Shown here in pieces: positions 1 to 64,000 of a stretch of DNA of 64,000 nucleotides. Each line of letters opens with the position of its first letter. Within the stretch, counting starts at the first letter, position 1. Below the pieces are notes generated by a model. The model had not been told where the DNA came from. It worked only from the letters and a program-made list of their open reading frames with translations, and did not search any database. A program made the translations under genes and the position numbers. The stretch comes from an uncultured Oscillospiraceae bacterium (GTDB taxonomy: Bacteria > Bacillota > Clostridia > Oscillospirales > Ruminococcaceae). The stretch covers positions 1 to 64,000 of the forward strand of contig CASFKY010000054.1 in NCBI GenBank assembly GCA_949295465.1. The letters run 5' to 3'.

Positions 1-402
1 GGCGTCCTTCCACTTATATCCCTCCAGGTTGTACACCTTGCTGGCGTTGGAAGGGCGGGTCTCCGCATGGAAGGCATAGGGGTCCGCCTTGAAGATCTGC
101 CGGTCATCCTGGGTGGTGATACAGTATTTATAGATGTCATATTCCTTCATGCCCGGGATAAACACTTCCCAGATGCCGCTGCCCTGCAAATTGACCATGG
201 GGTGGCTGCCGGGCACCCAGCTGTTGAAATCGCCCACCACGCTCACCGCGCGGGCATGGGGCGCCCATACCCGGAATACAACGCCCTTCTCGCCGTTCAG
301 GGCGGAAAGATGGGCGCCCAAAAAGCGATACGCCTCACTGTTGTTGCCCTGCTTGAAAAGATAGATGGGAAAATCGGAAGAAGCTGCTTGTCTGCTTTCC
401 AT
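1..402 (-). CDS. glgB: 1,4-alpha-glucan branching enzyme, N-terminal part (partial)
   Basis: This is the first 134 codons of a gene that runs off the left edge. GlgB forms alpha-1,6 branches in glycogen in the cytoplasm. The translation begins [16 protein letters not shown], and around residues 45-62 it carries the typical CBM48 stretch [19 protein letters not shown], followed by SW and a conserved HPM. The end of the visible part, [13 protein letters not shown], is also characteristic of branching enzymes. The ATG at 402-400 is preceded by an AGGAG ribosome site, and a promoter lies at 451-479. The GH13 catalytic domain is outside the window. A glycogen debranching or other CBM48 protein is possible, but the GDFNSW and ADPYA context favours GlgB. 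Confidence 0.9.
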
Positions 403-450
403 CTATGGCTCCTTTCTGCAAAGCCCGAGGCTCTGCATTTACTATGTACT

Positions 451-479
451 ATTCTACTCATTTCAGGCCTGCTTTTCAA
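451..479 (-). promoter_or_regulatory. promoter for glgB
   Basis: On the minus strand TTGAAA (479-474) is followed after 17 bases by TAGAAT (456-451). It lies about 50 bases before the glgB start. This is a good sigma-A type match with no competing gene between. Confidence 0.6.
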
Positions 480-662
480 GGTTTTTATGTAATAAATATC
501 AAAAAACATCGACAATATCCCGGCCATTTTTGTCAATTTATACATTCTTTTTACACATTTTTGTTTGATAATCCAGTTTTTTATGTATCCGGCAGTTTTG
601 CAGGAACGTTCTTTTTCTTTTTGCGACAAATTGTTCGCACGGGCGGCTTTTCCGGCTGCTTC

Positions 663-691
663 TTGCATATGGAGGGGCGGATGTGTATAAT
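663..691 (+). promoter_or_regulatory. promoter for ireB
   Basis: TTGCAT (663-668), a 17-base spacer and a perfect TATAAT (686-691) lie about 46 bases before the ireB start. This is a strong vegetative-type promoter. Confidence 0.75.
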
Positions 692-737
692 AGTCTCATA
701 TGGTTTTTTGATCTTGTGCTGGAGGAGGTGCCCCGCA

Positions 738-983
738 ATGAAGGATCCCACTGCTATTTTTTCCCTCTATGATGATAAGGATGAACAGATCCGTACCATT
801 GTTCAGGAAGTGTATGACGCCCTGAAAGAAAAGGGGTACAACCCGGTGAACCAGTTGGTGGGCTACATTCTCTCTGAAGACCCCACCTACATCACCACCT
901 ACAAGAACGCCCGCAGCCTGATCCGCAAGGTGGACCGGGACGACCTCTTGCAGGCTCTGGTGCGCAGCTATGTAAAAACCTGA
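738..983 (+). CDS. ireB: IreB family regulatory phosphoprotein (DUF965)
   Basis: This 81-residue cytoplasmic protein matches the IreB/DUF965 family in length and in its core ([48 protein letters not shown]). In Enterococcus, IreB is a substrate of the Ser/Thr kinase IreK and controls cephalosporin tolerance, through phosphorylated N-terminal threonines; T5 here is a candidate. The ATG at 738 follows GGAGGAGG at 721-728; the frame is open further upstream, but nothing there looks coding. In many Firmicutes ireB sits with alaS and ruvX. Here it stands alone between its own promoter and terminator. Identity is firm; the physiological role in this organism is inferred. Confidence 0.93.
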
Positions 984-1005
984 TACCTGCCTGACAGAGA
1001 TTCGG

Positions 1006-1042
1006 CGCATTGACCGGGAGCCCCCCGGCAATGCGTTTTTTT
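1006..1042 (+). terminator. intrinsic terminator after ireB
   Basis: A stem of CGCATTG, a bulged A and CCGGG pairs with CCCGG and CAATGCG, then seven T residues follow (1036-1042). It closes the ireB unit 22 bases after its stop codon. Confidence 0.88.
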
Positions 1043-1059
1043 GTGCCTGCGGGCGTTGG

Positions 1060-1088
1060 TTGCAAAGCGCCGGATTTATGCGTATAAT
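1060..1088 (+). promoter_or_regulatory. promoter of polysaccharide unit A
   Basis: TTGCAA (1060-1065), 17 bases, and a perfect TATAAT (1083-1088). It lies between the ireB terminator and the first glycosyltransferase start at 1188, leaving an untranslated leader of about 95 bases. It is the only good promoter seen before the eleven-gene run to 13311. Confidence 0.75.
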
Positions 1089-1187
1089 GGAAATATATGC
1101 GCATTTTGGGCCCGGGGCAAAATCTCCCCTGTTTTGTGATTTTTCTGCGGGCTTTTGGATTTTTGGCAAAGAAAGAAGGCTGCCTGT

Positions 1188-2285
1188 ATGCCCCCTGTCC
1201 GGGTTTTGCAGATCGTGCCCGCCATGAACGCGGGAGGCATGGAAACCTTTATCATGAACGTCTACCGCACCATCGACCGGCAGAAGGTGCAGTTTGATTT
1301 TCTGTACCATTATGATATGCCCTGCTTTTATGATGAGGAGATCCGGCAGCTGGGCGGTCGCATCTATAAATTCACGGTTCGACAGGACAATCGCCTGTTT
1401 CGATACCTGCGGGGGCTAAACCGTTTTTTTGAGGAACACCCGGAATACCGGGTCATCCACGGCCACTACAGCGGTTTCGGGATGTTCTACACCCCCATCG
1501 CCCGTCGGCACGGGGTGCCGGTGCGCGTCGGCCACAGCCACAACACCTCCTACGAGCACAACCTGGTGGGCCGGCTGGACAGGCTGATGAGCTGGTTTTT
1601 TGTCTATGGGCTGACCGATCGGTTTGCTTGTGGCCAGCAGGCGGGCCAGGCCCTTTTCCACGGGCGGGATTTTGTGTTCCTGCCCAACGGGGTGGACGCG
1701 GCCTCCTTTGCGCCCGACCCGGAACTGCGCCGCGAGACCCGCCGCCGGTTGGGCATTTCGGAGGAGGAAATCGTCTATGGCCATATCGGCCGCTTTAACC
1801 AGCAGAAAAACCACCCCTATCTGATTCGGATCTTTGAGGAAGTGCTGCGCCGCCAGCCCGGCGCCCGGCTCCTGCTTTTGGGGGACGGGCCGGATCGTCC
1901 TGCCATCGAGAAACTGGCCGCCCCGCTGGGGGATCGTGTGATTTTTGCGGGGGTACAGTCCAATACCCGGGCTTTTTACAACGCCATGGACGCGTTCTTG
2001 CTGCCCAGCCTGTTTGAAGGGCTGCCGGTGGTTCTGGCCGAGGCCCAGTCCGCCGGGCTGCCCTGTTTTGTGTCCGACCAGGTGGACAAGGGGGCAGATC
2101 TGGGCTGTGGGATGCAGTTTTTGCCCCTGAATGCGCCGGATGCCTGGGCCGACGCCCTTCTGGCTGCCCCGCTGGCGCGCTGCCCCGACGCGCTGGAAAA
2201 GGTACGGGCAGCCGGCTATGACATCCGGCACACCGCCGCCTGGCTACAGGCTTTCTACCTGAAAGCATACGAGGAGAACCCATGA
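1188..2285 (+). CDS. GT4 family glycosyltransferase (EpsF-like)
   Basis: This predicted 365-residue GT-B transferase adds a sugar from a nucleotide donor to the growing lipid-linked chain on the cytoplasmic face. The N-terminus VRVLQIVPAMNAGGMETF is the glycine-rich acceptor-side motif of EpsF-like enzymes. The C-terminal Rossmann half begins near residue 195 (GHIGRFNQQKNH, LLLLGDGPDR) and contains the donor-binding E-x7-E pair (about E277 and E285, FEGLPVVLAEAQ). I chose ATG 1188, preceded by AAGAAAGAAGG, over an in-frame TTG at 1155 that has no ribosome site. It is the first gene of unit A and its stop overlaps the next start as ATGA. The sugar specificity cannot be read from sequence. Confidence 0.88.
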   Translation: MPPVRVLQIVPAMNAGGMETFIMNVYRTIDRQKVQFDFLYHYDMPCFYDEEIRQLGGRIYKFTVRQDNRLFRYLRGLNRFFEEHPEYRVIHGHYSGFGMFYTPIARRHGVPVRVGHSHNTSYEHNLVGRLDRLMSWFFVYGLTDRFACGQQAGQALFHGRDFVFLPNGVDAASFAPDPELRRETRRRLGISEEEIVYGHIGRFNQQKNHPYLIRIFEEVLRRQPGARLLLLGDGPDRPAIEKLAAPLGDRVIFAGVQSNTRAFYNAMDAFLLPSLFEGLPVVLAEAQSAGLPCFVSDQVDKGADLGCGMQFLPLNAPDAWADALLAAPLARCPDALEKVRAAGYDIRHTAAWLQAFYLKAYEENP

Positions 2286-3256
2286 GACCTCTCATCAGCA
2301 TCGTGGTGCCGGTGTACAACGCCGGCCCCTATCTGGAGCCCTGCCTGCAAAGCCTGCTGGCCCAGACCTACCGACCCCTGGAGATCCTTCTGGTGGACGA
2401 CCACTCCACCGACGGCAGCAGTGAACTGTGCCGGCAATGGGCCGAAAACCACAGCCTGGTGCGGCGGATCCCCGGCACCAATCGGGGGGCCAACGGCGGG
2501 CGCTGGCTGGGAGTACAGGCGGCAGCCGGCGATTTTGTGCTGTGCAGCGACGCAGATGACCTGGCTCATCCCCAGCTGGTGGAGATGCTGTATCGGGCAG
2601 TTTGCACCACCGGCCTGCCCTGTGCCTGCTGCCGGTACGACACTTTTTCTGATACGGCCCTGCCCGACCCGGAATATGAGGGCCCCGCCGCCGAAGCCTG
2701 GCGGGATACTCGGCCTCGCCAGGCTCTGCTCCACGACAAGCGGGTGGACTGGGGCCTGTGGAACAAGCTGTACCTGCGGGATCTGCTCACCCGGGACGCC
2801 TTTGAGACCGGCGTCACCTACAACGAGGATCTGCTGACCAACTGGATTTTGCTGGGGCGGGTGTCGGGCATGGCTTTTGTGGACTTTGCGGGCTACCACT
2901 ACCGGCAGCATTCTGCCTCCATCAGCCGGCGTTCGCTCTCTCAGAAGCAGCTGGAGGATCAGATGCAGGTGGCCTGCCGCATTGAGCAGGAGGCCGCCGG
3001 CACCCCTCTGGAAGAAAGCGCCTCGGCTTTCCGCTATGAAAAGCTGCTGTACCTCTACAGCCTGATCCTTCGCCAGCCGGACCGGCAGCCCTTTGCCGAA
3101 CTTGCCCGGGCTTATCGGGCGCAGATCCGCCGGGATTACTGCTCCATGAAGCCCAATCCTTTTTTGAGCCGGCCCATGAAAGCGGCCGCCCTTGCCTCCG
3201 GCTGGCTGAGCGGCCCTTACGGCTTTTTCTGCCGTCATTTTTTGGAAAAACGCTGA
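2282..3256 (+). CDS. GT2 family glycosyltransferase
   Basis: This 324-residue GT-A transferase has the standard N-terminal domain: PVYNAG at 10-15, the nucleotide-binding VDD at 38-40 and the metal-binding DADD at 90-93. A later NEDLL motif near residue 180 is the usual general-base region. The DNGS-type turn is altered to DDHSTDG. The start overlaps the previous stop by four bases, so translation is probably coupled. The C-terminal 100 residues are a helical tail typical of EpsJ/WcaA-like enzymes. It probably adds one residue of the repeat unit on the inner face of the membrane; the donor sugar is unknown. Confidence 0.9.
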   Translation: MRPLISIVVPVYNAGPYLEPCLQSLLAQTYRPLEILLVDDHSTDGSSELCRQWAENHSLVRRIPGTNRGANGGRWLGVQAAAGDFVLCSDADDLAHPQLVEMLYRAVCTTGLPCACCRYDTFSDTALPDPEYEGPAAEAWRDTRPRQALLHDKRVDWGLWNKLYLRDLLTRDAFETGVTYNEDLLTNWILLGRVSGMAFVDFAGYHYRQHSASISRRSLSQKQLEDQMQVACRIEQEAAGTPLEESASAFRYEKLLYLYSLILRQPDRQPFAELARAYRAQIRRDYCSMKPNPFLSRPMKAAALASGWLSGPYGFFCRHFLEKR

Positions 3257-3300
3257 GCATACACTTCGGGCGGTGCGCCGCCTTTGCGTTGGGAGTATCT

Positions 3301-4563
3301 ATGAAACTGCTGATGGTTCTGGACGGGGTGGATTTTCCTCTGGCCCCCAATCCCCGGCTTGCCTGCCGCATGGCCCGGGAACTGGCCTGTATGGGGCACA
3401 CCGTCCATATTCTGTATATGGCAGGTTCCGAGAAGGACCTGCCCGATCTTCCCCCCCAGGAAAATCTGGAACTGCTGCCCCTTTTGCTGCCTGCCGAGGC
3501 CCAGATGGAGCAGATTCTGGAACATGGGGCCCGGGGCGGCACCCCGGTGGTCAGGCGGCTGGCCCGTCTGGCGGCCCATCCCCGCTGTGCCGAGGCGGCA
3601 TTCCGCCGCATTGTGCTGCACCGGCCCGCCCGCATTGAGCGTTGCCGCCGCAAGATCGAGCTGTACTGCGCTCGCAATTGCTATGACGCGGTGCTCACGG
3701 TGAACGCCCCCTATCACAGCGCCGAGGCCCTGATGAATGCCAGTGTCGGCGCCAAGCGGCTGGTGTGGGAGATGGACCCGCTGGCCGACAGCCCCACCGA
3801 CCAGGGGCCGAGAGCCGCCAATCTGGAGTTCACCCTCTGCCAGAAGGCGGACGGGCTCTTCATCACCCGGGAAATCGAGCGGCTGTGCTGCGAGCCTGGG
3901 CACCTGATGGCCAACTACCGGCGCAAGATCGCCGTGCTGGATTTTCCCTGTTTTTTGCCGCCCCAAAGCCAGCCCCTGCCCGCCCAAAAAGCGCCCGGCG
4001 AGCCTGTCCGGGTGGTGTTTGTGGGCAGCCTGTACAAGGATCTGCGCACCCCCCATTTTGCCCTGGAGCTGTTTGAGGCGCTGGACCTGCCCCACACCCA
4101 ACTGGTTCTGGTGGGGGGCGGCTGGGAAAACTATCCCCCAGAACTGTCAGACGATGCACGGCAGAAGCTGGGCGACCGGCTGCGGATCACCGGCCCGCTG
4201 GCTCCCCAGCAGGCCCGGGAAGAGTTGGAGAAGGCGGACATTCTCCTCAACCTGGGCAATGCCAGCGACACCCAGCTGCCCAGCAAGATCTTCGAGTATT
4301 TCAGCACCTGCAAGCCGGTGCTGACCCTGGCCAAATCCCCCACCGACCCCTCCCTGCCCTATCTGGAGCAGTATCCCCTCTCTCTGACCATTCAGGAGTC
4401 GGAGGGGCTGGAGCCGTCGGTGCTGGAAAAGGTGCGGGATTTCCTTGTCCAAAACTCCAACACCCGCTGCGACAAAGAGCAGGTGTCCCGGCTGTTTGAG
4501 GCCAATACCCCCCGGGCGGTGGCCCGGGCTTTCCTCGAAGGGCTGGAAAACTGCACTGTCTGA
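3301..4563 (+). CDS. GT4-like glycosyltransferase
   Basis: This 420-residue GT-B protein has a divergent N-terminal half (MKLLMVLDGVDFPLAPNPRL) and a recognisable C-terminal donor domain from about residue 236 (RVVFVGSLYKDLRTP, LVLVGGGWENY, RLRITGPL, ADILLNLGNA, QLPSKIFEYFSTCKPVL). The SKIFEYFS stretch replaces the usual E-x7-E helix and resembles Fuc4NAc/WbuB-like members. ATG 3301 was chosen, with GGGAG five bases upstream; an in-frame TTG at 3289 is less likely. The 44-base gap before it holds no promoter, so it is read with unit A. Acceptor and donor are unknown. Confidence 0.82.
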   Translation: MKLLMVLDGVDFPLAPNPRLACRMARELACMGHTVHILYMAGSEKDLPDLPPQENLELLPLLLPAEAQMEQILEHGARGGTPVVRRLARLAAHPRCAEAAFRRIVLHRPARIERCRRKIELYCARNCYDAVLTVNAPYHSAEALMNASVGAKRLVWEMDPLADSPTDQGPRAANLEFTLCQKADGLFITREIERLCCEPGHLMANYRRKIAVLDFPCFLPPQSQPLPAQKAPGEPVRVVFVGSLYKDLRTPHFALELFEALDLPHTQLVLVGGGWENYPPELSDDARQKLGDRLRITGPLAPQQAREELEKADILLNLGNASDTQLPSKIFEYFSTCKPVLTLAKSPTDPSLPYLEQYPLSLTIQESEGLEPSVLEKVRDFLVQNSNTRCDKEQVSRLFEANTPRAVARAFLEGLENCTV

Positions 4564-4599
4564 AAAGGATTTCAAAAAGTTTTGAAGGAGGTCTTCCCC

Positions 4600-5850
4600 A
4601 TGAAGGTGCTTTGGCTGGTCAGCGTGACCCTGCCCCAGGTGGGCGAGGCCCTGGGCCTAGCCGGTCAGCACGGCGGCGGCTGGATCCTGGGCCAGCTGGA
4701 GGCGCTGCGCACCCGGGCGGAGCTGTCCGTCTGCACCGTGAACCCCAAGGTGAGTGAGGCCACCTGCCTGCACCTGGACGGAGTGGAATACTGGCTTTTG
4801 CCCCACGGCACCCGGGAGGAATTTGCCCGGCTGCTCCAAAAAGTGCAGCCGGACCTTGTCCACCTCTGGGGCAGCGAATACCCGCCGGCCACGGCTCTTT
4901 TGAGCCAATGTGACCCGGACCGGGTTCTGCTCAGCATCCAGGGGCTGATGGGCCCCTGTGCCGATCACCTGCTGGACGGGGTGCCGAAAGCCTACTGCTC
5001 CTCCTGCTTTGTCCAGCGGATGATCGACCGGGTGATACCCGGCGGCCTGCTGGACGGCCAGCTGGCCTATTTCCGGCGGCAGGCCGAGGCCGAGGCCGCC
5101 ATGCTGGCTTCTCTTCGGCATGTGACCGGCCGAACCTCCTGGGACCGCCTGCAATTGCAGCGGCTGGCCCCCCAGGCCCGGTACTATCCCTGCAACGAGA
5201 CTCTCCGGCCCTCTTTTTATGAGGGAGAGTGGCAGGGCGGGCCCTCCAGCCCGGTGCTGTTTTTGAGCCAGGGCAACTATCCTCTGAAAGGGCTGCACCG
5301 GCTTTTGCAGGCTCTGCCCGCCGTGCTGGAAAAGTACCCGGACGCCCGGCTGGTCATTGCCGGCTGGCCCCCGCTGGAGAGAGGCCTCCTGCTTCGCCCG
5401 GTCATTGACTGGATGTTCCCCTATCAGCGGTACACCAAGCGCCTCATCCGACAGTTGGGGCTGGGGGCGGCTGTTTCTTACACCGGCCCGCTGAACGAAG
5501 AACAGATCCGCCAGCAATACCTGGACAGCAGCCTGTATCTTTTGTGCAGCAGCATGGAGAACAGCCCCAATTCCCTGGGAGAGGCCATGCTGCTGGGTCT
5601 GCCCTGTGTGGCCAGCCGGGTGGGCGGTGTGGAGAGCATGCTCACCGACGGCCAGGAGGGCCTTCTGTACCCGGCTGAGGACATCCAGGCCCTGAGCCAG
5701 GCCATCCTGCGGATGCTGGACGAGCCGGATTTTGCCCAAGCCTGCGGCCAACGGGCCCGGCAGCGGGCCCTGCGCACCCACGACCCGGCCGCCAACGGCC
5801 AGCGGATGCTGGAAATTTACCGGGAGATTCTCTCCCCTCAAAACACCTGA
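4600..5850 (+). CDS. GT4 family glycosyltransferase
   Basis: This 416-residue GT-B transferase has GGGWILGQLEAL near the N-terminus as the acceptor-side loop. The donor domain starts at about residue 218 (VLFLSQGNYPLKGLHRLL, ARLVIAGWPP). A conserved MENSPNSLGEAMLLGLPCV segment lies around residues 319-337, followed by RVGGVESM. The ATG at 4600 follows a good AAGGAGG (4585-4591) with eight bases of spacing. Four cysteines around SSCF and the preceding PKAYC are unusual for the family but not obviously functional. It is co-oriented and closely packed with its neighbours in unit A. Substrate unknown. Confidence 0.87.
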   Translation: MKVLWLVSVTLPQVGEALGLAGQHGGGWILGQLEALRTRAELSVCTVNPKVSEATCLHLDGVEYWLLPHGTREEFARLLQKVQPDLVHLWGSEYPPATALLSQCDPDRVLLSIQGLMGPCADHLLDGVPKAYCSSCFVQRMIDRVIPGGLLDGQLAYFRRQAEAEAAMLASLRHVTGRTSWDRLQLQRLAPQARYYPCNETLRPSFYEGEWQGGPSSPVLFLSQGNYPLKGLHRLLQALPAVLEKYPDARLVIAGWPPLERGLLLRPVIDWMFPYQRYTKRLIRQLGLGAAVSYTGPLNEEQIRQQYLDSSLYLLCSSMENSPNSLGEAMLLGLPCVASRVGGVESMLTDGQEGLLYPAEDIQALSQAILRMLDEPDFAQACGQRARQRALRTHDPAANGQRMLEIYREILSPQNT

Positions 5851-5864
5851 AAGGAAGCCTCCCC

Positions 5865-6815
5865 ATGGAGCCTCTTGTCACTGTCCTGGTCACCACCTAC
5901 AACCAGGAACGCTATATCGCCCAGGCACTGGACAGCGTGCTGGCCCAAAAAACGGATTTTGAATATGAGATCCTGGTGAGCGAGGACTGCGGCAGCGACG
6001 GCACCCGGAAAATCCTGGAGGAGTACGCCGCCCGGGACCGCCGCATCCGGCTGAACCTGCGCCCGGAGAACGTGGGCATCAGCCGCAACTGGTTCGAGGG
6101 GCTGCGGATGGCCCGGGGCCAGTTTGTCTGCACCCTGGAGGGGGACGACTGGTGGCTGAGCCCGGACAAGCTCCAGACGCAGGTGGATTTTCTGCGGGCC
6201 CACCCGGACTATGAGGCGGTGAGCCACACCCTGCTGCTCACCGACGACGCGGGCAACACCTACGGCACCGAGCCCCATGATCCGCGCATTCTGGGGCGAG
6301 ATGCCACCCTCGGGCTGTTTTTGCGGGGGATCACCTTCTCCTGCACTGCCTGTCTGTGCCGGAACATTTTCTGCCAGATGGGCCCCCGGGAGGAGGCCTA
6401 TGTGACTGCCAATCGCAGCATTGCAGACTTTGCCCTCTGCCTGCTGCTCCTGAATGCGGGGCGGGTGTATGTGCTGCCCCAGGCCCTCTCGGCCTATCGG
6501 GTGGCCGGCACCGACCCCCACCACCAGAACTACAACGGCACCCGCACCGCCGTGCAGAAATACCGGGACCACCTGTCGGTGATCCGGGCCAGCGAGGAGT
6601 ACTGGGGCGGCCGGTATTCCTTCACTCTGTGCTATCTGGCGGGCACCTTTTTCCCCTTCTGTGACCGAATCCGCCTGGGTGGCCTGCCGGAATTCATCCG
6701 GGCCATGGGGGGCATGCCCCTGCGCTGCCGGCTGCTCTTCCCCTTTTACTTTGCGGGGCGCTGCGCCGGCCTTCTGGCCCGCAAGCTGACCGGCCGCCGG
6801 GAGGATACGCCATGA
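5865..6815 (+). CDS. GT2 family glycosyltransferase (SED/EGDD type)
   Basis: This 316-residue GT-A protein begins VTVLVTTYNQERYIAQAL, with SED at 39-41 in place of VDD and the metal-binding EGDD at 92-95. The N-terminal YNQ and the DDWWLSPDKL stretch place it in the Wgl/BcsA-distant group often called 'glycosyl transferase family 2, rhamnan or capsule synthesis'. AAGGAAG precedes ATG 5865. It is more diverged from the other GT2s of the locus than they are from each other, so it probably has a different donor or acceptor. Four bases overlap the next gene. Confidence 0.87.
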   Translation: MEPLVTVLVTTYNQERYIAQALDSVLAQKTDFEYEILVSEDCGSDGTRKILEEYAARDRRIRLNLRPENVGISRNWFEGLRMARGQFVCTLEGDDWWLSPDKLQTQVDFLRAHPDYEAVSHTLLLTDDAGNTYGTEPHDPRILGRDATLGLFLRGITFSCTACLCRNIFCQMGPREEAYVTANRSIADFALCLLLLNAGRVYVLPQALSAYRVAGTDPHHQNYNGTRTAVQKYRDHLSVIRASEEYWGGRYSFTLCYLAGTFFPFCDRIRLGGLPEFIRAMGGMPLRCRLLFPFYFAGRCAGLLARKLTGRREDTP

Positions 6816-7819
6816 CCCCTTTGCTGAGCGTGATCGTGCCCGTCTACCGGGCCAAGGACACCTTGAACGCCTGTGTGGAGAGTATATTGGGCCAGGATTT
6901 TGCGGATCTGGAACTGATCCTGGTGGAGGACGGCAGCCCGGACGGCAGCGGCCGGCTCTGTGACGAGTGGGCCCAGAAAGACCGGCGGGTTCGGGTGATT
7001 CACCAGCCCAACGGCGGGGCCTCTGCGGCCCGCACTGCCGGGCTGCAGGCCGCCCGGGGGCGCTACCTCTCCTTTGTGGATGCGGACGACCAGCTTTTGC
7101 CGGGGCTGTACAGCCTGGCCCTGGCCCATCTGCTGTCGGAAGACCTGGACTGGTTCGGCTTCGGGGTGCTGCACACCAGCGGCCGCACCTGCCCCTGGCC
7201 CCTGCCCGGGCTTCACGACGGGCTGGACGAGCTGGCCCCGGAGCTGGATTCACTGCTGGTGCGGGAGGGCCAGATTGCCCTTTTGTACAACAAGGTCTAC
7301 GCCAGGCGGATGGTGGGAGACACTGTGTTTTCGCCCCGGCTGGCCATCAACGAGGATCTCCTGTTCAATCTGGAGGTACTGACCCGGGGCCGCGCCTTCC
7401 GCCTCTGCCCGGATCACTACTATCTCTACGAGGACAAGGCCGAAGGCTCCCTTTCCCGCCGGCTACGCACCGACCTTCTGGAGGCGGAAGAACTGACCCG
7501 CCCCGCCTATGAGGCCTTCCTGGCTGCCTGCGGGCTGGAAGAAGAGTCCCTCCTTGCCCTTTCCCGCGCCCGCCGGGCTGACGTGTGCAGGCTGCAATTC
7601 TTTTTGCTCACCGGCCAGAAGGGCAAGCTGCCTTTTGGGCGCCGCCGGGCCCTGCTGGGGCAGTGTCTGGCCTTTGAGGCAGGCCGCCGGGCCATCCTGG
7701 ACCAGCTGAGGCGGGACGCCCACGGTCTGCTTGCCCTGCCCTATCGGTTCTGCGCCACCTGCCGGCTGCCGGGGCTGCTGGCCCTCTACTGCGGCCTCAA
7801 AGAGCCTTTTCTCCCCTGA
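6812..7819 (+). CDS. GT2 family glycosyltransferase
   Basis: This 335-residue GT-A protein has PVYRAKDTL at 10-18, VEDGSPDGSG from 38, the acceptor-side HQPNGGASAAR and DADD at 90-93. A NEDLLFN motif occurs near residue 180. The HxPNGG block is shared with the three GT2s downstream, pointing to amplification of one ancestral gene. ATG 6812 overlaps the preceding stop (ATGA), so expression is probably coupled. Donor unknown. Confidence 0.9.
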   Translation: MTPLLSVIVPVYRAKDTLNACVESILGQDFADLELILVEDGSPDGSGRLCDEWAQKDRRVRVIHQPNGGASAARTAGLQAARGRYLSFVDADDQLLPGLYSLALAHLLSEDLDWFGFGVLHTSGRTCPWPLPGLHDGLDELAPELDSLLVREGQIALLYNKVYARRMVGDTVFSPRLAINEDLLFNLEVLTRGRAFRLCPDHYYLYEDKAEGSLSRRLRTDLLEAEELTRPAYEAFLAACGLEEESLLALSRARRADVCRLQFFLLTGQKGKLPFGRRRALLGQCLAFEAGRRAILDQLRRDAHGLLALPYRFCATCRLPGLLALYCGLKEPFLP

Positions 7820-7852
7820 ACCGCCAACCCTCTTTTGAAAAAGGAGTTTGCC

Positions 7853-8860
7853 ATGCCCCTTATCAGCGTGATCACCAGCGTATACGACGCCCGGGAACAG
7901 CTGCCCCTCTGCATCCAGAGCATCCTGAACCAGACCCTCTCCGACCTGGAACTGATCCTGGTGGAGGACGGCAGCCCCAACGGCTGCGGCGAAATCTGCG
8001 ACCAGTGGGCCCTGCGGGACCCCCGCATCCGGGTCATCCACAAGCCCAACGGGGGCCCTGCCAGCGCCAGCAACGCGGGGCTGGAGGCTGCCCGGGGCCG
8101 GTATATCGGTTTTGTGGACTCGGATGATCTTGTCGAGCCCACCTTTTATGAGACTCTCTACCAGGCTCTTCTGGAAAACGACTGTCAGATCGCGGCCTGC
8201 GGGGCCGAGGGCATCGACGAGGAGGGTCATCCCCTGCCGGACATCACGGTGCAGAGCAAGCTCACCGGCAAGCAGGACGCGCTGGACCTCTTCTACGATA
8301 TCTTCCAGACCGGCACCATGTACGGGATGCTCTCCTGGAACAAGCTCTTCGACGCTCGGCTCTTCAAGGAGCGGGGCATCCGATACGATGAGTCCATGTT
8401 TTTCGGGGATGACGCCAGCATCCTCCATCTGGTATACGAGGGGGCTCAGATCTACTGCCTGAACGACAAGCTCTACCACTACCGCACCCGCGTCGGCAGC
8501 ATCACCTCGGCGGTCTTCCCGCCCCGCAAGCTGGACGATCTCACCATGTACTGGGACTGGCTGTGCTGGTTCCGGGATCGGGGCGACAAGCCCGACCTGA
8601 CCCAGTGGGCCTACGCCTGTTACTGGCGGGTATTTTACCTGTTCTATGCCATGGCCGCGGAGAGCGGCTCTCTCCGGCTGGACCAGGTGCGCCAGGGCTT
8701 TGCTTACCACCGCACCCATCTGGCCTCGGTGCGCGGGCAGCTGCTGGCCTGCCCCCACATCTCGTCTTTCGAAAAATTCCGTCTCCGGCTCTTCCTGTTC
8801 AGCCCAAATCTCGCCTATCAGCTGGCCAGGGTCTGGGGCCGGCTGCATCCCGGCGGCTGA
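7853..8860 (+). CDS. GT2 family glycosyltransferase
   Basis: This 335-residue GT-A protein starts MPLISVITSVYDAREQL, with VED at 37-39, HKPNGG at 63-68 and DSDD at 89-92. The usual PVYN is replaced by SVYD. A SWNKLFDARLFKERGIR segment and FFGDDASI follow. The first in-frame candidate is a TTG at 7835, but ATG 7853 has AAAGGAG (7840-7845) at a good distance and matches the start of its paralogues. It shares long blocks with the next gene (8912) at both protein and DNA level. Role: one glycosyl addition in the cytoplasm, specificity unknown. Confidence 0.9.
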   Translation: MPLISVITSVYDAREQLPLCIQSILNQTLSDLELILVEDGSPNGCGEICDQWALRDPRIRVIHKPNGGPASASNAGLEAARGRYIGFVDSDDLVEPTFYETLYQALLENDCQIAACGAEGIDEEGHPLPDITVQSKLTGKQDALDLFYDIFQTGTMYGMLSWNKLFDARLFKERGIRYDESMFFGDDASILHLVYEGAQIYCLNDKLYHYRTRVGSITSAVFPPRKLDDLTMYWDWLCWFRDRGDKPDLTQWAYACYWRVFYLFYAMAAESGSLRLDQVRQGFAYHRTHLASVRGQLLACPHISSFEKFRLRLFLFSPNLAYQLARVWGRLHPGG

Positions 8861-8911
8861 ATTTTTCGGCCATTCTCCCCTCTTATCGCGTAGCAAAAAG
8901 GAGCGTTTCAT

Positions 8912-9889
8912 ATGCCTGCCATCAGCGTCATCATCCCGGTATACAACATGGGCCCCTGGCTGCGGGACTGCCTGGAGAGCGTCCTCGCCCAGACCTTCAC
9001 CGCCTTCGAGTGCATCCTGGTGGACGACGGGAGCACCGACGACTCCCCCCAGATCTGCGACCACTATGCCCAGAAGGACAGCCGATTCCAGGTCATCCAC
9101 AAGCCCAACGGGGGGCTTTCCAGCGCCCGGAACGCGGGGCTGGAAAAGGCCACGGGCGACTACATCGCCTTTGTGGACTCGGACGACCTGGTCCTGCCGG
9201 ACTATCTGAAGATTCTCTACGAGGCCCTGCATCAGAACGACGCGGATATGTCCATCTGCGGGGTGGAGGATGTGGCCGAAAGCGGACAGTCCCTGCCCCA
9301 GCCGGCCCTGACCCAGCCCATCCGGGTGGGCTGTTTTGGGGGAGACGAGCTGCTGTACGAGTTTTACAAAGAGTCCAGCACCTACTACACCGTGGCCTGG
9401 AACAAGCTGTACAGCGCCCGGCTGTGGAAAAACCTGCGCTACCCCAACGGCCGCATCCATGAGGACGACGCGGTGGCCCACCGGCTGTTCCACGAGAGCC
9501 GGGCGGTGGCCTGTGTGGCCCGACCCCTCTATCGCTACCGGCTGCGCCCGGGCAGCATCTGCCGCACCGGCTTTTCGCCCGCCCGCTTCGACGGGGTCAC
9601 CGCTCTGGTGATGCGCTGCCAGTATTTTGCCCAGAACCAGATGCCCAAAGACCTGCAGGACAAGGCCCTGGCGGCCTGCTGGCATCGGTATCTCTCCCTC
9701 TGTGCCCAGGCCCGCCAGTCCCTTACTCCCCCGGTGTATGACCGCTGGCGGGAGGAACAGATGCGGATGTGCACCCTGCTGGCCCCCCTGCCCGCCTGCC
9801 GGGAACTCACCCTGCGGGAAAAGGTCAGCTGCCTGCTCTGGAGCGCCCGGCCCCTTCCCCACCCCAATGCGAAGAAAGGCAAAGCATGA
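8912..9889 (+). CDS. GT2 family glycosyltransferase (EpsJ/WaaE-like)
   Basis: This 325-residue GT-A protein is the most canonical GT2 of the cluster: IIPVYNMG, VDDGSTDDS at 37-45, HKPNGGLSSARNAG, and FVDSDD ending at 92. AWNKLYSARLWKNLRYP and IHEDDAVAHRLF follow, the last holding the catalytic-base ED. ATG 8912 follows AAAAAGGAG. The last codons overlap the next start as ATGA. The 51 bases before the gene hold no promoter. Substrate unknown. Confidence 0.92.
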   Translation: MPAISVIIPVYNMGPWLRDCLESVLAQTFTAFECILVDDGSTDDSPQICDHYAQKDSRFQVIHKPNGGLSSARNAGLEKATGDYIAFVDSDDLVLPDYLKILYEALHQNDADMSICGVEDVAESGQSLPQPALTQPIRVGCFGGDELLYEFYKESSTYYTVAWNKLYSARLWKNLRYPNGRIHEDDAVAHRLFHESRAVACVARPLYRYRLRPGSICRTGFSPARFDGVTALVMRCQYFAQNQMPKDLQDKALAACWHRYLSLCAQARQSLTPPVYDRWREEQMRMCTLLAPLPACRELTLREKVSCLLWSARPLPHPNAKKGKA

Positions 9890-11097
9890 AAGTCTTTTTG
9901 GTACCCCCGCCTGCCCTGGCCCTGCCTGCGGTGAAGGGCGGCGCGGTGGAGACCCTCATCACCCACCTGATCGAGGAAAACGAACGTCAGAAAAAGCTGG
10001 AGCTGGTCTGCGTGAGCCTGCCTGACCCGGACGCCGAACAGGCCGCCCTCCGCTACCGACACACCCGGATCTACTACCTGCCCGCCCAGCCCCTGCGCCA
10101 GAAGCTCTGGGGCCCGGTGTGCGGACAGCTGCGGCGGATGCACCGCCCGGCCCCCCTGAACTGCTGGTACAATCAGGTTTTGCGGGCAGTCCAGGCCGAG
10201 CAGCCGGACCTGGTGGTCACCGAGGGGGGCGATCTCACCGAGACCCGGGCCATTTCCCAGGTGATGGGGCGGGACCGCTGCTTTGCCCACCTGCACATGC
10301 AGCTGCGTGCCACCCCCCTGCTGGAGCGGATGTACGGGCATATCCTGGCCATCAGCAACTTTGTGGCTGAGAGCTACCACCCCACCCGCCCGGTGCAGGT
10401 ACATCTGGTGCCCAACTGTGTGGACCTGGCCCGCTTCAATCCTCTGCCCGCCTGTGTGGGCGAGCAGGAGGACCTGCGCCGCCGGCTGGGCTTTGAAAAG
10501 GAGGATTTTGTCCTTCTCTTCTGCGGCCGCATCTGCCCCGAAAAGGGAATCCAACACCTTGTGGAGGCCCTGCGCTATCTGGATGACCCCCATGTGAAAC
10601 TGCTGGTCATCGGCAGCCCCTTTTTTGCCGCCCAGGACACCAGCCCCTTCTTTGAGCGCCTCAAGGAACAGCAAAAAGCCCTGGAGGGCCGGCTCTTCTT
10701 CACCGGCTTTGTGCCCAACCCCCAGCTGCCCGCCTATTATCGGATGGCCAACGCGGCCTGCTTCCCCGCTGTGTGGGATGAGCCCGCCGGCATCACCGCC
10801 ATCGAGGCCATGGCCTGCGGCTGCCCGGTCATTGCCACCCAGAGCGGCGGCATGCCGGAATATCTGGAGGGCAGCGGGGCTATTCTGCTGCCCCGGAACG
10901 AGCGGATCCGGGAGGACGGCAGCCTGGAAGAGATCCCCGGCGTTCCCGAATTGTCCCGCAGCATCGCCGAAGCTGTGGAACAGCTGAGGGCGGACCCCCG
11001 CCGGGCGGCGGATATGTCAGCCGCCGGCTGCCGCCGGGCCCGGGATTTCAGCCGGCAGGCCTATTATGAGCGATTTGTGGCGGCTCTCGGGCGCTGA
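9886..11097 (+). CDS. GT4 family glycosyltransferase
   Basis: This 403-residue GT-B transferase starts MKVFLVPPPALALPAVKGGAVE; the KGG-x-VE loop is the GT4 acceptor motif. The donor half starts near residue 207 (LLFCGRICPEKGIQHLVEAL) and contains AVWDEPAGITAIEAMACGCPV with the E-x7-E glutamates. RMANAACFP and QSGGMPEYLEG complete the family signature. The start is the ATG at 9886, overlapping the upstream stop; a longer in-frame extension has no support. It probably acts on the same lipid-linked chain as the surrounding enzymes. Confidence 0.9.
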   Translation: MKVFLVPPPALALPAVKGGAVETLITHLIEENERQKKLELVCVSLPDPDAEQAALRYRHTRIYYLPAQPLRQKLWGPVCGQLRRMHRPAPLNCWYNQVLRAVQAEQPDLVVTEGGDLTETRAISQVMGRDRCFAHLHMQLRATPLLERMYGHILAISNFVAESYHPTRPVQVHLVPNCVDLARFNPLPACVGEQEDLRRRLGFEKEDFVLLFCGRICPEKGIQHLVEALRYLDDPHVKLLVIGSPFFAAQDTSPFFERLKEQQKALEGRLFFTGFVPNPQLPAYYRMANAACFPAVWDEPAGITAIEAMACGCPVIATQSGGMPEYLEGSGAILLPRNERIREDGSLEEIPGVPELSRSIAEAVEQLRADPRRAADMSAAGCRRARDFSRQAYYERFVAALGR

Positions 11098-11126
11098 GCC
11101 CGACCCGCAGGAAGGAGTGGGGCAGC

Positions 11127-12191
11127 TTGGTTTCCCCTTTTTTCACGGTGGTCATCCCCGTATACAAGGGTGTGGATTTTCTGGAGGGCTGTGCGGAAAG
11201 CCTTTTGGCCCAGACTTTCCGGGATTTTGAGGCCCTTTTTATTGAAGACGGCAGCCCGGACGAATCCGGCGCTCTGTGTGACCGCCTGGCTGCCCGGGAC
11301 GAACGCTTTGTCAGCCTGCACCAGCCCAACGGCGGCGTCACCAGCGCCCGCAACCACGGCATCCGGGCCGCCCGGGGCCGGTGGCTGCTGTTTCTGGACC
11401 AGGACGACCGCTTTGCCCCCGGCCTGATGCAGGCAGTTTTTGAGGCGCTGGGCAAGTCTTCGCCGGAGGACCTCGTCCACTGGGCGTTCACCGGCGTGCG
11501 GCAGCAGGCCGGCCTCCTGCCCCCGGAAGCCGGCGGCGAGCCCATCCGCTTTTACAGCCAGCGGGAACTGGGGCTTTTTTACGGGGCCGGCAACACCCAC
11601 TATATCTGGACCAAGCTCTTCTCGGTGGAATTTTTGCGGGAGCACTCCCTGTATTTTGACGAGCGCATCCAGGACGGCACCGACGATCTGCCCTTTGTGG
11701 TGGCCTACTGGCACGCCTGGTTTTCCTGTCACCCCGGGGGGCGGATTCTCTACCTGAAAACGCCCTATTACTACTATGAGATGGGCAACGAGGCCAGCGT
11801 CAGCAACCGGCTCCAGCCCTATCAGCCCAGCCATCTGGCCATGTTCACCGATCTGCTGCGGGACTATCTCACCCTCTACAAGGTGCCCGAAGAGGATTGC
11901 TTTTTGCTCTGCCGCCAGGCCCTGCACACCCTGAGCTATGGTCTGTATTCGGCCCGGGGCCCGGCCCGCCGCCGGGCGGCCCGCCAATTGTGGAACGCGC
12001 CGGAGTGCCGCCGCCTGCTGGATTTCATGGGCAGGCAGCATTTTTACTCCCCCTTCTATCTGCCCTGGCGGGCCCGGGCGGCCTGGCTCTGCGCCGCCCT
12101 GTTCGGCAGTTTTCTGGGCGGTCGGTTTTTGTACGAAAAATGCGACTGGCTGGGCTGGTATCTGCTGGGCGGCCGCTGGAAACGGCTGTGA
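11127..12191 (+). CDS. GT2 family glycosyltransferase (DQDD type, TTG start)
   Basis: This 354-residue GT-A protein has VVIPVYKGVDFLEG, IED at 39-41, HQPNGGVTSARNHG and DQDD at 91-94 in place of DSDD. The only sensible start is TTG 11127, nine bases after GGAAGGAG; no in-frame ATG fits. The C-terminal half, with a long GNEASVSNRL tail and a final basic helix, matches the next gene and sets the pair apart from the other GT2s. NGTDDLPFVVAYW-like residues (QDGTDDLPF) supply the acidic base motif. Substrate unknown. Confidence 0.88.
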   Translation: MVSPFFTVVIPVYKGVDFLEGCAESLLAQTFRDFEALFIEDGSPDESGALCDRLAARDERFVSLHQPNGGVTSARNHGIRAARGRWLLFLDQDDRFAPGLMQAVFEALGKSSPEDLVHWAFTGVRQQAGLLPPEAGGEPIRFYSQRELGLFYGAGNTHYIWTKLFSVEFLREHSLYFDERIQDGTDDLPFVVAYWHAWFSCHPGGRILYLKTPYYYYEMGNEASVSNRLQPYQPSHLAMFTDLLRDYLTLYKVPEEDCFLLCRQALHTLSYGLYSARGPARRRAARQLWNAPECRRLLDFMGRQHFYSPFYLPWRARAAWLCAALFGSFLGGRFLYEKCDWLGWYLLGGRWKRL

Positions 12192-12234
12192 GCCTGCCCC
12201 CAAAAAAATTTTGCCTGTGAGAGGAGAAACCCGT

Positions 12235-13311
12235 ATGGCATCCGTCACCGTAGTGGTGCCCGTGTACAACATGGAGCGCCTTGTGGCCCGCTGCTTTGAC
12301 AGCATCCTGGCCCAGACCTGCCCGGACTGGGAGGCCATTCTGGTGGACGACGGCAGCACCGACGGCTCCGGCCGGATCTGCGACAAATACGCCCAGAAGG
12401 ACAGCCGCTTCCGGGTGCTGCACAAGCCCAACGGCGGGGTGTGCAGCGCCCGCAATGCCGGCCTTGCCGCCGTGCGCACCCCCTATGCGGTTCTGATGGA
12501 CCAGGACGACATGCTCAGCCCTGTGGCGCTGGAAGCGGCCCTGAAAGCCCAGCAGGCCCACCCTGACTGTCTTGTCACCTTCTGTCACACCGAGGACCGC
12601 CGCCAGTTGCAGGAAAGCCTTCCCTCGGCCTCAGACGAGCATTTCTATGCCAGCCGCCAGGTGGGGCATCTGTACAATCACACCCCCCTGGTGCCTCCCT
12701 GGTGCAAGCTCTACCCCATGGAATTTCTGCGCCGCCACAACCTTCGCTTTGACGAAACCCAGAAGGACGGCTATGAGGACCGGCCCTTTCTGCGCCAGTA
12801 TCTGGCCGCTTTCTGGACAGAAAACCCCGAGGGTCTGGTCTGCAACCTGGCCTGCCCGCTCTATTTCTGGGAGCGGGAAAACGAGGCCAGCGTGAGCCGC
12901 CGCAGCGACAAGCCCCTGAAACAGGCCCATTTCGAGATGTTTGACGGACTTTTGCAGGATGCCGTCCATCTCTACCACGCGCCCCTGCTGAGCCTGCAAT
13001 ACATCATGCTGGAATACATCCAGACCATCGCCTTCGGGCTGAGCTGCCTGCCCGAGGACCGGCGTCAGGCGGCCCTGGATGAATTTGCCCGGCTGGATGC
13101 CTACCGCCGGATGGTGGAGTACTTCCCCAGGGCCCGGTTCTATTCGGTCTTTTATGTCCCCTTCCGCCTGCGCCGGGCCCGGCTCATTGCCCGCCTTTCC
13201 CAGGGGCGGCTGGCCAACGATGCCTTTTACTGGCGGCTCTACAAGCTGGGCCGATTGCTGCACCCCTTCTGGCGGGACTGGAAGGGCATCGATGCCATCC
13301 CGGCGGAATAA
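12235..13311 (+). CDS. GT2 family glycosyltransferase (DQDD type)
   Basis: This 358-residue GT-A protein has VVVPVYNMERLV, VDDGSTDGSG at 37-46, HKPNGGVCSARNAG and DQDD at 89-92. KDGYEDRPFLRQY carries the catalytic-base region, and ENEASVSRRSDKP matches the equivalent site of the preceding gene. ATG 12235 follows GAGAGGAG. It is the last gene of unit A: an intrinsic terminator starts 39 bases after its stop. The C-terminal half (FYSVFYVPFRLRRARLIARL) parallels its neighbour's, suggesting tandem duplication followed by divergence. Confidence 0.9.
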   Translation: MASVTVVVPVYNMERLVARCFDSILAQTCPDWEAILVDDGSTDGSGRICDKYAQKDSRFRVLHKPNGGVCSARNAGLAAVRTPYAVLMDQDDMLSPVALEAALKAQQAHPDCLVTFCHTEDRRQLQESLPSASDEHFYASRQVGHLYNHTPLVPPWCKLYPMEFLRRHNLRFDETQKDGYEDRPFLRQYLAAFWTENPEGLVCNLACPLYFWERENEASVSRRSDKPLKQAHFEMFDGLLQDAVHLYHAPLLSLQYIMLEYIQTIAFGLSCLPEDRRQAALDEFARLDAYRRMVEYFPRARFYSVFYVPFRLRRARLIARLSQGRLANDAFYWRLYKLGRLLHPFWRDWKGIDAIPAE

Positions 13312-13349
13312 GCCCGCATTTGCAACTTTTTTGTAACTTTTCTCTCTTG

Positions 13350-13381
13350 AGCCCGGCGCAAAAGTCGCCGGGCTGTTTTCT
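13350..13381 (+). terminator. intrinsic terminator ending unit A
   Basis: GCCCGGCG (13351-13358) pairs with CGCCGGGC (13366-13373) around a short loop, followed by TGTTTTCTTTT. It separates the glycosyltransferase block from the exporter genes. Confidence 0.85.
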
Positions 13382-13395
13382 TTTCCCTCCCTTTG

Positions 13396-13404
13396 TGGTA
13401 TAAT
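13396..13404 (+). promoter_or_regulatory. extended -10 promoter of unit B
   Basis: TGG directly before TATAAT (13399-13404) gives an extended -10 element; the matching -35 position (TTTTCT at 13376) is poor and lies inside the terminator tail. It would start a transcript about 40 bases before the exporter gene. Confidence 0.6.
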
Positions 13405-13448
13405 CTTACGGATATCATCGATTGAAAAAACAGAGGAATAAAATCAAG

Positions 13449-14309
13449 ATGGCCAACACCGAAAACCAAACCTGGACCACCATCATCCGGCCCAAAACCG
13501 GCTGGTTTGACATTGACCTGCGGGAGCTCTGGAAATACCGGGACCTGGTGGGTATGTTCGTCAAGCGCAATTTTGTCGTGTACTACAAGCAGACCATCCT
13601 GGGTCCGCTGTGGATCCTGCTGAACCCACTCATCACCACCGTGATCTTCAACGTGGTGTTTGGCGGCATCGCCGGCCTTGCCCCCGGCGGGGTGCCCAGC
13701 TTCCTGTTTTATATGGCCGGCAACACCATCTGGACCTTCTTTGCCGGCTGCATCAACAACACAGCCAATACCTTCGTCACCAATGCGGGGGTGTTCGGCA
13801 AGGTGTATTTTCCCCGCCTCACCGTGCCCTTCAGCCAGGTGATCACGGCGCTGCTCAACTTTCTCATCCAGTTTGCCATGTTCCTGTGCTTCTGGGTCTA
13901 TTTTGCCCTGGCGGAGGGGAACGTGCGCTTCACCCTGTGGGCCCTGCTGCTGCCGGTGCTGATGGTGGAAGTGATGCTGATGGGGCTGGGCGTGGGCATC
14001 ATCGTCTCCAGCCTCACCACCAAATACCGGGATCTGGCCATTGCCGTGGGCTTCGGCGTCCAGCTGTGGATGTACGCCACCCCCGTGGTCTACTCCATGG
14101 ACACCCTCTACAACCAGCCCAAGCTGGCCTTTCTGGTCAAGCTCAACCCCATGACCGCCCCGGTGGAGATGTTCCGCATGGCCACGCTGGGCACCGGCAC
14201 CTTCACCCTGTGGCAGTTCTGGTACAGCGTGATTGCCACTGTCGTGCTGCTGGCCATCGGCGTCATCCTGTTCAGCCGCATCGAAAAGACCTTTATGGAC
14301 ACGGTCTAA
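13449..14309 (+). CDS. polysaccharide ABC exporter, membrane subunit (Wzm/TagG type)
   Basis: This 286-residue integral membrane protein is the channel half of an ABC-2 exporter for undecaprenyl-linked polysaccharide. LRELWKYRDLVGMFVKRNFVVYY is the amphipathic entry helix of this family; I count about six hydrophobic segments, including LGPLWILLNPLITTVIFNVV, TLWALLLPVLMVEVMLMGL and the PVVYSM region. It is followed directly by its ATPase. I chose ATG 13449, preceded by AGAGGA; an in-frame TTG at 13422 lacks a ribosome site. The pairing with an extended Wzt-like ATPase argues for O-antigen or teichoic-acid type export rather than Wzx/Wzy, of which there is no sign in the window. Confidence 0.9.
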   Translation: MANTENQTWTTIIRPKTGWFDIDLRELWKYRDLVGMFVKRNFVVYYKQTILGPLWILLNPLITTVIFNVVFGGIAGLAPGGVPSFLFYMAGNTIWTFFAGCINNTANTFVTNAGVFGKVYFPRLTVPFSQVITALLNFLIQFAMFLCFWVYFALAEGNVRFTLWALLLPVLMVEVMLMGLGVGIIVSSLTTKYRDLAIAVGFGVQLWMYATPVVYSMDTLYNQPKLAFLVKLNPMTAPVEMFRMATLGTGTFTLWQFWYSVIATVVLLAIGVILFSRIEKTFMDTV

Positions 14310-14328
14310 CCGGGAGGGAGCCGAAAAC

Positions 14329-15606
14329 ATGGAAAATCTCACACAAAACCGGGAGCCGGTGATCCAGATCACCGGCCTGAAAAAACAATACAAGCTGGGC
14401 CAGATCGGCGGCGGCACCCTCACCGCCGACTTGCAAAGCTGGTGGGCCCGCCTGCGGGGCAAAGAGGATCCCAACCTGGTGATCGGCACCGATACCCGGC
14501 TGTTCGGCACCACCTTCATGGCCCTGAACGGGGTTGACCTGACGGTGTACAAGGGCGAGGCCCTGGGCATCATCGGCCGCAACGGCGCCGGCAAGAGCAC
14601 CCTGCTCAAGATCCTCTCCCGCATCACCGCCCCTACCGAGGGGGAGATCCGCCTGAAAGGGCGGGTGGCCAGCATGCTGGAGGTGGGCACCGGCTTCAAC
14701 AACGAGATGACCGGCCGGGAGAACATCTACATGAACGGCGCCATCCTGGGCATGACCAAGGCCGAGGTGGACTCCAAGATCGACCAGATCATCGAGTTCA
14801 GCGAGTGCGGCGACTTCATCGACACCCCGGTGAAACGCTATTCCAGCGGCATGTTCGTCAAGCTGGCCTTTGCGGTGGCCGCCCATCTGGACTCGGAGAT
14901 CATGGTGATGGACGAGGTTCTGGCCGTGGGCGACATGAAGTTCCAGCAGAAATGTCTGGGCAAGATGAGCGATGTGGCCGGCCAGGAGGGCCGCACCGTC
15001 TTGTATGTGAGCCATAACATGAGCACCATCCGCCAGCTGTGCACCCGCTGTATCGTGCTGGACAAGGGGCGGGTCATCTTTTCCGGCGACGTGGAGGAGG
15101 CCATCGCCATCTATATGGACACCACCGACGTGAACGTGGTGCACTATGACCTGCGGTCGGTGGGGCGCCAGACTCCCAGCGCCGGCAAGCGGCTGTTCCT
15201 GGAAGAGCTGCGCTTTCTGGACAAGGAGAGCAGCGTCTTCTCCAACACCGAGACCATGAAGGTCCAGATCCGCTGGCATGTAAATGAGCCCTTCAGCGGC
15301 ATCAACATGAAGATGAACCTGCACTACCGGGATTCCAGCCCGGTGGGCATCACCCACCCGGTAAGCCTGGGCGCCGCCGAGCCGGGCAAGACCTATACCA
15401 CCGTCTTTGAATTTGACCCCTCCCTGCTGGGCGAAGGGCAATATTTCTTCTATCTGGACATCTTTGAGCGGTCCCTCACCAATCCCGTCTGCCTGGACAA
15501 GCCCAGCACCGAATTCCACTTTGAGGTGACCAACGAGGACTTCACCATCCCGGAATGGCCCGCCGGCTGGGGTCGCATCCACTTCCCCCCTGTGCGGATT
15601 CTGTAA
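14329..15606 (+). CDS. polysaccharide ABC exporter, ATPase with C-terminal carbohydrate-binding domain (Wzt type)
   Basis: This 425-residue cytoplasmic ATPase energises the Wzm-like subunit. Walker A is GRNGAGKST (about 83-91), the ABC signature region YSSGMFVKLAFA begins near 171 and Walker B is IMVMDEVLAVGD (about 191-202), with the switch histidine in YVSHNMS. A loop of about 35 residues before Walker A is typical of Wzt/TagH proteins. Residues from about 265 to the end form an extra beta-rich domain like the Wzt C-terminal carbohydrate-binding module, which in characterised systems recognises the chain terminus. GGGAGGGAG precedes ATG 14329. Such a domain implies export of a chain with a specific terminal group. 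Confidence 0.92.
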   Translation: MENLTQNREPVIQITGLKKQYKLGQIGGGTLTADLQSWWARLRGKEDPNLVIGTDTRLFGTTFMALNGVDLTVYKGEALGIIGRNGAGKSTLLKILSRITAPTEGEIRLKGRVASMLEVGTGFNNEMTGRENIYMNGAILGMTKAEVDSKIDQIIEFSECGDFIDTPVKRYSSGMFVKLAFAVAAHLDSEIMVMDEVLAVGDMKFQQKCLGKMSDVAGQEGRTVLYVSHNMSTIRQLCTRCIVLDKGRVIFSGDVEEAIAIYMDTTDVNVVHYDLRSVGRQTPSAGKRLFLEELRFLDKESSVFSNTETMKVQIRWHVNEPFSGINMKMNLHYRDSSPVGITHPVSLGAAEPGKTYTTVFEFDPSLLGEGQYFFYLDIFERSLTNPVCLDKPSTEFHFEVTNEDFTIPEWPAGWGRIHFPPVRIL

Positions 15607-15624
15607 GATTGTCAGAGGCTTTTC

Positions 15625-16611
15625 ATGACAAAACCTGATCTTTTTATCTGCCATACCCAATACCATGTGCTGGCCTCCCTCATCAAGGTGCTGGCAAAGC
15701 CCCGCACGGCGGACATCATCCTCAGCGAGTCCATCCCCGGGCGGGAGGAACTGGCCCGGCGGCTTTCGGCCAGCGGGGTATTCCGACAAGTACTCACCTA
15801 CCCGGACGAGCACTGGCCCGCCCCGCCTCAAAAGGGCTGGCGGGCCCTGCTGGGGCATCGGATGCAGCGGCGGGCCCTGCGGCTGGCCGGCTTTTCCCTG
15901 GACCCCCGCCTCTACGGGCAGATCTGCATCTACAACGACTGGACCCCCCTGGGCCGCTGGTTACAGGACTGGGGTGCCCATTATATCCTGGGAGAGGACA
16001 CCCGCAACCACCTGGCCCACCCCTCCAACATCCACATCGACCGCCAGCGGGCCCTGCCGGACTTTGCCCGGCGGCAAAAAAGCGGCCGGGGATACCTGTA
16101 CTGGGGCGGTTACCGGGGCGTGGACGGGGTGGAGATGAGCGACCCCTCCCAGGTGCCCTACTACCAGGAAAAGGCCATTGCCCTGGACCCCCTGAATCTG
16201 CTGGAGGGCTTCGGCCCGGACAAGCGTTGGGTGATCCGCCGGGTTTTTGTGAGCAGCGAGCTGCCCCCCATGGACCGGCCCGCCTGCCTGCTTTTGCCCC
16301 GCAGCTTTTTTGTGGATCACGACCTGCCCAGCCAGGAGGCCCAGAACCGGCTGTGCCGGGACGTGGTGGCCCGGTATGCCAAGGGCTACCAGCTCTTTAT
16401 CAAAACCCATCCCCGGGACACCACCGACTACCACGCGCTCTTCCCCGATGCGGTGGTGCTGGATCGGTTCATGCCCTCCGAGCTGCTGGACTACTGCTTT
16501 GAGGTGCGCTTTGCCCGGGCGGTGGGTCTGTGCACCGCCTCGGTGGCAAACCTGAAATGCGCCGACGAAAAGATCAGCCTGGGATACGACTTCATCGAAC
16601 CCTATCGCTGA
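15625..16611 (+). CDS. GT52-like (sialyltransferase-type) glycosyltransferase
   Basis: The 328-residue product starts DLFICHTQYHVLASLIKVL, the N-terminal pattern of GT52/polysialyltransferase-like GT-B enzymes, and has FIKTHPRDTTDY near residues 259-270, equivalent to the K-x-HPR-D motif of CMP-sugar and polyol-phosphate transferases. A CTASVANL segment near the C-terminus resembles the donor-site S/T motif. It sits between the exporter ATPase and a CMP-sugar synthetase homologue, which fits a transferase using a CMP-activated acid sugar. AGAGG lies seven bases before ATG 15625. No signal peptide or membrane helix. Family assignment is moderate; the donor is inferred from context. Confidence 0.6.
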   Translation: MTKPDLFICHTQYHVLASLIKVLAKPRTADIILSESIPGREELARRLSASGVFRQVLTYPDEHWPAPPQKGWRALLGHRMQRRALRLAGFSLDPRLYGQICIYNDWTPLGRWLQDWGAHYILGEDTRNHLAHPSNIHIDRQRALPDFARRQKSGRGYLYWGGYRGVDGVEMSDPSQVPYYQEKAIALDPLNLLEGFGPDKRWVIRRVFVSSELPPMDRPACLLLPRSFFVDHDLPSQEAQNRLCRDVVARYAKGYQLFIKTHPRDTTDYHALFPDAVVLDRFMPSELLDYCFEVRFARAVGLCTASVANLKCADEKISLGYDFIEPYR

Positions 16612-16689
16612 TTGTTTTTCCCTGCCCATCGGCGGGGTCTATCGCCCGCCTTAATGCGGGCAAAATCCAACAGAAAGGTGTTTACGCAT

Positions 16690-17439
16690 ATGAAGATCAT
16701 CGGTGTGATTCCTGCCCGCTATCGCTCCTCCCGCTTTCCCGGCAAGCCTCTGGCCGACATCTGCGGCCGGCCCATGATCTGGTGGGTCTATCAGCAGGCC
16801 AGCAAGGTGAAAGAGCTGGACAAGCTCTATGTGGCCACGGACGACGAGCGCATTGAACAGGTCTGCCGGCAGTACGGCATGGACGTGGTGATGACCAGCC
16901 CCGACCACCCCACCGGCAGCGACCGGGTGGCGGAAGTGGCCTCCAAGGTAGAGGGAGACCTCTTCATCAACATCCAGGGGGATGAGCCCCTCATGGACCC
17001 GGAGATCATCCGCCAGGCCATCCGGCTTTTTGACGACCCGGAGGTCTATTTCGGCAGCCTAAAAAAGAAGATCACCGACCCGGATCTGATCGCGGCGCCC
17101 AGCACTGTCAAGGTGGTCACCGACGACCATATGGACGCCATGTATTTCTCCCGCAACCCCATCCCCAGCGGCGCCAAGGACACCGACCATGTGGATGTGT
17201 ACAAGCATGTGGGCATTTACGCCTACAAGCGGGATTTCCTTTTGAAATTTGGTGCCATGCCCCAATCCTCCCTGGAAATTGCCGAGTGCGTGGAGCCCCT
17301 GCGGGCCATGCAGGCCGGCTACAAGATGCGCTTTGGCGAAACCACCCTGGAAAACATCAGCGTGGATCTTCCCCAGCATCTGGAGCAGGTGATTGCCGAG
17401 ATCAAGCGCCTGGGGCTGGACAAGGCCATGGGCCTGTAA
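16690..17439 (+). CDS. kdsB: KdsB-like CMP-ulosonic acid (Kdo-type) cytidylyltransferase
   Basis: The 249-residue protein matches 3-deoxy-manno-octulosonate cytidylyltransferase along its length: VIPARYRSSRFPGKPLADI (CTP loop), VATDDERI, SPDHPTGSDRVAEV, FINIQGDEPLMDP (metal-binding D), STVKVV, FSRNPIP, HVGIYAYKRDFL and the closing VDLPQHLEQV. KdsB couples CTP to Kdo to form CMP-Kdo. AAAGGTG lies nine bases before ATG 16690. No KdsA, KdsD or lipid A genes occur in the window and the organism looks Gram-positive, so the natural substrate may be another 3-deoxy-ulosonate, perhaps the product of the adjacent aldolase. Fold and reaction class are secure; the exact sugar is not. Confidence 0.85.
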   Translation: MKIIGVIPARYRSSRFPGKPLADICGRPMIWWVYQQASKVKELDKLYVATDDERIEQVCRQYGMDVVMTSPDHPTGSDRVAEVASKVEGDLFINIQGDEPLMDPEIIRQAIRLFDDPEVYFGSLKKKITDPDLIAAPSTVKVVTDDHMDAMYFSRNPIPSGAKDTDHVDVYKHVGIYAYKRDFLLKFGAMPQSSLEIAECVEPLRAMQAGYKMRFGETTLENISVDLPQHLEQVIAEIKRLGLDKAMGL

Positions 17440-17480
17440 CCCTCACGCCTGCCCTGCGGGGCGGAGAAAGGACCGTTATC

Positions 17481-19112
17481 ATGATGGAAAACGACATCAA
17501 ACTTCTGGACTGCACCCTGCGGGACGGCGGCTATCTGGTGAATACCCAGTTCGGGGATAAATTCATCAAGGGCTTTATCCAAAGCCTCACCGACGCCGGT
17601 GTGGACGTGATCGAGGTGGGCTTTTTGAAGGATGAGCCTCACCAGGCCGGCAGCACCATCTTCAACAATTCCGCCCAGATCAGGCCCTACATGCCCAAGA
17701 ACCGGCGGGAAGGCGTGCGCTATGTGGCCCTGTCGGACTACAGCCGCTACCACATCGAGAACCTGGACCCCTGCGACGGCACCAGCATCACGGGGGTTCG
17801 GGCCTGCTTTTTCAAAAAGGAGCGCAAGGACGTTCTCCCCTTCTGCCGCCGCATTCTGGAATTGGGGTATGACCTGTATATCCAGCCGGTGGACATCCTG
17901 GGCTACTCCGACGAGGAGCTGCTGGACCTTATCCGGGACGTAAACCAGCTCAAGCCCCTGGCCCTCTCGGCGGTGGACACCTTCGGCAGCATGTTCCCCG
18001 AGGATCTGGAGCGGCTGTTCGGGGTGATTCACGCTCACCTGGACCCCTCCATCCGCATGGGCTTCCACAGCCATAACAACATGCAGATGAGTTTTGCCCT
18101 CAGCCAGGAATTCGTCAAGCTGGCCAAGGGTCTGCGGAACATCACCGTGGACGCCACCCTCTGCGGCATGGGCCGGGGTGCCGGCAACACCAACACCGAG
18201 CTGGTGGCCGATTACCTGAACCGCAAATGGGGCAAGCACTACGATCTGGACGTGCTGCTGGACGCGGTGGACAACTATATGGGCAGCATGAAAGCCCGGT
18301 GCACCTGGGGCTATTCGGTGCCCTATTTCCTGGCGGGCATCTACAGCGCCCATGTGCACAACATCACCTATCTCTCTGAAAAGCCCAGCATCCGCACCAA
18401 GGACATGCGCTATGTGCTGGAACAGCTGGACCCCGCCATCCGCAAGCGGTATGACTACGACCTGCTGGACAAGCTCTATGCCGGCCGTCTGGCCAGCACC
18501 GGGGACGACAGCGAGAGCCGCGCCGCCTTTGCCAAGCTGGTGCAGGGCCGCACGGTGGTCCTGGTGCTGCCCGGCCCCAGCAGCCGTACCCATGAGGAGG
18601 AGATCCGCCGCTTTATCCGGGAGAAGGATGCCTTTGTCATCACGGTGAACCAGCTGCCCTTGCCCGAAAATCCCCTGCCGGATCTGGCCTTTTTCTCCAA
18701 CCCCAAGCGGTATGACTACTGGAAGCACTCCGAGCGATTTGAGGAGGCCCGGAAGCTCTTTACCTCCAACCTGGGTGAAAAGGCCGGCGAGGGCAAGCTG
18801 GTGGTGAATATCGCCCCCCTGATGCGGCCGGGCTTTTACTATGCCGACAACGCGGCTCTCCTGCTTTTGACTCTGCTGGATGGCTGCCAGCCCGGGGCGG
18901 TATACATCGCCGGCCTGGACGGCTACGACACCAAAACCCAGAACTTCGCCAGCGCCGACATGGAGCGCAGCTTTGACGCCCAGCAGGCAGCGGCCATCAA
19001 CGAGGGGCTGGCTGCCGCCCTGAAGGACCTGAAGGAACACCACCAGGGCGTGCTGCCCCGCTTCCTCACTCCCTCCCGCTTTGCCCTCATCTTTGAGGAG
19101 GGCCAGGAATGA
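17481..19112 (+). CDS. DRE-TIM pyruvate aldolase fused to a DUF115-like domain
   Basis: The 543-residue protein joins two parts. Residues 1-340 are a metal-dependent aldolase of the 4-hydroxy-2-oxovalerate aldolase/HMG-CoA-lyase superfamily: LLDCTLRDGGY (about 8-18), DVIEVGFLKDE, the metal-binding GFHSHNNM (H about 195 and 197) and TVDATLCGMGRGAGN. Such enzymes join pyruvate to an aldehyde to give 4-hydroxy-2-oxo acids. Residues from about 354 on (VVLVLPGPSSRTHEEE, FVITVNQLPLP, PDLAFFSNPKRYDYW, AVYIAGLDGYDT) resemble DUF115/MptE-like and, more distantly, GT42 sialyltransferase-type Rossmann domains. AAAGGA precedes ATG 17481 by eight bases. It overlaps the phosphatase gene and follows kdsB, so it may replace KdsA/NeuB as the condensing enzyme. 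Confidence 0.75.
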   Translation: MMENDIKLLDCTLRDGGYLVNTQFGDKFIKGFIQSLTDAGVDVIEVGFLKDEPHQAGSTIFNNSAQIRPYMPKNRREGVRYVALSDYSRYHIENLDPCDGTSITGVRACFFKKERKDVLPFCRRILELGYDLYIQPVDILGYSDEELLDLIRDVNQLKPLALSAVDTFGSMFPEDLERLFGVIHAHLDPSIRMGFHSHNNMQMSFALSQEFVKLAKGLRNITVDATLCGMGRGAGNTNTELVADYLNRKWGKHYDLDVLLDAVDNYMGSMKARCTWGYSVPYFLAGIYSAHVHNITYLSEKPSIRTKDMRYVLEQLDPAIRKRYDYDLLDKLYAGRLASTGDDSESRAAFAKLVQGRTVVLVLPGPSSRTHEEEIRRFIREKDAFVITVNQLPLPENPLPDLAFFSNPKRYDYWKHSERFEEARKLFTSNLGEKAGEGKLVVNIAPLMRPGFYYADNAALLLLTLLDGCQPGAVYIAGLDGYDTKTQNFASADMERSFDAQQAAAINEGLAAALKDLKEHHQGVLPRFLTPSRFALIFEEGQE

Positions 19113-19621
19113 GAGACATCCGCCTGCTGGTGCTGGATGTGGACGGCACCCTGACCGACGGCAAGATCTATATGGGCGAAAGGGGCGAGGTCTGCAAGGC
19201 CTTTTCCATCAAGGACGGGCTGGGCCTGCGGCTGCTGGCCGACTCGGGCGTCACCCTGGCCATTCTCACCGGCCGGGAGAGCCAGATCGTCCGCAACCGG
19301 GCCGCCGAGCTGAACATCGACCATGTGATCCAGAACATCCAGAACAAGCCTGAGGCCCTGCGCCGTCTTTGCCAGGAGCTCTCCATCCCCCTGGAGGAAA
19401 CCGGCTTCATGGGGGATGACCTGATCGATCTGCCGGCCATGGAGCTGTGCGGCCTCACGGTCTGCCCCTGCGATGCCGCCCGGGAGGTAAAGGCCCGGGC
19501 CGACTTCGTCTCGGATCTGCCCGGCGGGGCGGGGGCTGCCCGTCAGTTTGCCGAGTGTTACCTGGACGAGCGGGGGCTCTGGGCTCCCCTGGCCGCCCGC
19601 CGGTTTGGAGTAAAGCTGTGA
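19109..19621 (+). CDS. KdsC-like HAD phosphatase
   Basis: The 170-residue HAD hydrolase has the nucleophile motif LDVDGTLTDG (D10, D12), the KdsC-specific KAFSIKDGLGLRLL, ILTGRESQIVRNRA and the metal-binding GFMGDDLIDLPAM. KdsC removes phosphate from 3-deoxy-ulosonate-8-phosphate; related members dephosphorylate sialic-acid precursors. ATG 19109 overlaps the aldolase-fusion stop (ATGA) and its own stop overlaps the next start (GTGA), so the products are probably made together. With the KdsB-like and aldolase genes it forms a synthesis, dephosphorylation and activation set. The substrate is inferred. Confidence 0.82.
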   Translation: MRDIRLLVLDVDGTLTDGKIYMGERGEVCKAFSIKDGLGLRLLADSGVTLAILTGRESQIVRNRAAELNIDHVIQNIQNKPEALRRLCQELSIPLEETGFMGDDLIDLPAMELCGLTVCPCDAAREVKARADFVSDLPGGAGAARQFAECYLDERGLWAPLAARRFGVKL

Positions 19622-21681
19622 AGGCATCATCACTCAAAAAATGGATTCCCCTGCTGGCTGCGCTGCTCTGCCTGGGATTCTGCCTGTGCCTGTTCGGGGG
19701 CGTCTGGATTCTGAAAGTGCGCCCCGCCCAGAATAAGAGCACTTCGGCGCGCATCAGCGACGATTATTCTCTCTATACCGGGATGGTGGAGGACTCTCTC
19801 TCTGAGACCTTTGCCTGCGACGAGGACCTTTACGCTCTGGCCTTTGTGTTCGGGGTGAGCGAGGTGCAGCCCCAGGGCGAACTGCTGCTCACCCTCACGG
19901 ACGCCCAGACCGGGGAGGTACTGGCCCAGAGCCGGGGCGAAATGGGCAATATCCTGCCCGGGCAGTATACCGGCCTCGGGCTGGACGTGCCGGTGGATGG
20001 CCGGGAAGGAGCCCGGTACACTCTCACCCTCACCCCCTCTTATCAGGGAGAAGGCCGCCTCTGTCTGGGCTATTCCGGCAGCACGGCGGAGGGCGTCGGC
20101 CTCACGGCGGACGGCCAGCCCCTGGAAGGGCAGCTGGCTCTGCTGGTGACCACCGGCCAGATCGGCTCTTTTCTGAGCCGGTATTACTGGGTGATGGCCC
20201 TGTCCCTGAGCCTGATCCTCAGCCTGGCTCTGTGGGCGGCGCTGGCCCTGCGGCCGGCCCTGCACCGGCTGTATTTTGCGCTGGTGCTCTCTCTGGGGCT
20301 GGTCTACTGCCTGGTGCTGCCCCCCTACTCTGCGCCGGATGAGCAGTTCCACATCAACCAGAGCTTCTCCATCGCCACCACCCTCACCAGCCGGCTTCCT
20401 CTGGGCTCGGTGCCTCTCAATGAGACCTACCGCCGGCCCGGCGACCAGAATCCCCTGTTGCAGGACCAGAACACCACCGTGTTCACCTGGCAGGAATTTG
20501 CCGATACTCTCTTTACCCGCAGCCCGGATTCGGCGGGGGATTTCCAGCTGTACACCGAGATGCAGGCTGACGACAGCGATCTGCTCTACTGTGTCAGCTC
20601 CCTGGCGGTGGCCCTCTGCTTTGTCTTGAAGCTGGGCTTTACGCCCACCCTGGTGGTTGGGCGGCTGGCCAATCTGGCCGTCTATGCCCTGCTCACCTCC
20701 TGGGCCCTCAAAAAAGCCCCCTTCGGCAAAAAGATCTTTGCCTGTGTGGGGCTTTTGCCCATGAGCCTGCATCTGGCGGCCTCCTTCAGCCGGGACTGCC
20801 TGACCCTCGCCTTCGCGTTTCTCTTCACCGCCCTCTGTCTGAACGGGGCCTTCGGCTCCCAAAAGCCTCTTGGCCCCTTTGACTGGGCGGCGCTGATCCT
20901 CACCGGGGTGTTGCTGGTGCCCGCCAAGGCGGTCTATTTCCCTCTGGCGGCCCTCTTTTTGCTGATCCCCGCCGTCCGATTCGGGCGGGTGGCAAAGCAC
21001 AGCCGGCTGCTGAAAGCCGGTTTTCTGGTGCTCTGCGCCCTGGCATTTCTTTTGTCCGGGGCCCGCTACACCATCAGCGGGCTGTTCACCCGGGCCGACT
21101 CGGCCGAGGAGCTCACCGCCCAGATCGAGACGATGGACGAGAATGTGGCCCAGAGCTGGAACCTGGAAGAGCAGGCCCAGAACCCGGACTCCATCTGCTA
21201 TTCCCCGGGCTATATCCTCACCCACCCGGTACAGACCGCCGCTTTGGTGGGCAACAGCCTGATTGAACAGGGCGAGCACTATCTCAAGACCCTGGTGGGC
21301 GGCAAGCTGAGCTATTACAGCTTGGATCTGAGCTGGGGCTGGGTGCTGCTTTTGTACCTGCTGCTGGCCTTTTCCCTGCTGCCCGAGCCGGGCGAAGGGG
21401 ACTGGGGCAAGCCCTCCGGCCGCATTTTTGCCGCCCTGCTGGCGCTGGCCTGTATGGGGCTGGCGGTGGCCGGCTGCATCACCTGGACCCCCACCTACTA
21501 CACCTCCATCTACGGGCTGCAAGGCCGGTATTTCCTGCCGGCGCTGCCTTTGCTCTGCCTGGCGCTGCGCCCGGCCTGGCTTCGCCGGGCCACTCCTTCC
21601 GGCGCTTTGCCCGCAGTCTTTTTGGCCTTTGCCAACATGGGCATCCTGCTCAACGCGTTTCTCGCGATTCTGGCCCGCTGA
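19618..21681 (+). CDS. DUF2142 family polytopic membrane protein (GT-C-like)
   Basis: The 687-residue protein has an N-terminal hydrophobic segment (WIPLLAALLCLGFCLCLFGG), a beta-rich extracytoplasmic region to about residue 175, and then around ten membrane segments. PPYSAPDEQFHINQ just after a membrane segment is the DUF2142 hallmark, comparable to the loop acidic motif of GT-C transferases using lipid-phosphate sugars. The C-terminal YGLQGRYFLPALPLL also fits. It starts at GTG 19618, overlapping the phosphatase stop, with GGAG seven bases before. It probably modifies the polysaccharide outside the membrane using a polyprenyl-phosphate sugar, as suggested by the GtrA and DPM1-like neighbours. 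Confidence 0.8.
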   Translation: MKASSLKKWIPLLAALLCLGFCLCLFGGVWILKVRPAQNKSTSARISDDYSLYTGMVEDSLSETFACDEDLYALAFVFGVSEVQPQGELLLTLTDAQTGEVLAQSRGEMGNILPGQYTGLGLDVPVDGREGARYTLTLTPSYQGEGRLCLGYSGSTAEGVGLTADGQPLEGQLALLVTTGQIGSFLSRYYWVMALSLSLILSLALWAALALRPALHRLYFALVLSLGLVYCLVLPPYSAPDEQFHINQSFSIATTLTSRLPLGSVPLNETYRRPGDQNPLLQDQNTTVFTWQEFADTLFTRSPDSAGDFQLYTEMQADDSDLLYCVSSLAVALCFVLKLGFTPTLVVGRLANLAVYALLTSWALKKAPFGKKIFACVGLLPMSLHLAASFSRDCLTLAFAFLFTALCLNGAFGSQKPLGPFDWAALILTGVLLVPAKAVYFPLAALFLLIPAVRFGRVAKHSRLLKAGFLVLCALAFLLSGARYTISGLFTRADSAEELTAQIETMDENVAQSWNLEEQAQNPDSICYSPGYILTHPVQTAALVGNSLIEQGEHYLKTLVGGKLSYYSLDLSWGWVLLLYLLLAFSLLPEPGEGDWGKPSGRIFAALLALACMGLAVAGCITWTPTYYTSIYGLQGRYFLPALPLLCLALRPAWLRRATPSGALPAVFLAFANMGILLNAFLAILAR

Positions 21682-21699
21682 CGAAAGGAACCCTTTTTC

Positions 21700-22758
21700 A
21701 TGACCACAAAACAGATTCCCCTCATCATCCCCTCCCTGGAGCCGGATGAGCGGCTGACCGCTCTTCTGGCCGATCTTCGCCGGGAGGGCATCGAGAACAT
21801 CGTGCTGGTGGACGACGGCAGCGGCCCGGCCTACCGCTCTTATTTTGAGGACGCCGAGGCCCAGGGGTGCGTGGTACTGCGCCATGCCGTCAACATGGGC
21901 AAGGGCCGCGCCCTGAAGGACGCCTTCAACTACTGTCTTCTGCGCTGGCCGGATGCTCCGGGCTGTGTCACCGCCGATTCGGACGGTCAGCATACTCCCG
22001 CCTGCATCCTGGCCTGCATGGAGGCGCTGGCGGCCCAGCCGGACCATCTGATCCTGGGCTGCCGGAACTTTGATGCCGAGGGCGTGCCCTCCAAGTCCCG
22101 CATGGGCAACAAGATCACCTGCCTGGTCTTCCGCTACCTGGTGGGGCTGAAGATCGGCGACACCCAGACCGGGCTGCGGGGCATCGGCCGGGAGTATATG
22201 AAAAAACTGCTCACCACCCAGGGGGAACGGTTTGAGTTTGAGAGCAACATGCTCATCGACACCAAAGAGGCGGGCGTGCCCATCACCGAGGTGCCCATCC
22301 TGACGGTGTACGACTCCAAGGAGAACCACTCCTCCCATTTCCACCCGGTGCGGGACTCCCTGCGCATCTACTCCATCTTTGGCAAATTCCTGTTTTCCAG
22401 CCTTTCCTCCAGCGTGGTGGACCTGCTGCTGTTCTCCCTGTTCTGCCGCCTGTTTCCGGCGGGGCTCCTGGGCTTTGGATACATTTACACCGCCACGGTC
22501 CTGGCGCGCATCCTCTCGGCCACCTACAACTATCTGCTGAACCACCGGGTGGTGTTCAAGAGCAAGGAGGGTTATGTGTACTCCGCCCTGAAATACGCCC
22601 TGCTGGCGGTGGTGCAGATGCTGTGCAGCGCTTGGCTGGTGGCCCATCTGTACGGGCTGATCGGCGGGCCGGAAGAACTGACCAAGATTGTGGTGGACAC
22701 CTTCCTGTTCTTCATCAGCTTCCAGATCCAGCGGGAATTTGTCTACAAACACCGCTGA
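21700..22758 (+). CDS. GT2 (DPM1-like) - GtrA fusion protein
   Basis: In this 352-residue protein the first ~225 residues are a dolichol-phosphate-mannose-synthase-like GT2 (IPLIIPSLEP, VLVDDGSG, ADSDGQHTPA, GDTQTGLRGI). The last ~125 residues hold four membrane segments of the GtrA family (FGKFLFSSLSSSVVDLLLFS, ILSATYNYLLNHRVVF, FFISFQIQREFVY). The transferase would make undecaprenyl-phosphate-sugar and the GtrA part would flip or anchor it. GAAAGGAA precedes ATG 21700. The fusion puts donor synthesis and membrane transfer in one polypeptide and fits export-side decoration together with the DUF2142 protein. Confidence 0.9.
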   Translation: MTTKQIPLIIPSLEPDERLTALLADLRREGIENIVLVDDGSGPAYRSYFEDAEAQGCVVLRHAVNMGKGRALKDAFNYCLLRWPDAPGCVTADSDGQHTPACILACMEALAAQPDHLILGCRNFDAEGVPSKSRMGNKITCLVFRYLVGLKIGDTQTGLRGIGREYMKKLLTTQGERFEFESNMLIDTKEAGVPITEVPILTVYDSKENHSSHFHPVRDSLRIYSIFGKFLFSSLSSSVVDLLLFSLFCRLFPAGLLGFGYIYTATVLARILSATYNYLLNHRVVFKSKEGYVYSALKYALLAVVQMLCSAWLVAHLYGLIGGPEELTKIVVDTFLFFISFQIQREFVYKHR

Positions 22759-22783
22759 GATGATTCCAAAGGAGCCCTGAGCT

Positions 22784-23950
22784 GTGACCCTCTGTTTTTT
22801 TTCCGCCCAGTATCTGCCCACCGTAGGCGGGGTGGAACGCTATACCTTCAATCTGGCCAAGCGGGTGGTACAGGCCGGCCACAGGGCACTGGTGGTCACC
22901 AGCTCCCTGCCGGGCCTGCCCCCGGAGGAAACAGACGAAAACGGCATCCAGATCTTCCGCCTGCCGGTCTGGCCCCTGATGGGAGGGCGGTTCCCGATGC
23001 CAAAGCCGGGGCGGGCCCTTTCAGCGCAGCTGGCCCGTATCTGGGCCCAAAACCCGGATTTTTGCCTCATCAACACCCGCTTTTACCTGAGCAGCCTGTA
23101 CGCGGCCCGGGCCTGCCGGCGGCGGAAGATCCCCTCCATCATTGTGGAGCACTCCACCGGGCACCTGCCCATGGGCGGAGGATTGCCCGGGCTTGCCGGC
23201 CATTGCTATGAGCATCTGGCCTGCTGGTATCTGCGCCAGTATTGCACCCGCTTTTTCGGGGTGAGCCAGGCGGTCTGTCGCTGGCTGGAGCATTTCGGCA
23301 TCCGGGCCGAGGGCACCCTTTACAATGCGGTGGACCCGGCGGAACTGGAAGAGATTCTGGCCGGTGCCTCCCCCTTTGACTGGCGGCGGGAAATGGGCCT
23401 TGCCCCCTATACCCGACTGGCGGCTTTTGTGGGGCGGATCATCCCCGAAAAGGGAGTGGAAGAGCTGATGGATGCCTTCCGGGCCGCCAGCCTCCCCGGG
23501 GCTGCCCTGATTGTGGCGGGGGACGGCCCCCAGCTGGCCCGGCTGAAGGCCAGGGCACCGGCCGGGGTCTTTTTTGCAGGCAGTGTGCCCTATCCCCGGG
23601 TATTGCAGCTGTACCGGCAGGCGGATCTCTACTGCCTGCCCACCCGGTACGCCGAGGGCTTCCCCACCACCTTCCTGGAGGCGGCGGCCTGCGGCTGCCC
23701 CATCCTCACCACCGTCACCGGCGGCAGCGGCGAACTGCTGCGGGACGAGAGCTACGGGATGCAGCTGCCCGCCGACTACACGGTTTCCCAGCTGGCTTCG
23801 GCCCTGAAAACGGCCCTGGGAGATCCCCAATGGGGGACCCAGGCCGCCCAGAAGGCCCGCCAGAACCTGCTGGAGCACTTTACCTGGCAGAGCGTGACGG
23901 AGAAACTTCTCCGGATCGCCCGCTTTTCTGAAGGAGATTCGCCATGCTGA
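22784..23950 (+). CDS. GT4 family glycosyltransferase (GTG start)
   Basis: The 388-residue GT-B transferase has FSAQYLPTVGGVERYTFNLA at its N-terminus (the GGVE acceptor loop), VEHSTGH, a donor domain from about residue 205 (LAAFVGRIIPEKGVEELMDAF, LIVAGDGPQ) and YAEGFPTTFLEAAACGCP with the E-x7-E pair. GTG 22784 follows AAAGGAG at nine bases. The gene overlaps the following GT2 by seven bases. It resembles PimB/WbdC-type mannosyltransferases, but specificity cannot be inferred safely. Confidence 0.9.
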   Translation: MTLCFFSAQYLPTVGGVERYTFNLAKRVVQAGHRALVVTSSLPGLPPEETDENGIQIFRLPVWPLMGGRFPMPKPGRALSAQLARIWAQNPDFCLINTRFYLSSLYAARACRRRKIPSIIVEHSTGHLPMGGGLPGLAGHCYEHLACWYLRQYCTRFFGVSQAVCRWLEHFGIRAEGTLYNAVDPAELEEILAGASPFDWRREMGLAPYTRLAAFVGRIIPEKGVEELMDAFRAASLPGAALIVAGDGPQLARLKARAPAGVFFAGSVPYPRVLQLYRQADLYCLPTRYAEGFPTTFLEAAACGCPILTTVTGGSGELLRDESYGMQLPADYTVSQLASALKTALGDPQWGTQAAQKARQNLLEHFTWQSVTEKLLRIARFSEGDSPC

Positions 23951-24663
23951 AGCTACTCATCGTCATCCCCGCCTACAATGAGGCGGAAAGCATCACCCGG
24001 GTGGTGGATGATCTGATCCAGAATTATCCCCAGTACGACTATGTGGTGGTAAATGACGGCAGCCGGGACAAGACCGCCGCCATCTGCCGGGCCAAGGGGT
24101 ACCACCTCATCGACCTGCCGGTGAATCTGGGGCTGGCGGGCGCTTTTCAGACCGGGCTGCGCTACGCCGCCGAAAACGGATACGACTGCGCCATGCAGCT
24201 GGACGCCGACGGCCAGCACCTGCCCCAGTATATCGCCCCCATGCTGGAAACGCTGGAGGACGGGGCGGATATCGTGATCGGCAGCCGGTTTGTGACGGTG
24301 CTCAAGCCCCGCACCCTGCGGATGCTGGGCAGCTACCTGATCAGCTGGGCCATCCGGCTCACCACCGGCCGGGCCATCTGTGACCCCACCAGCGGTATGC
24401 GGATGTTCAACCGCCGGCTGCTGGAGGAATTTGCCCTGAACCCCAACTACGGGCCGGAGCCGGACACCATCAGCTATCTGATCAAGAACGGCGCCGTGGT
24501 GCGGGAAGTGCAGGTGAAAATGGCCGAGCGCACCGCAGGCCAGAGCTACCTGAATTTTGCCCGCTCGGTGCAGTATATGGTCAAGATGGGGCTCTCCATC
24601 CTGCTGATCCAATGGTTCCGCAAGCGGGACACCGTCACCCCCTACCTGGAAAGGAGCCTGTAA
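23944..24663 (+). CDS. DPM1-like GT2 glycosyltransferase
   Basis: The 239-residue GT-A protein has VIPAYNEAESI, VVNDGSRDKT, QLDADGQH (metal site near residue 80) and DPTSGMRMFNRR, the pattern of polyprenyl-phosphate mannose/glucose synthases without a membrane domain. It sits next to a DUF2304 gene with no gap, a pairing seen in many Gram-positive polysaccharide loci, where the small membrane protein probably works with the transferase. GAAGGAG precedes ATG 23944. It likely makes a lipid-phosphate-linked sugar for use outside the membrane. Confidence 0.9.
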   Translation: MLKLLIVIPAYNEAESITRVVDDLIQNYPQYDYVVVNDGSRDKTAAICRAKGYHLIDLPVNLGLAGAFQTGLRYAAENGYDCAMQLDADGQHLPQYIAPMLETLEDGADIVIGSRFVTVLKPRTLRMLGSYLISWAIRLTTGRAICDPTSGMRMFNRRLLEEFALNPNYGPEPDTISYLIKNGAVVREVQVKMAERTAGQSYLNFARSVQYMVKMGLSILLIQWFRKRDTVTPYLERSL

Positions 24664-25065
24664 ATGGACACCATGATTCCCCTGGTACTGCGGGTTTTGC
24701 TGATTCTGGGCAGCCTGGGCACCCTGATCTTCATCCTCAAACGGGTGCGCCATGCCAAGATGCAGATTGAGGACACCATCTTCTGGATCTTTTTCTCGGC
24801 CCTGCTGCTCTTCATCAGCATTTTCCCGGGCGTTTTGTACTGGGCCTCCAACCTGCTGGGCTTTATCAGCCCCATCAACCTGGTATATCTGCTGATCATC
24901 TTTGTGCTGTTGATGCACCAGTTTTCCCTCACCGAGCGGGTCAGCCAGATGGACGTGAAGCTGCGCACCCTGGCCCAACGGGTGGCCCTCAACCAGGAAA
25001 AGCTGGACAGCAGCCGGCCCGACCCCGCCCCAGAGAAAGAAGAACCCTCCCGGCATAACGGATAG
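24664..25065 (+). CDS. DUF2304 family membrane protein
   Basis: The 133-residue protein has three hydrophobic segments (VLRVLLILGSLGTLIFIL, TIFWIFFSALLLFISIFPGVLY, LVYLLIIFVLLM) and the family-typical KMQIEDTIFWIFF region, then a charged C-terminal tail. It starts on the base after the previous stop and is the last gene of unit B. DUF2304 proteins nearly always neighbour DPM1-like GT2 genes and are thought to assist lipid-linked sugar handling; direct function is unproven. GGAGCC lies before the start. Confidence 0.85.
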   Translation: MDTMIPLVLRVLLILGSLGTLIFILKRVRHAKMQIEDTIFWIFFSALLLFISIFPGVLYWASNLLGFISPINLVYLLIIFVLLMHQFSLTERVSQMDVKLRTLAQRVALNQEKLDSSRPDPAPEKEEPSRHNG

Positions 25066-25110
25066 AAAAAGGCGATTGCCTCAAAAGGCCGGTATTTCGA
25101 CTGGTTGGGT

Positions 25111-25139
25111 TTGTAAACCCCTGCCTTTTATGGTATACT
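25111..25139 (+). promoter_or_regulatory. promoter for the 98-residue hypothetical gene
   Basis: TTGTAA (25111-25116), 17 bases, TATACT (25134-25139) with TGG directly before it (extended -10). It lies 43 bases before the start at 25183. Confidence 0.75.
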
Positions 25140-25182
25140 GATATTGTGTATAGAAAAAGAGAGAAACGGAGGCGTTTGATAT

Positions 25183-25479
25183 ATGGAATTTACCCCCAAG
25201 CTGACCTATAAGGGGCGTCCCCTGGTTCGCAGCAAAAATGAAATCTACTACGGCAACCTGACGGATCCCTATGTGATTTTCATGCAGGTCCTCACCAACA
25301 AGGAAGAAAACGGCGTGAAGGTAGCCGATAAGGTACACGTGGTGCTGATGAGCACCGATGCTTCCAAGCCCCTGCCCGAGCGGGTGGTGCGCCAGAGCGC
25401 CAAGACCGGGCTTTACAGCGCCCTGTCCATCGGCAGCATCTGGCTGGAGCGGGCCCTGAAAGAGGCCGCCAAAGCCTGA
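25183..25479 (+). CDS. hypothetical protein (98 aa)
   Basis: I do not recognise this family. The product is a soluble-looking 98-residue basic protein with no signal peptide, membrane helix or cysteine. Its N-terminal half is beta-rich (KLTYKGRPLVRSKNEIYYG, YVIFMQVL) and its C-terminal half includes a predicted helix (IWLERALKEAAKA). GGAGG lies about 11 bases before ATG 25183. It has its own strong promoter and a strong terminator shared with the convergent gene, so it is a single-gene unit and is probably well expressed. The even codon use and good signals argue that it is real. Confidence 0.8.
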   Translation: MEFTPKLTYKGRPLVRSKNEIYYGNLTDPYVIFMQVLTNKEENGVKVADKVHVVLMSTDASKPLPERVVRQSAKTGLYSALSIGSIWLERALKEAAKA

Positions 25480-25487
25480 CAAAACAC

Positions 25488-25530
25488 AAAAGAGCCTGCC
25501 GGCTCAAAACCGGCAGGCTCTTTTCTTTTT
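25488..25530. terminator. bidirectional terminator
   Basis: A perfect 15-base stem (AAAAGAGCCTGCCGG with its complement, 25488-25502 and 25510-25524) with a seven-base loop and A/T tracts on both sides. It can end transcription of the plus-strand hypothetical gene and of the convergent minus-strand gene. Confidence 0.92.
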
Positions 25531-25560
25531 CTCTGTTTTTGGCCCCAGCCTCAAAGAGAG

Positions 25561-25983
25561 TTATTCCTCGTCCTCTTTGGGCTCCTCTTCGGTGCCGAAC
25601 TCGATGTCGAAGGTGGCGCCGCAGTTCTGGCAGCTGATCTCGCTGTTCTCATCCAGCAGGGTGGCCTCATCCACCACCGTCACAGCGCCGCACTTGGGGC
25701 AGGTCAGCTCGTACTCGGCCTCGCCGTCCTCCCCTTCGTCCTCTTCGCCCTCGTCCTCTTCGTCGCCGTACACGGCGGCCTCCAGGTCGTCCATATCCTC
25801 ATCCATGGCGTCCAGCTCGTCATAGATCTGATCCATGTTGTCATCCAGGCTCTTGACCTGATCGCAGACCTCTTCCAGCAGGTCCACAACTGCCGCCAGA
25901 ACCTTGCCCTCCTTGGAGGTGGTGTCCATGTCCAGGCCCTCCATCAGGCCCTTGATGTAAGCGCATTTCTCGGTAATCCCCAT
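25561..25983 (-). CDS. CD1247-type acidic protein with zinc ribbon
   Basis: The 140-residue protein has a conserved N-terminal helical domain (ITEKCAYIKGLMEGLDM, VLAAVVDLLEEVCDQVKSLDD) matching the CD1247 N-terminal family of Clostridia. A very acidic linker follows (residues about 75-92, runs of E and D), then a C-terminal zinc ribbon with CPKC (about 99-102) and CQNC (about 122-125). AAAGGAG precedes ATG 25983. Function is unknown; the zinc ribbon and acidic linker suggest binding to a nucleic-acid-associated or basic partner. It lies downstream of efp beyond a terminator hairpin. Confidence 0.85.
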   Translation of the reverse strand: MGITEKCAYIKGLMEGLDMDTTSKEGKVLAAVVDLLEEVCDQVKSLDDNMDQIYDELDAMDEDMDDLEAAVYGDEEDEGEEDEGEDGEAEYELTCPKCGAVTVVDEATLLDENSEISCQNCGATFDIEFGTEEEPKEDEE

Positions 25984-26008
25984 AGTCGGTCTCTCCTTTG
26001 TTCTGCGT

Positions 26009-26046
26009 TTAAAAATACGGGCAGCAGCCGTTCGCTGCTGCCCGTA
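26009..26046 (-). terminator. intrinsic terminator after efp
   Basis: On the minus strand GCTGCTGCCCGT pairs with its complement across a five-base loop and is followed by ATTTTTAAA. It lies between the efp stop and the CD1247-type gene. Confidence 0.8.
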
Positions 26047-26055
26047 AAACCAAAA

Positions 26056-26613
26056 TCAGACGCGCTCCATGTACTCGCCGGTGCGGGTATCGATGCGGAT
26101 CTTGTCGCCCTCATTGATGAACAGAGGCACACGGATCTCGGCGCCGGTCTCCAGGGTAGCGGGCTTCAGGGTGTTGGTGGCGGTGTTGCCCTTGAAACCA
26201 GGCTCGGTCTGGGTCACTTCCAGCTCGATGAAGTTGGGGATTTCCACGCTGAACACCTTGCCCTTGTAGGACAGCAGCTTGCAGATTTCGTTCTCCTTGC
26301 AGAACTTGAAGTTCTCGGGCACATCGGAAGCGTTCACGGGCACATCGTCGTAGGTCTCGTTGTCCATGAAATGATACAGATCGCCGTCCGCGTAGCTGTA
26401 GGTCACCTCACGGCGCTCGATGAAGGCCTGGGGGAACTTGGCACTGGGGTTATAGCTGGTCTCGGTGACGGCACCGGTGATCACATTCTTGGTCTTGGTG
26501 CGGACAAACGCAGCGCCCTTGCCGGGTTTCACATGCTGGAACTCCACCACCTGGAGAACCTGGCCGTCCTGCTCAAAAGTCACACCGTTGCGAAAATCGC
26601 CTGCACTGATCAT
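26056..26613 (-). CDS. efp: elongation factor P
   Basis: The 185-residue protein aligns over the full EF-P length with its three OB-like domains. Domain I contains [16 protein letters not shown] with the conserved loop lysine (K32-type) that is modified in some bacteria, and the C-terminus has [16 protein letters not shown] relieves ribosome stalling at polyproline stretches. GGAGG precedes ATG 26613, and a sigma-A type promoter with perfect spacing lies at 26667-26695. No modification enzyme is adjacent. Confidence 0.97.
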
Positions 26614-26666
26614 ATGGGAATTCCTCCAAAATTGTATTTATACCACAAAGTACATATCTAAAGTTT

Positions 26667-26695
26667 ATTTTACCTGAAATGCTTGCTTTTTTCAA
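26667..26695 (-). promoter_or_regulatory. promoter for efp
   Basis: On the minus strand TTGAAA (26695-26690), 17 bases, TAAAAT (26672-26667). A second possible -10 (TGGTATAAA) lies closer to the gene. The AT-rich gap holds nothing else. Confidence 0.65.
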
Positions 26696-26740
26696 GTATT
26701 TTCATGACAAAATGGCGCTGGCCCACAAAAATCCCTTTTT

Positions 26741-27601
26741 TCACTTTTCAAAAAGAGACTCATAATAGGTCTGCATGGTGCGGGCGTCCTCGGCCTGGGT
26801 GCCGGCGCTCTCGCAGATGATCACCGGGCTCAAAGCTCGCTCCTTGCACAGCTGGAGCAGCGGCTCCGGCTCGGGGCCCCACTGGGTATCTGCAAAGGTG
26901 CGGTGGTGCTTTTCGCCCCCGGCGGAAAACTCAATGCGGGAAAAATGCACGTGGAAGGCCCGGGCCCGCTCGTCCCCCAGCACCTGCTCCATCCGATCCA
27001 GGATCTCCTCATACTGGGCCCGGCCCTTGATGCCGCCCAGGGTGCGGGCGTTCAGATGCCCGAAATCGATGCAGGGGGTGATCCGCTTGTCCACCTGGCA
27101 GAGGGCCAGCACCTCGTCCAGGGTGCCCAGCTGGCCGATCTTGCCCATGGTCTCGGGGCAGAGAGTCAGGTCCTCATATCCTGCCTCGTCCACTGCCTTC
27201 ATGATCTTTTCCATGGTGTCCAGGGCCTTTTCCAGGGCCTGTTCCCGGCTCTGCTTGCCGCAGCTGCCCGAGTGGAAGATCACCCGCCGGCCGCCCAGAT
27301 CCCGCACCACCCGGCAGCTCTGGAGGATATAGTCCACACTGCGCAGGCGGGTCTCCTCGCTTAGGCTGCTCATGCTGATGAAGTAGGGCGCATGCAGGCT
27401 GAAAAGGATATCCCGTTCCCGGGCCCTGCGGGCCATTTCCCGGGCCTTTTCCTCCCCCAGCCTTACGCCGTGCCCGCACTGGTACTCGAAGGCGTGCAGC
27501 CCAAACCGGGCCGTGTATTCCGGCACATCCAGGCTGCTCTTATAGCCCATGGCCGCAAAACTCTCGCTCTGGCCGGCGGTGCCGAACCGAATCCTGTTCA
27601 C
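26741..27601 (-). CDS. endonuclease IV-like TIM-barrel protein
   Basis: The 286-residue protein belongs to the Nfo/AP-endonuclease 2 TIM-barrel family. Zinc-ligand positions can be matched in order: SLHAPYF, FHSGSCG, CPETMGK, CIDFGHLNAR and FHVHFSR, with a final CESAG. Nfo cleaves DNA 5' to abasic sites; sugar-isomerase relatives exist, but the D-x-x-H and C-terminal E context favour a nuclease. The region of Nfo D229/H231 is replaced by GGEKHHR, so activity should be tested. It starts at GTG 27601, overlapping the yqeG stop, with GGAAGGAA just before; a longer frame upstream lies inside yqeG. Confidence 0.82.
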   Translation of the reverse strand: MNRIRFGTAGQSESFAAMGYKSSLDVPEYTARFGLHAFEYQCGHGVRLGEEKAREMARRARERDILFSLHAPYFISMSSLSEETRLRSVDYILQSCRVVRDLGGRRVIFHSGSCGKQSREQALEKALDTMEKIMKAVDEAGYEDLTLCPETMGKIGQLGTLDEVLALCQVDKRITPCIDFGHLNARTLGGIKGRAQYEEILDRMEQVLGDERARAFHVHFSRIEFSAGGEKHHRTFADTQWGPEPEPLLQLCKERALSPVIICESAGTQAEDARTMQTYYESLFEK

Positions 27602-28119
27602 AGTTCCTTCCCTCCTCTGGCAAAATACAGCCCGAAAAAGGGCTTTTCCAGCACCCGCTTGAGACGGATATACCACTTGGTCTCGGGGCCCAGCGGCCTT
27701 GTGACCAGCGCCGGAATGCCGTACAAGGCGCCGGCCAGCCGGTCGGTGAAGAGTTGATCCCCCACAATGGCCATCTCCTTCCGGGAGATGCCCCAGCGGC
27801 TACGGGCCTGCCTGAGCCCCTTGGAGAGGGGTTTGTGGGCCTTGGCCACATACCCGAGCCCCAGGGCCGATGCGAAGGGCTCCACCCGCTGACGGTCATT
27901 GTTGGAGGCGATCATCAGCAAAACGCCCTCTTTCTGCATCTGGGCCAGCCAGGCGCGGACCTTTGGAGGCACCGCTTGGTCATCGTGCAGGGTAAGAGTG
28001 TTGTCCACATCCAGCACCAGGGCCCGGATCCCACGCCGGCGCAAAAAGTCCGGGGTGATGTGGGTCACATCCCGAAACAGATACTGCGGCGTCAGCAGCA
28101 CGGCTCTCTCCCCTTTCAT
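27598..28119 (-). CDS. YqeG family HAD phosphatase
   Basis: The 173-residue HAD (class IIIA) hydrolase has the YqeG layout: LTPQYLFRDVTHITPDFL, the nucleophile motif LVLDVDNTLTLHD, IASNNDRQRVEPFA, AKAHKPLSKGLRQA and the metal motif VGDQLFTDRLAG. The related PGPP1/Gep4 proteins dephosphorylate phosphatidylglycerophosphate; bacterial YqeG may do the same. ATG 28119 has only a weak ribosome site and lies at the tail of the rpsU terminator. Its GTGA overlap with the nuclease gene suggests coupled translation. Confidence 0.85.
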   Translation of the reverse strand: MKGERAVLLTPQYLFRDVTHITPDFLRRRGIRALVLDVDNTLTLHDDQAVPPKVRAWLAQMQKEGVLLMIASNNDRQRVEPFASALGLGYVAKAHKPLSKGLRQARSRWGISRKEMAIVGDQLFTDRLAGALYGIPALVTRPLGPETKWYIRLKRVLEKPFFGLYFARGGKEL

Positions 28120-28120
28120 T

Positions 28121-28158
28121 CCAAAAAAGAAGCGGGCCCGTAAGGCTACGGACCCGCT
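28121..28158 (-). terminator. intrinsic terminator after rpsU
   Basis: On the minus strand AGCGGGTCCGTA pairs (one mismatch) with TACGGGCCCGCT, followed by TCTTTTTTGG. It lies 58 bases beyond the rpsU stop and directly abuts the yqeG start. Confidence 0.85.
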
Positions 28159-28215
28159 TTACTGCGTAACAAGACGCATGACCGCTTTTACCACGGCGCT
28201 GCCGCTCTGCTCAAA

Positions 28216-28392
28216 TTACTTGAACTTGCGCTTGCGGGCAGCCTCGGACTTCTTTTTGCGGCGCACGGAGGGCTTTTCGTAAGCTTCACGCTTGCGAACC
28301 TCGGCGAGAACACCGCTGCGAGCGCAGGAACGCTTAAAACGGCGCAGGGCGCTTTCCAGCGACTCGTTGTCCTTGACACGAATTTCCGACAT
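28216..28392 (-). CDS. rpsU: 30S ribosomal protein S21
   Basis: The 58-residue protein starts [20 protein letters not shown] and ends in the basic [15 protein letters not shown] tail typical of S21. It binds the small subunit near the anti-Shine-Dalgarno region during initiation. GGGAGGG precedes ATG 28392 and a consensus promoter lies at 28456-28485, so it is expressed as its own unit ending at the terminator at 28121-28158. Confidence 0.97.
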
Positions 28393-28455
28393 CTACTTTT
28401 TCCCTCCCTTGACCTGAGGCAGGAGTCTTGTTGCTACAAAGTAGTCAACGATATA

Positions 28456-28485
28456 ATTATACAATGATATGGTTTCTCCTGTCAA
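28456..28485 (-). promoter_or_regulatory. consensus promoter for rpsU
   Basis: On the minus strand TTGACA (28485-28480), 18 bases, TATAAT (28461-28456): both hexamers are perfect. Confidence 0.88.
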
Positions 28486-28502
28486 CAGCTTTTTTATTTT
28501 GT

Positions 28503-28538
28503 GAGAGAAAGTTTATAAAAAATTTGCAGCTTTCTCTC
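28503..28538 (-). terminator. possible terminator hairpin after leuS
   Basis: GAGAGAAAG and CTTTCTCTC form a nine-base stem with a long AT-rich loop immediately after the leuS stop. There is no T tract on the minus strand, so termination would be weak or factor-aided. Confidence 0.35.
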
Positions 28539-28541
28539 TCA

Positions 28542-31085
28542 TTAGCCCTTTACGGCCAGGTTCACCAGCTTGCCCTTCACATAGATCTCCTTGGCAATGG
28601 TCTTGCCGGCAATGGCGGCAGCCACAGCGGGCTCGGCCTTGGCGGCGGCGATGGCGTCGGCCGCCTCGATGTCAGCGGGCACCTTCAGCCGGGCGCGGAC
28701 CTTGCCGTTCACCTGCACGGCGATCTCCACGGTGCTCTCCACGCACTTGGCCTCGTCGTAGGTGGGCCAGGTGGTGTGGGCGATCTGGCCCTCAAAGCCC
28801 ATCCTCTGCCACAGCTCCTCGGTGATGTGGGGGGCAAAGGGGTTGAGCAGGATCAGCAGGGTGCGGAACTCTTCCTTGGTGCAGCCGCCGCTGGCCTCCA
28901 GCTCGTTCAAAAGGCCCATCATGGCCGCGATGGCGGTGTTGTGCTTGAGCACCTCAATGTCCTCGCCCACCTTCTTGACGGTGCGGTGCATCAGCGCCTC
29001 CATCTCGGGCCGGTACCCTTCTCCGGGCAGGATCTTCTCCTGCAGGTTCCAGACCCGATCCAGGAATCGTTTGCAGCCCTTGATGGAAGAGGTGTTCCAG
29101 GGGGCGGCCTTCTCAAAGTCGCCGATGAACATCTCGTACAGACGCATGGTATCGGCGCCGTACTCGTTGACGATATCGTCCGGGTTCACCACGTTGCCCA
29201 GGGATTTGGACATCTTGACCACCGGGTGTTCGGCCATCTCGCCGTATTTCTCCACCAGGGCGGCCCGGGCAGCCTTCTCGCTGCCGTACTCTTTCACCAG
29301 GCGGGCCTGCTCGTCGGCGCTCATGTTCACAAAGCTGTGGGGGTTGAGGCCCAGAATCATGCCGTGGCTGGTGCGCTTCTGGTAGGGTTCCGGCGTGGGC
29401 ACCACCCCGATGTCGTAGAGGAACTTGTGCCAGAACCGGCTGTACAGCAGGTGCAGGGTGGTGTGCTCCATGCCGCCGTTGTACCAGTCCACCGGGCTCC
29501 AGTACTCCAGGGCCTCCTTGCTGGCAATGGCGTCCTTGTTGTGGGGGTCCATATACCGCAGGAAGTACCAGGAAGAGCCGGCCCACTGGGGCATGGTGTC
29601 GGTCTCCCGCTTAGCGGGGCCGCCGCAGCAGGGGCAGGTGGTGTTCACCCACTCGGTGTGACGGGCCAGGGGGCTCTCGCCGTTTTCGCCCGGCTCAAAG
29701 TCGGTGATCTCGGGCAGCTTGAGGGGCAGCTCGCTCTCGGGCAGGGGCTGCCAGCCGCATTTCTCACAGTAGACCATGGGAATGGGCTCGCCCCAGTATC
29801 TCTGGCGGCTGAACACCCAGTCCCGCAGCTTGTAGTTAACCTTCTCCCGGCCCTTGCCGTTCTCTTCCAGCCAGGCGGTCATCTTCTTCTTGGCCTCTTC
29901 CACCGACAGGCCGTTGAGGAAGCCGGAGTTCACCAGGGTGCCGGTAGCCACGTCGGTAAAGGCCTCCTGGTCCAGATGGCTCTCGCCCTGGCCCTTCACC
30001 ACCTCAATGATGGGCAGATGGAACACCTTGGCAAACTCATAGTCGCGGGTGTCGTGGGCGGGCACGGCCATAATGGCGCCGGTACCGTAGCTGGCCAGCA
30101 CATAGTCGGAAATGAAAATAGGGATCTCCTCATCATTCACCGGGTTGATGCCCATGACCCCTTCCAGCTTGACGCCGGTCTTTTCCTTGTTCAGCTCGGT
30201 GCGCTCAAAATCGCTCTTGCGGGCAGCCTCGGCCTGATAGGCCTTGACCGCCTCAGGGTTCTTGATGATGCCCGCATCCAGCCACTTCTTGACCATCTCG
30301 TGCTCGGGGCTCACCACCATGTAGGTGGCGCCGAACAGAGTGTCGCAGCGGGTGGTGTAGACGGTGAGAGTATCGCCGGCGGTGGTGCCGAAGTTCACCT
30401 CGGCGCCGTGGCTGCGGCCGATCCAGTTTTTCTGCTGGGTGGATACCCGCTCGATGTAGTCCAGCCCGTCCAGCCCGTCGATGAGCTTGTCGGCGTAGGC
30501 GGTGATCTTCAGCATCCACTGGCTCTTGACCTTGTGGATCACGTCGCTGCCGCACCGCTCGCACTTGCCGTTGACCACCTCTTCGTTGGCCAGCACCACC
30601 TTGCAGCCGGTGCACCAGTTCACGTTCATTTCCTTTTTATAGGCAAGGCCGTGCTTGTACAGCTGCAAAAAGATCCACTGGGTCCACTTGTAGTACTCCG
30701 GGTCGGTGGTGTTGATCTCTCTCGTCCAGTCAAAGGAGAGGCCCAGGGCCTTGAGCTGGCTCTTGAAACGGGCCACGTTCTTTTTGGTGACCACTTCCGG
30801 GTGGATGTGGTTCTTCATGGCAAAGTTCTCGGTGGGCAGGCCAAAGGCGTCCCAGCCCATGGGGTAGAGCACATTGTAGCCGCACATCCGCTTTTTGCGG
30901 GCCACCACATCCAGCGCGGTGTAGCTGCGGGGGTGCCCCACATGCAGGCCCGCGGCGGAAGGATAGGGGAACTCCACCAGGGCGTAGAACTTGGGCTTGC
31001 TGTGGTCGATCTGGACCGCGAAGGTGTTCTCCTCATCCCACACCTTCTGCCATTTGGCTTCCACAGCCTTGAAATCATACTTCAC
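28542..31085 (-). CDS. leuS: leucyl-tRNA synthetase
   Basis: The 847-residue class I synthetase charges tRNA-Leu. The HIGH motif is HVGH (48-51), the KMSKS motif lies near 624-628, and the CP1 editing domain is present ([19 protein letters not shown], with the conserved [13 protein letters not shown] before it). Zinc-binding cysteines occur in NWCTGC, CERCG and CPCCGG. Length is normal for bacterial LeuRS. It is the last gene of the run that begins at topA or before; only 120 bases separate it from rsfS and they hold no T-box, which is often present before Firmicute leuS genes. Confidence 0.98.
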
Positions 31086-31145
31086 TTTCCATCAACTCCA
31101 TATCGCTTTTGCTGCCGCCCACCGAAAGCGGCCGGTTTGTGTGTT

Positions 31146-31174
31146 GCCGGGCAGAGGGCACTCCCCTGCCCGGC
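31146..31174 (-). other. hairpin between rsfS and leuS
   Basis: GCCGGGCAG and CTGCCCGGC form a perfect nine-base GC stem with an 11-base loop. On the transcribed minus strand no T tract follows, so it is not a standard terminator; it may be an RNA processing or stabilising element. The T tract is on the plus side, where there is no gene to end. Confidence 0.4.
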
Positions 31175-31205
31175 TTATTTTTCAGCATGGCCTTGCGGCC
31201 GCGCC

Positions 31206-31580
31206 TCATTCCTCAGGCTTTTCTTCTTCCTCCAGCAGCCCGGTCAGGTCCACCGGCTGGGCGTCCGCCCACAGGTGTTCCAGGTCGTAATAGCTGCGGG
31301 CCTCGGGATAAAAGATGTGCACGATCACCCCGCCGTAATCCATCAGAATCCAGTTGCGGGCCTCGTACCCTTCCACCCGCTGGGGCTCAACGCCCTGCTG
31401 GCCCAACTGGAATTCCACTTCATCGGCCAGGCTGCGCACATGGGTGGAGGAGGTGCCGCTGGCAATGACGAAGTAATCCGCCAGCACCGTGAGGTCACGG
31501 ATGCTCAGCACCTTCAGGCCCTCGGCCTTTTTCTTGTCCAGGATCTTCGCAATGCGAACAGCCAGTTCCTTACTTTCCAT
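31206..31580 (-). CDS. rsfS: ribosome silencing factor RsfS
   Basis: The 124-residue protein of the RsfS/Iojap family binds L14 and blocks subunit joining when nutrients fall. Family motifs LSIRDLTVLADYFVIASG, STHVRSLADEV, GYEARNWILMDYGGVIVHIF and YYDLEHLWADA are all present. It sits between an LCP gene and leuS, the usual nadD-yqeK-rsfS neighbourhood of Clostridia. The last residues (EEEEKPEE) form an acidic tail. Confidence 0.95.
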   Translation of the reverse strand: MESKELAVRIAKILDKKKAEGLKVLSIRDLTVLADYFVIASGTSSTHVRSLADEVEFQLGQQGVEPQRVEGYEARNWILMDYGGVIVHIFYPEARSYYDLEHLWADAQPVDLTGLLEEEEKPEE

Positions 31581-31594
31581 AAAGAGCCTCCCTG

Positions 31595-32929
31595 TTATTT
31601 GTAAGACGTGTTGGACCCGTCCAGGTTGTTGTTCTGCTGGGCGTCAATGCTCTCCTCGTCCAGCTGACCCATGAACTGCACATTGGGGTCGCTGGCCTGC
31701 CCGGAGGGATGCCAGGACTGGAGATTCAGCTCAGAGGCCGGCACCTCGCCGGTATAGGTGCGGAAATAGGTATTCAGCAGGGTGGCAGTCTCCTCGGGGG
31801 CGCCCACCACCACAGAGTTGTTGTTGTAGTACTGGCTGGCCGAGAACACCGGCATCTGGCAGATCATGATGTTGGCACTGTCCACCTGCAACAGGCTCAC
31901 GCCCAGGCTGATCATGGTAGTGGAGGGCATGTCCGTCTCCACATAGTTCATGAAGGCGGGCATCAGCTTGGCCACGTCCCAGATATTCATGGTGCGGAAA
32001 CGGCCCAGCAGGCCGGAATAGAAGTACCGCTGCATATTCAGCCGGTCCAGGTCGGACCGCTCGTAGCCGGCGCCCTTGCGGTTGCGCACAAAGAACTCGG
32101 CGGCGGCGCCATCCAGGGTCTGGTAGCCCTCTTTCAGCACGCTCCCGTTGTACTCGATGTCATGGGGCACATACACCTCAATGCCGCCGAAGGTGTCCAC
32201 CACCTCGTGGAGAGACTGCATATTGATGGTGATGTAATAGTCCACCGGCAGCTTCAGCTGGTCGTTGATGGTCTCGGCCAGGGCGTTGATGCCGCCCTCG
32301 TTGGAGAGCATCACCGAGTTGATCTGCCCGTTGGAGGCGCTGTAGGTCTGACCGTTTTCGGTGGAGTAGCTGCCCCCCACAAAGGTGTTGCGGGGAATTT
32401 GCAGCATGCTGATCTTTTTGTTGGCCACATCAAAGCTCACATACATGATCATGTCGGTCATGCCGTCGTTGCTGGAAGAATCGCTGTAGGCCCGGCCTTC
32501 CTCCCAGTCCACGCCGCAGACCAGCACGTTCACCACATCTCCCTTGTACTCCGAAGGGGTGTTGATGAGCTGGCTGATGGTCACATCGCCGGCCACGCTG
32601 CGGGTGATGACCTTAAAGGCGATGAAGAGCAGCGCCGCCAAGACCAAAATCAGCAGCAGAAATACCTTGAGGCAGCCGCTCTTCTTTTTCTTTTTGGGTT
32701 TGCCCCGGCGGACGGCGGCGGCCCCGTCCGCATCCGGCCGGGGAGCCGATGCCCGGTAGGTCTCCTCCCGCTGGGCGGGCGCCGACCGATGGATATGGCG
32801 GCCCGTGCCGGCAGAGGCCGAACGGCGGCTCTCCTGGCCCGTGGCCTGGCTGTCAGAGTGATAGACATGTCGTCCCGTGCCCTGTGCGGCGCGGGTATTC
32901 AGCTTGCGGGGCTGTTTCGGATCAGTCAT
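31595..32929 (-). CDS. LytR-CpsA-Psr (LCP) family protein
   Basis: The 444-residue protein has a long cytoplasmic N-terminus, one membrane helix (about 88-106, after RRGKPKKKKKSG) and an extracytoplasmic LCP domain. LCP enzymes transfer undecaprenyl-linked teichoic acid or capsule to peptidoglycan. Matching residues include CGVDWE, DMIMYVSFDVANKKISMLQIPR with the phosphate-binding arginine, GGIEVYVP and the R-x-R region KGAGYERSDLDRLNMQR. Two copies of GTGRH-x-x-x-S occur in the N-terminal tail (17-25 and 41-49). ATG overlaps the yqeK stop. It could attach the polysaccharide made by the locus at 1188-25065; that link is inference. Confidence 0.9.
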   Translation of the reverse strand: MTDPKQPRKLNTRAAQGTGRHVYHSDSQATGQESRRSASAGTGRHIHRSAPAQREETYRASAPRPDADGAAAVRRGKPKKKKKSGCLKVFLLLILVLAALLFIAFKVITRSVAGDVTISQLINTPSEYKGDVVNVLVCGVDWEEGRAYSDSSSNDGMTDMIMYVSFDVANKKISMLQIPRNTFVGGSYSTENGQTYSASNGQINSVMLSNEGGINALAETINDQLKLPVDYYITINMQSLHEVVDTFGGIEVYVPHDIEYNGSVLKEGYQTLDGAAAEFFVRNRKGAGYERSDLDRLNMQRYFYSGLLGRFRTMNIWDVAKLMPAFMNYVETDMPSTTMISLGVSLLQVDSANIMICQMPVFSASQYYNNNSVVVGAPEETATLLNTYFRTYTGEVPASELNLQSWHPSGQASDPNVQFMGQLDEESIDAQQNNNLDGSNTSYK

Positions 32930-33507
32930 GAACTCGCTTTCCCTCCTGCAAAACGGCGGTATTCTTCACAGGCCTCCCGGGTGATGGGATCGATGGTCTT
33001 GCCGCTCTCTTTCAGCCAGTCAAGGCTCATCTGAAGGGCTTCACCCAGGGCCCGGTCCAGGTCCTCCATCTCCACTTTGCGGAGATAGGCGGCCTCGGGG
33101 TAAGTACGTTCGGCGCTGGTCATATCCGCCAGATACAGGATCTTGTCCAACAGGCTCATATCCCGTTTGCCGGTGGTGTGACAGCGGATGGCGCTGAGGA
33201 TCTCTTCATCCTCCACGCCCCATTGGGTTTTGGCCAGAATGGCCGCGCAGATGCCATGCCACACCGGCTGGGGGCGGTTTTCGGCATTCTCAGACATTAT
33301 AGCATTATCCCGGATGATCTGCAACAAGTCCTCCCGGCTCATCTCCTTGGCGGTGTCGTGCAAAAGCGCCGCGATGGCCGCCTTGTGGGGGTCGGCGCCA
33401 TATCGCTCGGCCAGCGTCACCGCCATATCCCGCACGTTCACCGTATGCCGGAAACGCTTGTCTCCCAGCCGGCTTCTGGCAATTTCCAGGGCAGTTTTCT
33501 CATCCAT
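32926..33507 (-). CDS. yqeK: YqeK family HD-domain hydrolase (Ap4A hydrolase)
   Basis: The 193-residue HD-domain protein has RFRHTVNVRDMAV, ALLHDTAKEMSREDL (the HD pair), HGICAAILAK and ILYLADMTSAERTYP. YqeK proteins hydrolyse diadenosine tetraphosphate symmetrically and lie next to nadD in Firmicutes, as here. GGAGGTAAAAAGG precedes ATG 33507. It overlaps the LCP gene by four bases. Confidence 0.93.
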   Translation of the reverse strand: MDEKTALEIARSRLGDKRFRHTVNVRDMAVTLAERYGADPHKAAIAALLHDTAKEMSREDLLQIIRDNAIMSENAENRPQPVWHGICAAILAKTQWGVEDEEILSAIRCHTTGKRDMSLLDKILYLADMTSAERTYPEAAYLRKVEMEDLDRALGEALQMSLDWLKESGKTIDPITREACEEYRRFAGGKASS

Positions 33508-33512
33508 CCTTT

Positions 33513-34127
33513 TTACCTCCCATAGCCGTATAAATGGTTTTGCTGCACCAGCCGGCGCACCAGCGGGGGCAGCTGTTCCAGTGGCACCGCGCCGCTGCGG
33601 ATGTCCCGGCTGGCCAGGGGCAGAGCCGGCGCGTGGGCAAAGAGGATCCGCCCTCCCTGGGCTTTCAGGCGGTCTGCCTGCTCGCCCAGAAGCCGGTCAT
33701 CTCCCGGCTGGCGGCTCTGCACCACCAGCACGCAGAGGGTCAGGATCCTCTGCCAGTCGTGCCACTGGGTAAAGCCCAGCAGCATATCGCTGCCCACCGT
33801 CATGTAAAGCTCTGCGCCTTGCCGGGCATTCTGCAGCATCTCCAGGGTGTCCACGCTGTAGTTGCGGTAGCCCGCATCGGCACGGCGGATCTCCCAGTCG
33901 CTGAGGGTGAATCGGGGCGAGCCGGGAGCCCGGAACAGCTCCTCAAAGCATCCGCACATGGCATAGCGCAATCTTGCGGGGGTGGCGCTGGCCGCCTTGT
34001 GGGGCGGCACGCCTGCGGGCATCACCACCACCTCGTCGGGCTCCACCGCCTGGACGGCCGCCCGCAGATTGTTCAGATGCCCGTTGTGGGGCGGATCGAA
34101 CGTGCCCCCGAACAGCAGCACCTTCAT
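33513..34127 (-). CDS. nadD: nicotinate-nucleotide adenylyltransferase
   Basis: The 204-residue enzyme makes deamido-NAD from nicotinate mononucleotide and ATP. The nucleotidyltransferase motif is LLFGGTFDPPHNGHL (4-18), with MPAGVPPHK and the late ALPLASRDIRSG (the S-x-x-x-R type motif). I chose ATG 34127, after GGGGGAAG; the frame is open to 34325, but the product begins at MKVLLFGG in all members of the family. It is followed by yqeK six bases later. Confidence 0.95.
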   Translation of the reverse strand: MKVLLFGGTFDPPHNGHLNNLRAAVQAVEPDEVVVMPAGVPPHKAASATPARLRYAMCGCFEELFRAPGSPRFTLSDWEIRRADAGYRNYSVDTLEMLQNARQGAELYMTVGSDMLLGFTQWHDWQRILTLCVLVVQSRQPGDDRLLGEQADRLKAQGGRILFAHAPALPLASRDIRSGAVPLEQLPPLVRRLVQQNHLYGYGR

Positions 34128-34141
34128 CCCGCTTCCCCCTT

Positions 34142-34438
34142 TCAGCGCAGCAGATCGGCGTATTTGGAATCCTTGTCCTTTTGCAGGTACAGCACAAACT
34201 TGGAGCCGATCACCTGAACCACATCCGCCCCGGTGGCCTGGGCCATCAAATCGGCGGCCTCCCGGGCGCTGTAGAGGCTGGCTTCCAGCACCTTCAGCTT
34301 GATGAGTTCCCGGGCAGCCAGGCATTCGGCCACATTCCGGGTCATGGCTTCATCGATCTCGCCCTTGCCGATCTGGAATACAGGGGTCAGGCCGTTGGCC
34401 TGGCTGCGCAGGATAGCGCGCTGTTTACTGGTAAGCAT
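34142..34438 (-). CDS. YhbY/CRM-domain RNA-binding protein
   Basis: The 98-residue CRM-domain protein begins MLTSKQRAILRSQANGL, with PVFQIGKGEID and a GADVVQVIGSKFVLY C-terminal strand. YhbY-family proteins associate with pre-50S ribosomal particles. GCAAGGAG lies before ATG 34438. It is co-oriented with nadD, fifteen bases upstream of it, in the usual Clostridia order. Confidence 0.92.
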   Translation of the reverse strand: MLTSKQRAILRSQANGLTPVFQIGKGEIDEAMTRNVAECLAARELIKLKVLEASLYSAREAADLMAQATGADVVQVIGSKFVLYLQKDKDSKYADLLR

Positions 34439-34518
34439 AATTTCTCCTTGCCGCCAAAGAGCCCCCTTGGAGGTCTTTTTAGCATAACACGATTTTATGG
34501 ATATTTTGTTGACAGAGT

Positions 34519-35148
34519 TTAGCCCAAAAATAAAGGGAGCATCTGCTGCATCTTGCGCAGAGCGTTGCCCCGGTGGCTGATGGCGTCCTTTTCCCAGTCT
34601 TCCAGCTGGGCGTAGGTGCGCCCGGCCCGGTTGGGCAGGCGTGTCCCCTCCCGGGTGCCCACCTGGTCGGGAATGAAAAGGGGATCATAACCAAAGCCGT
34701 TGGTACCCTCTTCTTTCAGCCCCACCTTTCCCGGGCACTCGCCCAGGCAGGTGAGCTGGCGACCGTCCGGCAGCATGAGGGTGACGGCAGAGACGAACTT
34801 GGCCCCCCGCTTTTCGGGCGCCACGCCGGCCATATTTTCCAGCAATTTCTGGTTGTTGGCCGCGTCGTCCCCGTGGCGGCCGCAGTACCGGGCCGAGTAG
34901 ACCCCCGGCGCCCCGCCCAGGGCCTCCACCACCAGGCCAGAGTCATCCGCAATGGTGGCAAGCCCGCTAGCTTTACAGATTGTCTCTGCCTTGATGAGGG
35001 CGTTTTCCTTAAAAGTGGTGCCGGTCTCCTCCGGCTCCAGGTCGATGCCCAGCTCTTTCTGGCTCTTCACCTCATGGCCCAGGGCGCTGAGGATGCGGCG
35101 CAGCTCCTTCAGTTTGCCGGCGTTGCCGGTGGCAGCACAGATCACCAT
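34519..35148 (-). CDS. rdgB: RdgB/HAM1 family XTP/dITP pyrophosphatase
   Basis: The 209-residue enzyme removes non-canonical purine nucleotides. It shows ICAATGNAGKLKEL at the N-terminus, ETGTTFKENALIKA, TIADDSGLVVEALGGAPGVYSARY and EGTNGFGYDPLF, then the closing SHRGNALRKM. All catalytic residues appear present. The ATG at 35148 is six bases beyond the ftsY stop; GGAGGA inside the ftsY end can serve as ribosome site. Confidence 0.96.
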   Translation of the reverse strand: MVICAATGNAGKLKELRRILSALGHEVKSQKELGIDLEPEETGTTFKENALIKAETICKASGLATIADDSGLVVEALGGAPGVYSARYCGRHGDDAANNQKLLENMAGVAPEKRGAKFVSAVTLMLPDGRQLTCLGECPGKVGLKEEGTNGFGYDPLFIPDQVGTREGTRLPNRAGRTYAQLEDWEKDAISHRGNALRKMQQMLPLFLG

Positions 35149-35154
35149 GGTTTT

Positions 35155-36078
<924 letters not shown>

Positions 36079-36103
36079 ATTTCTCTCTCCTTGTGGGGAC
36101 GCC

Positions 36104-39100
36104 TCAGTTCACTAGCGAGGCATCCATGGTATCCAGATCCAGCTTGAGCAGTTTGGAGACACCGTCCTCCTGCATGGTGACGCCGTACAGCACATCCGCC
36201 GCCTCCATAGTGCCCCGCCGGTGAGTGATCACGATAAACTGGGTGTGGTCGGTGATCCGCCGCAGATACTGGGCAAAGCGCACCACGTTCACATCGTCCA
36301 GCGCCGCCTCGATCTCATCCAGGATGCAGAAGGGCGCCGGATTCACCGCCAGGATGGCAAAATAGATGCAGATAGCCACCAGGCTCTGCTCGCCGCCGGA
36401 AAGGGCGGTCAGGTTCTTGATGACCTTGCCCGGGGGCGCCACATGGATCTCAATGCCGCTCTCCAGCACGTCCTCCTGATCGGTGAGCTCCAGGCTGGCG
36501 GTGCCGCCGCCGAACAGCTCGTTGAAGATCCGCCCGAAGTTCTCGTTGATCTGGGCAAAACTGGCCGAAAAGAGCTTTTTCATCTCGCCGGAGAGCTGCT
36601 GCACCATCCGAATCAGTTCGGCCCGGCTCTTCTCCACGTCCTCCACCTGGGTTTTCAGGGCCTGGTAGCGCCGGTTCACCTGCTCAAACTCCTCAATGGC
36701 GTTCACGTTCACATTGCCCAGGGCGCGGATCTTGCCCCGCACCTCGTTGACCCGGCGGTTCAGCTCGGTCAGGCTCTCAAAGGCCACGCAGAGCTTTTCC
36801 GCGTCGCTCACGGCCAGCTCGTACTCATCCCACAGACGGCTCACCGTCTGATCGTACTCCTGCTCGGCCGCGTCCTTGCGCTCGGCCAGTCGGGCCAGTT
36901 CCCGGCTGCACTCCTCTCGCTGGTCGGTGACGGCCCGCACCTTCTGATTCTGGCCGGTGAGAGAGGCGTCCAGCTCCATCCGGCGGGCGGTGGCCTCTTC
37001 CCGGCGCTTTTCCAAGGCCTGGATCTCCTTTTGCCAGTTCTCAGCCTGGTCGGCAAGCCCCTGGATCTGTGTTTCCAGATCCCGATTGGTCTGTTCCAGC
37101 TTCTGGATGGCCTCATTCAGCTCCTGCCGGCGCTGGCCGGCCTCGCCAGTGCGACTGTGGAGGGTGCGGATGGTCTCCTCCAGCCGCTCCACGTCCTTCT
37201 GGGCCGCCAGGCGATCCATCCGGGCGGCGGTGAGCTCCTCGCTCAGCCGGCTCCGGGTGGCCAGGAAACTGTCATCGCTGCCTTCCAGCTGGTTCAGTTC
37301 TCCTTCCAGCTTCTGGATCTCTCCGGCCAGCCGGTCCAGTTCAGCCTGGGCCCGCCGACAGTTCTCCTCGCTTTGGGCCAGGGTCTTGTTCAGCTCTTCC
37401 CGCTCTCCGTCCAAAAGGGTGAGGGCCGCCTCCCCCTGGCTCACGGCGGCATCCAGCCGGTTCTGTTCCATCTCCGCCCGGATCTTGTCTCCCTGGGCGG
37501 TGACGATCTCGCTGTCGGTGGCGGTGAGCTGGGCGGTGAGCCCGTCCACCTCAGCCTTCCACTTGTCGGTGTTTTCCTGAGCCTCGGCCTCCTGCTGGGT
37601 GAGCTGGCGGATGCGCACCTTCAGCTCCTCCATCTCCTGGCGGCGGCTGAACAGCCCCGCCGAGCGGGAGGTACTGCCGCCGGTGAAAGAGCCCCCCGCG
37701 TTGATGACCTGGCCGTCCACTGTCACCACCCGGTTTCGGTAGCCCAGGGCCCGGGCCACCCGGGAGGCCTCGTCCAGATCCTCCACCACCACGATCCGGC
37801 CCAACAGGTTGGCCACAATGCGGTCATAGCGGGGGTCGTACTCCACCAGGCGGGAGGCCACCTGCCCGGAGGGCAGACGGCTCTGGTCCAGGTGCTGGCC
37901 CTGCATGGTGTCCAGCGGAAGGAAAGTAGCCCTGCCCCCTTTTTCGGCCTTCAAAAAGGCGATGGCGCTCTTGGCGCTGCTCTCCCCATCCACCACGATG
38001 TTCTGGGCCGCAAAGCCCAAAGCTGTCTCGATGGCGGTCTCATAGCCGTGCTTCACTTTCAGGATGCTGCCCACCGGGCCCACGATTCCCCGCAGCCGGT
38101 GGTTCCGGGCCGCCCGCATCACGCTGCGCACGCTCTGCTGATAGCCGTCCATATTCTTTTCCAGGTCGCTCAGCACCGAGAGGCGCTGACGGGCGGCGTC
38201 CAGGCTGCGGCTCACCCGCTGCTCGGTCTCATCCGCCTCATTTAGCTGCCGTCGGCGTCCTTCCAGCTTGAGGGAGAGGCCGCTCTTGATGTTTTGCAGC
38301 CGGGTCAGGTCCGACTCCAACTTTTCCAGATACCGGCGGTTTTCGCCGGCCTCTTCCCGGTCCTTTTCCAGCCGGGCGCCGGTCTGGGCCCGGTCCGCGC
38401 CGGCCTGCTCCAGCCGCTGGCGGGCATTTTCCGCCGCGCTGTTCTCGGCCGCCTGGCTCACCCGCTCCTCGGTCTGGGAGGAGGTGAGCCGGGCCAGCAG
38501 GGCCGCCACGGCCCCCCGCCGCTCCCCGGTAGATTCGTTCTGCTTTTGCAGCTCTTCCAGCTGCTCTTCCAGCCGGGTGATCTGGGTGTCCAGGCCGGTG
38601 ATCTTTTCTTTCTGTTCTGCGATCTGGGCCTCGTGTTCCCCGATGGCCCGGACGATCTCCTGGCCGCCGGCCTCGCTCTGGCGGATCTCCTGCCGGTAGG
38701 CCTCCATGCTCTCCCGGTTGTGGGCGATGTCGTTGTGCAGCACCGCCCGCTGGCTTTCCAGCCCGGCGATCTGGTCCTGGAGCGAGCGCACCTCATTGCC
38801 GCATCGCTCGTTCTCCACGATCATCCGCTCGCTCTCCCGGCGGATCTGCTCGGTCTCCTCGTCCAGGCTCTGAATCTGGCCGCTGAGCCAGTCATAGTCG
38901 GCCTGGGCGGTCTCCAGATTCCGCTGCTGGGCCCGCACGGTCTCCCGGGCCCGGCGGATCTTCTCCACCCAGAGGGTCACTTCCAGCTCCTTGCGCTTCT
39001 GGGCCAGATCCAGGTACTGTTTGGCCTTTTCGCTCTCCTTTTCCAGGGGGCCCACCCGGTCTTCCAGCTCTCCCAGGATGTCCCGCAGGCGGACCAGGTT

Positions 39101-39661
39101 CTCCTCGGCGGCCTCCAGACTGCGCTCCGCCTCGTTTTTGCGGTAGCGGTAGCGGGCGATGCCGGAGGCCTCCTCAAAGATCTCCCGCCGCTCGCTGCTC
39201 TTGGCGCCCACGATCTCGGCGATCTTGCCCTGGCCGATGATGGAGTAGCCGTCCCGTCCAAGGCCGGTGTCCAGCAGCAGCTCATACACATCCTTCAGGC
39301 GCACATTCTGGCCGTTGATGGAGTACTCGCTCTCCCCCGAACGGTAGTATTTGCGGCCGATGACCACCTCGTCGCTGTCCACATCCAGCCGGCGGTCGGT
39401 GTTGTCCACCGTGAGGCGCACGCTGGCATAGCCCATGGCGCCCCGGCGCTGGGTACCGCCGAAGATCACATCCTCCATCTTGCCGCCGCCCCGCAGCTGC
39501 CGGCTGCTGGTTTCGCCCAGCACCCAGCGGATGGCGTCGGAGATGTTGCTTTTTCCCGACCCGTTGGGCCCCACCACCGCGGTGATGCCCGGCCGGATCT
39601 GGACCTTGATCTTATCCGGGAAGCTCTTGAATCCCTGTATTTCCAGTTCTTTTAAAATCAT
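36104..39661 (-). CDS. smc: chromosome segregation protein SMC
   Basis: The 1185-residue SMC has Walker A GPNGSGKSNISDAIRWVLGE (about 32-51), two long coiled-coil arms around a hinge (RGIVGPVGSILKVKHGYE to GGSFTGGSTSRSAG, about 520-660), and the C-terminal signature LSGGEQSLVAI and Walker B FCILDEIEAALDD. SMC with ScpA/B organises and segregates the chromosome; ScpA and ScpB are not in the window. The signature has GGEQS instead of the usual GGERA. It starts one base after the rnc stop, so the two genes are read together. Confidence 0.98.
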   Translation of the reverse strand: MILKELEIQGFKSFPDKIKVQIRPGITAVVGPNGSGKSNISDAIRWVLGETSSRQLRGGGKMEDVIFGGTQRRGAMGYASVRLTVDNTDRRLDVDSDEVVIGRKYYRSGESEYSINGQNVRLKDVYELLLDTGLGRDGYSIIGQGKIAEIVGAKSSERREIFEEASGIARYRYRKNEAERSLEAAEENLVRLRDILGELEDRVGPLEKESEKAKQYLDLAQKRKELEVTLWVEKIRRARETVRAQQRNLETAQADYDWLSGQIQSLDEETEQIRRESERMIVENERCGNEVRSLQDQIAGLESQRAVLHNDIAHNRESMEAYRQEIRQSEAGGQEIVRAIGEHEAQIAEQKEKITGLDTQITRLEEQLEELQKQNESTGERRGAVAALLARLTSSQTEERVSQAAENSAAENARQRLEQAGADRAQTGARLEKDREEAGENRRYLEKLESDLTRLQNIKSGLSLKLEGRRRQLNEADETEQRVSRSLDAARQRLSVLSDLEKNMDGYQQSVRSVMRAARNHRLRGIVGPVGSILKVKHGYETAIETALGFAAQNIVVDGESSAKSAIAFLKAEKGGRATFLPLDTMQGQHLDQSRLPSGQVASRLVEYDPRYDRIVANLLGRIVVVEDLDEASRVARALGYRNRVVTVDGQVINAGGSFTGGSTSRSAGLFSRRQEMEELKVRIRQLTQQEAEAQENTDKWKAEVDGLTAQLTATDSEIVTAQGDKIRAEMEQNRLDAAVSQGEAALTLLDGEREELNKTLAQSEENCRRAQAELDRLAGEIQKLEGELNQLEGSDDSFLATRSRLSEELTAARMDRLAAQKDVERLEETIRTLHSRTGEAGQRRQELNEAIQKLEQTNRDLETQIQGLADQAENWQKEIQALEKRREEATARRMELDASLTGQNQKVRAVTDQREECSRELARLAERKDAAEQEYDQTVSRLWDEYELAVSDAEKLCVAFESLTELNRRVNEVRGKIRALGNVNVNAIEEFEQVNRRYQALKTQVEDVEKSRAELIRMVQQLSGEMKKLFSASFAQINENFGRIFNELFGGGTASLELTDQEDVLESGIEIHVAPPGKVIKNLTALSGGEQSLVAICIYFAILAVNPAPFCILDEIEAALDDVNVVRFAQYLRRITDHTQFIVITHRRGTMEAADVLYGVTMQEDGVSKLLKLDLDTMDASLVN

Positions 39662-39662
39662 G

Positions 39663-40331
39663 TCACTTTACCAGCCCCATCAGCTTGAGGGCCTCCCGGG
39701 CCGCGTGCTGTTCGGCGATCTTTTTGGAATGCCCCTCGCCCCGGCCGACACAGTTGGAGTTCAGGTACACCGCCACCACAAAGTGCTTGTCATGGTCGGG
39801 GCCGCTCTCCCCTTCCACCTCGTAGCGCAGCTTTTCCTCCGGGTTCTGCTGGATGACCTCCTGCAACTCGGTCTTATAGTCCTTCTCGGCAGTCTTGCCC
39901 TCCTCGATGAAGGGGAGGATGAAGGCCCGGGCGGCCTCCATGCCGCCGTCCAGGTAGAGGGCGGCGATCACCGCCTCAAAGGCGTCGCTCACCACGCTGG
40001 GACGGTTGCGGCCGCCGCCCCGTTCTTCTCCCTTGCCCAGCCTCAGATACCGGCCCAGGTCGATCTCCTGGGCAAACTGGAACAGGGCCTCCTCACAGAC
40101 CAGGCTGGCCCGGGCCCGGGTCAGCTCCCCTTCCGGCCGGTTTTTCCAGGCGTGGAACAGGTAGTCCGCCACCACAATGGAGAGGACGCTGTCCCCCAAA
40201 AATTCCAGCCGCTCGTTGTGGTGCACCGGCACCCGGCTCTCGTTGGCGTAGCTGGTGTGAGTGAGGGCCGTCTCCAGAAGAGTCGGGTCCTTGAAGGTGT
40301 ATCCGATGATGGTTTCCAACTGATGCTGCAT
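39663..40331 (-). CDS. rnc: ribonuclease III
   Basis: The 222-residue enzyme cuts double-stranded RNA in rRNA maturation. The signature NERLEFLGDSVLSIVVADYL (residues about 37-56) has the metal-binding glutamates, and a double-stranded-RNA-binding domain fills the C-terminal third (YKTELQEVIQQNP to KKIAEQHAAREALKLM). ATG 40331 was chosen because MQHQLETIIGYTFKD matches the family start; the frame remains open upstream into plsX. The rnc-smc-ftsY order is standard for Firmicutes. Confidence 0.96.
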   Translation of the reverse strand: MQHQLETIIGYTFKDPTLLETALTHTSYANESRVPVHHNERLEFLGDSVLSIVVADYLFHAWKNRPEGELTRARASLVCEEALFQFAQEIDLGRYLRLGKGEERGGGRNRPSVVSDAFEAVIAALYLDGGMEAARAFILPFIEEGKTAEKDYKTELQEVIQQNPEEKLRYEVEGESGPDHDKHFVVAVYLNSNCVGRGEGHSKKIAEQHAAREALKLMGLVK

Positions 40332-40333
40332 GG

Positions 40334-41359
40334 TTATTCTTCGCTCCCTGCTTTTTCCTGGCTGGCCAGGGCCTTGGCCATGGTGCCGCAAAGATCGGTC
40401 TCCACACAGGTCTTGGCCTGACGAATGGCGTTCTGGATGGCCCGTGCCTTGCTGCTGCCGTGGGCCTTGATGACCGGCTTGGCAGTGCCCAGCAAAGGCG
40501 CGCCGCCGTATTCCTCGCTGTCCAGCGATTTTTTCAGTTCACTCAGGCCGCCCTTTACCGCCAGGGCCGCCAGCTTGGTGAGGGTGCTCTTATAAAAGAC
40601 CCCCTTGACCATCCCCAGCAGGGTCTTGGCCAGCCCCTCGGTGAGCTTCAGGATCACATTGCCGGTAAACCCGTCGCAGACCACCACGTCCGCATTGCCG
40701 GCGGGCACATCCCGGGGCTCGATGTTGCCGATGAAGTGGATGTGGGGGTTTGCCTTGAGCAGCTGGTGGGCCTCCCGGTAGAGGGGGGTGCCCTTGCTCT
40801 CCTCGGCGCCGTTGTTCACCAGCGCCACATCGGGGGTGGGGATTCCCATCACCCGGTTCATGTAGGCGGAGCCCATCACCCCGAAGGCCTCCAGCATGGA
40901 GGCCCGGCACTCCACATTGGCGCCGCTGTCCATGAGCAGATAGGGCTTTTTGGCGCCGGGGATGATGGTGGCCAGAGCCGGCCGCTTGACCCCCGGCACG
41001 GTGCGGATGAGGAGGGAGGCCCCCACATGGAGCGCCCCGGTGGAGCCGGCCGAGACAAAGGCATCGCCCTTGCCCTCTTTGAGAAGGTTCAACCCTACCA
41101 CGATGCTGGAATCCTTTTTACGGCGGATGGCCTGGGCAGGCTCGTCGCACATCTCGATGACCTGGCTGGCGTGGACGATCTCAAACCGGGGTTCATCCGG
41201 CTGGATGCCGGCCTTTTGGGCGGCGGCGCGCACTTTCTCCGCATCGCCCACCGCGATGATGGCCAGGTCCGGCCCATAGGCCGCCAGGGCCTGGGCCGCC
41301 CCCTTCAGGATCTCGTCCGGGGCGTTGTCGCCGCCCATGGCGTCCAGAATGATCTTCAT
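40334..41359 (-). CDS. plsX: phosphate acyltransferase PlsX
   Basis: The 341-residue peripheral membrane enzyme forms acyl-phosphate from acyl-ACP for phosphatidic acid synthesis. It begins MKIILDAMGGDNAPDEIL and carries FVSAGSTGALHVGA, LLMDSGANVECR and DGFTGNVILKLTEG. AAAGGAAG precedes ATG 41359; an in-frame start eight codons upstream has no ribosome site. In many Firmicutes plsX is followed by fabD/acpP; here rnc follows directly. Confidence 0.96.
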   Translation of the reverse strand: MKIILDAMGGDNAPDEILKGAAQALAAYGPDLAIIAVGDAEKVRAAAQKAGIQPDEPRFEIVHASQVIEMCDEPAQAIRRKKDSSIVVGLNLLKEGKGDAFVSAGSTGALHVGASLLIRTVPGVKRPALATIIPGAKKPYLLMDSGANVECRASMLEAFGVMGSAYMNRVMGIPTPDVALVNNGAEESKGTPLYREAHQLLKANPHIHFIGNIEPRDVPAGNADVVVCDGFTGNVILKLTEGLAKTLLGMVKGVFYKSTLTKLAALAVKGGLSELKKSLDSEEYGGAPLLGTAKPVIKAHGSSKARAIQNAIRQAKTCVETDLCGTMAKALASQEKAGSEE

Positions 41360-41398
41360 GGCGTTCTTCCTTTCTGCCGGCAAGCGGCAAACCGATGG

Positions 41399-42706
41399 TT
41401 ACAGGGTGTTCTCGGCCCAGTCCTTCATGGAGGCCACAGCCCTCTGGGCCAGGTCCATATACCGCTGGCGCTTGTCCCGCACCGGCTGGGCCAGCGGGGG
41501 GAGGATGCCCATATTGGCCCCCATGGGCTGGAAATTCTTGTTTTCGGTGGTGATGTACCGCACCAGGGCCCCGCACATGGTGTCTTCCGGCGGGGGCGGG
41601 CAGGTTTTTCCCCGCAGGGCGGCCAGCATGGCCCGGGCGGCCAGCAGGCCGCAGGCCGCGCTCTCCATATAGCCCTCAAAGCCGGTGATCTGGCCCGCAA
41701 AATAGATGTTGGGATACCGGCGCAGGTTCAGGGTGGGCAGCAGCAGCCGGGGGCTGTCCAGGAAGGTATTGCGGTGCATGACCCCGTAGCGCACAAACTC
41801 GGCGTTTTCCAGCCCGGGGATGAGGGAGAAGACCCGCTTCTGCTCGCCCCATTTCAGGTTGGTCTGGAACCCCACCAGGTTGTAGAGTGTGTTCTCCTTG
41901 TTTTCGCTGCGCAGCTGCACATTGGCCCAGGGCCGGTGGCCGGTGCGGGGATCGGTGAGCCCCACCGGCCGCAGGGGGCCAAAGCGCATGGTGTCGGCGC
42001 CCCGGCCCGCCATCACCTCAATGGGCATACAGCCCTCATAGACGGTGAGCTTGTCCACCTCGTGGAGCTCGGCCCGCTGGGCCCCCACCAGGGCCTGGTA
42101 GAAGGTCTCGTATTCCTCTTTGTTGAAGGGGCAGTTCAGGTAATCCGCCTCGCCCCGGCCATACCGGGAGGCGGCAAACACCTTCTCCCGATCCAGGCTC
42201 TCGGCGGTGACAATGGGAGCCACCGCGTCAAAAAAGCTCAGGTGATCCCCGCCGGTGAGGTCCGAGATGTTTTGGGCAAGCTCCCCCTCGGTGAGGGGGC
42301 CGGTGGCCACCAGGGTGAGCCCTTCCTCGGGCACCCGGGCGACCTCCTGCCGATGCACATGGATGCCCGAACGGCTCTCCACCATCCGGGTGACCTGGTC
42401 GCTGAACAGGTCCCGGTCCACCGCCAGGGCTCCGCCGGCGGCCACCCGGGCCGTCTCGGCGGCCTGCAAAAGGCTGCTGCCCATCAGGCGCATCTCGGCT
42501 TTCAAAAGGCCGGAGGCGGAGTCCAGCCGCTCGGCCTTAAGGCTGTTGGAACAGATCAGCTCGGCAAAGCCGGCCTTTTTGTGGGCGGGGCTGAAGTGTA
42601 CCGGCTTTTGCTCGTACAGCTCCACCTCCACGCCCTGGCTCTCCAGCCAGAGGGCCGCCTCGCAGCCCGCCAGGCCGGCGCCCAGAATCGTTATTTTCTC
42701 GCTCAT
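41399..42706 (-). CDS. trmFO: methylene-tetrahydrofolate tRNA-uracil-54 methyltransferase TrmFO
   Basis: The 435-residue FAD protein makes ribothymidine-54 in tRNA with methylene-THF. It starts with the dinucleotide-binding ITILGAGLAGCEAALWLE, followed by AGFAELICSNSLKAE with the catalytic cysteine (C52-type), EVMAGRGADTMRFGPLRPVGL and NIYFAGQITGFEGYMESAACGL. Length is normal. It overlaps the topA stop by four bases, the usual topA-trmFO arrangement. Confidence 0.97.
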   Translation of the reverse strand: MSEKITILGAGLAGCEAALWLESQGVEVELYEQKPVHFSPAHKKAGFAELICSNSLKAERLDSASGLLKAEMRLMGSSLLQAAETARVAAGGALAVDRDLFSDQVTRMVESRSGIHVHRQEVARVPEEGLTLVATGPLTEGELAQNISDLTGGDHLSFFDAVAPIVTAESLDREKVFAASRYGRGEADYLNCPFNKEEYETFYQALVGAQRAELHEVDKLTVYEGCMPIEVMAGRGADTMRFGPLRPVGLTDPRTGHRPWANVQLRSENKENTLYNLVGFQTNLKWGEQKRVFSLIPGLENAEFVRYGVMHRNTFLDSPRLLLPTLNLRRYPNIYFAGQITGFEGYMESAACGLLAARAMLAALRGKTCPPPPEDTMCGALVRYITTENKNFQPMGANMGILPPLAQPVRDKRQRYMDLAQRAVASMKDWAENTL

Positions 42707-44796
42707 TGGCCCTCGCCCTTCACATAGGGTTTTTCAAAGCCGCAGCCCTCCTTGGCGCAGTACAGCTTGCCGCCCTTTTTGAAGAGGGTGGCGCCGCACT
42801 TTTCGCACAGGGTGGGCACCGGCTCGTCCCAGGTCATAAAATCGCAGTTGGGGTAGTTCTCACACCCGTAGTACACCCGACCCTTGGCGCTGCGGCGCAC
42901 CAGCATCCGACCGCCGCACTTGGGGCACTTGCCGCCGGTGTCCTTCACCAGACGGCGAGTGTTGGTGCACTCGGGGAAACCGGGACAGGCCAGGAATTTG
43001 CCGTAGCGGCCGATCTTGATGACCATGTGCCGGCCGCACTTCTCACAGATCTCGTCCGTCTCCTCGTCGGGCACCTTGATCTTCTTGCCCTCCATGTTGG
43101 TTTCGGCCTGCTTGAGTTCCTTGTCAAAATCCTGGTAGAAATCGTCCACGGTCTTGCGCCAGTCCACCTCGCCGTTTTCCACCTTATCCAGCTTCCGCTC
43201 CATGTCCGCCGAGAAGGTCACGTCCACAATGTTGGGGAACTGCTCCAGCATCAATTCGTTGATGGTGCGCCCCAGCAGGGTGGGTTTGAGCTTTTTGGCG
43301 TCCCGCTCCACATAGCCCCGGTCGATGATGGTGGTGATGGTGGGGGCATAGGTGGAGGGCCGGCCGATGCCGTTCTCCTCCAGGCAGCGGATCAGGGTAG
43401 CCTCGGTGTAACGGGAAGGGGGCTGGGTGAACTTCTGCTCGCTCTTGAGTTCTTTCAGCTTGAGGGTCTGCCCTTCAGTGAGGGCGGGCAGCGCCCCCTC
43501 CTTCTTTTCCTTGTTCTCCTCGCTCTCCTCGTAGAGGGCCGAGAAGCCGTCAAAGGTGACCACATAGCCGCTGGCCCGGAACAGATAATCCCCTGCGGTG
43601 ATGGAGGCCGAGACGGTGTCCTGCTCGCAGTCGCTCATCTGGCTGGCGATGAACCGGCTCCAGATCAGCCGGTAGAGCTTGGCGATATCCCCAGAGATGC
43701 TCTTTTCCACCTCGTCGGGGGTCAGGCTGGGCACACTGGGCCGGATGGCCTCGTGGGCATCCTGGGCGGCGGTGGCGCTGCGAGATTTGTAGGTGCGCTT
43801 GTAGGGGCAGACATACTTCTCCCCGTAGTTGTCCCGTATGAAGCTCTGGGCACCGGCCACCGCCTCGTCCGAGATGCGCAGGCTGTCGGTACGCATATAG
43901 GTGATGAGGCCCAGCGTGCCTCTGCCCTCGATGTCCACGCCCTCATAGAGAGTCTGGGCCGCCCGCATGGTGCGGGTGGAGGTGAAGTTCAGCCGGCTGC
44001 TGGCCTCCTGCTGGAGGGTGGAGGTGATGAAGGGAGGCGCAGGGGTCTTTTTCCGATGGCCTTTTTTCAGGGCTGAGACCGTGTACTCCTTGCCCTTCAG
44101 GGCCTCCTCGATCTTTTTGGCCTCCTCGCCGCTGCGCACCGTGAACTTTTCGCCGGCGGCGGTGCCGTACAGCCGGGCGGTGAATTTCTTCTGGCTGCCC
44201 GGCGGCAGGAGCACCGCGTCCATGTTCCAGTACTCCTCGGGCTTGAAGGCCTCGATCTCCTTCTCCCGGTCCATGATGATCCGGACGGTGACGCTCTGCA
44301 CACGGCCGGCCGAAAGGCCCCGGCGCACTTTGCGCCACAAAAAGGGCGAGAGTTTGTAGCCCACCAGACGGTCCAGCACACGGCGGGCCTGCTGGGCGTT
44401 GAACAGATCCAGATTGATGGCGCGGGGATGAGCCATGCCCTCGGTGACACCCTTGCGGGTGATCTCACCGAAAGTCACCCGGTTGGGTTCGGCGGGGTCC
44501 AGACCCAACAGATTGGCCAGATGCCAGCTGATGGCCTCTCCTTCCCGGTCCGGGTCGGTGGCCAGCAGCACGCCGTCTGCCTGCTTTGCCTCGCTCTTCA
44601 GTTCACGGATCAGCTTTTCCTTCCCTTTGATATTGATATACTGGGGGGTATAGCCGTGCTCCACATCAATGCCCAGCTGACTGGCGGGCAGATCGCGGAT
44701 ATGCCCCATGGAGGCGGTCACCTCGTAACCGTCTCCCAGGTATTTGCGGATCGTCTTCGCTTTGGCGGGCGACTCCACGATGACCAACTTCGACAT
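42703..44796 (-). CDS. topA: DNA topoisomerase I
   Basis: The 697-residue type IA topoisomerase relaxes negative supercoils. The Toprim domain starts LVIVESPAKAKTIRKYLG, the active-site tyrosine lies in GLITYMRTDSLRIS, and three C-terminal zinc motifs follow (CEKCGRHM..CPGFPEC, CPKCGGRM..CENYPNC, CEKCGATL..C). An extended -10 promoter lies about 70 bases upstream. Size and zinc-finger number are those of Firmicute enzymes. Confidence 0.98.
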   Translation of the reverse strand: MSKLVIVESPAKAKTIRKYLGDGYEVTASMGHIRDLPASQLGIDVEHGYTPQYINIKGKEKLIRELKSEAKQADGVLLATDPDREGEAISWHLANLLGLDPAEPNRVTFGEITRKGVTEGMAHPRAINLDLFNAQQARRVLDRLVGYKLSPFLWRKVRRGLSAGRVQSVTVRIIMDREKEIEAFKPEEYWNMDAVLLPPGSQKKFTARLYGTAAGEKFTVRSGEEAKKIEEALKGKEYTVSALKKGHRKKTPAPPFITSTLQQEASSRLNFTSTRTMRAAQTLYEGVDIEGRGTLGLITYMRTDSLRISDEAVAGAQSFIRDNYGEKYVCPYKRTYKSRSATAAQDAHEAIRPSVPSLTPDEVEKSISGDIAKLYRLIWSRFIASQMSDCEQDTVSASITAGDYLFRASGYVVTFDGFSALYEESEENKEKKEGALPALTEGQTLKLKELKSEQKFTQPPSRYTEATLIRCLEENGIGRPSTYAPTITTIIDRGYVERDAKKLKPTLLGRTINELMLEQFPNIVDVTFSADMERKLDKVENGEVDWRKTVDDFYQDFDKELKQAETNMEGKKIKVPDEETDEICEKCGRHMVIKIGRYGKFLACPGFPECTNTRRLVKDTGGKCPKCGGRMLVRRSAKGRVYYGCENYPNCDFMTWDEPVPTLCEKCGATLFKKGGKLYCAKEGCGFEKPYVKGEGQ

Positions 44797-44866
44797 AGAT
44801 TCTCCTCGCTGTTCTCAATGCTTGTATTGCGCCCCGGGCGGGGCAGAAGAGATGTCCCTCTTTTCT

Positions 44867-44875
44867 ATTGTACCA
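44867..44875 (-). promoter_or_regulatory. extended -10 promoter for topA
   Basis: On the minus strand TGG precedes TACAAT (44872-44867); no good -35. It lies between the dprA stop and topA. Confidence 0.5.
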
Positions 44876-44884
44876 TGAATCGGC

Positions 44885-45970
44885 TCAGCGCAGGGTATAC
44901 ATCCCGCAGGTGCAATAAACCAGCCCCTCCATCTCCAGCCGGGTCAGGCTGATGAACAACTCCTGAGAGGGCCGGGCCAGGGCTTCGCTGAGCTGGCCCA
45001 GGGTACAGGGGCCCTGCCCCAGCAGCCGCAAAATCTGCCCCTCCTCGCTTTGGGGCGGAGGTGCGGCCTTTTTCTTTTTGGGGCGGCGGGCCTTTTCCGT
45101 TTTCAGCCCCAGGGCCTCCAGAAGGGTCTCGGGGCCCACCACCGGCCGGGCATGGCCCTGGCTCAAAAGGGTGTTGGTGCCCTCGCTCTGGGGGCTGAAA
45201 ATCTCCCCCGGCACCGCAAACACCGGCCGGCCATACCGCAGAGCATGGCGCACCGTGCTCATGGTGCCGCTTTTCAGCCGGGCTTCGGCCACACAGATCA
45301 GGTCACAGGCCGCCGCGATGAGCCGGTTGCGCTGCAAGAAGTAGCTGGGCTGACCGCCCTCCCCCGGCTCATACTCGCTGAACACCTCGCCCTTCTCCTC
45401 CATGCGGGCCCGCAAAGGCCGGTTGGAGGCGGGATAGGTCTGGTCGATGGCGCAGCCCAGAAAGCCTACCGTCCGGCCGCCCTCTTCCAGGGCGGCCCTG
45501 TGGGCCTCTCCGTCCAGACCGTCGGCTAAGCCGCTGACCACCACCGCCCCGGCCTTGGCCAGGGCCGCGGCCAGAGTACGGGCCGCCTGGGTGCCGTAGG
45601 CGCTGGGTCGGCGGCTGCCGATGATGGCCACGGCAGGAGCCCCTTCCAGGGCGCCGGCCGCGCCGGTGGCATATAAAAGGAGGGGCGGGTCCGGGATGTC
45701 GGCCAGCCGGGCAGGGTATCCCTCGCCCCCATATGGCAAAAGGCGGATGCCCGCCCGCTGGCACCTGGCCCAGGCCGGCAGGCAGTCTTCCAGGCTCAAT
45801 TGCCGCAGCCGCCCCGCCTGGGTGTCGGTGAGGTAGGGAGAAAAATCCTCCCGCTGCCGGGCCTCATATACTTCTTTGGGCGAACCGTACACCGCCAGCA
45901 GCTCTTTGCCCCGGGCACTGGCCGGGCCCACCACCCGGGAAAGCCAGATCCAGTAGACTTCCTCGTTCAT
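44885..45970 (-). CDS. dprA: DNA processing protein DprA
   Basis: The 361-residue protein loads RecA on incoming single-stranded DNA during transformation. The Rossmann-like core has AIIGSRRPSAYGTQAARTLA, VVSGLADGLDGEAHRAAL, FSEYEPG and KSGTMSTVRHALRYGRPVFAVPG. A short C-terminal winged-helix domain (LLGQGPCTLGQLSEAL) follows. ATG 45970 overlaps the preceding methylase stop. In many Firmicutes dprA stands before topA, as here. Confidence 0.95.
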   Translation of the reverse strand: MNEEVYWIWLSRVVGPASARGKELLAVYGSPKEVYEARQREDFSPYLTDTQAGRLRQLSLEDCLPAWARCQRAGIRLLPYGGEGYPARLADIPDPPLLLYATGAAGALEGAPAVAIIGSRRPSAYGTQAARTLAAALAKAGAVVVSGLADGLDGEAHRAALEEGGRTVGFLGCAIDQTYPASNRPLRARMEEKGEVFSEYEPGEGGQPSYFLQRNRLIAAACDLICVAEARLKSGTMSTVRHALRYGRPVFAVPGEIFSPQSEGTNTLLSQGHARPVVGPETLLEALGLKTEKARRPKKKKAAPPPQSEEGQILRLLGQGPCTLGQLSEALARPSQELFISLTRLEMEGLVYCTCGMYTLR

Positions 45971-46746
45971 ACTTTCCCCCGGAAATGCCACAGCAATACC
46001 CCGCCGGCCACAGCGGCGTTCAGGCTTTCCACCCGGTCGGAAATGGGGATGCGCACCGCCGCCGTACAGCTGCCGATCACCCCATCCGAGAGGCCCTGGC
46101 CCTCGCTGCCGATCACCAGGCAGACCCCGCCCGGATGACTGCCGTCCACCTCGTCCAGGGGGCGGCTGTGGTAGAGGGCGGCCGCGTAGCAGTCAATCCC
46201 CTCGGCCCGCATCCCGGCCAGGGCAGCAGGCAGGTTCTCCACAAACTGAATGGGGATCCGTCCCGCCGCCCCCATGCTGGCCCGCAGGGTCTTGGGCCCA
46301 AAGGGAGAGGCGCACCCGGGACCCAGCAGCACCCGGTCGAACCCGAAGGCGGCGGCACTGCGCAAAAGGGCGCCCACATTGCCGGGGTCCTGCACCCCCT
46401 CCAGGGCCAGATACCGCCCCCCTGCCCCGGGCAGCCCCGCAGGCTGCCGGGGCCATTCAAAGACGCAGAACAGCCCTTGGCTGGATTCCACCCCGGCCAG
46501 CTTCTGGGCCACCGGGGGGGTGATCTCATACTGCTGCCCGCCCAAAGAGGGGATCTCGGGGCATTTTTCCAGGGCGCGGGGGGTGTAGAACACCTGCCGT
46601 ACCCGGCAGCCCTTGGCCAGCTCCAGACACAGCTTCAAGCCCTCCGCCAGAAAGGATTGCTCCGATTGGCGGAAGGCTGCGCTGGCGCCCAGTTTGCAGG
46701 CGTATTTGATTTTTTCGTTGTCCCGGCTGGCGATCTGCTGAACCAT
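45967..46746 (-). CDS. TrmH/SpoU family RNA methyltransferase
   Basis: The 259-residue protein has an N-terminal substrate-binding domain (YACKLGASAAFRQSEQSFLAEG) and a C-terminal SPOUT knot: LALEGVQDPGNVGALLRSAAAFGF, KTLRASMGA and CLVIGSEGQGLSDGVI. Members 2'-O-methylate rRNA or tRNA (RlmB/TsnR/YsgA type); the target cannot be decided here. I chose ATG 46746, with GGGGAG seven bases before; a longer start at 46761 is possible. It lies just downstream of the rplT terminator. Confidence 0.9.
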   Translation of the reverse strand: MVQQIASRDNEKIKYACKLGASAAFRQSEQSFLAEGLKLCLELAKGCRVRQVFYTPRALEKCPEIPSLGGQQYEITPPVAQKLAGVESSQGLFCVFEWPRQPAGLPGAGGRYLALEGVQDPGNVGALLRSAAAFGFDRVLLGPGCASPFGPKTLRASMGAAGRIPIQFVENLPAALAGMRAEGIDCYAAALYHSRPLDEVDGSHPGGVCLVIGSEGQGLSDGVIGSCTAAVRIPISDRVESLNAAVAGGVLLWHFRGKV

Positions 46747-46782
46747 AGGCACACTCCCCATCCGGCAAAAAGCCGCAAATAC

Positions 46783-46820
46783 AAAAGCGACGCCCGCGCG
46801 AGGGCGTGGGCGTTGCTTTT
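46783..46820 (-). terminator. intrinsic terminator after rplT
   Basis: AAAAGCAACGCCC and GGGCGTCGCTTTT form a 13-base stem with one mismatch and a short loop, followed by GTATTTG on the minus strand. It lies eight bases after the rplT stop. Confidence 0.8.
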
Positions 46821-46827
46821 TCTTATT

Positions 46828-47181
46828 TTACAGGGCCTTCTTGGCGGTCTCCACCAGGGCGGCGAAGCTCTGAGGATCCTGGATGGCCATCTCGCTGAGC
46901 ATCTTGCGGTTCAGCTCGATGCCGGACTTCTTCAGGCCGTTCATGAAGGAGGAGTAGTTGATGCCCAGGGGGCGAACGGCATTGTTGATGCGCATGATCC
47001 ACAGGTTGCGGAACTGGCGCTTCTTCATCTTGCGGCCGGCGAAAGCGTAGTTACCGCTCTTCATCACCTGCTGCTTGGCCATCTTGAAATGCTTGGACTT
47101 GCTGCCGTAGAAGCCCTTGGCCAGCTTGAGGGTTTTCTTTCTGCGTTTATGCGACATCATCGCGCCTTTGATACGAGCCAT
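46828..47181 (-). CDS. rplT: 50S ribosomal protein L20
   Basis: The 117-residue protein has the L20 hallmarks [36 protein letters not shown] and [14 protein letters not shown]20 binds 23S rRNA early in assembly and in Firmicutes also represses its own operon by binding the infC leader; a leader with attenuator is present here upstream of infC. Confidence 0.99.
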
Positions 47182-47237
47182 AGTATTGAATCTCCTTTAC
47201 AGTCCTAAACTCATCAGTTGTGGTTTGCGGCAAAAAC

Positions 47238-47441
47238 TCAGCCGTAGGGCAGCATCTTTTTCAGAGCGTCCTCGTTGGTCTTGTCCACATAGCTAGGCTG
47301 ACGATAGCCGCGGGTAAGCTTGGTGGTCTTCTTGGTGAGGATGTGGCTGCGGAAGGCATGGCCGCGCTTAACCTTGCCGTTCTTGGTGAGCTTGAAACGC
47401 TTTTTCGCGCCGCTGTGAGTCTTGAGTTTCAGTTTAGCCAT
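47238..47441 (-). CDS. rpmI: 50S ribosomal protein L35
   Basis: The 67-residue basic protein [20 protein letters not shown] is full-length L35. Its ATG lies inside the end of infC (eight-base overlap), so translation is likely coupled. GAGG of the infC 3' end serves as ribosome site. Confidence 0.98.
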
Positions 47442-48003
47442 TTTTCTTTTCCTCCTGAGTTTTACTTGTTTTGGCCGGGGTCTTTGCCGGGGCCGGGCTC
47501 ATGAACATGAGCATGCTGCGGCCCTCCAGCTTGGGCTGTTTATCCACCACAGCCTCGGGCAACGCAGCGGCAAACCGCTTGTGTACCTCAAGGCCCAGAT
47601 TGGTATGGGCCATTTCACGCCCGCGGAACCGGATGGAGACCTTCAGTTTGTGGCCTGCCTTCAGGAACTTGGCAGCCTGGTTTACCTTGGTGTTGAAGTC
47701 GTTGGTGTCGATGTTCAGCGAGAGGCGGACTTCCTTGATCTCAACCACTTTCTGGTTTTTCTTGGCTTCCTTCTCCTTCTTCTGCTGCTCGAACCGATAC
47801 TTGCCGTAATCCATGATCTTGCAGACCGGGGGCACCGCCTGAGGGGCAATCTTCACCAGGTCCAGGTTCGCCTCGTCGGCCATCCGCTGGGCCTCCCGGG
47901 CGCTCATCACACCCAGCTGGCTGCCATCGGCGCCGATCAGACGGATCTCGCGGTCACGGATGCTGCCATTGATCTCCAGTTCCTTTTTGCTGTTCGTAGC
48001 GAT
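47434..48003 (-). CDS. infC: translation initiation factor IF-3 (ATC start)
   Basis: The 189-residue protein has the two IF-3 domains: [22 protein letters not shown] to [17 protein letters not shown], and [21 protein letters not shown] to the end. IF-3 checks start codons and keeps the subunits apart. The coding sequence should begin at ATC 48003, seven bases after GGAGGTG (48017-48011); no ATG or GTG occurs nearby in frame. A rare AUU/AUC/AUA start is well known in infC and lets IF-3 inhibit its own synthesis. The C-terminal tail ([18 protein letters not shown]) is longer than usual. Confidence 0.95.
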
Positions 48004-48190
48004 TGTGAAACACCTCCAAATCAAAAAGCTGTGTGGATAAACAGGAAAGAAAACGCGGCTGTCTTGAAAAGAACAGCCGCGCAAGCACACAAAACACAGC
48101 GCCGAAGCACTGAGGCTGTATTGCCCGGGTCGAGTGCGACCTCAAGGCGAGCAAGGCGGCCAGCCGATTGCTGCTTTCTTTACCTGAATA
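48004..48190 (-). promoter_or_regulatory. infC-rpmI-rplT leader (L20-type)
   Basis: The 5' leader of about 180 bases folds into several GC-rich stems ending in an attenuator hairpin. Position, length and downstream genes match the L20 leader family, in which L20 binding favours premature termination. I did not match the consensus structure base by base. Confidence 0.6.
48044..48081 (-). terminator. attenuator in the infC leader
   Basis: On the minus strand CGCGGCTGT pairs with ACAGCCGCG (48081-48073 and 48062-48054), then TTTTCTTTCC. It lies 50 bases before infC, so it must be conditional. Confidence 0.85.
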
Positions 48191-48218
48191 ATTATAACAC
48201 CAAAACGCCCCTTGTCAA
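48191..48218 (-). promoter_or_regulatory. promoter of infC-rpmI-rplT
   Basis: On the minus strand TTGACA (48218-48213), 16 bases, TATAAT (48196-48191). Both hexamers are perfect; the -35 overlaps the last codons of addA. Confidence 0.88.
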
Positions 48219-51200
48219 GGGAGATTTTGGGCTTTTTCCTCCTCTTTTTGGCCGTTTTTGGGCACTGGAAGAGGAATTTCCCGCCCCAGTGCAAAGCTGT
48301 AGAGGCTGCACCGGGTGACAGGCAGGGGCGAAAGCCGCCGGGAGATGGCCCGGGCGTAATATTCCAGCTGGGGCGCGTAGGCTTTGACGAAGTCCTCCTC
48401 GGTTTTGCCCCGGTCGGTCTTGTAGTCCACGATCTCCGCATGGTCCTCAAAAACCAGCACCAGGTCGGCCACGCCCTGCAAGAGTACCTGGTCCCCTTCC
48501 TGGCTCAGAATCTGCTGGTCCTGGGGCAGGGCGGCCAGCTGCCGGGCGGGAATGGCGCTGATGAAATCGTACTCCCGCAAAAGCCTCTTGGCCTTTTGAA
48601 TCCGCCCGAACAAGTCGCTTTTGAAAAAGCTCCGCAGGCTCTCAAAATCCAGTTTTTCAAAGAGCCCGTCTTCCATAAGATCGTTTTCCCTCTGCCGCCG
48701 GGCCTCGGCCTCCAGGTCTTTTGGGGCCAGATCAAAATCGGCGTGTTCCATAAAGGAATGGAGGGCCGTGCCCCGCTCGGCGCCGGTGAGTCCCTCCTTC
48801 ATCATAAAGGCGGGCCTCTCCAGCAGGGTCTCCCGCTCCTCCCGGTGCACCACCGAGGTGACGCTCACCTTGGCGGCCACCCGGGTGCGGGCCTCGTGGG
48901 GATATTGCCAGGCCATGCCCCGGCGCAGCTCTTCCAGCAATTGAGGGTCCGGCCGGGCAGTGCGGGCGGGAGCCGTCGGCTTTGAGGCGGGGGGATCGTC
49001 ATCCTCCAAAAAGAGCTCCATAGGCCAGTTCTGCCCCCCTTGCGGGGCGCTCACCCCGGCGCTCTGCCACAGCAGGGAGCTGTTCTGATTTTGCAGCGCC
49101 CCCAAAAGGACCCAGAAGCCCATGTTCTGGGCATGGGCCGCGCTCTCCCGGCCTGCGCCGCATTGCAGGGCCCAGGCGGGTTTTTCCAGCAGCTTTTCAA
49201 GAAAATCCTGTTTGTAGGGCACAAAGAGGAGCAGACGGTCCCTGGCTCGGGTGAGAGCCACATAAAATACCCGCATCTCCTCACTGAGGGCCTCAGCCTT
49301 CTTGGCCCGCAGGATCGCCGTCTGGGCCAGGGTGGGATACAGCCCGCTCGGGCCCCGCAGCTTGAGCCCCAGACCCAGCTGGCGGTGGAAGAGCACCGGG
49401 TCCCGCTGGTCAGAGAGATTGAAGGCCCGGCCCGTGTCGGCCAGGATGACAACAGGGAATTCCAGGCCCTTGGACCGATGGATGGTCATCACCGACACAT
49501 GGCCGGGGCGGGTCAGGGCCCCGGTGCCGGTGGAGACCGCCTGGCCCGACTCCTCCATGGCGTCCAGCGCCCGGCAGAGGGCCGAGAGGCCCCCTTCCCC
49601 CATCACCGAGGCAAACTCGGTAAAGCGGCGCAGCTCATCCCGCCGGGCCGCGCCTCCCGGCATGGCCCCCGCCAGGGCCGGATAGCCGGTATCCGCGTAG
49701 ATCTCCTCCAAAAGCCGGTCCACCGGCAGGGTACGGGAGAGCCGGCGCAGCTCTTCCAGCCGGGCCCGGAAGGCCTCGGCCTTTTTTCGGGCCGGCGAGA
49801 GAGCCTGTTCCCCCTGGCCGGACGAGGGCCGGGGCAGCAGGGCGGTGTACAGGCTGCCGCCGGGATGCTCGGCCCTCAGCCAGGTGAGTTCTCCCAGGCT
49901 CATGCCCACCAGGGGGCTGAGCAGCACGCTGGCCAGGGGTACGTCCTGGGCGGGGTTATCCAGAACCCGCAAGAGGCTCACCAGAGGCCGCACTGCCGGA
50001 GCCTCCAGCAGATTGTCGCTCACATCGGCGTACACCTCCAGTCCCTGGGCCTCCAGGGCCTGGATATAGGTGCCAAAGCTCTTGCGGGTGCGCAGCAGGA
50101 TGCAGAAATCCTCCGGCCGGCAGGGCCGGGTGCCCTCCCCCTCCCGCACAGGGAAGCCCTCCTCCAGCATCTTGCGGATCCGGGCTGCCGCCGCATTGGC
50201 ATCCTGCCCGCCGCCGGCCACCAAATGCACTTCGCAGCCGCCGGGATAGCTGCCGGCGTTTTCGGGCAGGCGCAGCCGCTCGCCCGCCGAGGCAGCATAG
50301 TCCACCCCGCCCAGACGACGGCTCATCACCGCGTCGCACAGCCCGTTGATGGCCTCGATCACCCCCGCCGCACTGCGGAAGTTCCGATCCAGGGAGAGCT
50401 GGGCCGGGTAGGTCTGCCCCTGGCGCGGCGAGGCCGGGTCCATGGGGGCAAAACTGCGGCGCTTTTCCCAGAAAATTTCCGGGTCGGCCTGGCGGAAACT
50501 GTAGATTCCCTGCTTCATATCCCCCACAAAGAAGAGGTTGGAGCCCTCCTCATTGGCAAGGCAGTGATAGAGCAGGTCCTGCAAACGGTTGGTATCCTGG
50601 TATTCGTCCACCATCACCACCCGGTAGTTCCCGCTCACCCGCCGGGCCAGCGCGGTGCGCTCTCCCTTCTCCCCGTCCCACAAAAGGCGAAGGGAGAGAT
50701 GCTCAAAATCGCTGAACTCCAGCACCTTCCGTTCCAGCTTGAGGGCATAGTAGCGGTCGTCAAAGGCCTCCACCTGGCGCACCAAAGCCTCCAGGAGAGG
50801 AGCTGCCGCCGCCCGGTCCTCCTCAAAAGCGGTCTGGTCCTCCCAAAGGGACTGAAGCTCCATGGTCAGGTCCTTGGCCTTCTGGCGCAATACCTTGATG
50901 GGTTCCTTGAAGGCCTCCATCCGGGAGCACAGCACCTGTTCCGCCAGGTCCGCCCCCTTTTTGGGGCGGGTGTTCACCCGGGGCAGGGTGTCAAAGGAAA
51001 AGCCCGCCAGCTCCCGGCCCGTCTTTTCATACTCCCCGGCCCGGGCCAGAGCCAAAAGTTCTTTCAGCTTGTCCCGCTCTTTCTCAAAAAACGGGATATA
51101 GCTGGAGGTAAGCCGGCCCAGCCCCGAAGCGGCGGCGCATCTGTCCAGGATGCCCTGCTCATACAAAAGGGCCTCCTCCAGCAGCAGGGCCGCCTGGGCG

Positions 51201-51868
51201 GTGAGAAAGCCCGCCCAGGGGGTCTGGCCCACCGGCCCGGGCCTTTGCCAGACTTCGAGACTCTTTCGCAGCCAGGCCCGGTACTCGGGCAGGCTGCGGA
51301 GAAAGTCATAGAGCCGCAGAATGGTTTCGCCGGCCCGGGCATCGCTGCGGCTCTTGCCGTACAAGTCGGCAAAGGCGCAGAAGCCGGGGTCCTGATAGGC
51401 CTGGGCCAACACCTCCTCCAACGCCTGACGGCGCAGGGCATACAGCGCCCCCTCGTCGGCGGTGGTGAAATCCGGCGGGATCTCCAGCGCCCGGAAATGC
51501 TGCTGGAGCAGCCCCAGGCAGAAGGCATCGATGGTGCCGATGGATGCCCGGCCCAGCATCATCTGCTGGCGGCGCAAAAAGTTCTGCCGGGCGGCTCCCT
51601 GGCCGGCGGCCTCCATCACCGCCCGGCTCAGGCCCTTGGCCAGCCGGCTGCGCAGCTCAGCCGCCGCCGCGTTGGTAAAGGTGACGATGAGCAGCTGTTC
51701 GGCGGGGACAGGGTCCTCCTGCCGGCAGATGAGCCGCAGGGCCCGGTTGACCAAAACCGCAGTCTTGCCGCTGCCGGCGGCGGCGCTCACCAGCAGGGTG
51801 CCGCCCTCGTCCTCTATGGCCCGCTGCTGGGCCGGCGTCCACCGGGGCGCCTTTTCTATCTGTCCCAT
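48215..51868 (-). CDS. addA: ATP-dependent helicase/nuclease subunit A
   Basis: The 1217-residue UvrD-type helicase with C-terminal RecB nuclease starts TPAQQRAIEDEGGTLLVSAAAGSGKTAVLV (split here: Walker A AAAGSGKTA near residue 33). VDEYQDTNRLQDLL and TIHRSKGLEFPVVILADT follow. The nuclease active site is visible as GTALHSFMEH, then LVFEDHAEIVDYKTDRG. With AddB it resects double-strand breaks and recognises Chi. It starts 13 bases inside the end of addB. Size agrees with B. subtilis AddA. Confidence 0.97.
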   Translation of the reverse strand: MGQIEKAPRWTPAQQRAIEDEGGTLLVSAAAGSGKTAVLVNRALRLICRQEDPVPAEQLLIVTFTNAAAAELRSRLAKGLSRAVMEAAGQGAARQNFLRRQQMMLGRASIGTIDAFCLGLLQQHFRALEIPPDFTTADEGALYALRRQALEEVLAQAYQDPGFCAFADLYGKSRSDARAGETILRLYDFLRSLPEYRAWLRKSLEVWQRPGPVGQTPWAGFLTAQAALLLEEALLYEQGILDRCAAASGLGRLTSSYIPFFEKERDKLKELLALARAGEYEKTGRELAGFSFDTLPRVNTRPKKGADLAEQVLCSRMEAFKEPIKVLRQKAKDLTMELQSLWEDQTAFEEDRAAAAPLLEALVRQVEAFDDRYYALKLERKVLEFSDFEHLSLRLLWDGEKGERTALARRVSGNYRVVMVDEYQDTNRLQDLLYHCLANEEGSNLFFVGDMKQGIYSFRQADPEIFWEKRRSFAPMDPASPRQGQTYPAQLSLDRNFRSAAGVIEAINGLCDAVMSRRLGGVDYAASAGERLRLPENAGSYPGGCEVHLVAGGGQDANAAAARIRKMLEEGFPVREGEGTRPCRPEDFCILLRTRKSFGTYIQALEAQGLEVYADVSDNLLEAPAVRPLVSLLRVLDNPAQDVPLASVLLSPLVGMSLGELTWLRAEHPGGSLYTALLPRPSSGQGEQALSPARKKAEAFRARLEELRRLSRTLPVDRLLEEIYADTGYPALAGAMPGGAARRDELRRFTEFASVMGEGGLSALCRALDAMEESGQAVSTGTGALTRPGHVSVMTIHRSKGLEFPVVILADTGRAFNLSDQRDPVLFHRQLGLGLKLRGPSGLYPTLAQTAILRAKKAEALSEEMRVFYVALTRARDRLLLFVPYKQDFLEKLLEKPAWALQCGAGRESAAHAQNMGFWVLLGALQNQNSSLLWQSAGVSAPQGGQNWPMELFLEDDDPPASKPTAPARTARPDPQLLEELRRGMAWQYPHEARTRVAAKVSVTSVVHREERETLLERPAFMMKEGLTGAERGTALHSFMEHADFDLAPKDLEAEARRQRENDLMEDGLFEKLDFESLRSFFKSDLFGRIQKAKRLLREYDFISAIPARQLAALPQDQQILSQEGDQVLLQGVADLVLVFEDHAEIVDYKTDRGKTEEDFVKAYAPQLEYYARAISRRLSPLPVTRCSLYSFALGREIPLPVPKNGQKEEEKAQNLP

Positions 51869-54800
51869 ATCACTTCCTCGCTCTCTTCAAACAGATGCTC
51901 TCCCTGGGGCCTGGGCCGCTCGTCCTCCCCGTCCAGATGGCCGCAGATGGGCCGGTAGGGGCACCAGGCACACCGATTGTCCCCCTTTTCATCCTGCAAG
52001 GGGCGGGCAGGCACCTTGCCCTCGCAGAGCCGGCCGGCCATGCCGGCCAGCAATCGGTCCAGATAATCCTCTATGTTGCGCAGTTTTTTCTCATCCGCGA
52101 TCTTGTCCGGCTTTTTGGGTTCGCCGCTCTTGTAAAAGCCGGTGGGCATGTATTCCCCGGCCCGCTCCGCGTCCATGGCCTGCTGCACCTTCGGGTCGGC
52201 GCAGACCAGCCCGTCCACCGTGTAACCGGCCCCTCCGCCGCTCTGGCGGGCCTTCTCCCGGCTGAGGGTCTGGGGGGCGGGGTCGGTGAGAAGATACTGC
52301 ACCCCCGCCGGCCGCAGAGCGAGCCCGGGCGCCGGCTGCCACTGGGCAGTAAGGGTGAACAGATAGAGCAGCATCTGACAATCAATGCCGCTGAGCACAT
52401 CCTCCAGCGAGAAGGTCTGTGCGCCGGTCTTGTAATCCACCACCCGCACCCAGGCGGCGTTTTCGTCCTGCGGCAGATACAGGTCCACCCGGTCGATCTT
52501 GCCCACCGCCTGCACCCGCATGCCGCCGGGCAGGGTCTGGCTGCGGGGAGGTACCTTGCCCTCCCCCTCGCCGATTTCCAGCTCAAAAGCCACCGGCGCA
52601 AAACTGCCCTGACGCTGCTCCTGCTGCAAGAACAGCAAAAGCCCCCGGAAACTGCGGGCCAGCCGGCTGGCCACATAGAGCAGCTGCGGGTCGGGGCTGT
52701 CCAGGTTCTCCTTCATGTACCGGCTGGTGAGCCGCTGGGCCAGCGCCTCCAGCTCTTTTTCGTTCAGAGCCAGGAAGTCCGGCTCCTGCAAGGCGTTTTC
52801 CAGCACAAAATGGACCAGCGTGCCGCTCTGGGCCGGGTCCAGAATCGCCTTTTGCCGGGGCTTGGCCCGCAGCACATACTGCATGTAATAGGCAAAGGGG
52901 CACTGGGCAAAGGCCCGCAGCTGGCTGGCGGAGATCTTCAACTCCTGCCCCAGCAGCCGGCCCAGAGCCTCCCGGTCCTCCACCCGGTATTCTTCCCCCC
53001 GGCTGACCTGTTCCATCTTGCGGGGCAGATCGCCGCCCCGCTCCTGCAAGGCCTGCCACAGGGCCGCCCGGCGGGGGGTGTCCTCCTCCCAGAGGGTGCC
53101 CAGCCGGTCCAATGCCATGGAGGGGGTCAGGGCCAGGTCGCTCTCCTCCAAATGGGGCGCAGGCAGTTCCCCGGGAGAGAGGGGGTCCAGCCCGCTGGTG
53201 AGGGGCAGGCCCGCCGTCCCCTCGGCCCAGCTGAGCCAAAGGGTGCGGGAGGCCGCGGTGAGCGCCTTGTAAAAGGCCATTTTCTCCCGCAGCACCCGGT
53301 TTTCAAAACGGTCCGGCAAAAAGAGCTGGTCCTCCGGCCGGGCCCCTGCCGTCTGCTCCATGAGCAGTTCCCGGTCGGCATGGGTGAGCAGGCCGGTCTC
53401 CTGGGGAGTGCGGGGGAACTCCCCTTCCCCCAGCCCCAGCACAAAGCAGTGGGCGGGGCTGTCCAGCCGCATCTTGCCCGCCGAGGTGAAGATCACTGCA
53501 TCCAGGGTCTGGGGCACATGCTCCAATTCCTGAGAGCGCAGCAACAGGGTGAACAACTCGTCGTACTCGGCGGCGGCCAGTTTTTCGGTGCCCAGCAGCA
53601 GGGTCATCTGGTCCATCAGGCGGACCACCACATTCCAGAGCCGCCGGGTCTCGGCGGCCTGGGCAACCCAGCCCTCCTCCTCCAGCTGACGGGAGAGTGC
53701 AAAGGTGGCTTTCCCCGCGCCAAAGCGGTCCATTGTCTCGTACAAAAGACGGGTGAGCCGGGTGGCGTCCAAGTCCTTGGCCTGCCGGACAAAGTCCTGG
53801 ATGGGCTCCATCAGCCGGGCACGGGCGGTCTCGGCCAGTTCCAGCTGGGCCTCCTCGCTCCGGCTCATCTCCCGGCTGCCGAAGCCGGCCGGGTTGCGGG
53901 TGAAGGGGCTGCGCCAATCCTCAGCCCGCAGTTTCCAGGTAAAGGCGTAGTTTTCCAGAGCGCTGAGCTGGGCCTGGCTCAGGCCGCACAGCCCGGTTTT
54001 GGCCACTGCCAGCACCCGGTCGCTGGTGAGGCCTCCCCGCAGCAATTGCAGCAGGGCCCGGGCCAGCATGGCCGGCGGGCTGAACTCGGCATTGGTGGGC
54101 TCATCCTGATAGAGGGGAATGCCTGCCTGGCGGAATTCGTAGCGCACCAGGCGCAAGTATTCCTCGCTCTGGCGGCAGATCACCGCCATGTCCCGATAGC
54201 TGGCCCCCTGCCGGGCCAGCTTCTGAATGGCCGCGGCCACCGCCTGCACCTCCTGGGTACGGTCGGCGGCCCGGTACAGAGTGATGGAACCGTCCGGGGC
54301 AGCGGTACCTGCCGGCTCCTGCCCGGCCAGCAGCGCCGCGGCCCGGGCCAGCGCCGGTGTGTGGCGAAGGTCTTTTTCCAAAAGTCGGGTGGCCGCCACC
54401 GGGCAGCCCACCGACCGGGCCAGCCGGCGCAGCCGGGCCGCCACCTGCTTGGCTCCGCTGAAGAGCCCCAGCCCGGCCTCCCAATCCTCCTCCCCGTCAG
54501 CGCACAGGGTCACTGTCACCGAAGGGGCTGCCGGCAGGATGGCCCGCAGCAATTTCTGTTTGGGAGCGTCAAAGGTGTCAAACTCGTCCAGATAGACCGC
54601 CCTGCCCTCAAAGAATTCCGGGTGGTCCTGGGCCTTTTGGGCGCTCAGCTCCACCCGGTCCCCCGGGTCCATGGAGGTGTTGCCCAGCACCGCCTCATAG
54701 GCCGAGAAGATGGCGGCCAGCTCCAGCAGTTTCTCCTGGCCGGCGGCCTGGGCCAGTTTCTCCAGCTGCGAGCCGGTGAGGCCGGCGCTCTTCAATTCGT

Positions 54801-55170
54801 TGAGGGTCTCGGCGCAGAGCTGCAAAAAGGCAGGATTGCGTCGGTGCTTGCTGTAATAGTGGACCCCTTCTCCCAGGGCCTCAATGGCACGGCGCACCAT
54901 CACCACCCGGCTGGCGTCGGTGACGGTGCGGATGGCCGCCCCGCCGTACAACCCCAGCAGCTTTTCGCTCAGGCTGGTGAAGCTATAGCTGGACACATAC
55001 CCGGACAGCTCATCCCCCAGCCAGCGGTAGATCCGGCTCTCGGTGGAGGAGGTGAACTGCTCCGGCACCAGCAAAATACTGTACTGACCCTGCCGGGCCC
55101 GCTGTCGGATCTCCTCAAATATACAGGTGGATTTGCCCGTGCCGGACACACCCAGAATCAGTTGCAGCAT
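51856..55170 (-). CDS. addB: ATP-dependent nuclease subunit B
   Basis: The 1104-residue protein has an N-terminal Walker A GVSGTGKSTCIFEEI (residues about 7-21), an inactive helicase fold that scans for Chi, and a C-terminal RecB-type nuclease (VRVVDYKTGAQTF). The iron-sulfur ligands appear as the cysteine in FAQCPFAYYMQY plus CAWCPYRPIC near the end. GGGAGGTG precedes the ATG, and a promoter is at 55199-55226. Confidence 0.96.
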   Translation of the reverse strand: MLQLILGVSGTGKSTCIFEEIRQRARQGQYSILLVPEQFTSSTESRIYRWLGDELSGYVSSYSFTSLSEKLLGLYGGAAIRTVTDASRVVMVRRAIEALGEGVHYYSKHRRNPAFLQLCAETLNELKSAGLTGSQLEKLAQAAGQEKLLELAAIFSAYEAVLGNTSMDPGDRVELSAQKAQDHPEFFEGRAVYLDEFDTFDAPKQKLLRAILPAAPSVTVTLCADGEEDWEAGLGLFSGAKQVAARLRRLARSVGCPVAATRLLEKDLRHTPALARAAALLAGQEPAGTAAPDGSITLYRAADRTQEVQAVAAAIQKLARQGASYRDMAVICRQSEEYLRLVRYEFRQAGIPLYQDEPTNAEFSPPAMLARALLQLLRGGLTSDRVLAVAKTGLCGLSQAQLSALENYAFTWKLRAEDWRSPFTRNPAGFGSREMSRSEEAQLELAETARARLMEPIQDFVRQAKDLDATRLTRLLYETMDRFGAGKATFALSRQLEEEGWVAQAAETRRLWNVVVRLMDQMTLLLGTEKLAAAEYDELFTLLLRSQELEHVPQTLDAVIFTSAGKMRLDSPAHCFVLGLGEGEFPRTPQETGLLTHADRELLMEQTAGARPEDQLFLPDRFENRVLREKMAFYKALTAASRTLWLSWAEGTAGLPLTSGLDPLSPGELPAPHLEESDLALTPSMALDRLGTLWEEDTPRRAALWQALQERGGDLPRKMEQVSRGEEYRVEDREALGRLLGQELKISASQLRAFAQCPFAYYMQYVLRAKPRQKAILDPAQSGTLVHFVLENALQEPDFLALNEKELEALAQRLTSRYMKENLDSPDPQLLYVASRLARSFRGLLLFLQQEQRQGSFAPVAFELEIGEGEGKVPPRSQTLPGGMRVQAVGKIDRVDLYLPQDENAAWVRVVDYKTGAQTFSLEDVLSGIDCQMLLYLFTLTAQWQPAPGLALRPAGVQYLLTDPAPQTLSREKARQSGGGAGYTVDGLVCADPKVQQAMDAERAGEYMPTGFYKSGEPKKPDKIADEKKLRNIEDYLDRLLAGMAGRLCEGKVPARPLQDEKGDNRCAWCPYRPICGHLDGEDERPRPQGEHLFEESEEVIWDR

Positions 55171-55198
55171 ACCGCACCTCCCGATTTTTTCCGTTACC

Positions 55199-55226
55199 AG
55201 TATACCACCCCCCGCCCCCTATTCAA
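55199..55226 (-). promoter_or_regulatory. promoter of addB-addA
   Basis: On the minus strand TTGAAT (55226-55221), 16 bases, TATACT (55204-55199) with TGG directly before it. Confidence 0.7.
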
Positions 55227-55249
55227 AGCAGGTTTTTTCTCTTTTCTCT

Positions 55250-55921
55250 TCAGGCCTCCTGCAAGGGGCTCCGGGCCTCGTTCCCGGTCCGGGGCTCGGG
55301 ATCCTTTTGGTCCTGGCCGGTGAGGCGCTGCCAGGTTTCCAGCAAGGCAAAACGCACCTCATACTCCCCCACGATCAGGGCCTGCTCTCCGGGCTGATTA
55401 TAGCGTGCCTCACAGCCGGGCAGACAGAGGGCGGGATAGAGCACACACCACCAGTTACGCCCCTGGTGGCCGCCCAGTTCCACCCGCAGCGCGTCGTACC
55501 AGCCGGCGGGCAAGGTGAAAGTCTCGTATTCCCGGGTGTCGAAATACATCCGGGTCAGGTACACCCGCACCGGCCCCTCAAAGCCGGCTTTGGCCGCCGC
55601 CTGGGCCGCGGTCACTTCCAGCCTGCCCAACCCGGCCGCCGCCCGCCGTTTTGCCTCTTCCACACCCTGACAGTCCGCAAACAGCTCTCCCGCCGTCTGC
55701 ACCAGCGCATCCCGCACTTGCAGCTTGATGTACTGATCTTCCAGAGAATCGGAGGCCGCGATCACATGCAACCGCAGGGTATCGGCCCGCACCTGTCCGC
55801 AGAGGGCCTCAAAGCGCCCCATACTGCCCGCCAGCCAGAGGGCCAGCAGCAGCCCCGCCGCCATGGCAAATTCCAGCGCCCCCCGGCGGGACAGTCTCGG
55901 CTTTTTCCAGAATGCACTCAC
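55250..55921 (-). CDS. spoIIR: stage II sporulation protein R
   Basis: The 223-residue secreted protein carries one N-terminal helix (LEFAMAAGLLLALWLAG) and the SpoIIR core LRLHVIAASDSLEDQYIKLQVRD, VYLTRMYFDTREY, LPAGWYDALRVELGGHQGRNWW and CVLYPALCLP. SpoIIR is made in the forespore under sigma-F and activates processing of pro-sigma-E in the mother cell. I chose GTG 55921, about seven bases after GAGGGGG; a TTG at 55939 is less likely. I found no convincing sigma-F promoter. Its ribosome site is inside a strong hairpin. Confidence 0.9.
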   Translation of the reverse strand: MSAFWKKPRLSRRGALEFAMAAGLLLALWLAGSMGRFEALCGQVRADTLRLHVIAASDSLEDQYIKLQVRDALVQTAGELFADCQGVEEAKRRAAAGLGRLEVTAAQAAAKAGFEGPVRVYLTRMYFDTREYETFTLPAGWYDALRVELGGHQGRNWWCVLYPALCLPGCEARYNQPGEQALIVGEYEVRFALLETWQRLTGQDQKDPEPRTGNEARSPLQEA

Positions 55922-55929
55922 AAAAATAC

Positions 55930-55973
55930 GCCCCCTCAAAAGGAAAACTTTTCCTTTTGAGGATGGGCGTTTT
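55930..55973. promoter_or_regulatory. long palindromic hairpin overlapping the spoIIR ribosome site
   Basis: A 14-base perfect inverted repeat (CCTCAAAAGGAAAA and complement, single central base) is extended by CGCCC/GGGCG. On the plus strand T tracts follow; on the minus strand TATTTTT follows and the 3' arm contains GAGGGGG, the spoIIR ribosome site. It can act as a terminator for the upstream membrane-protein gene or hide the spoIIR start. Confidence 0.7.
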
Positions 55974-56011
55974 TTCGTTTTTTATGCGTCCGGGCAAAAT
56001 CCGGCTTCGCC

Positions 56012-56734
56012 TCACCCTTGCCGGCCCTGCTTTTGGTGATGGCGGCGGCAGAATGCCAGGATCTTCTCCCGCATCTCAATGCCCACAATGCCCACGAGGC
56101 CGGTGACCAGCATCAGGATCAGAGCGGTCTCTCCCTCCCCCTGGATCACCGAGGATCCGATGAGGGTGGAGGAAAGCACCGAGGGCACCCGAGCCAGGGT
56201 GGAAAGTGCAAGAAACCGCTTCAGGCGGATCCGGGTCATCCCCACCACATAGGTGAGCATGTCCTTGGGGGTGCCGGGGATGAGGAAAATCAAAAAGATC
56301 ACCAGGTCGGCCCGGCCGTCCCGGTCATCCTGCTGGAGCCACTTCCACTGGGCCACCCGTTTTTCGCCAAAGCCCAGAAATGCCAGCAGACGGCGACCAT
56401 ACCGCCGGGAGAGGGCAAAAATGCAGGAGGAGGCCAGCATAGTGCCCGCAAGGCAGAGCACCGCGCCCCCCAGCGCCCCGCACAGCGCCCCGGCCAGCAG
56501 TTCCATGGGTTCGCCCGGGATAAAGGCGATCACCACCTGCACCACCTGCAACCCCAGCAGGACCAGTATCCCCCAGATCCCCTTCTCTTCAATCCATCCC
56601 TGGATCAGCCGCTGGGTATCAGGGTCGGAAAGCCGGCGCACATAGGGCAGCGCCAGCACCGTCAAAGCCGCAAGAATCCCCGCCAACACCAAACAGGAAA
56701 GCGCAACCCGCAGAATTCTTCTTTTCTTTTCCAT
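56012..56734 (-). CDS. TVP38/TMEM64 family membrane protein
   Basis: The 240-residue protein has about six hydrophobic segments and the VTT/SNARE-associated domain typical of YdjX/TVP38: EEKGIWGILVLLGLQVVQVV, then FIPGEPMELLAGALCGALGG and FLIFLIPGTPKDMLTYVVGM. Members of this DedA-related group are implicated in phospholipid flipping and membrane homeostasis. GAGGAAGG precedes ATG 56734. No functional link to its neighbours is apparent. Confidence 0.9.
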   Translation of the reverse strand: MEKKRRILRVALSCLVLAGILAALTVLALPYVRRLSDPDTQRLIQGWIEEKGIWGILVLLGLQVVQVVIAFIPGEPMELLAGALCGALGGAVLCLAGTMLASSCIFALSRRYGRRLLAFLGFGEKRVAQWKWLQQDDRDGRADLVIFLIFLIPGTPKDMLTYVVGMTRIRLKRFLALSTLARVPSVLSSTLIGSSVIQGEGETALILMLVTGLVGIVGIEMREKILAFCRRHHQKQGRQG

Positions 56735-56786
56735 ATGCCTTCCTCATGAAATTCATGAAGATATTTTTCCGCCTGTCCCGCTCTGT

Positions 56787-57659
56787 TTATTCTTCCGCCG
56801 TCACCCGGGCCCCGAAGCTGTCGGGGGCCGTGAGGTAGACCCGCCGGTATTCTTTCTGGAGGGCATGGTATGCCTTTTGAGCCGCATCCTCCTCCCGGAA
56901 GATTCCGAACACCGCGGCCCCGCTGCCGGTCATCAGGGCCGCGTCGGCCCCCTCATCTTGGAGTTTTTGGCAGATCTGCCCGGTCTCCTCGGTGCCGCTG
57001 CAAGGTTGCAGGGCGTTGCCTGCCGCCCGGCACAGGGCGGTCAGATCTCCCGTCCGCACCGCCTGTTCCAGCGCCTCCACGTCCGGGTGATAGGCCGACG
57101 GCATCTGATCATAGCGGGCAAAGGCCGCCGGGGTGGAAACGCCCTCTTCGGGCATGACGATCACAAAGCGGCAGTCCGGGCAGGGGGGCAGCGCCTTGAG
57201 GATATCCCCCTTGCCCTGTACCCGGCAGGTGCCGCCCATCAGGGAAAAGGGCACGTCCGCCCCCACCCGGGCCCCCAATTCCAGCAGCCGGCAGAAAGAG
57301 AGAGGTTCCCCGTACAGCCGGTTCAGCCCCACCAGCACCGCCGCCGCATCGGCGCTTCCACCCGCCATGCCCGCCTGGGCCGGGATGGCCTTGTGCACGA
57401 TGATGGCCGCTCTTTCCGGGATGTCTGTCGCCTCAAAAAAGAGCAGGGCCGCCCGCAGGGCAGTATTTTTTTCGTCCGCCCGCAGGTTGGAGCCGGGCAG
57501 TTCCAGAATCATGCGCCCGCTCTTTTCCAGGCTCACCTTTTCGTACAGGGTAACCGCCTGCATCACCATATCCAGCCCGTGGTACCCACCGGGCAAAAGC
57601 CCCACGATGTCCAGGGCCAGATTGAGTTTTGCCGGTGCCGACACCATTACTTTTTTCAT
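56787..57659 (-). CDS. ispE: 4-diphosphocytidyl-2-C-methyl-D-erythritol kinase
   Basis: The 290-residue GHMP kinase phosphorylates CDP-ME in the MEP isoprenoid pathway, which supplies undecaprenyl phosphate. APAKLNLALDIVGLLPGGYH, the ATP-binding PAQAGMAGGSADAAAVL, VGADVPFSLMGGTC and LMTGSGAAVFGIF are present. GAGGATG lies before ATG 57659. It directly follows the DUF362 gene in the same direction. Confidence 0.96.
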   Translation of the reverse strand: MKKVMVSAPAKLNLALDIVGLLPGGYHGLDMVMQAVTLYEKVSLEKSGRMILELPGSNLRADEKNTALRAALLFFEATDIPERAAIIVHKAIPAQAGMAGGSADAAAVLVGLNRLYGEPLSFCRLLELGARVGADVPFSLMGGTCRVQGKGDILKALPPCPDCRFVIVMPEEGVSTPAAFARYDQMPSAYHPDVEALEQAVRTGDLTALCRAAGNALQPCSGTEETGQICQKLQDEGADAALMTGSGAAVFGIFREEDAAQKAYHALQKEYRRVYLTAPDSFGARVTAEE

Positions 57660-57672
57660 CTTGTCATCCTCT

Positions 57673-58833
57673 TTACAATCGGAACAGCGAGAACTTTTTC
57701 ACCTGAATGGCCTTGACCGGGCACATCTCGTGGCAGCAGAAACAGCGAATACAGTTCTGCGGCAGGATCCTGGCCTTTTTGTCCAGCCGGATGGTGTGCT
57801 GGGGGCAGATCTCGGCGCATTTGCCGCAGCCGATGCAGCGGGAGGAGATCACCACCGGGTGGGGCGCCAGCACCCGCTCCAGCGCCTGTACCGGCTTTTG
57901 CAGGATGCCCGGCACATGGCGGGCAAAATCCGTGTCTCCCCCCTGATAGCTCTTGGGCAGGGCAAAATTCGGGATGGGTGCAAAGGCCTCCGGCTCGCCC
58001 CGCAGCAGGGTCTTGTCCAGGCTCTCGCCGCAGAGGCCCCTCTTTTGAGCGGCCGCCAGATAGGGCACCCGCATGGGGTCCAGACCCATCAGCCCGCACA
58101 CTGCCAGGTCCACGGTCAAGGGGTCCTCCCCGGCCAGCAAAAGGCCCAGTTGCCGGGGCGTGCCGCCGGCAGGGCCGTCCCCTTCCAGCCCCAGGATCCC
58201 GTCCACCAGGGCGATGCGGGGTTTCACCACCCCCAGCAGGTCGATGAGCATATCTCCAAACTGCTCCTTGGCGGGAAACCGCATATGCCACTCCGCCTTT
58301 TGCAGCCCCGGGATACAGCCGAACAGGTTCTTGGTGGCCGCCGTGCAGCCGGTCATCACATGGGTCTTGAATTTGGCCAAGTCGATGATGAAATCAGATT
58401 CCAGCACCGGCCGGATCAGGGTGAATTCCTTCACTGCCTTACCCTCGGGTACCGCTTTGGTGTCATACTTGCACTCGGTGTAGCACTCCACCTGCTCTTC
58501 CTGACACACCTGCCACAGGCCACTCACCTTGTACAGACTCTTCATGAGGGCCGCATTGTAGAGCCCTCCGCAGGAGTCCGCCAGGGTGATGTGCTGCACG
58601 CCCCGCTTTTTCAGCGCCCGGATCACCGCCCGCACCACTGCCGGGTGGGTGGTGACCGCCGCCTCAGGGGGATGCTTGGCCAATAGATTGGGCTTGAGCA
58701 GAACCCGGCTGTCCGGCGTCAGGTCCCGGACGGCCCCGATCTGCTCAAACATGGTCTCTACGCACTGATCCACCAGGGCCTGGTCGTAGCTCTGCACACG
58801 GTAAAGAAGGACGGTTCTGTCCAAAAAATCCAC
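57673..58833 (-). CDS. DUF362 protein with two [4Fe-4S] motifs
   Basis: The 386-residue protein has an N-terminal DUF362 domain (VLLKPNLLAKHPPEAAVTTHP, FIIDLAKFKTHVMTGCTAATKNLFG, ALVDGILGLEGDGP) and a C-terminal ferredoxin-like part with CIGCGKCAEICP and CIRCFCCHEMCP. DUF362 proteins are cytoplasmic iron-sulfur proteins of unknown reaction, common in anaerobes. The start could be GTG 58833 or TTG 58824; the latter has GAGGTGG at a better distance. It lies just upstream of ispE. Confidence 0.88.
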   Translation of the reverse strand: MDFLDRTVLLYRVQSYDQALVDQCVETMFEQIGAVRDLTPDSRVLLKPNLLAKHPPEAAVTTHPAVVRAVIRALKKRGVQHITLADSCGGLYNAALMKSLYKVSGLWQVCQEEQVECYTECKYDTKAVPEGKAVKEFTLIRPVLESDFIIDLAKFKTHVMTGCTAATKNLFGCIPGLQKAEWHMRFPAKEQFGDMLIDLLGVVKPRIALVDGILGLEGDGPAGGTPRQLGLLLAGEDPLTVDLAVCGLMGLDPMRVPYLAAAQKRGLCGESLDKTLLRGEPEAFAPIPNFALPKSYQGGDTDFARHVPGILQKPVQALERVLAPHPVVISSRCIGCGKCAEICPQHTIRLDKKARILPQNCIRCFCCHEMCPVKAIQVKKFSLFRL

Positions 58834-58842
58834 CTCGTTTTT

Positions 58843-58880
58843 CTCAGAAGGCCTGTGCTCCCCGCCGGGGAGGCACAGGC
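58843..58880 (-). other. GC-rich hairpin between the aminotransferase and DUF362 genes
   Basis: GCCTGTGCCTCCCC and GGGGAGCACAGGC pair with one bulge around GGC. The minus strand lacks a T tract after it, so it may be a weak terminator or RNA-stability element. Confidence 0.4.
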
Positions 58881-58890
58881 CCTTTGGTTT

Positions 58891-60063
58891 TTATCCCTTG
58901 AGTTCTTCCAAAAACGCCTTGATACGGCGCAGCGCCTCGGTGAGATGCTCCACCGAATAGGCATAGCTCACCCGGGCGTAGCCCTCGCCGCAGGCGCCGA
59001 AGGCGTCGCCGGGCACAATGGCCACCTTTTTCTCCTGCAGCAGCCTCTGGCAGAACTCCTGGCTGGAAAGCCCGCTGCACTGGATGCTGGGGAAAACGTA
59101 AAAAGCGCCCTGGGGCTCAAAACAGCTCATGCCCATCTCGTTGAAGCTGTTCACCAGCAGCTTGCGGCGATGGTTGTACTCCCGGCGCATCATCTCAATC
59201 TGGTCATCGCACTCCCGCATGGCCACAATGGCCGCATACTGGCTGGTGGTGGGGGCGCTCATGATGCAGCTCTGGTGAATCTTGGTCATCACCCGGATCA
59301 CCGGGGCCGGGCCGGCCGCATATCCCAGCCGCCAGCCGGTCATGGCATAGGCCTTGGAAAATCCGTTCACCACCACCGTGCGCTCGTACATGCCGGGCAG
59401 GGTGGCAATGCTGATGTGCCGCTCCTGGCCATAGGTGAGCTCGGAATAGATCTCGTCGCTCAGCACCATCACGTTGGTGTCCCGCAAAACCTGGGCAATC
59501 TTCTCCAGGTCCTGCCGCCGCATCACCGCCCCGGTGGGGTTGTTGGGGAAAGGCAGGATCAGCAGCTTGGTTTTGGGGGTGATGGCCTGCCGCAGGCTCT
59601 GGGCGGTCAGACGGAAGCCGTCCTCCGGGCGGGTGGACAGGTGCACCGGCACCCCGCCGGTAAGGGTGGTGATCGGCTCATAGCAGACAAAACAGGGCTC
59701 CGGGATGATCACCTCATCTCCCGGCTGTACCAGGGCCCGGATGCACAGATCAATGGCCTCACTGCCCCCCACCGTCACCAGCAGCTGCTCCAGCGGGTCA
59801 TACTCCAGGTTCATCCGACGCTGCAAATACCCGGAGATCTCCACCCGCAGCTCCTTCAGGCCGGCGTTGGCAGTGTAGCGGGTGTGGCCCCGCTCCAGGC
59901 TGCGGATGCCCGCATCCCGGATGGCCCAGGGCGTCTTGAAATCCGGCTCGCCCACTCCCAGGCTGATGCAGTCGGGCATGTCGGCGGCCAGATCAAAGAA
60001 CTTGCGGATGCCGGAGGGACGCATGCTCTGGGCGGCAGGCGCAAGAAGTTTTTCATAGTCCAT
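58891..60063 (-). CDS. pyridoxal-phosphate aminotransferase, class I/II
   Basis: The 390-residue fold-type I aminotransferase has SLGVGEPDFKTPWAI, GGSEAIDLCIRALV, PFPNNPTGAVM, VLSDEIYSELTY and the PLP lysine in NGFSKAYAMTGWRLGYAAGP. An ArAT or aspartate-type substrate is likely, but not decided. It sits directly after an Lrp/AsnC regulator (TGATG overlap), a common pair in which the regulator senses an amino acid. ATG 60063 was chosen over a start five codons upstream inside the regulator. Confidence 0.93.
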   Translation of the reverse strand: MDYEKLLAPAAQSMRPSGIRKFFDLAADMPDCISLGVGEPDFKTPWAIRDAGIRSLERGHTRYTANAGLKELRVEISGYLQRRMNLEYDPLEQLLVTVGGSEAIDLCIRALVQPGDEVIIPEPCFVCYEPITTLTGGVPVHLSTRPEDGFRLTAQSLRQAITPKTKLLILPFPNNPTGAVMRRQDLEKIAQVLRDTNVMVLSDEIYSELTYGQERHISIATLPGMYERTVVVNGFSKAYAMTGWRLGYAAGPAPVIRVMTKIHQSCIMSAPTTSQYAAIVAMRECDDQIEMMRREYNHRRKLLVNSFNEMGMSCFEPQGAFYVFPSIQCSGLSSQEFCQRLLQEKKVAIVPGDAFGACGEGYARVSYAYSVEHLTEALRRIKAFLEELKG

Positions 60064-60557
60064 CACAGCACAGTACACTCTCTTTCGTCAGGTTCTTCAT
60101 CCTCATAGACCGCGCCGTCCTTTTTATAGGTGCGCAGCACAAAGTGGGTGGCGGTGGAAAGCACATCATCCAGCGGCGCCAGGCGCATGGCCACAAACTG
60201 AGCCACCTCCTGGAAGCTCTTGCCTGTGATGATCAGCATCAGGTCAAAGCCGCCGCTCATCAAAAGCAGGTTCTGCACTTCGTCGAAAGCCGCGATGGTG
60301 CTGGCAATCTCATCAAACCCCCGGTTCTTCTTGGGGCTCACCTTCAGCTCGATCATGGCCTGCACATGGTTGGCCCCGCCGTTCACCCGGGCCCAGTCCA
60401 CCAGAGCGCGATAGCCCCGCAGATAGCCCTTTTCCTTAGCCATCTCGATCATCTGCTCGATCTCTTTGGGGCTTTTTTCCAGCATGGCCCCCAGCTCTGC
60501 CGCACTGAGCCGGGCGTTCTTTTCCAGCAAGCTCAACAACGTCTCCATGGTCTCCAT
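60063..60557 (-). CDS. Lrp/AsnC family transcriptional regulator
   Basis: The 164-residue regulator has an N-terminal winged helix (LLEKNARLSAAELGAMLEKSPKEIEQMI) and a C-terminal RAM ligand domain (QAMIELKVSPKKNRGFDEIA, LLLMSGGFDLMLIITGK). It probably controls the overlapping aminotransferase gene and itself in response to an amino acid. AAAGGG precedes ATG 60557, with a further ATG three codons in. Confidence 0.92.
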   Translation of the reverse strand: METMETLLSLLEKNARLSAAELGAMLEKSPKEIEQMIEMAKEKGYLRGYRALVDWARVNGGANHVQAMIELKVSPKKNRGFDEIASTIAAFDEVQNLLLMSGGFDLMLIITGKSFQEVAQFVAMRLAPLDDVLSTATHFVLRTYKKDGAVYEDEEPDERECTVL

Positions 60558-60634
60558 AGTATACCCTTTCCGCCCCGGGGGGCTCTCGCTTTTTCGCTTT
60601 GGTACAGCCCGCCTGGGCCGGTAAAGTTTTATTT

Positions 60635-60663
60635 ATTATAAAACATCCCGGAACCATTGTAAA
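60635..60663 (-). promoter_or_regulatory. promoter of the Lrp-aminotransferase operon
   Basis: On the minus strand TTTACA (60663-60658), 17 bases, perfect TATAAT (60640-60635). Confidence 0.8.
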
Positions 60664-60769
60664 CAAAGCTTTTCTTTCTCAGAAAACTCCCCTGTATGCG
60701 CTTTTTCCCTCCGTCCTGCGCCGTCCGCCCTTCTTTGCCGCAAAAATCCTGCCCAAACTGCGCGCAATC

Positions 60770-60778
60770 TGTTATAAT
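60770..60778 (+). promoter_or_regulatory. extended -10 promoter of the ACT-PFL operon
   Basis: TGT precedes TATAAT (60773-60778); the -35 position holds only TGCCCA. It is divergent from the Lrp promoter about 110 bases away. Confidence 0.6.
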
Positions 60779-60851
60779 GGTATCGATTTGTCAGGCAGTA
60801 CCTGTCAAAAATACCGGCCCCAAAAGGTACGGAACAAGGGAGTAGAAAAGT

Positions 60852-61121
60852 ATGAGAGCATTCATCACCGTCATCGGACGGGACACCGTGGGCGTGATCT
60901 CCCGGATCAGCACCGTCTGCAGCGACTTGAACATCAATATCCAAGACGTGACCCAGAGCATCATGCAGGAAATGTTCTGCATGATCATGCTGGTGGACCT
61001 GAGCAAGTGCAGCGTCAGCCACGAGGAGGTGCGCCGTCGCTTTGCCCAAGCCGGCGCCGAGCTGGGCATGCAGGTGAACGTCACCCGGCAGGAAGTTTTT
61101 GACGCCATGCACAAAATCTGA
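60852..61121 (+). CDS. ACT domain protein (UPF0237)
   Basis: The 89-residue single ACT domain has [46 protein letters not shown] and a C-terminal helix. ACT modules bind amino acids. It is followed 35 bases later by the UPF0210 gene, a pairing so common that the two are thought to form one regulatory unit; the ligand is not known. A purine-rich AAGGGAGTAGAAAAGT precedes ATG 60852. Confidence 0.93.
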
Positions 61122-61156
61122 GGCAGAGTTTTGTTTTGCCCTCTGGAGGAAACACT

Positions 61157-62524
61157 ATGAGTATGATCAATTCCAGAGATATTCTGGAAACCATCAATAT
61201 GCTGACCGCCGAAAATCTGGACGTGCGCACGGTGACCATGGGCATCAGCCTGCTGGACTGCATCGACTCCGACCCGGCCAAGGCCTGCGAAAAAATCTAT
61301 AATAAAATTGTGGGCAAGGCCTCGGCTCTGGTGCCCACCGTCAACGCCATCAGCGAGGAGTACGGCATCCCCATCGTAAACAAGCGGATCAGCGTCACCC
61401 CCATTGCCATGCTGCTGGGCGCGGCCCCCGATGCCGACCCGGTGGAATACGCCAAAGTTCTGGACGTGGCCGCCCACAAGGTGGGGGTCAACTTCATCGG
61501 CGGCTTTGGGGCGCTGGTGCACAAGGGCTTCTCCGCCGGGGATGAGCGGCTGATCCGCTCTCTGCCCCAGGCCCTGGCCCAGACCGAACTGGTGTGCAGC
61601 AGCATCAATGTGGGCAGCACCAAGAGCGGGTTGAATATGGACGCCATCCGGCTGATGGGCCAGATCGTCCGACAGACCGCCGAGGCCACCCGGGACAATA
61701 TGTGCATGGGCGACGCCAAGCTGGTGGTATTCTGCAACGCCCCCGAGGATAACCCCTTCATGGCCGGCGCCTTCCACGGCCCCGGCGAGCCGGACTGCGA
61801 GATCCATGTGGGCGTTTCCGGCCCCGGCGCAGTGCGGGCCGCCCTGGCAAAGCTCCCCAAAGATGCTCCCATGGATCAGGTGGCAGAACTGGTAAAGCGC
61901 ACCGCCTTCAAGATCACCCGCCTGGGCCAGCTGGTGGCCAACCTGGCCAGCCAGCGCCTGGGCGTACCTGCCGGCATCATCGACCTGAGCCTGGCCCCCA
62001 CCCCCGCCGTGGGCGACAGCGTGGCCAATATTCTGGAAGAAATGGGGCTGGAGAGCTGCGGCTGCTGCGGCACTACCGCCTGCCTGGCCCTGCTGAATGA
62101 CGCTGTGAAAAAGGGCGGCGTCATGGCCTCCAACCATGTGGGCGGCCTTTCCGGCACCTTCATCCCGGTGAGCGAGGATGACGGCATGATCAAGGCGGCC
62201 ACCTGCGGCAGCCTGACCATCGAGAAGCTGGAGGCCATGACTGCTGTTTGCAGCGTGGGCATCGACATGGTGGTCATCCCCGGAGACACCACCGCCGAGG
62301 TCATCAGCGCCCTGATTGCCGATGAGGCGGCCATCGGCATGGTCAACTCCAAGACCACCGCCGTGCGGGTCATCCCTGCCATCGGCCACAAGGCCGGGGA
62401 TGTGCTGGATTTTGGCGGTTTGCTGGGCCGGGCCCCCATCATGCCCATCAGCACCTACAAGCCGGATGTGTTTGTACATCGGGGCGGCCGGATTCCCGCG
62501 CCCATGCAGGCACTGAAGAACTGA
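61157..62524 (+). CDS. PFL family protein (UPF0210)
   Basis: The 455-residue cytoplasmic protein matches UPF0210 over its whole length: [57 protein letters not shown] and [21 protein letters not shown]. The closing [18 protein letters not shown] and [13 protein letters not shown] are also typical. It is structurally related to pyruvate formate-lyase but lacks the glycyl-radical loop, and its function is unknown. ATG 61157 has GGAGGA seven bases before. Two terminators follow. Confidence 0.94.
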
Positions 62525-62534
62525 ACCGAAATTT

Positions 62535-62569
62535 ACGAGGGCCCCGGGAAATTCCCGAGGCCCTCGTTT
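62535..62569 (+). terminator. intrinsic terminator after the PFL gene
   Basis: ACGAGGGCC pairs with GGCCCTCGT, with an inner GGGAA/TTCCC stem, then TTG. The T tract is short. Confidence 0.65.
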
Positions 62570-62583
62570 GTCATCCATTTTAC

Positions 62584-62623
62584 AAAAAAGGCCGCAAGGA
62601 AATTCATCCTTGCGGCCTTTTTT
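62584..62623. terminator. strong bidirectional terminator
   Basis: A perfect 17-base stem (AAAAAAGGCCGCAAGGA with its complement) and a six-base loop, with T tracts on either strand. On the minus strand it would also end a tRNA transcript coming from the right, which fits the tRNA remnant next to it. Confidence 0.92.
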
Positions 62624-62667
62624 GGTGGACGGTACAGGACTCGAACCTATGGCTCTCTGCACATTAG
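62623..62667 (-). other. 3' tRNA fragment (probable attachment site)
   Basis: Read on the minus strand, 62667-62623 gives an anticodon-loop-like stretch, the 3' anticodon-stem strand, a variable loop, a complete T arm (ATAGG, TTCGAGT, CCTGT), the acceptor strand ACCGTCC, discriminator A and CCA. No matching D arm, 5' acceptor strand or 5' anticodon-stem strand is found beyond 62667; the sequence there is AT-rich. The break at the anticodon loop is typical of att sites used by tyrosine integrases. The tRNA identity cannot be assigned. Confidence 0.7.
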
Positions 62668-62819
62668 ATGAACTTTTTGATTTTTCCAACATCTCAATCG
62701 ATTTATCGTTACATCATCTCTACAGCAGCCGTTTTCTATCACTTTTTGGACACAACAATTCTGTCTGCTGCACTGCTCTCTGTGTTTTGACAAACCATAC
62801 CCTGTTCTAACTCAGAAAC
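62668..62819. other. AT-rich stretch without a gene
   Basis: I see no complete gene. A short minus-strand open tail (ending VVSKK at a stop codon near 62740) cannot be assigned to any family. The palindrome described next begins at its right edge. Confidence 0.4.
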
Positions 62820-62836
62820 TTATGAGTGGCTCATAA
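62820..62836 (+). promoter_or_regulatory. candidate operator (TTATGAG-TGG-CTCATAA)
   Basis: A perfect seven-base inverted repeat with three-base spacer lies about 40 bases before the -10 of the PPOX-family gene. Its right half, extended as GCTCATAAATTT, recurs at 63490-63501 before the HxlR gene remnant. HxlR regulators commonly bind such sites before themselves and a neighbouring oxidoreductase. Confidence 0.5.
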
Positions 62837-62852
62837 ATTTGCTAATATCTTT

Positions 62853-62879
62853 TTGTTGCAAGCTGTTTTTTTTTATAAT
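62853..62879 (+). promoter_or_regulatory. possible promoter of the PPOX-family gene
   Basis: A perfect TATAAT (62874-62879) lies 52 bases before the start; TTGTTG at 62853 gives a short 15-base spacer. Confidence 0.45.
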
Positions 62880-62930
62880 CAGTTTAGCTCAAAGGACAGG
62901 GCAAATCAATCAGAATTGGAGGTCATTCAT

Positions 62931-63356
62931 ATGAACGAAAATGTTGTAAAGCTTCTGAAAGCCGGGATGTGGGATCTGGCCACCTGTTCCAATGGCGAAC
63001 CGAATGTGGTGCCTGTTGCGTTTAAGGATGTAACGGAGGACGGCAAACTGGTGGTGGGTGATGTGTTTTTGGAGACCACGCTAAAAAACATTCAGGCCAA
63101 CCACGGAAAGATTGCCATTTCCGTTTATGACCCTCAGAATCTGGAAGGCTATCAAATCAAAGGCACTGCGGCGTATGTAACCGAGGGAGCTGTCGTTGAC
63201 ATCTTTAAGAACATGGTCGAAAAGATGTTTAACGGCGCTGCCACGGCAAAGGGAGCCCTGGTAATCACCCCGGAGAAGGTGATCGTCACGACCCCCGGAG
63301 CCGACAACAAAAAGAGTTGTAAGATCAGAGAATCGGCGGGAACAGAGTTTTCATGA
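62931..63356 (+). CDS. pyridoxamine 5'-phosphate oxidase family protein
   Basis: The 141-residue FMN-binding split-barrel protein has LLKAGMWDLATCSNGEPNVVPVAFKDV, GDVFLETTLKNIQANHGKIAISVYD and EGYQIKGTAAYVTEG. Such small PPOX proteins use flavin (or F420/heme in relatives) for redox chemistry; the substrate is unknown. ATG 62931 follows TTGGAGGT with good spacing. Codon use is AT-richer than the core genes of the window, consistent with transfer. An HxlR-type regulator remnant lies downstream. Confidence 0.85.
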   Translation: MNENVVKLLKAGMWDLATCSNGEPNVVPVAFKDVTEDGKLVVGDVFLETTLKNIQANHGKIAISVYDPQNLEGYQIKGTAAYVTEGAVVDIFKNMVEKMFNGAATAKGALVITPEKVIVTTPGADNKKSCKIRESAGTEFS

Positions 63357-63390
63357 TTCTGTGCCTGCCTCTCTGTTTAGTGGCGAACAA

Positions 63391-63483
63391 ATGAAAATTA
63401 CCGCGACCGATCTGCAAAAATGCGTTGGTTGCGAGAAGTGCAGGCAAATCTGCCATAACAGTCTCCGAACACAGAAAATATAA
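63391..63483 (+). pseudogene. 4Fe-4S ferredoxin remnant
   Basis: A 30-codon frame encodes KITATDLQKCVGCEKCRQIC and ends soon after. The C-x2-C-x2-C-x3-C spacing is that of one ferredoxin cluster site, but the second half of the domain is missing and there is no ribosome site. It is probably the stump of a longer iron-sulfur protein. Confidence 0.5.
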
Positions 63484-63489
63484 GAAGCC

Positions 63490-63501
63490 GCTCATAAATT
63501 T
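63490..63501 (+). repeat. second copy of GCTCATAAATTT
   Basis: An exact 12-base copy of the sequence at 62829-62840, lying about 30 bases before a TGA-TACAAT extended -10 (63531-63539) and 62 bases before the HxlR remnant start. Confidence 0.5.
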
Positions 63502-63562
63502 CATAGCTACTTTTATGGACGCGGATTGCATGATACAATGGGTACGAAAGGAGTTTCTTGCA

Positions 63563-63829
63563 ATGTACCAAAAGAAAATGCAGGAAGACATTCGCTGCCC
63601 GTTGGAATATGGCTTGGAAGTGTTTGGAGGGAAATGGAAGCCCAGGATCATCTGTGTGCTTGCGGAAATGGATAAGTTTGTTTTCAAACTCTTCTATTTT
63701 TGTCATGATTATTTACCCGCTCATCGAGATCGCCAGAATATCTCATGGACCATTCGTTGGTATTCAATATCGTCCGGATTGTTCGCGTCGAAGGCTGAAG
63801 GCCGCAGGCACAAAACTCCATTCTTATAA
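63563..63829 (+). pseudogene. truncated HxlR family transcriptional regulator
   Basis: The first ~37 residues (MYQKKMQEDIRCPLEYGLEV, then FGGKWKPRIICVLAEM) are a clear HxlR winged-helix start with the conserved cysteine. After about 63673 the frame continues with residues that do not resemble the family and stops at 63829, so the recognition helix and wing are lost. AAAGGAG precedes ATG 63563. The break coincides with the arrival of an unrelated minus-strand frame, suggesting a deletion or insertion junction. Confidence 0.7.
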
Positions 63830-64000
63830 CTGGCCTCGGGAAAATGTTCTACAACTGCATGAATCCTCCCTTCAAAAGCAGGAGCAAAGTCAGGAGAGAA
63901 ATAATTCAACCAGTGGATAGTCGTTGGGACGTTGTCAGAATCATTTATAAAAGAATGATATTGTTCGTTTATCAAACTGTTATAGACACAACCCCAGAAC
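63721..64000 (-). CDS. unrecognised protein, C-terminal part (partial)
   Basis: A frame open to the window edge encodes the last 93 residues of a protein (FWGCVYNSLINEQYHSF, IHWLNYFSPDFAPAF, VVEHFPEASYKNGVL, DDIEYQRMVHEIFW). The tryptophan-rich, acidic composition recalls small immunity-type proteins, but I cannot name a family. Its 5' part is beyond the window. Confidence 0.5.
   Translation of the reverse strand, partial: FWGCVYNSLINEQYHSFINDSDNVPTTIHWLNYFSPDFAPAFEGRIHAVVEHFPEASYKNGVLCLRPSAFDANNPDDIEYQRMVHEIFWRSR

Follow-up and report, generated by a model that had tools for sequence, protein, structure and literature searches.

We propose that an operon in the window analysed here (the whole stretch of 64,000 nucleotides) serves both the synthesis and the use of a CMP-activated 3-deoxy-ulosonic acid, most probably Kdo or one of its close isomers, and that a two-domain aldolase encoded in it takes the role of both KdsA and KdsD. 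On the strength of sequence comparisons, we consider this reading highly probable. Genes for a KdsB homologue, a DRE-TIM aldolase and a KdsC homologue form one operon on the forward strand (16690-19621), with 41 nt between the KdsB and aldolase genes and a 4-nt overlap between the aldolase and KdsC genes. Their linkage and the four shared bases had been described in the original prediction, and both were borne out by the coordinates and the profile scores.

Table 1. Features of the KdsB-aldolase operon in the window, with the evidence for each assignment.
Feature	Position	Strand	Evidence
ABC-2 type permease, polysaccharide exporter, operon gene 1	13422..14309	+	Pfam PF01061, 61 bits; position matches sister operons
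Wzt-like ABC exporter ATPase, long open frame	14233..15606	+	Pfam ABC_tran, 79 bits; position matches sister operons
Glycosyltransferase, candidate user of the CMP-activated sugar	15625..16611	+	K-x-HPRD and EDT motifs; sub-cut-off profile matches
KdsB-type CMP-Kdo synthetase homologue	16690..17439	+	NF003952 and TIGR00466 over cut-off; PDB 1gq9
Two-domain aldolase, proposed stand-in for KdsA and KdsD	17481..19112	+	HMGL-like N-terminal part; 3' neighbour of KdsB in 42/45 family-draw places
N-terminal DRE-TIM (HMGL-like) aldolase domain, residues 1-310	17481..18410	+	R14/D15 and H196/H198 intact
C-terminal domain, residues 345-543	18513..19109	+	Near-invariant polar residues in alignment; no accepted PDB or Pfam match
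KdsC-type HAD phosphatase, start overlapping the aldolase stop by 4 nt	19109..19621	+	TIGR01670 over cut-off
DUF2142 membrane protein, next conserved operon gene	19618..21681	+	Pfam PF09913, 128 bits; position matches sister operons

The three genes lie in a longer operon that had been overlooked, as had the C-terminal domain of the aldolase, and whose gene order is ABC permease, Wzt-like ATPase, glycosyltransferase, KdsB, aldolase, KdsC and DUF2142 (Table 1). The ATPase matched Wzt_C with 25 bits, under the Pfam cut-off, and its true start is probably downstream of the start of the long frame. The start of the DUF2142 gene was taken from a sister genome, the mechanical frame opening at 19447. 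The window KdsB scored 290 bits against NCBIfam NF003952 (cut-off 193) and 176 bits against TIGR00466 kdsB (cut-off 155), was below the cut-off of the equivalog NF003948 (195 bits, cut-off 281), and matched PDB 1gq9 with E = 4e-59. In the same way, KdsC exceeded the cut-off of TIGR01670 (152 bits, cut-off 107) and was below that of the KdsC equivalog NF007019 (165 bits, cut-off 208). The transferase gave matches below cut-off to polysialyltransferase and GT52 models, and its K-x-HPRD and EDT motifs were invariant in all 12 aligned sequences. No uptake or catabolic genes were found among the operon genes scanned, and a search of viral contigs for close relatives found none.

The aldolase (543 aa) matched the Pfam HMGL-like profile with 70 bits (cut-off 29), and R14, D15, H196 and H198 were identical in all 81 aligned two-domain sequences, that is, the window protein and those of 80 loci from named genomes. 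The DCTLRDGG and H-x-H motifs previously described as intact were found in the window protein, and a loss of catalytic residues on alignment, which would have spoken against the prediction, was not seen. By its Pfam score, R-D and H-x-H, the protein belongs to the DRE-TIM (HMGL-like) superfamily. The closest sequence of solved structure was PDB 3dxi ('Putative aldolase', E = 2e-27 over residues 6-288), the title of which states no function; a GGY motif is common to both, but 3dxi is a 320-residue chain without the C-terminal domain. DmpG and BphI are related in sequence and have, like the window aldolase, an HMGL-like domain with R-D and H-x-H. The window aldolase, however, carries a fused C-terminal domain and scored 78 bits against TIGR03217 (4-hydroxy-2-oxovalerate aldolase), far under the equivalog cut-off of 286, and, unlike in the DmpG/BphI case, no aldehyde dehydrogenase was found among the operon genes scanned. 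His21 of DmpG, its catalytic base, follows the RDG motif and aligned with Tyr18 of the window protein; 69 of the 81 sequences have Tyr at this position, ten Arg and two Phe. The mechanism of 4-hydroxy-2-oxovalerate aldolase is thus not transferable to this enzyme.

The remainder of the aldolase, some 200 residues (about 345-543), is a C-terminal domain that is conserved and unannotated. No PDB sequence matched it under E 0.01. Among 42 members, Pfam MptE-like was detected in six at E 0.1 (best E 0.0018, under cut-off), the SteA match was likewise sub-threshold, and D-lyxose isomerase was matched in two at E 0.1. The latter match passed its Pfam cut-off in a single member, from Helicobacter (residues 3-74, E 7e-5), and was rejected as too isolated; a SIS isomerase like KdsD was also rejected (hhalign probability 0.1%). 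The motifs of the domain may resemble those of GT42 sialyltransferases. With KdsD absent as well, the domain possibly supplies the aldose phosphate.

Two genome surveys were used to examine the neighbourhood of KdsB. In the draw from the family (396 genomes, 44 with KdsB, 45 KdsB places, the window included in the counts), the gene after KdsB encoded the two-domain aldolase in 42 places and KdsA plus KdsD followed in three, both or neither being found in none of the stretches read. The linkage is thus beyond chance. KdsC accompanied the aldolase in 27 of these 42 places and another HAD phosphatase in four; none was detected in 11, one of which ends at the edge of its stretch. In the draw from the class (391 genomes), ten genomes had KdsB, next to the aldolase in eight, next to KdsA in one and next to neither in one. 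KdsA over cut-off was absent from all 18 aldolase-KdsB genomes tested, and so was KdsD over the TIGR00393 cut-off (best score below it, 113 bits in G299); in the set of 20 genomes, KdsD over cut-off was found in precisely the two that have KdsA. The genome of the window is among the 18, in line with the absence of KdsA and KdsD previously claimed: its only two KdsA matches were weak and both DAHP synthases, and no KdsA reached the curated cut-off genome-wide. Two genomes (G126 and G208) have KdsB but neither aldolase nor KdsA; their KdsB lies in a different context, beside a DHDPS-family gene in one of them.

The association extends to named genomes. A cytidylyltransferase gene was found within 300 nt of the aldolase gene in 60 of the 80 named-genome loci, in several phyla, and no NeuB, KdsA or KdsD was detected in the flanks of the 80 (phmmer, E 1e-5). 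Of the 60 loci with a linked cytidylyltransferase, 24 had KdsC within 300 nt and 30 had it somewhere in the flank; among the 30 without it, 12 carried another HAD. No KdsA over cut-off was found in 39 of the 49 named aldolase genomes; it was also present in the other ten. These ten genomes, the exceptional G126 and G208 and a phosphatase that varies from locus to locus count against the proposed role. A search of other genomes lacking kdsA or neuB had been suggested in the original prediction; in 25 of the 39 KdsA-less named genomes, NeuB over 200 bits was absent too.

Three genomes with KdsA share a genus (g9) with one aldolase genome, and in these three species KdsA and KdsD occupy the operon slot held by the aldolase in the window. 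Between the congeners G616 (aldolase) and G009 (KdsA), the permease and ATPase were 95% identical, KdsC 89%, DUF2142 82% and the transferase 79%, but KdsB only 39%; between congeners that both use KdsA, KdsC was 86-87% and the transferase 80-83% identical. At the DNA level, the G616 stretch was 85.5% identical to G009 up to base 8704 and homology came back at 11201 (82%, then 90%), the 2.5 kb interval showing no alignment with the 2.7 kb of G009 that encode KdsB, KdsA and KdsD. The KdsB-KdsA-KdsD and KdsB-aldolase blocks are exchanged in one slot of an otherwise orthologous operon, and either may be the older. Since KdsC and the transferase are as conserved across the exchange as between KdsA congeners, an identical or almost identical product is favoured; as KdsB also differs, the sugar may be an isomer and not Kdo itself. 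Consistent with the exchange, the window transferase grouped with the KdsA-operon transferase apart from six other aldolase operons (support 100/99), and the window KdsC with the KdsA-operon KdsC apart from five (support 100/100; L121 was left out of this tree, its aligned stretch being too short). A shared history of KdsB with the other operon genes was rejected, as the window KdsB and the G009 KdsB were not neighbours in the KdsB tree. The exclusion in the genomes tested and the shared slot strongly support the earlier proposal that the aldolase replaces KdsA, and comparison of these sequences strongly supports that it would stand in for KdsD too, not for KdsA alone.

In the proposed pathway, the DRE-TIM domain would bind a divalent metal through D15, H196 and H198 and, with the help of R14, form on it the enolate of pyruvate, the putative donor. 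The enolate would then be joined to an aldose phosphate, arabinose-5-phosphate and ribose-5-phosphate being the obvious choices. The resulting 3-deoxy-2-ulosonate phosphate, most likely Kdo-8-phosphate or a close isomer, would be dephosphorylated by KdsC and activated with CTP by KdsB, and the transferase would then transfer the CMP-activated sugar to a cell-surface polysaccharide exported by the ABC system. No report of an aldolase in Kdo synthesis was found in the titles and abstract openings of the literature matches listed, and the proposed second route to a Kdo-type sugar, apart from KdsA and KdsD, is apparently undescribed.

It is quite possible that the enzyme has the proposed role but makes another sugar, a stereoisomer or chain-length variant such as a heptulosonate, a nonulosonate or, starting from ribose-5-phosphate, Kdo epimerised at C5. 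This would account for KdsB differing together with the synthase, at 39% identity against 79-95% for the other operon genes, and agrees with the variation of the sugar-domain segments among the aldolase-linked KdsB types. It also agrees with 29 of the 60 adjacent cytidylyltransferases of named loci falling below the 180-bit line that we used for canonical KdsB; the six of these that were scanned all matched PseF best, under its cut-off. Moreover, without KdsD over cut-off in any of the 18 aldolase genomes, arabinose-5-phosphate would not come from the usual route. The identities of KdsC and the transferase across the exchange, close to those between KdsA congeners, argue against a different sugar. 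A more remote explanation is that the sugar comes from a NeuB encoded elsewhere and that the aldolase has an unrelated role. A neuB gene supplying the sugar had been named as a finding against the original prediction, and NeuB is indeed present in the same genome, on another contig (G000:C46; TIGR03569, 478 bits, cut-off 400), as well as above 200 bits in 14 of the 39 named KdsA-less aldolase genomes. However, it lies in a sialic-type cluster that has a NeuC homologue and a PseF-like cytidylyltransferase of its own, and supply to the KdsB-aldolase operon is therefore unlikely. The KdsB-aldolase locus itself has no NeuB-family synthase, the mark of a NeuB-type nonulosonate pathway, its slot alternates with KdsA plus KdsD and not with NeuB, and the remaining 25 of the 39 genomes lack a NeuB match over 200 bits, which makes this explanation very unlikely.

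Pyruvate aldolases are reversible, and the enzyme might be a catabolic or salvage lyase that splits an ulosonate while KdsB activates scavenged Kdo; the different KdsB contexts of the two exceptional genomes, one with a DHDPS-family gene, could be taken in the same sense. We nevertheless hold a lyase to be highly improbable, as the aldolase occupies the exact slot of two biosynthetic genes, beside exporter and transferase genes, and uptake and catabolic genes are absent from the operon genes scanned. Polysaccharide loci are shuffled modules, so that three unrelated sugar genes could in principle have become neighbours by chance. Given the recurrence of the pair in the family draw and in named loci of several phyla, and the lack of any KdsB match in 15 loci of aldolase relatives without the C-terminal domain, the probability of this is negligible.

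In 16 of the 80 named loci, the two-domain aldolase occurs with an acetolactate-synthase-like TPP enzyme. RfbH was found in nine of these 16 and a HAD phosphatase of one tested type in 12; none had a KdsB/NeuA-type cytidylyltransferase match. These loci lead to a bolder, doubtful reading, namely that the fused protein is a new kind of Kdo-8-phosphate synthase, bifunctional and independent of PEP, whose C-terminal domain makes or delivers the aldose phosphate in place of KdsD and whose DRE-TIM domain adds the pyruvate in place of KdsA, and that the same family also feeds a branched-sugar pathway. There, the 2-keto acid made by the aldolase would be the donor for the TPP enzyme, which would build long-branched CDP-3,6-dideoxy sugars, and one aldolase family would feed two kinds of unusual surface sugar.

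All ulosonic acid synthases known to us (KdsA, NeuB and kin) condense PEP. If the proposed pathway is correct, a pyruvate aldolase would provide a second way of making Kdo-like surface sugars. In operons of many Bacillota, the aldolase occupies the position of KdsA and KdsD, and in other phyla it occurs beside CMP-sugar synthetase genes. The pathway would explain why bacteria that lack KdsA have KdsB genes, and would assign a function to part of the 'aldolase catalytic domain-containing protein' group, as well as to the C-terminal domain of these proteins. Kdo-type sugars would be expected on gut commensals such as Gemmiger, and congeners with either version of the operon would be expected to bear the same or a nearly identical sugar.

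KdsD, KdsA, KdsC and KdsB constitute the Kdo pathway of E. coli. The window resembles it in its KdsB and KdsC homologues, both over curated subfamily cut-offs, and differs in that the two-domain aldolase is found instead of KdsA and KdsD. The KdsD-KdsA-KdsC-KdsB pathway is also reported from an island of Bacillus coahuilensis (PMC4744853). With the sialic-type pathways (NeuB/PseI/LegI with NeuA/PseF/LegF), the operon shares the CMP-activation of an ulosonic acid, and nearly half of the cytidylyltransferases of the named loci are non-canonical as KdsB, but an aldolase takes the place of the PEP synthase. Yersiniose-type branched-sugar clusters consist of RfbF/G/H and the TPP enzyme YerE, and we know of no aldolase step in that route; a TPP enzyme and, in nine of the 16, RfbH are common to these clusters and the TPP-linked aldolase loci.

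The genes for a CMP-Kdo synthetase (KdsB), a two-domain aldolase and a HAD phosphatase (KdsC) lie 41 nt apart and with an overlap of 4 nt, respectively, as expected from the tight linkage and the four shared bases described in the original prediction. The KdsB and KdsC identities were also borne out, both proteins scoring above curated cut-offs (see table), while some stricter models were missed (KdsB, NF003948, 195 bits, cut-off 281; KdsC, NF007019, 165 bits, cut-off 208). The HMGL-like region of the aldolase covers about its first 260-310 residues, and its C-terminal stretch had no Pfam match. The longer operon encodes, in order, an ABC-2 permease, a Wzt-like ATPase, a glycosyltransferase, KdsB, the aldolase, KdsC and a DUF2142 protein. 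In the upstream transferase, the K-x-HPRD and EDT motifs were invariant in 12 of 12 aligned sequences, and only sub-threshold matches to the polysialyltransferase and GT52 families were found. Among the matches listed, the closest named genome was Fournierella massiliensis, whose aldolase is 93% identical to that of the window.

Genes of the KdsB-aldolase-KdsC cassette and the evidence for their assignment
Feature	Position	Strand	Evidence
KdsB	16690-17439	+	NF003952, 290 bits (cut-off 193); TIGR00466, 176 bits (cut-off 155)
Aldolase	17481-19112	+	HMGL-like N-terminal part and C-terminal stretch of ~200 residues
KdsC	19109-19621	+	TIGR01670, 152 bits (cut-off 107)

KdsB was found in 44 of 396 genomes of the family, at 45 places (44 read by one script, the 45th being the window itself). 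The next gene was the two-domain aldolase at 42 places and KdsA followed by KdsD at three (genomes G009, G688 and G743), and none of the stretches read carried both or neither. In the equivalent operon of G009, KdsA (TIGR01362, 389 bits, cut-off 314) and KdsD (TIGR00393, 305 bits, cut-off 204) sit between KdsB and KdsC. The aldolase is the commoner of the two versions within the family; its 42 places are not independent events, because many of the genomes are congeners (the 44 KdsB genomes span 21 genera). With two phosphatase queries, KdsC was detected at 27 of these places, another HAD phosphatase at four and none at 11. In genome G052 the aldolase gene is interrupted close to its C-terminal end, leaving two frames that overlap (L046:9197-10812); the cause is either misassembly or a recent frameshift.

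That the aldolase may yield the phosphorylated ulosonate of the KdsA route, or one almost identical to it, is best supported by genus g9, in which the three KdsA genomes stand alongside an aldolase genome, G616. Between G616 and G009, the permease and the ATPase are each 95% identical, the transferase 79%, KdsC 89% and the DUF2142 protein 82%, versus only 39% for KdsB. The DNA match between them (85.5%) ends near the 3' end of the transferase gene, still within it, and restarts just inside KdsC, so that 2.5 kb encoding KdsB and the aldolase stand against 2.7 kb encoding KdsB, KdsA and KdsD. Since the transferases and phosphatases of two KdsA species, G009 and G688, are themselves only 83% and 86% identical, across the exchange these two proteins show only the usual divergence. 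The proposal that the aldolase acts in place of KdsA is thus strongly supported by the shared family slot and by this exchange. It is possible that the aldolase makes a different isomer, because KdsB differs together with the synthase.

The original prediction also held that KdsA was absent, and this extends beyond the window: a genome-wide profile search of the own genome (84% complete) gave no KdsA over the curated cut-off, and its two weak matches were identified as DAHP synthases (378 and 376 bits, cut-off 268). None was over the cut-off in the sister genome G001 (99% complete) either. A neuB gene elsewhere that supplied the sugar had been named as an argument against the aldolase route. 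NeuB is indeed present, on another contig, but its surroundings make it an unlikely source of the sugar: a family scan showed it next to a NeuC homologue (TIGR03568, 399 bits), together with a nucleotidyltransferase and a PseF-like cytidylyltransferase of its own (71 bits, below the model's cut-off), and judged by gene content the locus is a self-contained sialic-type cluster. An aminotransferase and oxidoreductases were recognized by eye in this cluster (contig C46, L044:7179-14395).

The KdsB-aldolase pair recurred in other genomes without KdsA. Among 149 relatives, KdsB exceeded the cut-off in 13, lying beside the aldolase in 11, beside KdsA in G009 and beside neither in G126; in a draw of 391 genomes of the class, it was found in 10, beside the aldolase in eight, beside KdsA and KdsD in G434 and beside neither in G208. 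When the three draws were merged, the 52 different KdsB genomes comprised 46 with the aldolase, four with KdsA and two with neither. Genome-wide, 0 of 18 aldolase-KdsB genomes had KdsA over the cut-off and 0 of 18 had KdsD, compared with KdsD in both KdsA genomes of that set. The KdsB genes in genomes with neither aldolase nor KdsA lie at L159:9558-10304 (minus strand) and L174:4702-5466. One of the two, the KdsB of G208, adjoins a DHDPS-family gene, which comes next in L174; upstream in both loci is a gene of 400-480 residues, similar by eye, whose L174 copy had no Pfam match. In the KdsB tree, G126 and G208 cluster together, alongside the KdsB of E. coli and that of G434, and the KdsB proteins of the window and G009 are not neighbours. 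The transferase tree places the window, G001 and G052 with the KdsA operon of G009, apart from six other aldolase operons (100/99), and the KdsC tree places the window, G001, G052, G047 and L079 with G009, apart from five of the same six (100/100).

Species genomes were scanned as well, yielding at least 547 relatives among at least 593 stretches. The best 80 loci, which were kept, span Bacillota, Bacteroidota, Helicobacter, Fretibacterium, Fusobacterium and Gastranaerophilales; a Leisingera plasmid carries aldolase, KdsB and HAD genes consecutively. Single-query phmmer searches (E 1e-5) found no NeuB, KdsA or KdsD in the flanks of these 80, some of which are cut by contig ends. In 60 of the 80 the aldolase has a cytidylyltransferase no more than 300 nt away, and in four more the distance is greater. 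By a line of 180 bits that we set ourselves, 31 of the 60 near ones were canonical KdsB; a scan of six from the remaining 29 gave PseF as best match each time, always below its cut-off. Fifty of the 80 loci, representing 49 genomes, were searched genome-wide for KdsA, which was over the cut-off in 10 (one Lachnospiraceae, and nine from Helicobacter, Gastranaerophilales, Fretibacterium, Fusobacterium and Bacteroidota) and in none of the other 39. The Lachnospiraceae genome G160 (L082, Bacillota) has two KdsA over the cut-off plus the aldolase with a non-canonical cytidylyltransferase. NeuB exceeded 200 bits, our own threshold (that of Pfam is 22), in 14 of the 39, which leaves 25 aldolase genomes without either synthase at these limits. 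The NeuB model had no match in four of the 25 and only matches below 46 bits in 21, at the same places on the same contigs that the KdsA model weakly matched; these places resemble the two identified as DAHP synthases in the own genome.

The remaining 16 of these best 80 loci (including L107, L109, L110, L118, L123, L127 and L136) each encode an acetolactate synthase-like TPP enzyme (478-1416 bits), with RfbH in nine, RfbF and RfbG in seven and a HAD phosphatase of one tested type in 12. RfbH or TPP matches occurred at 11 of the 64 cytidylyltransferase loci, at no more than 246 bits. Aldolase, TPP enzyme, RfbF/RfbG/RfbH and HAD protein likely form a pathway to a branched CDP-3,6-dideoxy sugar, with the product of the aldolase perhaps serving as donor for the TPP enzyme. 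A gene row on a Desulfobaculum bizertense plasmid (L065, 5837-10005), annotated as consecutive RfbH, two half transketolase genes and a single-domain aldolase relative, looks like another such context. At L058:5788-7536, a single HMGL-like aldolase domain is fused in one protein to an IspD/TarI-type cytidylyltransferase of the D-ribitol-5-phosphate cytidylyltransferase subfamily (221 bits).

No KdsB or KdsC match was found in the stretches read at 15 loci of relatives lacking the C-terminal domain, of which 14 encode a single-domain protein and one a fusion with an IspD-type cytidylyltransferase. At the two-domain loci of the same set, a KdsB match, one of them short and weak, lay immediately upstream in 11 of 12, the twelfth beginning near a contig end, and KdsC was present at nine. 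N390, N407, R410, S429, N430, G478, D480, G481 and T530 are near-invariant (79-80 of 81 sequences), and the domain therefore probably binds a ligand. Searches against PDB and Pfam gave no usable match, and profile comparison detected no relation to KdsD. Since KdsA and KdsD are absent together, our leading guess is that the domain helps to provide the aldose phosphate.

KdsB in a Gram-positive bacterium is not new in itself, since ordinary Kdo genes are reported in Bacillus coahuilensis (PMC4744853). Among the open-access papers listed by our searches, we found no description of an aldolase replacing KdsA and KdsD, although one may be in print elsewhere; the aldolase in their place would be the new element.

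Alignment of 81 two-domain sequences revealed no loss of catalytic residues, in agreement with the intact motifs noted originally: R14, D15, E45, H196, H198, N200 and H291 are identical in all 81. In the DRE-TIM family, the metal is held by an Asp and two His, and an Arg helps pyruvate enolate formation. In the related 4-hydroxy-2-oxovalerate aldolase DmpG, His21 is the catalytic base, whereas the two-domain aldolases have Tyr (69), Arg (10) or Phe (2) at the aligned position, and their acid-base step would therefore differ from that of DmpG.
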